Below, in pieces: positions 1-13,398 of a DNA stretch of 13,398 nucleotides. Location of the stretch: positions 1 to 13,398 of the forward strand of contig MNUO01000026.1 in NCBI GenBank assembly GCA_001871015.1. Direction: 5' to 3'. The translations under genes were made by a program, and so were the position numbers. This stretch comes from Candidatus Desantisbacteria bacterium CG1_02_38_46. Its GTDB lineage: Bacteria; Desantisbacteria; UBA1551; UBA1559. Each line of letters begins with the position of its first letter. The first letter of the stretch is position 1. The notes beneath the pieces are model-generated. The model saw only the letters and a program-made list of their open reading frames with translations. It had not been told where the DNA came from and made no database searches.

Positions 1-260
1 CCAGACCTCCATAATTAAAAACAGCCTACCTAATCTACCTTTTTAATTTTTTTCGATCTTCCCTGTATTAAAACCCAAGGGAATATTGTTGCATTTTTCT
101 AATTCTTACCCAGGGAGACGGTTTTGCCGTTGTCCAAATGATTTGATTCTGGGGATATAAAATGCCTTGGCTGAGATTTTAATTGAAAAATGACCCCTCT
201 AATCAATTTCTTCATTTTTAGGCCTTAGTGTCTGAATCACAGGAAAAAGGTATAATTTTC
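1..260. other. Left-edge non-coding stretch
   Basis: I see no convincing gene here. The stretch is AT-rich, interrupted by stops in all frames, and contains no recognisable tRNA or protein fragment. Weak pairing is possible between CCCAG at 109-113 and CTGGG at 149-153, with ACGG/CCGT inside it, but no U-run follows, so I do not call a terminator. A minus-strand ATG at 10-12 could begin a gene running off the left edge, but only four codons are visible and there is no strong ribosome binding site. Confidence 0.5.
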
Positions 261-288
261 TTGACTTTTCCCAATTTTCAATTATAAT
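261..288 (+). promoter_or_regulatory. Predicted sigma70 promoter for the DUF4143 ATPase gene
   Basis: TTGACT at 261-266 and TATAAT at 283-288 are separated by 16 bp, close to the sigma70 consensus, and face the ATPase gene. Transcription would start near 295, leaving a leader of about 90 nt that contains the inverted repeat at 337-363. In a region this AT-rich a chance match is possible. Confidence 0.5.
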
Positions 289-336
289 ATATGATAGGTG
301 TATTTCCAATGTTTTTATATAATATTAGAAATATGC

Positions 337-363
337 TTCCAATAAACTATAATTTTATTGGAA
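337..363. repeat. Perfect inverted repeat in the leader of the ATPase gene
   Basis: Arms TTCCAATAAA (337-346) and TTTATTGGAA (354-363) are exact reverse complements with a 7-base loop, CTATAAT. The element ends 7 bp before the AGGAG ribosome binding site at 371-375. The half-site TTCCAAT also occurs alone at 304-310. It could be an operator, with a TATAAT-like box at 348-353 in its centre, or an RNA hairpin limiting translation of the downstream ORF. There is no U-run after it, so it does not look like an intrinsic terminator. Confidence 0.6.
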
Positions 364-384
364 TAGCTGAAGGAGAAGAACGCT

Positions 385-1623
385 ATGGTTCTATTGAAAT
401 ATAACCGTCATTGGGAAAAAGGTTTTAAATACCCCTACACAAGAAAAAGAGAAATTTTTAATGAATTATTGAAACACATAGAAGAAAGACAGATTGTGGA
501 AGTGGTAGGATTAAGAAGAACGGGTAAGACCACCCTTCTTTTCCAGATAATAAATTACCTTCTGGAGAAAGGTGCCAATCCGTTTTCATTGTGTTATTTT
601 ACTTTTGATGAGGAAATGAGCACCATTGATGGCCTGCTTGAAACTTTTTCTCACCAGACTCAGATGGATTTTAAAAATGAAAAAGTTTACATATTTCTCG
701 ATGAAATTCAAAAATTGACAGATTTCCAGAATCAATTAAAAATTTACTATGACCTGTACCCAAATCTGAAATTCTTTATCTCCGGTTCAACCTCTCTTTT
801 CATTAAGAAGAAGACGCAGGAAAGTCTGGCAGGAAGAATCATAAGTTTTTTTCTGCCACCCCTGAACTTCAAAGAATACCTTCATTTTAAAGAAAAAGAA
901 GAAATTTTAGAAAAACTGTCTGTGTTCGGCCAAGAAATTGAAAAAGAATTTGAAATGTTTTTAGAGAGCCAGTTTATAGAAACAATAAATATGAAAGAAT
1001 CTGCCGCAAGAAAAGAATACCTTATTTCAGTTATTAGAAAAATAATTTTTGAGGATATTCCCAGAAATTTCTCTGTATCAAATCCGGAAATTTTGTGGCG
1101 GATAGTTCAAATTGTAGGGCAGAACCCCGGAATCACAATTGACTATCAGGGTCTTTCCCGTGAAATCGGCATTTCCAATAAAACCCTCAGCGCATATTTT
1201 TTCTATCTGGCGGAATCGTTTTTAATGAAAAAAATCTTCAATTTCTCAAGGAATTTATTGACCTCTGAAAAAAAGCTTAAAAAATTTTATCTTGCATCCC
1301 CTTCTTTCAGTGCTGCGATTTCTGATTTCATTGAAAGAGGAAAATTGGTAGAAAATTTTGTAATTTCTTTAAAGGACTACAGATTTTTCTGGCGCGATGC
1401 ATATAAACACGAAGTTGACTTCATAAGCGTAGAAGACAAAAAAATAATTCCTGTGGAAGTGAAATACAAAGAGAAAGTTTCTGAAAAAGAACTTAAGAAT
1501 TTATTCATATTCTCAAAAAGATTCAAGCCCTTAAAAATAATTTTATTGAGCAAGATTTTAGAAGAATCCAGAATAAAACTCAAAAACATCGAAATAGACC
1601 AAAAACCGATTTATTTTATTTGA
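385..1623 (+). CDS. AAA-family ATPase with C-terminal DUF4143 domain
   Basis: Predicted cytoplasmic ATPase of the AAA_14/DUF4143 group, a family common in accessory regions and without an established general function. The N-terminal P-loop domain has Walker A GLRRTGKT (residues 42-49), Walker B VYIFLDEIQ (101-109), a sensor-1-like strand FFISGSTS (130-137) and the family motif LAGRI (149-152), whose Arg151 is a plausible arginine finger. A winged-helix-like segment spans about 245-290. The C-terminal part has a PD-(D/E)XK-like pattern: Glu324, HEVDF with Asp346, then VEVK with Glu359 and Lys361. The 412 aa length fits the family. The ATG has AGGAG 9 bp upstream. The gene stands alone on the plus strand, and its stop lies 2 bp from the stop of the convergent GH116 remnant. 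No signal peptide or membrane segment is visible. Family assignment is firm; cellular role is unknown. Confidence 0.9.
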   Translation: MVLLKYNRHWEKGFKYPYTRKREIFNELLKHIEERQIVEVVGLRRTGKTTLLFQIINYLLEKGANPFSLCYFTFDEEMSTIDGLLETFSHQTQMDFKNEKVYIFLDEIQKLTDFQNQLKIYYDLYPNLKFFISGSTSLFIKKKTQESLAGRIISFFLPPLNFKEYLHFKEKEEILEKLSVFGQEIEKEFEMFLESQFIETINMKESAARKEYLISVIRKIIFEDIPRNFSVSNPEILWRIVQIVGQNPGITIDYQGLSREIGISNKTLSAYFFYLAESFLMKKIFNFSRNLLTSEKKLKKFYLASPSFSAAISDFIERGKLVENFVISLKDYRFFWRDAYKHEVDFISVEDKKIIPVEVKYKEKVSEKELKNLFIFSKRFKPLKIILLSKILEESRIKLKNIEIDQKPIYFI

Positions 1624-1625
1624 AC

Positions 1626-2180
1626 TCAGCATGTAAGGTTAATCTGAAGAGTTTCATTCTCTATGGCTATGGGTTGGGGGAATTGGATAAAGAGGAGGCT
1701 ATCCTTGCGGATGAGGTCGGCAGAGATAACTCTCTTACCTACCTTAACTACAGGTGCGATAAATCGTACCGCTACATCCTTTCGACTTCGCTCAGGACAA
1801 ATGTTACCAAGACACAATGTTTGCAGAATAAGTTTTCCGTAAACAACGTCAATATTGATTACTACAGACTTGCCTTTTATCTTCTGCGAATAGATTCCCC
1901 AGCCGGAATCAACCGAGAAGAAACAGTTGAAATTATTTTTATTAATGCACGGTGACCAGCTTATAGTTTTTGCCGGTGCAGAATAATGAAAGTCGGAAAG
2001 TGCAAGTAAAACTGCCCATGAAGCCATTGAGCGGGCATAGTGATTCCCGCACTCAAATTCATTCCAGGGGTTTCTCTTTTCGCCGTCATATCTATCGCGC
2101 AGACCCTTTATAATTGAAAGCCCTTCTTTTATAAATCCTTCATAAAGCAGGTGGCTTCCAACCTGATATTCTATACCACC
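1626..2180 (-). pseudogene. C-terminal remnant of a GH116 (GBA2-like) glycosidase
   Basis: The minus-strand frame is open for 184 codons from 2180 down to a TGA at 1626-1628, but a TGA precedes it at 2181-2183 and no start codon or ribosome binding site is suitable. The translation reads like the end of a GH116 beta-glucosidase/glucosylceramidase-family enzyme (DUF608 type): GGIEYQVGSHLLYEGF, then RDRYDGEKRNPWNEFECGNHYARSM split by no stop, then SGWGIYSQK. Family members are typically several times longer, so most of the catalytic domain is missing and no remainder is seen in the window. An internal ATG at 2027 would give 133 aa but starts in the middle of the conserved GNHYARSMASW segment. 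The frame has no internal stop, so decay is recent, or the left-over piece is constrained or rearranged. It lies in the same orientation as the fucose operon. Assignment rests on remembered family motifs. Confidence 0.75.
1779..1800. repeat. Probable copy of a short dispersed GC-rich repeat
   Basis: The segment CTTTCGACTTCGCTCAGGAC resembles a short sequence seen many times in intergenic DNA of many bacterial genomes (reverse complement CCTGAGCGAAGTCG). It is clearly richer in GC than its surroundings. It sits in frame within the GH116 remnant and codes there for PERSRKD, between LCLGN and VAVRFIAP, where I would not expect such residues. Only one copy is present here, so its repeat nature cannot be shown from this window. 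Confidence 0.35.
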
Positions 2181-2248
2181 TCAAGAAAGAGAATCTTAGG
2201 GAAAAACCTCTAATTTGTGAAAAAGACAAACTTTGGAGTGTAAGTTCT

Positions 2249-2947
2249 TTAAAATTCCAATAATTTTTGTGCGAGGCGGTGAATTTCAGAATTGGCGATT
2301 GCCATTATTTTTTTCTTCACAGTGCGGGAATAATATTCTTTCTCAGTTTTGGTCAAAGCCTGTCCGGACAATTTTTTCGTTATCAATTCCTTCTGTTTGG
2401 GAGAAAACAATCTGGAGAGAAAAAATTCTCTCGTGAATTCGTCTTTTAACTCCATTTTTTCTTTAAGTGAAGTTTTTGAGTGAAGTTCGCTATTTACTAC
2501 ATAAGTCATGAAAGTATTTTTTACTCTTTCTGAAGAAAGTATTGTCTTATCAATTTTTAAATCCTCATTATGAACCAATTTATTTCTTAAATCTTTCAGT
2601 CTTTCCTGATGTATAAGCTCAAACCTGTGCAGTTTTTCCAATTCAGGCTTATAATTAAAATGCTGGAAAACAGCAAGTGATAGGGCAAGCAGTTGATTAA
2701 AAAAATTCCTACCTTTTGAGTTTTTAAATTTGTTTTCGATTTGAACAGGATTAAATTTTATTTTTTTATCCGTAAGAATGCTTGCAAGTACAACAGGAAA
2801 TCCCTCAAGAAGACGGGAATCAGCGCTTTTAACCAAGCCTACCAGAACCTGTTCTGGGTCAACCTCGGTTTTTGTTTCCATAAGCGGATATCCGAACTTT
2901 GCAAGTCCTGAGAGAAGTAATTCTTTATCCATTTTTTTTATAGCCAT
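2249..2947 (-). CDS. HEPN-like protein with HTH-like C-terminus, toxin-antitoxin-type partner
   Basis: A 232 aa soluble protein that I do not recognise as a named family. Near the middle, LKDLRNKLVHNEDL (about residues 117-130) holds RNKLVH, Arg121-Asn122 and His126, matching the RNxxxH signature of HEPN nucleases. The C-terminal part (about 178-230) has SPKQKELITKKL, then EYYSRTVKKKIMAIAN, with the layout of a LuxR/sigma-4-like helix-turn-helix and many basic residues. If so, it joins an RNase-type toxin fold to a DNA-binding tail. The start ATG has AAGGAG 8 bp upstream, inside the preceding gene, and the two reading frames overlap by 10 bp, so translation is probably coupled. The partner is a nucleotidyltransferase, the pairing expected for MNT-HEPN modules. 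The HEPN motif is seen directly; fold, toxicity and DNA binding are inferred. An alternative is a non-toxic substrate-binding partner of the nucleotidyltransferase. Confidence 0.6.
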   Translation of the reverse strand: MAIKKMDKELLLSGLAKFGYPLMETKTEVDPEQVLVGLVKSADSRLLEGFPVVLASILTDKKIKFNPVQIENKFKNSKGRNFFNQLLALSLAVFQHFNYKPELEKLHRFELIHQERLKDLRNKLVHNEDLKIDKTILSSERVKNTFMTYVVNSELHSKTSLKEKMELKDEFTREFFLSRLFSPKQKELITKKLSGQALTKTEKEYYSRTVKKKIMAIANSEIHRLAQKLLEF

Positions 2948-3558
2948 AGTTCAATCTCCTTAATTATCTTGTCTACATTCATAATTTTTCTATTCACCTG
3001 TTTAAGAAATGCAGATAAATTTTGAAGCATCCTTTTGGGATTAATATCATAAGACGCAGTTTTTTTATATCTTAACAATAATTTCTTCAAATCAATTTGT
3101 TCCCTTTTTATTTTAAGCAGACTTATGCTATCTTCAATGTCAGCAGATGTGCCGCGAAATATTTTGGATATAATAAGGTCATAAAAATTAAGCGCACCAA
3201 CATAAATATGGGTTGTACCAATTTCAATGCATATATTTCCACCCTTCCTTAAAGGAGAAAATAAAATTTCTGTAGTATGGATATGCTTACCACGGAATAT
3301 GTCAAAAACAAAACCGTCATCCCTAATCCAGCGAAAACCTGATTCATTTTTATATCCGAGGTCTTTTAGTAATTTGATTAAATGACTATATTCGGCTTCG
3401 GCCGGCACAAGAAAATCAATATCCTTAGTAGACGGTTTGATTCCTAATAGTGTTAATGCGGTTCCGCCGCAGGCAATAAGCCTAATTTCCCTGCGAATAA
3501 AACTATCCCAGATTTTAAGGATATCTATAAGTTTATTTTTGTCGATTCTGTATTCCAT
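2938..3558 (-). CDS. DUF6036/MNT-type nucleotidyltransferase
   Basis: A 206 aa protein of the AbiEii-like/DUF6036 nucleotidyltransferase group. The polymerase-beta-type signature is visible: CGGTALTLLGI (residues 30-40), TKDIDFLV (44-51) with Asp46 and Asp48, and a candidate third acidic residue Asp86 in VFDIF. LNFYDLIISKIFR (123-135) followed by acidic residues matches the usual helical segment. Such enzymes act as antitoxins or toxins by transferring nucleotides to a partner protein or tRNA; here the partner is the overlapping HEPN-like gene. The ATG at 3558 has no Shine-Dalgarno sequence: the preceding leader is purely AT-rich and composed of operator-like repeats. The downstream partner has a strong site, so the pair may be translated unequally. 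A consensus promoter lies 50 bp upstream. Family call is good; direction of the toxin/antitoxin roles is inferred. Confidence 0.8.
   Translation of the reverse strand: MEYRIDKNKLIDILKIWDSFIRREIRLIACGGTALTLLGIKPSTKDIDFLVPAEAEYSHLIKLLKDLGYKNESGFRWIRDDGFVFDIFRGKHIHTTEILFSPLRKGGNICIEIGTTHIYVGALNFYDLIISKIFRGTSADIEDSISLLKIKREQIDLKKLLLRYKKTASYDINPKRMLQNLSAFLKQVNRKIMNVDKIIKEIELWL
2956..2961 (-). promoter_or_regulatory. Ribosome binding site of the HEPN-like gene inside the nucleotidyltransferase gene
   Basis: AAGGAG lies 8 bp before the ATG at 2947, within the last codons of the upstream gene. It fixes the start of the HEPN-like protein and contrasts with the lack of any such site before the upstream gene. 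Confidence 0.75.
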
Positions 3559-3623
3559 ATTATTTTATACAATATCTTGTATTATTTTATACAATTAGTT
3601 GTATAATATTATACAATAGTTTT
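3555..3623. repeat. Phased operator-like array: 22 bp direct repeats with palindromic cores
   Basis: Three direct repeats begin at 3558, 3580 and 3602, exactly 22 bp apart. The first two share an identical 16-mer, TATTATTTTATACAAT; the third differs at two positions (TATAATATTATACAAT). The same array can be read as inverted sites with TTGTAT...ATACAA arms: a perfect 18 bp palindrome at 3599-3616, an imperfect one with perfect 6 bp arms at 3577-3594, and a half-degenerate one at 3555-3572 whose left arm is replaced by the start codon of the nucleotidyltransferase. A 22 bp pitch is about two helical turns, so bound dimers would stack on one face of the DNA. The array covers the -10 box and the whole predicted leader, as expected for autorepression. 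Confidence 0.8.
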
Positions 3624-3636
3624 TGTAATTTGTCAA
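3608..3636 (-). promoter_or_regulatory. Perfect-consensus sigma70 promoter of the MNT-HEPN pair
   Basis: On the minus strand TTGACA (3631-3636) and TATAAT (3608-3613) are separated by exactly 17 bp, matching both consensus hexamers and the optimal spacing. The -10 box lies inside the perfect palindrome at 3599-3616. Transcription would begin near 3601, giving a leader of about 43 nt. The -35 box is only 15 bp from the stop codon of the last operon gene at 3652, so readthrough from the fucose operon could also feed this pair. Confidence 0.85.
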
Positions 3637-3651
3637 GAAAAATAATCTTTA

Positions 3652-4710
3652 CTATCGTCTACCGTATTTATTTACTAAATCAAAATAATAAAGAGCGTTG
3701 TCAATAGGGACATTAGACGGGATATGATTGCCGACAGCCATAAAGAATCCAGGGCAGGATTTCGCTGTATTCATACATCTTTTAACTTCTTTTTCTATGT
3801 CTTCCTTTGTTCCGAATGTGAGTGCCCGGCAGTCCGCATTTCCTACGATGACATGTGTTTTTCCGTATTTTTTTACAACCAGTTCAAGGTCTGTCAGCGG
3901 TTCAAAAATAAAGCCGTCTGCTCCTGCCTGTGCAATATCATCAATAAATTCGGTGAAATTTCCATCTGAGCAGAAAATGACCTTAATGCCTTTTTCCTTT
4001 AAGGGTTGCCACAGCTTTTTATAACGAGGGAATATATATTTTCTGTACCACTCTGGTTTAAAAATAGCTCCCTGTGTCCAGACCATATCATCGTGTGAAA
4101 TAAAGATTTTAATATCGGTCTTGGCCCAGGCTTTTATGTTAGCAAGAGCAAGGTTAAAAAAACCCTCAAGCACATATTCTCCGAATTTTACAGGGTCAGT
4201 GCCGACTGCCATAAGGAACATATCCCATCCAAATGACTGGATGCAGCCGGAAACGATTGTTTTATAATATCCACCCGGGTAAATCAGACTTGGATAGGTC
4301 TTGCGACCATCCAGATTGGCTTGCTGGAAATATTTTGTACGCTCATCAATATCCGGAATTCCATATTCCTCTGCTGCATCAAAAGAAAGAACTTCCTGGG
4401 GAGTTTTGAACGGACAGACGCAAGGATTGCGGAAGTCAGTCCCGCCTTCCAAAAAGACTGCATGACCCATATCAGTGGTGCGACCAAGGTCCTGCCATGG
4501 AGTAGGCCCGTCGTTATTTATAAATAAGAAGTCATAATTTGCCCACTCATAAAATTTCCTCCAGGCATTTGTTCGTTCTTCCATATTTTTGCTTGAAGGG
4601 TCAAAACCAGTAATATGTTTTACAAGAGATGTATTACTGCAGTATTCAGTCCGCCCGACTCTCTGGGTCATTTCCAGATTCATTATTTTCATCCCGATCT
4701 CATAAGACAT
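3652..4710 (-). CDS. Uroporphyrinogen decarboxylase-family protein (MtaA/CmuA-like), altered metal site
   Basis: A 352 aa cytoplasmic protein with the architecture of the URO-D superfamily, which includes HemE and the methylcobamide:CoM/THF methyltransferases MtaA and CmuA. Features seen: a central strand KIFISHDDMV (201-210), GIKVIFCSDGN (241-251), ADGFIFEP (264-271) and a C-terminal GFFMAVGNHIPSNVP (321-335). In zinc-dependent methyltransferases the second segment carries His-x-Cys; here it reads Cys247-Ser-Asp249, so the usual zinc site is not kept. It is the last gene of the operon, 19 bp after another URO-D-like gene, with AAGGAG 6 bp before the ATG. A heme role is unlikely given the neighbours and divergence from HemE. 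It may act on a methylated or other fucose-derived compound, but substrate and reaction are unknown. No terminator is visible after it. Confidence 0.75.
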   Translation of the reverse strand: MSYEIGMKIMNLEMTQRVGRTEYCSNTSLVKHITGFDPSSKNMEERTNAWRKFYEWANYDFLFINNDGPTPWQDLGRTTDMGHAVFLEGGTDFRNPCVCPFKTPQEVLSFDAAEEYGIPDIDERTKYFQQANLDGRKTYPSLIYPGGYYKTIVSGCIQSFGWDMFLMAVGTDPVKFGEYVLEGFFNLALANIKAWAKTDIKIFISHDDMVWTQGAIFKPEWYRKYIFPRYKKLWQPLKEKGIKVIFCSDGNFTEFIDDIAQAGADGFIFEPLTDLELVVKKYGKTHVIVGNADCRALTFGTKEDIEKEVKRCMNTAKSCPGFFMAVGNHIPSNVPIDNALYYFDLVNKYGRR

Positions 4711-4729
4711 TTCTCACTCCTTTGGATTT

Positions 4730-5809
4730 TCAATAAGAGTTGTTTTCCATGAAGAGCGCAAGTGCATATTGATATGTTTTAAGGCTAATGTTTGGTGGAA
4801 TGGAATGGTCTGAATGGAAGAAATAGGGTATTCGCATTTTCTTAAGCTTGATTAATTTTGGTACTATTTCTGCTTCAACTTGTTTTTTATCGTTGGTGCT
4901 GAGTGGCACAACGTTAATATTACCCATATACGAAAGTTTTCTGCCATATTCAGATGCAATTTCCACCACATTACATCCCGCCTTTGATTCCATTGGCTGA
5001 AGACAGTCAAAACCTGCTTCGATAATTAAAGGAATTGCTTTTCTGATATCGCCGCACGAGTGCAGAATTACTTGCATCCCGTAGTCCTTAAAGAAAGAGA
5101 CAAGCTGTTTTTCATACGGTATGATGAGTTCGCGCATTGTGCTCGGGGAACAGAACAATCCTTTGTTGTAACCCCAGTCTTCATAAATGAAGAAACCATC
5201 GGGGATGCCTGCTTCTCTGAAAAGAATTTCATAGTGCTTGCGGTAAAAATCAAGATAAACCTGGCAGAAATCCTTAATCCATTCGGGTTCCAGCAGCATC
5301 GCTGGCAGGAAATTTTCATGACCTAAAGTCGCACGCAGGAGTTCAAACACAAACATATTTCCGAAAAAAGAGAATTTATTGTTCTTCCTGGCATTTTCCA
5401 GGCTGATTTTTGCCTGATTGATGTCACCCAGTCTGTTGCGGTTTACCTCGAGCAAGGGCTGGCGGTATTCCTTCCATTTTTCTTGAGTGGTTACTTCGAA
5501 ACCCATATGTTCGGGGCATCCTGATTTCTTCTTCCAGGTTTTCATAGTTGCGCCTCGCCCATCCTTTGTAACAACCCATTCATCAGTTTCCTGTACAACT
5601 TTACTGCGTCCCATAAATGGCTCGGTATCAACCCAGCTGCCGCAACCGGTCAAATCGTAATCAAAAAGACTCTCCGGTACTTTATCCTCTGGAAAGCCCT
5701 GATTAATCCAGTTATCTCTGATTGTTTCCGGCCAGAAATGTTCATAGATTCCCATCTTGTCAGGAATTTCTTTGTTCAGAAGTACTTTGACTCTTTCTCG
5801 TGAAGTCAT
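4730..5809 (-). CDS. Uroporphyrinogen decarboxylase-family protein (MtaA/CmuA-like) with HxC motif
   Basis: A 359 aa URO-D superfamily protein, probably a methyltransferase or relative. MQVILHSCGD (245-254) contains His250 and Cys252, the HxC pair that binds zinc in MtaA-type enzymes. The C-terminal position where those enzymes have a further Cys reads FFHSDHSIPPN (330-340), so the third ligand differs. Other family-like segments are FFIYEDWGYNKG (206-217) and YMGNINV (294-300). The start is taken at ATG 5809, which has AAGGAG 5 bp upstream. A TTG start at 5833 would add eight residues but overlaps the preceding gene and would place the binding site inside the coding region. Its neighbours are a GHL6 hydrolase upstream and a second URO-D-like gene downstream. 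It is clearly different from that neighbour, which argues against a recent tandem duplication. The true substrate cannot be told from sequence. Confidence 0.8.
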   Translation of the reverse strand: MTSRERVKVLLNKEIPDKMGIYEHFWPETIRDNWINQGFPEDKVPESLFDYDLTGCGSWVDTEPFMGRSKVVQETDEWVVTKDGRGATMKTWKKKSGCPEHMGFEVTTQEKWKEYRQPLLEVNRNRLGDINQAKISLENARKNNKFSFFGNMFVFELLRATLGHENFLPAMLLEPEWIKDFCQVYLDFYRKHYEILFREAGIPDGFFIYEDWGYNKGLFCSPSTMRELIIPYEKQLVSFFKDYGMQVILHSCGDIRKAIPLIIEAGFDCLQPMESKAGCNVVEIASEYGRKLSYMGNINVVPLSTNDKKQVEAEIVPKLIKLKKMRIPYFFHSDHSIPPNISLKTYQYALALFMENNSY

Positions 5810-5814
5810 ACTCT

Positions 5815-5820
5815 CTCCTT
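5815..5820 (-). promoter_or_regulatory. Ribosome binding site fixing the start at 5809
   Basis: AAGGAG is placed 5 bp before the ATG at 5809. This favours that start over the upstream TTG at 5833, which lies before this site and within the end of the preceding gene. Confidence 0.8.
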
Positions 5821-5825
5821 TTATC

Positions 5826-7784
5826 CTACTCAAAAACTACCATCTGATATCCGTTGACTTCAGGTATATTTACAATTGTGTAACCGTCACTTATCATAAA
5901 ATCAAGTTTTTCTTTTGTTGGAGCAATGGACACAGATTTTACCCTGTCCGTTCTCAATTTTAATTTTATATCTTTTGCAATTATTGGTTCTTCTATTGCC
6001 TGCAGCCTACTCCCCCTTAACTCAGGGCAGTATACCATTAAATGCACCATCTTCCTACCTTTCTTTTCTGTTACTGTTGCACGGCCAAAAGAAGGAAGGT
6101 TTTCCACAATTGTCAGCGGTTTTGGAAGCAGTTTTTCAATACAATTTTTTAAAATTGTCCTGTATGTTATGACGGCATGTTCATAGTATCCCCTAAAAAT
6201 AGGGAAACTGAAATGGATTATATTTTCTGACTGGACAATAGACGGCCTTCCGGAATATCTGTCAGGCGGAATGTAGAGGTAACCGTGGTATCCATCCCAA
6301 TGTTTGTTGAAATAAGGTTGGTAAAGTTGTGCAAGAACCCTCGCCCCCTTTTTCGCCTTTACTGATATTCCAGGTTTGTATATGGTAGTAAGGAAATCCG
6401 GCATATCTTTATTGATTTCTTTAAGCGGTTTTATAAAAGAGATATTCCATGGTTCATTTCCAAGGTAGTCCAGATTCCACTTTTTGCTTGCAAAACCTGT
6501 TTTTTCTATGTTCATCCCCGAATGAGCAGAGCTTATAATCGAGCCGCCGGATTTGAGGTATTTTTCTATTTTTTCTTTTAAATCCGGTGTTAACAGAATG
6601 TTATCAGAAAGAATAACTATTTTGTAATTTGAGAAATTCATACCCTCATCTATTATGTCAAACTGGTGCTTCAATTCAGACAACATCCTGGCTGCGCCGG
6701 ACAGACTTTCTGTGTTGTTTAAATAAGGAAATAGAGCAGAATCCCCTACAGTCAAAAGTGCAATTTCGGTTAGTGCTTTTGCATGGTCTGTCCAGGGTTC
6801 AAGTTCCTTTATTTTTGAATAAACTTTTCCTATCAAATTATAAACTTCCTTGTTTAATTTTCCTCTTGGGTGCATATGGTCTCCAACAGAACAGCCCACG
6901 GCATTGCTTATGGCGTTGTAACAATCGTATTCCAGAGAAACCTGTGATTTAATTCCTCCGAAATCTCCCCAGCTCTCATGGAATCTGCCTGTCATTCCGA
7001 GTACCTGTTTACTGACCTTCCGCGCATAGCGTACGTCTAGCGGAAAGCTTTCATATCCCCAGCCACCCGTGGGGAGGCATTCTACTTCAATATGTGAACC
7101 GCCATGGTGCATATGCTTTTTATACGGGACGCCATTAAAAATAAGAAATTTGTCTCTGCCGACAAGTTTTTTAATGCGGTCACAGAAATTTAACATTGAC
7201 TGTCTGTAAAACTCAAGGACCTTGGTTTCATCCAGAATGTCAATTCCTTTTTTCTTCATCAAGTCCAGGCATTCTTTTCCATAACACTGGGCAGTGGCTA
7301 CAGTATACCAGAAGCAATCAAGAAAAATTCCGTCAACAGGATATTTTTCAAGGACTTCTTTTACAAGGCTGGTAAGATAATCTCCGTACCCGCTATTAAA
7401 ACACATCAGCCTGAAGAAATGTGTCATTTTTTCTTCTGTGTTGTAGACCCTGCCAGATTTGTCAACAGAGCACCATTCCCTGTGCCTTATTGCCTGCTCG
7501 TGGTCCAGCAATGCATTGAAATATGCCGAAATGCCGATACCCTGCTTGTGGCATTCCCTGACCATTTCTCCTAACATGTCACATTTTAATGATGGATAAA
7601 CAATACCTATTTTTGTCGGGTAATAGGCAAAACCGAGGTTGCATTTTGCAAAGGCATTGATGTAATCAACATTTGCATCTTTTAATGTTTTTGCAAATTC
7701 CTTTGCATTGAACTCAGAACCTAAGTCCGGAATTTTTGGCATTGTGTGAAAATCAAGATGAATGGCTCTTTTTAAATATCTCAT
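5826..7784 (-). CDS. GHL6-type glycoside hydrolase, possible GH151-like alpha-L-fucosidase
   Basis: A 652 aa protein with the look of 'hypothetical glycosyl hydrolase 6' proteins carrying a beta-galactosidase trimerisation-like domain. The N-terminal barrel opens with RAIHLDFHTMP (6-16), FAKCNLGFAYYPTKIG (45-60) and CDMLGEMV (68-75). Candidate catalytic acids are Asp156 in DGIFLDCFW (151-159) and Glu233 or Glu235 in HIEVECLP. About 335-425 has the Rossmann-like pattern of the trimerisation domain (EIALLTVGDSALFPYL; YKIVILSDN; YLKSGGSIISS). No signal peptide is seen, so it probably acts in the cytoplasm. The ATG has AGGAGG 5 bp upstream, and the gene starts inside the GH29 gene with a 32 bp overlap, implying coupled translation. 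Placement between a fucosidase and sugar genes supports action on fucosides; to my recollection GH151 fucosidases share this build, but I cannot confirm that here. Confidence 0.75.
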   Translation of the reverse strand: MRYLKRAIHLDFHTMPKIPDLGSEFNAKEFAKTLKDANVDYINAFAKCNLGFAYYPTKIGIVYPSLKCDMLGEMVRECHKQGIGISAYFNALLDHEQAIRHREWCSVDKSGRVYNTEEKMTHFFRLMCFNSGYGDYLTSLVKEVLEKYPVDGIFLDCFWYTVATAQCYGKECLDLMKKKGIDILDETKVLEFYRQSMLNFCDRIKKLVGRDKFLIFNGVPYKKHMHHGGSHIEVECLPTGGWGYESFPLDVRYARKVSKQVLGMTGRFHESWGDFGGIKSQVSLEYDCYNAISNAVGCSVGDHMHPRGKLNKEVYNLIGKVYSKIKELEPWTDHAKALTEIALLTVGDSALFPYLNNTESLSGAARMLSELKHQFDIIDEGMNFSNYKIVILSDNILLTPDLKEKIEKYLKSGGSIISSAHSGMNIEKTGFASKKWNLDYLGNEPWNISFIKPLKEINKDMPDFLTTIYKPGISVKAKKGARVLAQLYQPYFNKHWDGYHGYLYIPPDRYSGRPSIVQSENIIHFSFPIFRGYYEHAVITYRTILKNCIEKLLPKPLTIVENLPSFGRATVTEKKGRKMVHLMVYCPELRGSRLQAIEEPIIAKDIKLKLRTDRVKSVSIAPTKEKLDFMISDGYTIVNIPEVNGYQMVVFE

Positions 7785-9078
7785 TTGTTCCTCCTAAAAA
7801 CAGCTCAATTACAGGCACTGTCACATCTGGTTTCTGGGATGGCAAATTTAAAACCAAAACTTCGCCTTTATGTTTAAGCTGATTTTGATACCACTCTCCA
7901 AGTCCTGTCTTAATCTCGCTTGCATCATTTAGAAGTTGTGCGTATTCAACGCGCTGTGCATATGCTTTGCCGTCCAGGTAAAGATACTTGTAAGGCCAGG
8001 CGAAAATATGAACATAAAGCCGTTTTGTTTCAGGATTATATGTAAGCCGGCAGTCCTGTGGAGTTTTAAATTCATCAGGAGCTTGGGTACAGCCATAAAT
8101 GGCTCGGCTATGCCTTTTCATCCACTCGCCAATACCTTCGAGGCGATTTATAGCACGGCCATCAAATTCACCTCTTGCAGTAGGACCGACATTCAGCAGA
8201 AGGTTTCCGCCTTTACTTACGCAGTCAATTAGAGTGCGCACCAGTTCGTCTACGCTGCGCCAGGTTGATTCATCACGGTAATAACCCCAGGAGCCCGAGA
8301 AAGTCTGACAGGCTTCCCATACAACGCGCTGTCCATTGACCGTAACCCACTCCCTGGGCTGGAATTGTTCAGGAGTTTTTATATCCCATTTGTCAGCAAG
8401 GTCAAGGCGGTCGTTCAGTACTATCTTCGGTTGAATCTGACATATAAGTTTATAGAGTTCTTCGCTCTGCCAGTCATTGCGGCCTTTTCCCTGCGGTCCA
8501 GGATACGAAAAGTCAAGAAAAAGAATATCAATTTTACCAAAATTCGTTAAAATTTCTTTTACCTGTCCGTGGAGGTATTTTGCATATTTTGCCTGAACGC
8601 GGGTCTTGTTCATTTTTTCCCTGTCAGGATGATTGCGCAACGCATGCGTGTTGTCTATTACAAAGTCAGGGTGGTGCCAGTCAATTAGCGAATGGTAGAG
8701 ACCGACGTGCAGTCCCTGATTGCGGAACGCCTCGACCATCGGTTTTATAAGGTCTCTTTTTGCCGAAGTATTTGTCGCCTTGTAATCAGTCAGTTTTGAA
8801 TCCCAGAGACAGAAACCCTCGTGGTGCTTTGTCGTAATTACAAAATATTTCATTCCAGCCCTCGCAGCAGTCTGCGCCCACAGGTCCGGGTTATAGAGGT
8901 CCGGGTCAAAACGCTTGAAGTACTTTTTTTCATACACGTCAGGTGGCACCTGTTCATATTGCATCATCCACTCATGACGCGCTCCCTGGGCGTAAAGTCC
9001 CCAGTGTATAAACATTCCAAACCGTGCCTTTACAAACCAGCTGATATCCCCAGCAGTCCTTCTTACATCCTGTAACAT
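7753..9078 (-). CDS. GH29 alpha-L-fucosidase
   Basis: A 441 aa enzyme that hydrolyses alpha-L-fucosyl linkages with retention. GH29 landmarks are clear: FGMFIHWGLYA (20-30), FDPDLYNPDLWAQTAARAG (57-75), KYFVITTKHHEGFCLWDS (77-94), LHVGLYHSLIDWHHP (123-137), IDILFLDFSYPG (183-194) with Asp189 the likely nucleophile, VVWEACQTFSGSWGY (252-266), and SKGGNLLLNVGPTARGE (288-304). The acid/base residue cannot be assigned safely; Glu255 is conserved in the family pattern. There is no signal peptide, so it likely works in the cytoplasm on imported oligosaccharides. The start is ATG 9078, preceded by AAGGAG; a TTG at 9093 would put that site inside the gene. It follows fucK by 16 bp and overlaps the next hydrolase gene. 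Its product L-fucose is the substrate of the two upstream enzymes. Confidence 0.95.
   Translation of the reverse strand: MLQDVRRTAGDISWFVKARFGMFIHWGLYAQGARHEWMMQYEQVPPDVYEKKYFKRFDPDLYNPDLWAQTAARAGMKYFVITTKHHEGFCLWDSKLTDYKATNTSAKRDLIKPMVEAFRNQGLHVGLYHSLIDWHHPDFVIDNTHALRNHPDREKMNKTRVQAKYAKYLHGQVKEILTNFGKIDILFLDFSYPGPQGKGRNDWQSEELYKLICQIQPKIVLNDRLDLADKWDIKTPEQFQPREWVTVNGQRVVWEACQTFSGSWGYYRDESTWRSVDELVRTLIDCVSKGGNLLLNVGPTARGEFDGRAINRLEGIGEWMKRHSRAIYGCTQAPDEFKTPQDCRLTYNPETKRLYVHIFAWPYKYLYLDGKAYAQRVEYAQLLNDASEIKTGLGEWYQNQLKHKGEVLVLNLPSQKPDVTVPVIELFLGGTNEIFKKSHSS
7790..7795 (-). promoter_or_regulatory. Strong ribosome binding site inside the fucosidase gene
   Basis: AGGAGG lies 5 bp before the ATG at 7784 and within the last codons of the GH29 gene. 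It fixes the start of the GHL6 gene despite the 32 bp overlap. Confidence 0.85.
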
Positions 9079-9082
9079 AACT

Positions 9083-9088
9083 CTCCTT
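9083..9088 (-). promoter_or_regulatory. Ribosome binding site fixing the GH29 start at 9078
   Basis: AAGGAG stands 4 bp before the ATG at 9078 and downstream of the alternative TTG at 9093. This is why the shorter protein start is preferred. Confidence 0.8.
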
Positions 9089-9094
9089 TTCAAT

Positions 9095-10591
9095 CTATAT
9101 TTTCAGTAATTGCGGTAATTTTTTGAATTTTTCAAAAAGTTGCCTGTAAATTCTTTTATTTCCTGATGGTTTAAAAATATGCTCAACAAATTCAAATTTT
9201 TTTCTTGCTTCTTCTACTGATTTATATACACCACTACCTGCAAATGCAAAGATTGCTGCTCCAAGCACAGTTGCTTCTTTCTGCTCTGTGACTACGACAG
9301 GCATATTACACACATCTGCGCGTATTTGATTCCACAAATCATTCTTTGAACCGCCACCCACCACGCGAAGCGCTTTTGGTTTTTCATTCATAGTTTTTTT
9401 GAGGATTTCCATTGCGGATTTCAACTGGAATGCAAGGCCTTCCAGTGCGCCGCGGTAAATTTTTGACCTATTTGTGCCCAGCGTTAGACCCAGGATAGTG
9501 CCAGGGACATTAAATTTTCTGAAAGGACCTGTATCGAGCTTGAAGCTGGGGATAACTGTGACACCGTCGCTTCCGGGCATGATTTTTCTTCCTTCAGACA
9601 TCATTAAAGAATAAATGTTTTTCTTGTCAGCGACATCACTGAAGAAATTTTTTCTCACCCATTCGAGAACACCTGAACCCATCATCAATATTTGCGGGTT
9701 CCAGTATCCTGGTGTTGCATCGCATTCAAAAATCAAGCCACCCTCAAATCCTGATTTATCCGGGGTGCATTTATTTGTCCTCACCATCAAAATTTCCCAT
9801 GTCCCCGTGCTCAGGACCGCCTCATTTTTCCGTGCACCGCAGCCGTATAAAGCGAACTGTGTATCATGCCCGCAGGCAATTACAGGAATACCTTCAGGCA
9901 ACCCTGTTTCTTTACTTGCACGTTCTGTGACCTTGCCGATAATTTCTCCAGGCTGTGTCCATTCAGGGAAAAATGACGATTTCAAATCTGCCATTCCAAG
10001 CATTTCTTTCGACCAGTTCCTTTTTTTAATATTCATTGCCATCATTGTTGAGCCAATTGTGGGGTCAATTGAAAACTCTCCACAGAGTTTGTAACTTAAT
10101 AATCCCGGCATCATCAGCCAATACTTTGCCTTTTTTAATGAATTTTGGGCATTCTTTTGTAACCACATCAATTTTAAGATAGTATTAAATGAAATTACTT
10201 GATACCCAGTAATTTTATATATTTTCTCCGCTGAAATTGTGCGATAAATCACACCGCTACAATCTGCTGTTCTGGGGCACTGCCAGGAGATTACAGGATA
10301 TGTGAGATTTCCATTTTTATCAACCGGTGCGCCATCAGCACCAAAAGTGGTGACTGTCACAGATTTTATATTTTTCCTGCTGACCTGTGCGCAAATTTTT
10401 CTTGAAGCAAAGCATAATTTTTTCCAGATTTCTTCTATGTCCCAGATAAGCCAGCCGGGCTTGCCATTTTTCTGCGGTACAGGTTTATTGGGGAATCCAG
10501 CAGAAGCAAGAATTTTTCCAGTTCTATCTACCGCGATTGCTCGCACATTTGTGGCCCCACAATCAAAAACGACAGCAATTTCTTTACTCAT
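9095..10591 (-). CDS. fucK: L-fuculokinase (FGGY kinase)
   Basis: ATP-dependent phosphorylation of L-fuculose to L-fuculose-1-phosphate, the second intracellular step of the fucose pathway. The 498 aa FGGY-fold protein closely follows E. coli FucK in signature regions: DCGATNVRAIAV (10-21), VTTFGADGAPVDKNGNL (80-96), ISWQCPRTA (101-109), GHDTQFALYGCGA (241-253) with catalytic-base candidate Asp243, STGTWEILMVR (261-271), SGVLEWVRK (306-314) and VVGGGSKNDLWNQIRAD (410-426). Length matches the family. It begins 5 bp after the isomerase stop, and no Shine-Dalgarno sequence precedes the ATG, so it is probably translated by reinitiation after that gene. The specific match to FucK rather than rhamnulokinase or xylulokinase, plus isomerase and fucosidase neighbours, makes the assignment strong. 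Confidence 0.93.
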   Translation of the reverse strand: MSKEIAVVFDCGATNVRAIAVDRTGKILASAGFPNKPVPQKNGKPGWLIWDIEEIWKKLCFASRKICAQVSRKNIKSVTVTTFGADGAPVDKNGNLTYPVISWQCPRTADCSGVIYRTISAEKIYKITGYQVISFNTILKLMWLQKNAQNSLKKAKYWLMMPGLLSYKLCGEFSIDPTIGSTMMAMNIKKRNWSKEMLGMADLKSSFFPEWTQPGEIIGKVTERASKETGLPEGIPVIACGHDTQFALYGCGARKNEAVLSTGTWEILMVRTNKCTPDKSGFEGGLIFECDATPGYWNPQILMMGSGVLEWVRKNFFSDVADKKNIYSLMMSEGRKIMPGSDGVTVIPSFKLDTGPFRKFNVPGTILGLTLGTNRSKIYRGALEGLAFQLKSAMEILKKTMNEKPKALRVVGGGSKNDLWNQIRADVCNMPVVVTEQKEATVLGAAIFAFAGSGVYKSVEEARKKFEFVEHIFKPSGNKRIYRQLFEKFKKLPQLLKI

Positions 10592-10596
10592 ATTTT

Positions 10597-12090
10597 TTAT
10601 TTGACTATTTCCCAGATAGGAACTATTCTTTCTTTTCCTCTGGACCCAAGGATTACCGGAGTAATTCCTGCTATTTCACATAGATAGGTGAGCGCTCTCA
10701 CCCTGTCTTCAGTGATTCCAAGCACATGGTTGCAGGGGAAAACACTTAAAAATTCTTCAAAAGTGCAATCGAGCCTTGCATGCACATGCGGCCAGGTGGG
10801 ATTTGTCTGAGCATTGATTTCTTTTCTTTCTTTTTCACTTCTACGCAAACTCTCTCCAGAAACAATTACGATGTATGGTTTTTCATCCCACAAGCCGAGT
10901 CTGCAAAAAGTCATTTTTCCTGGTGCAGCATCAAAGGAAACAGATGCTCCACCTGCTTTGAAGTAATATTCAAGAGCCGGATAAAATGTAATTTTTTTAA
11001 AGTTGTCCTCGGGTTTCATGCTCAAATTTGCATAATAACTCGCATGATTTCCTGAATTACACCAGTCCCATAAATCCTTATCAGGATGATAGAGACGCAC
11101 ATCCATAAACAGTGTTGGTAACCCACCGCTTATGTACTTTAAAAGTTGCATTGTTATTGCTGCATAAGAATCTGCTTCAGTAGCACATACTGTGGGTTCT
11201 TTTTTTCCATTCCAGTCATACGGGTCATTCATTAACATTTCAGGAACATCACCAAGGCACACATATTCTGTGAGTTCTCTCTGTCCTTTTAATCCGCAGA
11301 AATCAAAACCCTTATCTTTGTTGACTTCGCGCATTGCAATGTAAAGACGGATTTGTGTCTTTAAAGTTTCCGGTGTGAGCATTTTTCCGTCGTATTTAAT
11401 CCTACTTCCGAGCAATTTTTCAAACCACCTGAATCCCTTCTCCACTTCTTTTTCATCCACCCGTTCCATTGCTTTTACCAGCCATAACTGGTCAATCTGA
11501 CGCACTGTTGTGCCCAGGGATTTAAGAGTTGGAGTGAGGTGATAAAAACCTGTTTCCATTCCCATTGAGTGCCCACCATAACAACCATAGACTTCATTTT
11601 TTATTGTAGTCAATGCAATACTTGCACGACACCACTCAATAACTTTTGCCTGTGTTTCTTTGTCATCAATTTCTCCTACAATGCGATGTGTTCGGATTCC
11701 TGCCTGCCTCAATGCACCATCAGTTGCAAGCAATCCAACATTCCCCGGGTACTGCCCATTATTGTTTGAAAGACTCAATACTGGAACATTCCCGATGCTA
11801 TTAATAAATGGCCAGACAAGAAAAGGGAAATTCCAGACATTGTAACACATAATAATTTGTTTGCAGTTTACCCTTGCAAGTTCTTCTCCAATTTTCTGTG
11901 CGAGTTCAACGCCGGTAATAATCTGTGACGCAACTATTACCTCGGGTACTGTGCCATCCACATTTTTAAGTCCATCTTTAATAACCTTAGCCCATTGTTT
12001 CACAACCCTCATATTTTCAGGGTTATTTTTCGTCCACACATGTTTCCTCTCATCATTTAACATTGCAATGCCAATAGCAGTACTTCTCAT
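10597..12090 (-). CDS. fucI: L-fucose isomerase-family protein
   Basis: Likely converts L-fucose to L-fuculose in the cytoplasm, feeding the adjacent kinase. The 497 aa protein has isomerase-family features: YGGHSMGMETG (171-181), TVCATEADSYAAITMQLL (300-317) with metal-ligand candidate Glu305, LPTLFMDVRLYHPD (324-337) with Asp330, GNHASYYANL (347-356), and PTWPHVHARLD (431-441) whose His435 or His437 could be the third metal ligand. It is roughly 90 residues shorter than E. coli FucI (591 aa), consistent with a shorter COG2407-type branch, so action on another 6-deoxy or pentose sugar is possible. Context with fucK and GH29 favours fucose. The ATG at 12090 follows an AGGGGGAG ribosome binding site that is unusually close to the start. 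The upstream gene ends 36 bp earlier. Confidence 0.85.
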   Translation of the reverse strand: MRSTAIGIAMLNDERKHVWTKNNPENMRVVKQWAKVIKDGLKNVDGTVPEVIVASQIITGVELAQKIGEELARVNCKQIIMCYNVWNFPFLVWPFINSIGNVPVLSLSNNNGQYPGNVGLLATDGALRQAGIRTHRIVGEIDDKETQAKVIEWCRASIALTTIKNEVYGCYGGHSMGMETGFYHLTPTLKSLGTTVRQIDQLWLVKAMERVDEKEVEKGFRWFEKLLGSRIKYDGKMLTPETLKTQIRLYIAMREVNKDKGFDFCGLKGQRELTEYVCLGDVPEMLMNDPYDWNGKKEPTVCATEADSYAAITMQLLKYISGGLPTLFMDVRLYHPDKDLWDWCNSGNHASYYANLSMKPEDNFKKITFYPALEYYFKAGGASVSFDAAPGKMTFCRLGLWDEKPYIVIVSGESLRRSEKERKEINAQTNPTWPHVHARLDCTFEEFLSVFPCNHVLGITEDRVRALTYLCEIAGITPVILGSRGKERIVPIWEIVK

Positions 12091-12126
12091 GCTCCCCCTA
12101 TTTTAAGGTTATATTTTATTTTCCTT

Positions 12127-13386
12127 TCATTTTTCCACCATTTCCATAGCTATTTGAGACCATTCCCATAATCTGTGAGGTTTATAACGTACCGTGGAAA
12201 TATCTTTCATAATAAACTCAACGTGGCAATTGTGCCCGGTTTTTTCTAATACTTCGCGGATTTCTGCGCGTGCTCTTTCTGGATGCCAGTTATCTTCAGC
12301 CAGAATGGCAGGATTAGGTTTGTAACTGATGACATAATCACTGCCGATATTTTCAATTGCTCGTTTAAGATTACACCAGGTACTTACGGAAATTTTGCGA
12401 AGATTGGGAATTTTACGAAGAATATGTATTTTTCTATCCAGCGGTTCACAGCACCCATAATATGTCAGGCCCCAGCGTTCAAGCCAGCGAAGGTCATGCC
12501 TGAGTGCAAATTCCCAATGCATATCCGCAGATACTCCAGAGAATATCTGTGCGTTTGAACAACCCCACATGTTGTGCGGCCGCACGTAATTGGAATCATA
12601 ATTAGCACCGGGTAACTCATCTGTGTATCCGTAGGCACCTGACCCCACCCGTGTGTTATTGTTATCCAGAGAAAGAAGATTCATTTTTTCAAATTGGTCA
12701 AGTTCTACCATATATGCATCAACCACCCGTTCTACAACAGCATTGACAAACTCCGCACGCTCAATCATATCAATCATTGCTTCCTGAATACCGTACCAGC
12801 GAATTATGTTATCCCAGGGAGCAAACCAAATGTGTTTCTGACCAACCTTTTTGACCGGCATAATGCCATCATAGACTTCGCACATAGTCCGGTAATGAGA
12901 TTCTGTCGTTTTTTCATTATAAGTCACGGCCGGCATTTTGATTTTTTCTATATCTTCAGGATTGCGTATTTGAATTTTGAAATGACGTGATACAACATTG
13001 CTGGACTCATCTGTTTTTACCATATCGACATCTTCAGTTATACCAAAACCTGTGCTATGAATAGCCAGTGGGCAGGTTAGAAAATCGCTGATAATCATAT
13101 CAGCCGGCATATGCTTCCATTGATAAAGAGTTCTACGTAATCCGCATTCCTGGTCACGCGCCCATGGATGCTGTGTTTGCAGTGTAAGTTCGTCATCTAC
13201 GTTCATCTCGTTCCAGCATACTTCATTAATCCATACCATGGGACGCACAGACTTCAGGTCATTTAGATTCGTCCATAATTTAGATTTCTCCTTATGAACC
13301 GGTAATGCAGCTATCCTGGCAACTTCTTCTGCCAGACGACGAAGAATCTCCCTGCCTTTCCGTGGAAGCATAATTTCATTTAACAT
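12127..13386 (-). CDS. Uroporphyrinogen decarboxylase-like/methyltransferase-like protein
   Basis: A 419 aa protein that looks like a long, divergent member of the URO-D superfamily. Supporting segments are HIWFAPWDNI (185-194), the helix after it, and LTYYGCCEPLDRKIHILRKIPNL (307-329). Cys312-Cys313 sit where MtaA/CmuA enzymes have their metal motif, followed by KISVSTWCN (331-339), DYVISYKPNPA (350-360) and NCHVEFIMKD (386-395). N-terminal residues 45-110 hold a family-specific segment (RPMVWINEVCWNEM; MPADMIISDFLTCPLAI). No signal peptide. The start has AGGA near the right edge of the window. It precedes fucI by 36 bp and is the first operon gene visible. It is not a close paralogue of the two URO-D-like genes at the other end of the operon. 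Function unknown; superfamily assignment moderate. Confidence 0.65.
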   Translation of the reverse strand: MLNEIMLPRKGREILRRLAEEVARIAALPVHKEKSKLWTNLNDLKSVRPMVWINEVCWNEMNVDDELTLQTQHPWARDQECGLRRTLYQWKHMPADMIISDFLTCPLAIHSTGFGITEDVDMVKTDESSNVVSRHFKIQIRNPEDIEKIKMPAVTYNEKTTESHYRTMCEVYDGIMPVKKVGQKHIWFAPWDNIIRWYGIQEAMIDMIERAEFVNAVVERVVDAYMVELDQFEKMNLLSLDNNNTRVGSGAYGYTDELPGANYDSNYVRPHNMWGCSNAQIFSGVSADMHWEFALRHDLRWLERWGLTYYGCCEPLDRKIHILRKIPNLRKISVSTWCNLKRAIENIGSDYVISYKPNPAILAEDNWHPERARAEIREVLEKTGHNCHVEFIMKDISTVRYKPHRLWEWSQIAMEMVEK

Positions 13387-13398
13387 AAACTGTTTCCT

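Follow-up and report, generated by a model that had tools for sequence, protein, structure and literature searches.

Organization of the locus

The window, i.e. the whole analysed stretch of 13,398 nucleotides, carries seven genes on the minus strand between positions 3652 and 13386, all of which the analysis confirmed. The first-pass annotation had placed here a fucosidase, a second hydrolase, an isomerase, a kinase and three URO-D-type genes, and this gene set holds. From upstream to downstream, the genes are:

12127..13386, minus strand: U3, URO-D-fold protein of 419 aa (fold from an AlphaFold2 model), predicted substrate-side corrinoid methyltransferase (MT1)
10597..12090, minus strand: L-fucose isomerase-like (FucI-like) protein with Fucose_iso_N1, N2 and C Pfam domains
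9095..10591, minus strand: L-fuculokinase (FucK), 508 bits with the TIGR02628 equivalog (cut-off 471)
7753..9093, minus strand: GH29 alpha-L-fucosidase, start TTG at 9093 or, alternatively, further downstream near 9078
5826..7784, minus strand: GH151-type alpha-L-fucosidase with GHL6 and GH42M domains (the former "second hydrolase")
4730..5833, minus strand: U2, URO-D superfamily protein (Pfam URO-D), start TTG at 5833 or, alternatively, further downstream near 5809
3652..4710, minus strand: U1, URO-D superfamily protein of 352 aa (Pfam URO-D, 78 bits)

Going from U3 to U1, the first three gaps measure 36, 5 and 1 bp, the next two gene pairs overlap, and 19 bp separate U2 from U1. As the seven genes are tightly packed on the same strand, they can be read as one transcription unit, which may extend further because the contig stops only 12 bases upstream of U3.

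Both fucosidases are well recognizable. The GH29 protein gives a profile match of 297 bits, and the GH151-type protein aligns along its whole length (residues 3-652, E = 1.6e-109) with 6tvk, an alpha-L-fucosidase of known structure; from the domain architecture, we take 6tvk to belong to CAZy family GH151. The isomerase, the sole FucI-like copy detected in the genome, carries the complete set of three Pfam fucose-isomerase domains, yet reaches 116 bits with the TIGR01089 FucI equivalog, whose cut-off is 850. FucA (Aldolase_II) was not found in the draft genome, which is 88% complete, and gene content therefore does not establish completeness of the fucose pathway.

A profile search detected 25 Pfam URO-D genes in the 1.73-Mb draft. 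If 26 of roughly 1,400-1,600 genes are of this type (a gene total estimated from genome size), three in seven would occur by chance with p of about 1-2e-4; the number in the operon therefore exceeds chance. Moreover, the U1-U2-GH29 trio is repeated on a second contig (C90) of the same genome.

The URO-D-type proteins

The annotated membership of all three proteins in the URO-D superfamily stands, for U1 and U2 by Pfam (in the case of U2, with 47 bits, by Pfam only) and for U3 by predicted fold. U3 had no Pfam match in the profile search and its profile-profile comparison with U1 was unconvincing (13% probability), so its fold was taken from structure prediction. The AlphaFold2 model (pLDDT 93.9) matched 4wsh with Z 18.9 and rmsd 4.0 over 292 aligned residues, and also 3cyv; according to this model, U3 has the URO-D fold. 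The predicted model of U1 (pLDDT 94.1) reaches Z 25 to 1j93/3cyv and displays the URO-D TIM-barrel fold. Single sequences of U1, U2 and U3 matched no solved structure in a phmmer search of PDB, and HemE was reached weakly, by the U1 profile only.

Invariant residues of U1 are H206-D-D208, W211, D249, E270-P271, D293 and G327-N-H-x-P-x-N333; those of U3 are Y310-G-C312-C313, K356, E390, K394 and D395. The thiol-methylating MT2 enzymes MtaA and MtbA have a Zn-binding H-x-C ... C motif. In the corresponding columns, placed by sequence alignment rather than by coordinates, U1 carries C/T-x-D...N, U2 carries H-x-C ... H and U3 the invariant YGCC. U1 and U3 represent undescribed families, and in these alignments neither has the zinc motif of MtaA. 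The H-C-C motif of MT2 thiol-alkyltransferases was present in none of the aligned URO-D proteins of the same genome, which fits MT1 roles.

With MtaA/MtbA/CmuA (TIGR01463; 4ay8) the proteins share the fold (U1 Z 22.7, U3 Z 15.8), but U1 and U2 both score 38 bits with TIGR01463, a weak similarity against its cut-off of 235, and scores with the MtaA/MtbA/CmuA models in general lie far under the curated cut-offs (235-600 bits). The fold is likewise shared with HemE (U1 Z 25, U3 Z 18.9). We rejected a HemE function for the URO-D-type genes, since the equivalog score is far too low (TIGR01464, 28 bits for U1 versus a cut-off of 303, U2 and U3 not being among the matches) and there is no heme-biosynthesis context.

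A closer parallel is CdmB, a published URO-D-fold MT1 that needs no zinc (PMC13222342). In URO-D-fold MT1 systems, the donors are chloromethane or aryl methyl ethers (acetogen O-demethylases) and the corrinoid protein is encoded alongside (PMC13222342). Likened by fold and description only, the proteins studied here resemble CdmB-type systems in the URO-D fold, the predicted MT1 role, the need for a corrinoid protein, an activating enzyme and an MT2, and the lack of zinc. They differ in residing in a fucose operon, in having unlinked corrinoid parts, and in conserved pocket residues that are polar instead of aromatic.

Corrinoid machinery and co-occurrence with RACo

Within the operon, as far as the contig reaches (12 bp upstream of U3), there is neither a corrinoid protein nor an activase. 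The absence of a corrinoid protein from the window was stated correctly by the first-pass annotation, but the parts are encoded outside it. The genome has a single MtaC-like corrinoid protein (contig C5), three RACo activases and, near one of these on contig C17, a methyl-THF:corrinoid methyltransferase (346 bits versus a curated cut-off of 259). The genome thus supplies both the corrinoid protein and the activase expected for a corrinoid MT1.

Among 201 genomes of one phylum, by counts that ignore shared ancestry, RACo was present in 76/76 genomes with U1 and in 45% of those without it (both genes in 76, U1 only in 0, RACo only in 56, neither in 69; p = 2e-19), and in 95/95 genomes with U3 versus 35% of those without it (95, 0, 37 and 69 genomes in the same order; p = 7e-27). 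The two families also accompany each other: U3 was found in 73 of the 76 genomes with U1 and in 22 of the 125 without it (73 with both, 3 with U1 only, 22 with U3 only, 103 with neither; p = 1e-30, shared ancestry again ignored). Across about 12 phyla, 32 of 33 U1 genomes contained RACo and one did not. RACo co-occurrence counts do not distinguish U1 and U3 from the other URO-D genes of these genomes. In one genome (G287), genes for a corrinoid protein, MtaB, U3, U1, an MtaA-like protein and RACo are clustered on one strand.

Corrinoid-dependent methyl transfer, as suggested earlier for these genes, is well supported by the corrinoid parts in the genome, the co-occurrence with RACo, that of U1 with U3, and the G287 cluster. 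From co-occurrence and gene content, we infer that U1 and U3 probably perform this reaction. Across bacterial groups, two of the three families are almost confined to genomes with the matching activator of B12 proteins. This suggests, short of proof, that they may remove methyl groups from sugars such as methyl-fucose ahead of further use of the sugar.

Genomic neighbourhoods in other bacteria

GH29 is present in 182 of the 201 genomes of the surveyed phylum (91%) and in 75 of the 76 with U1 (p = 0.002). Since it is nearly universal there, its presence in a genome tells little about a link to fucose. Directly beside U1, GH29 is enriched: it makes up 5/188 immediate neighbours, against 0/988 for the remaining genes of these loci (p = 1e-4). 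Two loci from Chloroflexi have U1 placed between GH29 and sugar-acid catabolic genes, and U3 adjoins GH29 in two genomes (G046 and G257).

Most copies of U1 and U3 in other genomes, however, are not found beside fucose genes or any constant partner, and a common-neighbour survey of the 201-genome phylum revealed no constant neighbour of U1. Among the window's own kin, U3 relatives occur in 4 of 116 genomes, too rarely for a survey to be feasible. Scattering without fucose genes had been named beforehand as evidence against association; it applies to most copies elsewhere, while the enrichment of GH29 beside U1 argues for the association.

The same enrichment and the two Chloroflexi loci lend some support to the proposed link to fucose, but say nothing on methylation of the fucose. 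Methylated fucose or fucoside is a possible donor, at somewhat less than an even chance. The further suggestion that demethylation is coupled to sugar uptake finds no counterpart in the operon, which contains no transporter. Nor does the operon hold a gene pointing to a methylated substrate as such.

Discussion

Glycans of plants, algae and microbes contain O-methylated sugars. We tentatively propose that the locus is an operon for fucoside catabolism that includes its own anaerobic O-demethylation. To the observed gene content, folds, corrinoid parts and RACo co-occurrence, we add by inference methyl transfer by U1/U2/U3, sharing of one corrinoid protein and a methylated-fucose donor. The GH29 and GH151 fucosidases would liberate fucose, part of it O-methylated. 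The substrate-side methyltransferase (MT1) step would fall to U3, U2 and/or U1, with the Co(I) corrinoid protein from contig C5 attacking the sugar O-methyl group to yield free L-fucose and methyl-Co(III). The C17 methyltransferase would hand the methyl group to tetrahydrofolate, and the neighbouring RACo would maintain the corrinoid as Co(I). Demethylated fucose could then pass to FucI and FucK. With a 2-O-methyl group in place, isomerisation at C2 would be blocked, so that demethylation ahead of FucI makes chemical sense.

In the literature searched, P450 chemistry was the only route of sugar demethylation encountered: 6-O-methyl-D-galactose is oxidatively demethylated by a cytochrome P450 with release of formaldehyde (PMC10033563). 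There, too, an O-methyl group is removed from an algal sugar before central catabolism, whereas the pathway we propose would work without oxygen and retain the methyl group for one-carbon metabolism. GH139 2-O-methyl-fucosidases of rhamnogalacturonan II degraders show that 2-O-methyl-L-fucose is a real natural target (PMC12282258); GH139 is a hydrolase, and the word "demethylat-" does not appear in that paper. In the open-access literature searched, neither URO-D-like genes within fucose operons nor demethylation of sugars by corrinoid systems was reported.

If true, such a corrinoid route would account for the use of O-methylated sugars by anaerobes, connect glycan degradation to one-carbon metabolism and give a function to URO-D-like genes, which are common in glycan-degrading drafts and often named after uroporphyrinogen decarboxylase. 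It is conceivable, though rather unlikely, that the route is a widespread and undescribed one, in which fleets of URO-D-fold methyltransferases without the Zn motif (26 in this draft) share very few corrinoid proteins and pass methyl groups from glycan-derived O-methyl sugars, e.g. O-methyl-fucose, to tetrahydrofolate in anaerobes. As U1 and U3 are well-bounded families, the idea is open to direct test with purified proteins.

U1, U2 and U3 might instead take methyl groups from different O-methyl sugars, from methyl glycosides or from methoxylated aglycones of the same glycans and be merely co-expressed with the fucose genes. The RACo and corrinoid evidence serves this explanation equally. URO-D genes of the same genome lie beside an MGH1-like GH, GHL6/GH42M, GH20, Gfo/Idh and xylose-isomerase-like TIM barrels, and elsewhere U1 adjoins GH3, an arabinofuranosidase-type protein or nothing recognisable. 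We nevertheless consider it rather unlikely in view of the GH29 enrichment beside U1, an association seen again in distant phyla and present two times in this genome.

U1 could also be a generic component (e.g. a shared transfer step) serving many URO-D-type methyltransferases, with the multi-copy U3 family as a substrate-specific fleet. U1 is highly conserved, is nearly always single-copy and lacks a constant neighbour, U3 has about 2.9 matches per positive genome (more than one in 64/95), and almost all U1 genomes (73/76) carry U3 too. Yet two U1-type genes occur in this genome, each next to a U2-type gene and GH29, and the generic step is not named, which makes this improbable.

There is still less to commend the view that the proteins are no methyltransferases, but URO-D-fold enzymes of other sugar chemistry (e.g. 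a missing aldolase or isomerase step) with an indirect corrinoid link. The missing canonical Zn motif of U1 and U3, the strongly polar invariant residues of U1 and a genome without detected FucA would agree with it; it is countered by the lack of any RACo-free genome among the 76 with U1 and the 95 with U3, and by the joint presence of corrinoid protein, MtaB and RACo in the G287 cluster.

Finally, chance or hitch-hiking in a small genome with 26 URO-D-type genes in 1.73 Mb, where most foreign copies are unlinked to fucose genes, is hardly credible against p of about 1-2e-4 for three in seven, tight single-strand packing, the repeated trio on C90 and the enrichment of GH29 beside U1 in other phyla.

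The fucose operon

The operon lies on contig C83 of a draft genome (1.73 Mb, 133 contigs, 88% complete) and consists of seven consecutive genes, spaced from U3 to U1 by 36, 5 and 1 bp, two overlaps and 19 bp. U1, U2 and U3 are its three URO-D superfamily proteins.

Genes of the fucose operon
13386-12127, minus strand: U3, no Pfam match
12090-10597, minus strand: FucI-like isomerase, below the FucI equivalog cut-off
10591-9095, minus strand: FucK, above the FucK equivalog cut-off
9093-7753, minus strand: GH29
7784-5826, minus strand: GHL6/GH42M protein, matching the solved alpha-L-fucosidase 6tvk
5833-4730, minus strand: U2, Pfam URO-D member
4710-3652, minus strand: U1, Pfam URO-D member

The match to 6tvk runs end to end (E 1.6e-109), and the operon therefore includes fucosidases from two separate families. 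The contig stops 12 bases before the U3 start, so that the window shows nothing further upstream. Despite the FucI-like protein and FucK, no class II aldolase (Aldolase_II, FucA) was found in the genome, which may reflect draft incompleteness or use of another aldolase.

Elsewhere in the window, a DUF6036 nucleotidyltransferase gene and an overlapping gene for a 232-aa partner (2249-3558) look, by their arrangement alone, like a toxin-antitoxin-type pair. An AAA_14/DUF4143 ATPase gene occupies 385-1623 on the plus strand; the ORFs behind it (1620-2027) look spurious or decayed.

Folds and active sites

The first-pass annotation assigned all three proteins to the URO-D superfamily, rightly: U1 and U2 are recognised by Pfam, U3 by structure only. 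AlphaFold2 models built from alignments of relatives were confident (pLDDT 94.1 for U1, 93.9 for U3) and adopt the URO-D fold, with Z about 25 against HemE and 22.7 against MtaA for U1, and 18.9 and 15.8, respectively, for U3. Twelve residues are invariant in 32 U1 proteins (H206, D207, D208, W211, D249, E270, P271, D293, N328, H329, P331, N333); most come after barrel strand ends (DSSP), a placement which, in the model, is as expected of an active site.

At the alignment positions of the MtaA zinc ligands (H-x-C...C), U1 reads C/T-x-D...N and U2 reads H-x-C...H. Since none of the genome's aligned URO-D proteins has the three ligands H-C-C, and U3 carries an invariant YGCC instead, a thiol-methylating (MT2) role appears unlikely from these motifs. 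A substrate-side (MT1) role is compatible with the missing zinc, because CdmB, a solved URO-D-fold MT1, does not need it (PMC13222342).

Corrinoid machinery

That the window lacks a corrinoid protein, as noted at first pass, holds for the window alone. Elsewhere in the genome, C5 encodes a single MtaC-like corrinoid protein, which contains both B12-binding domains, three contigs (C17, C33, C89) encode RACo, the activase of corrinoid proteins, and C17 carries, close to RACo, a methyl-THF:corrinoid methyltransferase (346 bits against a curated cut-off of 259). One MttB-type gene lies on C79 (L069:33-10671), adjoining a URO-D gene; downstream are 2-oxoacid dehydrogenase E1-like subunits (by eye) as well as another URO-D gene. 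The genome holds 25 Pfam URO-D genes plus U3; set against one MtaC-like protein, the 25 amount to many putative MT1s per carrier.

Relatives of U1 occur in genomes labelled Omnitrophota, Anaerolineae/Chloroflexi, Poribacteria, Armatimonadetes, Latescibacterota, Planctomycetota, Hydrogenedentota, Lentisphaerae/Victivallales, Clostridia, Kiritimatiellota, Verrucomicrobia and others. RACo was present in 32 of 33 U1 genomes searched and in 1 of 14 controls. We also surveyed the phylum around G145 (record titles such as Armatimonadetes and Hebobacteria): of 201 genomes, 76 have U1 (four weak matches left out), 95 have U3 and 132 have RACo.

Co-occurrence in the 201 genomes (shared ancestry ignored in p values)
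RACo: 76/76 genomes with U1, 56/125 without; p 2e-19
RACo: 95/95 genomes with U3, 37/106 without; p 7e-27
U3: 73/76 genomes with U1, 22/125 without; p 1e-30

The phylum spread of the 33-genome survey partly offsets the ignored ancestry. RACo co-occurrence bears on dependence on a corrinoid system and says nothing of the substrate.

In genome G287, U1 and U3 are physically linked to corrinoid genes. On one strand follow a corrinoid protein, MtaB, several URO-D-type genes, U3, a homocysteine S-methyltransferase fragment, U1, more URO-D-type genes, DUF1638, an MtaA-like protein with H-C-C, and RACo. U1 and U3 neighbour corrinoid machinery in G287 and fucose genes in the window. With about nine URO-D-type genes, this single-strand cluster (contig C1, L142:2770-19641) is unusually large for corrinoid methyltransferases. 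DUF1638 (PF07796) stands beside RACo and corrinoid proteins at L142:12990-13754 (confirmed), L204:11385-12134 and L208:8390-9097 (both by eye), and may be part of corrinoid methyltransferase systems.

Link to fucose

The proposed association of URO-D genes with fucose genes was borne out in part. Across 100 U1 loci, five of the 188 genes immediately next to U1 are GH29, against none of the 988 remaining genes (p 1e-4); the five are L046, L050, L051, L181 and L185, the last two from closely related genomes. In the Chloroflexi loci L050 and L051, U1 has GH29 on one side and, on the other, a sugar-acid-dehydratase-type member of the enolase superfamily; an HpcH-type aldolase is close by, and the catabolic route looks different from FucI/FucK. 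GH29 also adjoins U3 in G046 (two copies) and G257. A second module in the window's own genome (C90) combines U1-like (46%), U2-like (29%) and GH29 (36%) proteins with a dipeptidase and GH20, and its U1-like protein keeps the U1 signature. Outside this genome, however, U1 and U3 have no constant neighbour in the surveyed loci, and most copies stand alone. Mere presence of GH29 in a genome says little, because 182 of the 201 have it.

U1 could instead be a generic component, since it is nearly always single-copy whereas U3 averages about three per positive genome.

Proposed pathway

Corrinoid methyl transfer is the probable function of U1 and U3; methyl-fucose as the methyl donor is a more tentative proposal. 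Isomerisation between C1 and C2 needs prior removal of a 2-O-methyl group. The fucosidases would free fucose and O-methyl-fucose; U3, U2 and U1 would shift the methyl group, in trans, onto a Co(I) corrinoid protein kept in that state by RACo; the C17 methyltransferase would hand it to tetrahydrofolate, and free fucose would enter FucI-FucK.

The URO-D superfamily and the MT1/corrinoid/MT2 logic are already known. The open-access papers searched yielded no description of the U1 and U3 families, of their polar pockets without zinc motif, or of an association with fucosidase operons and the sugar demethylation it implies. Sugar demethylation on record there is oxidative (PMC10033563).
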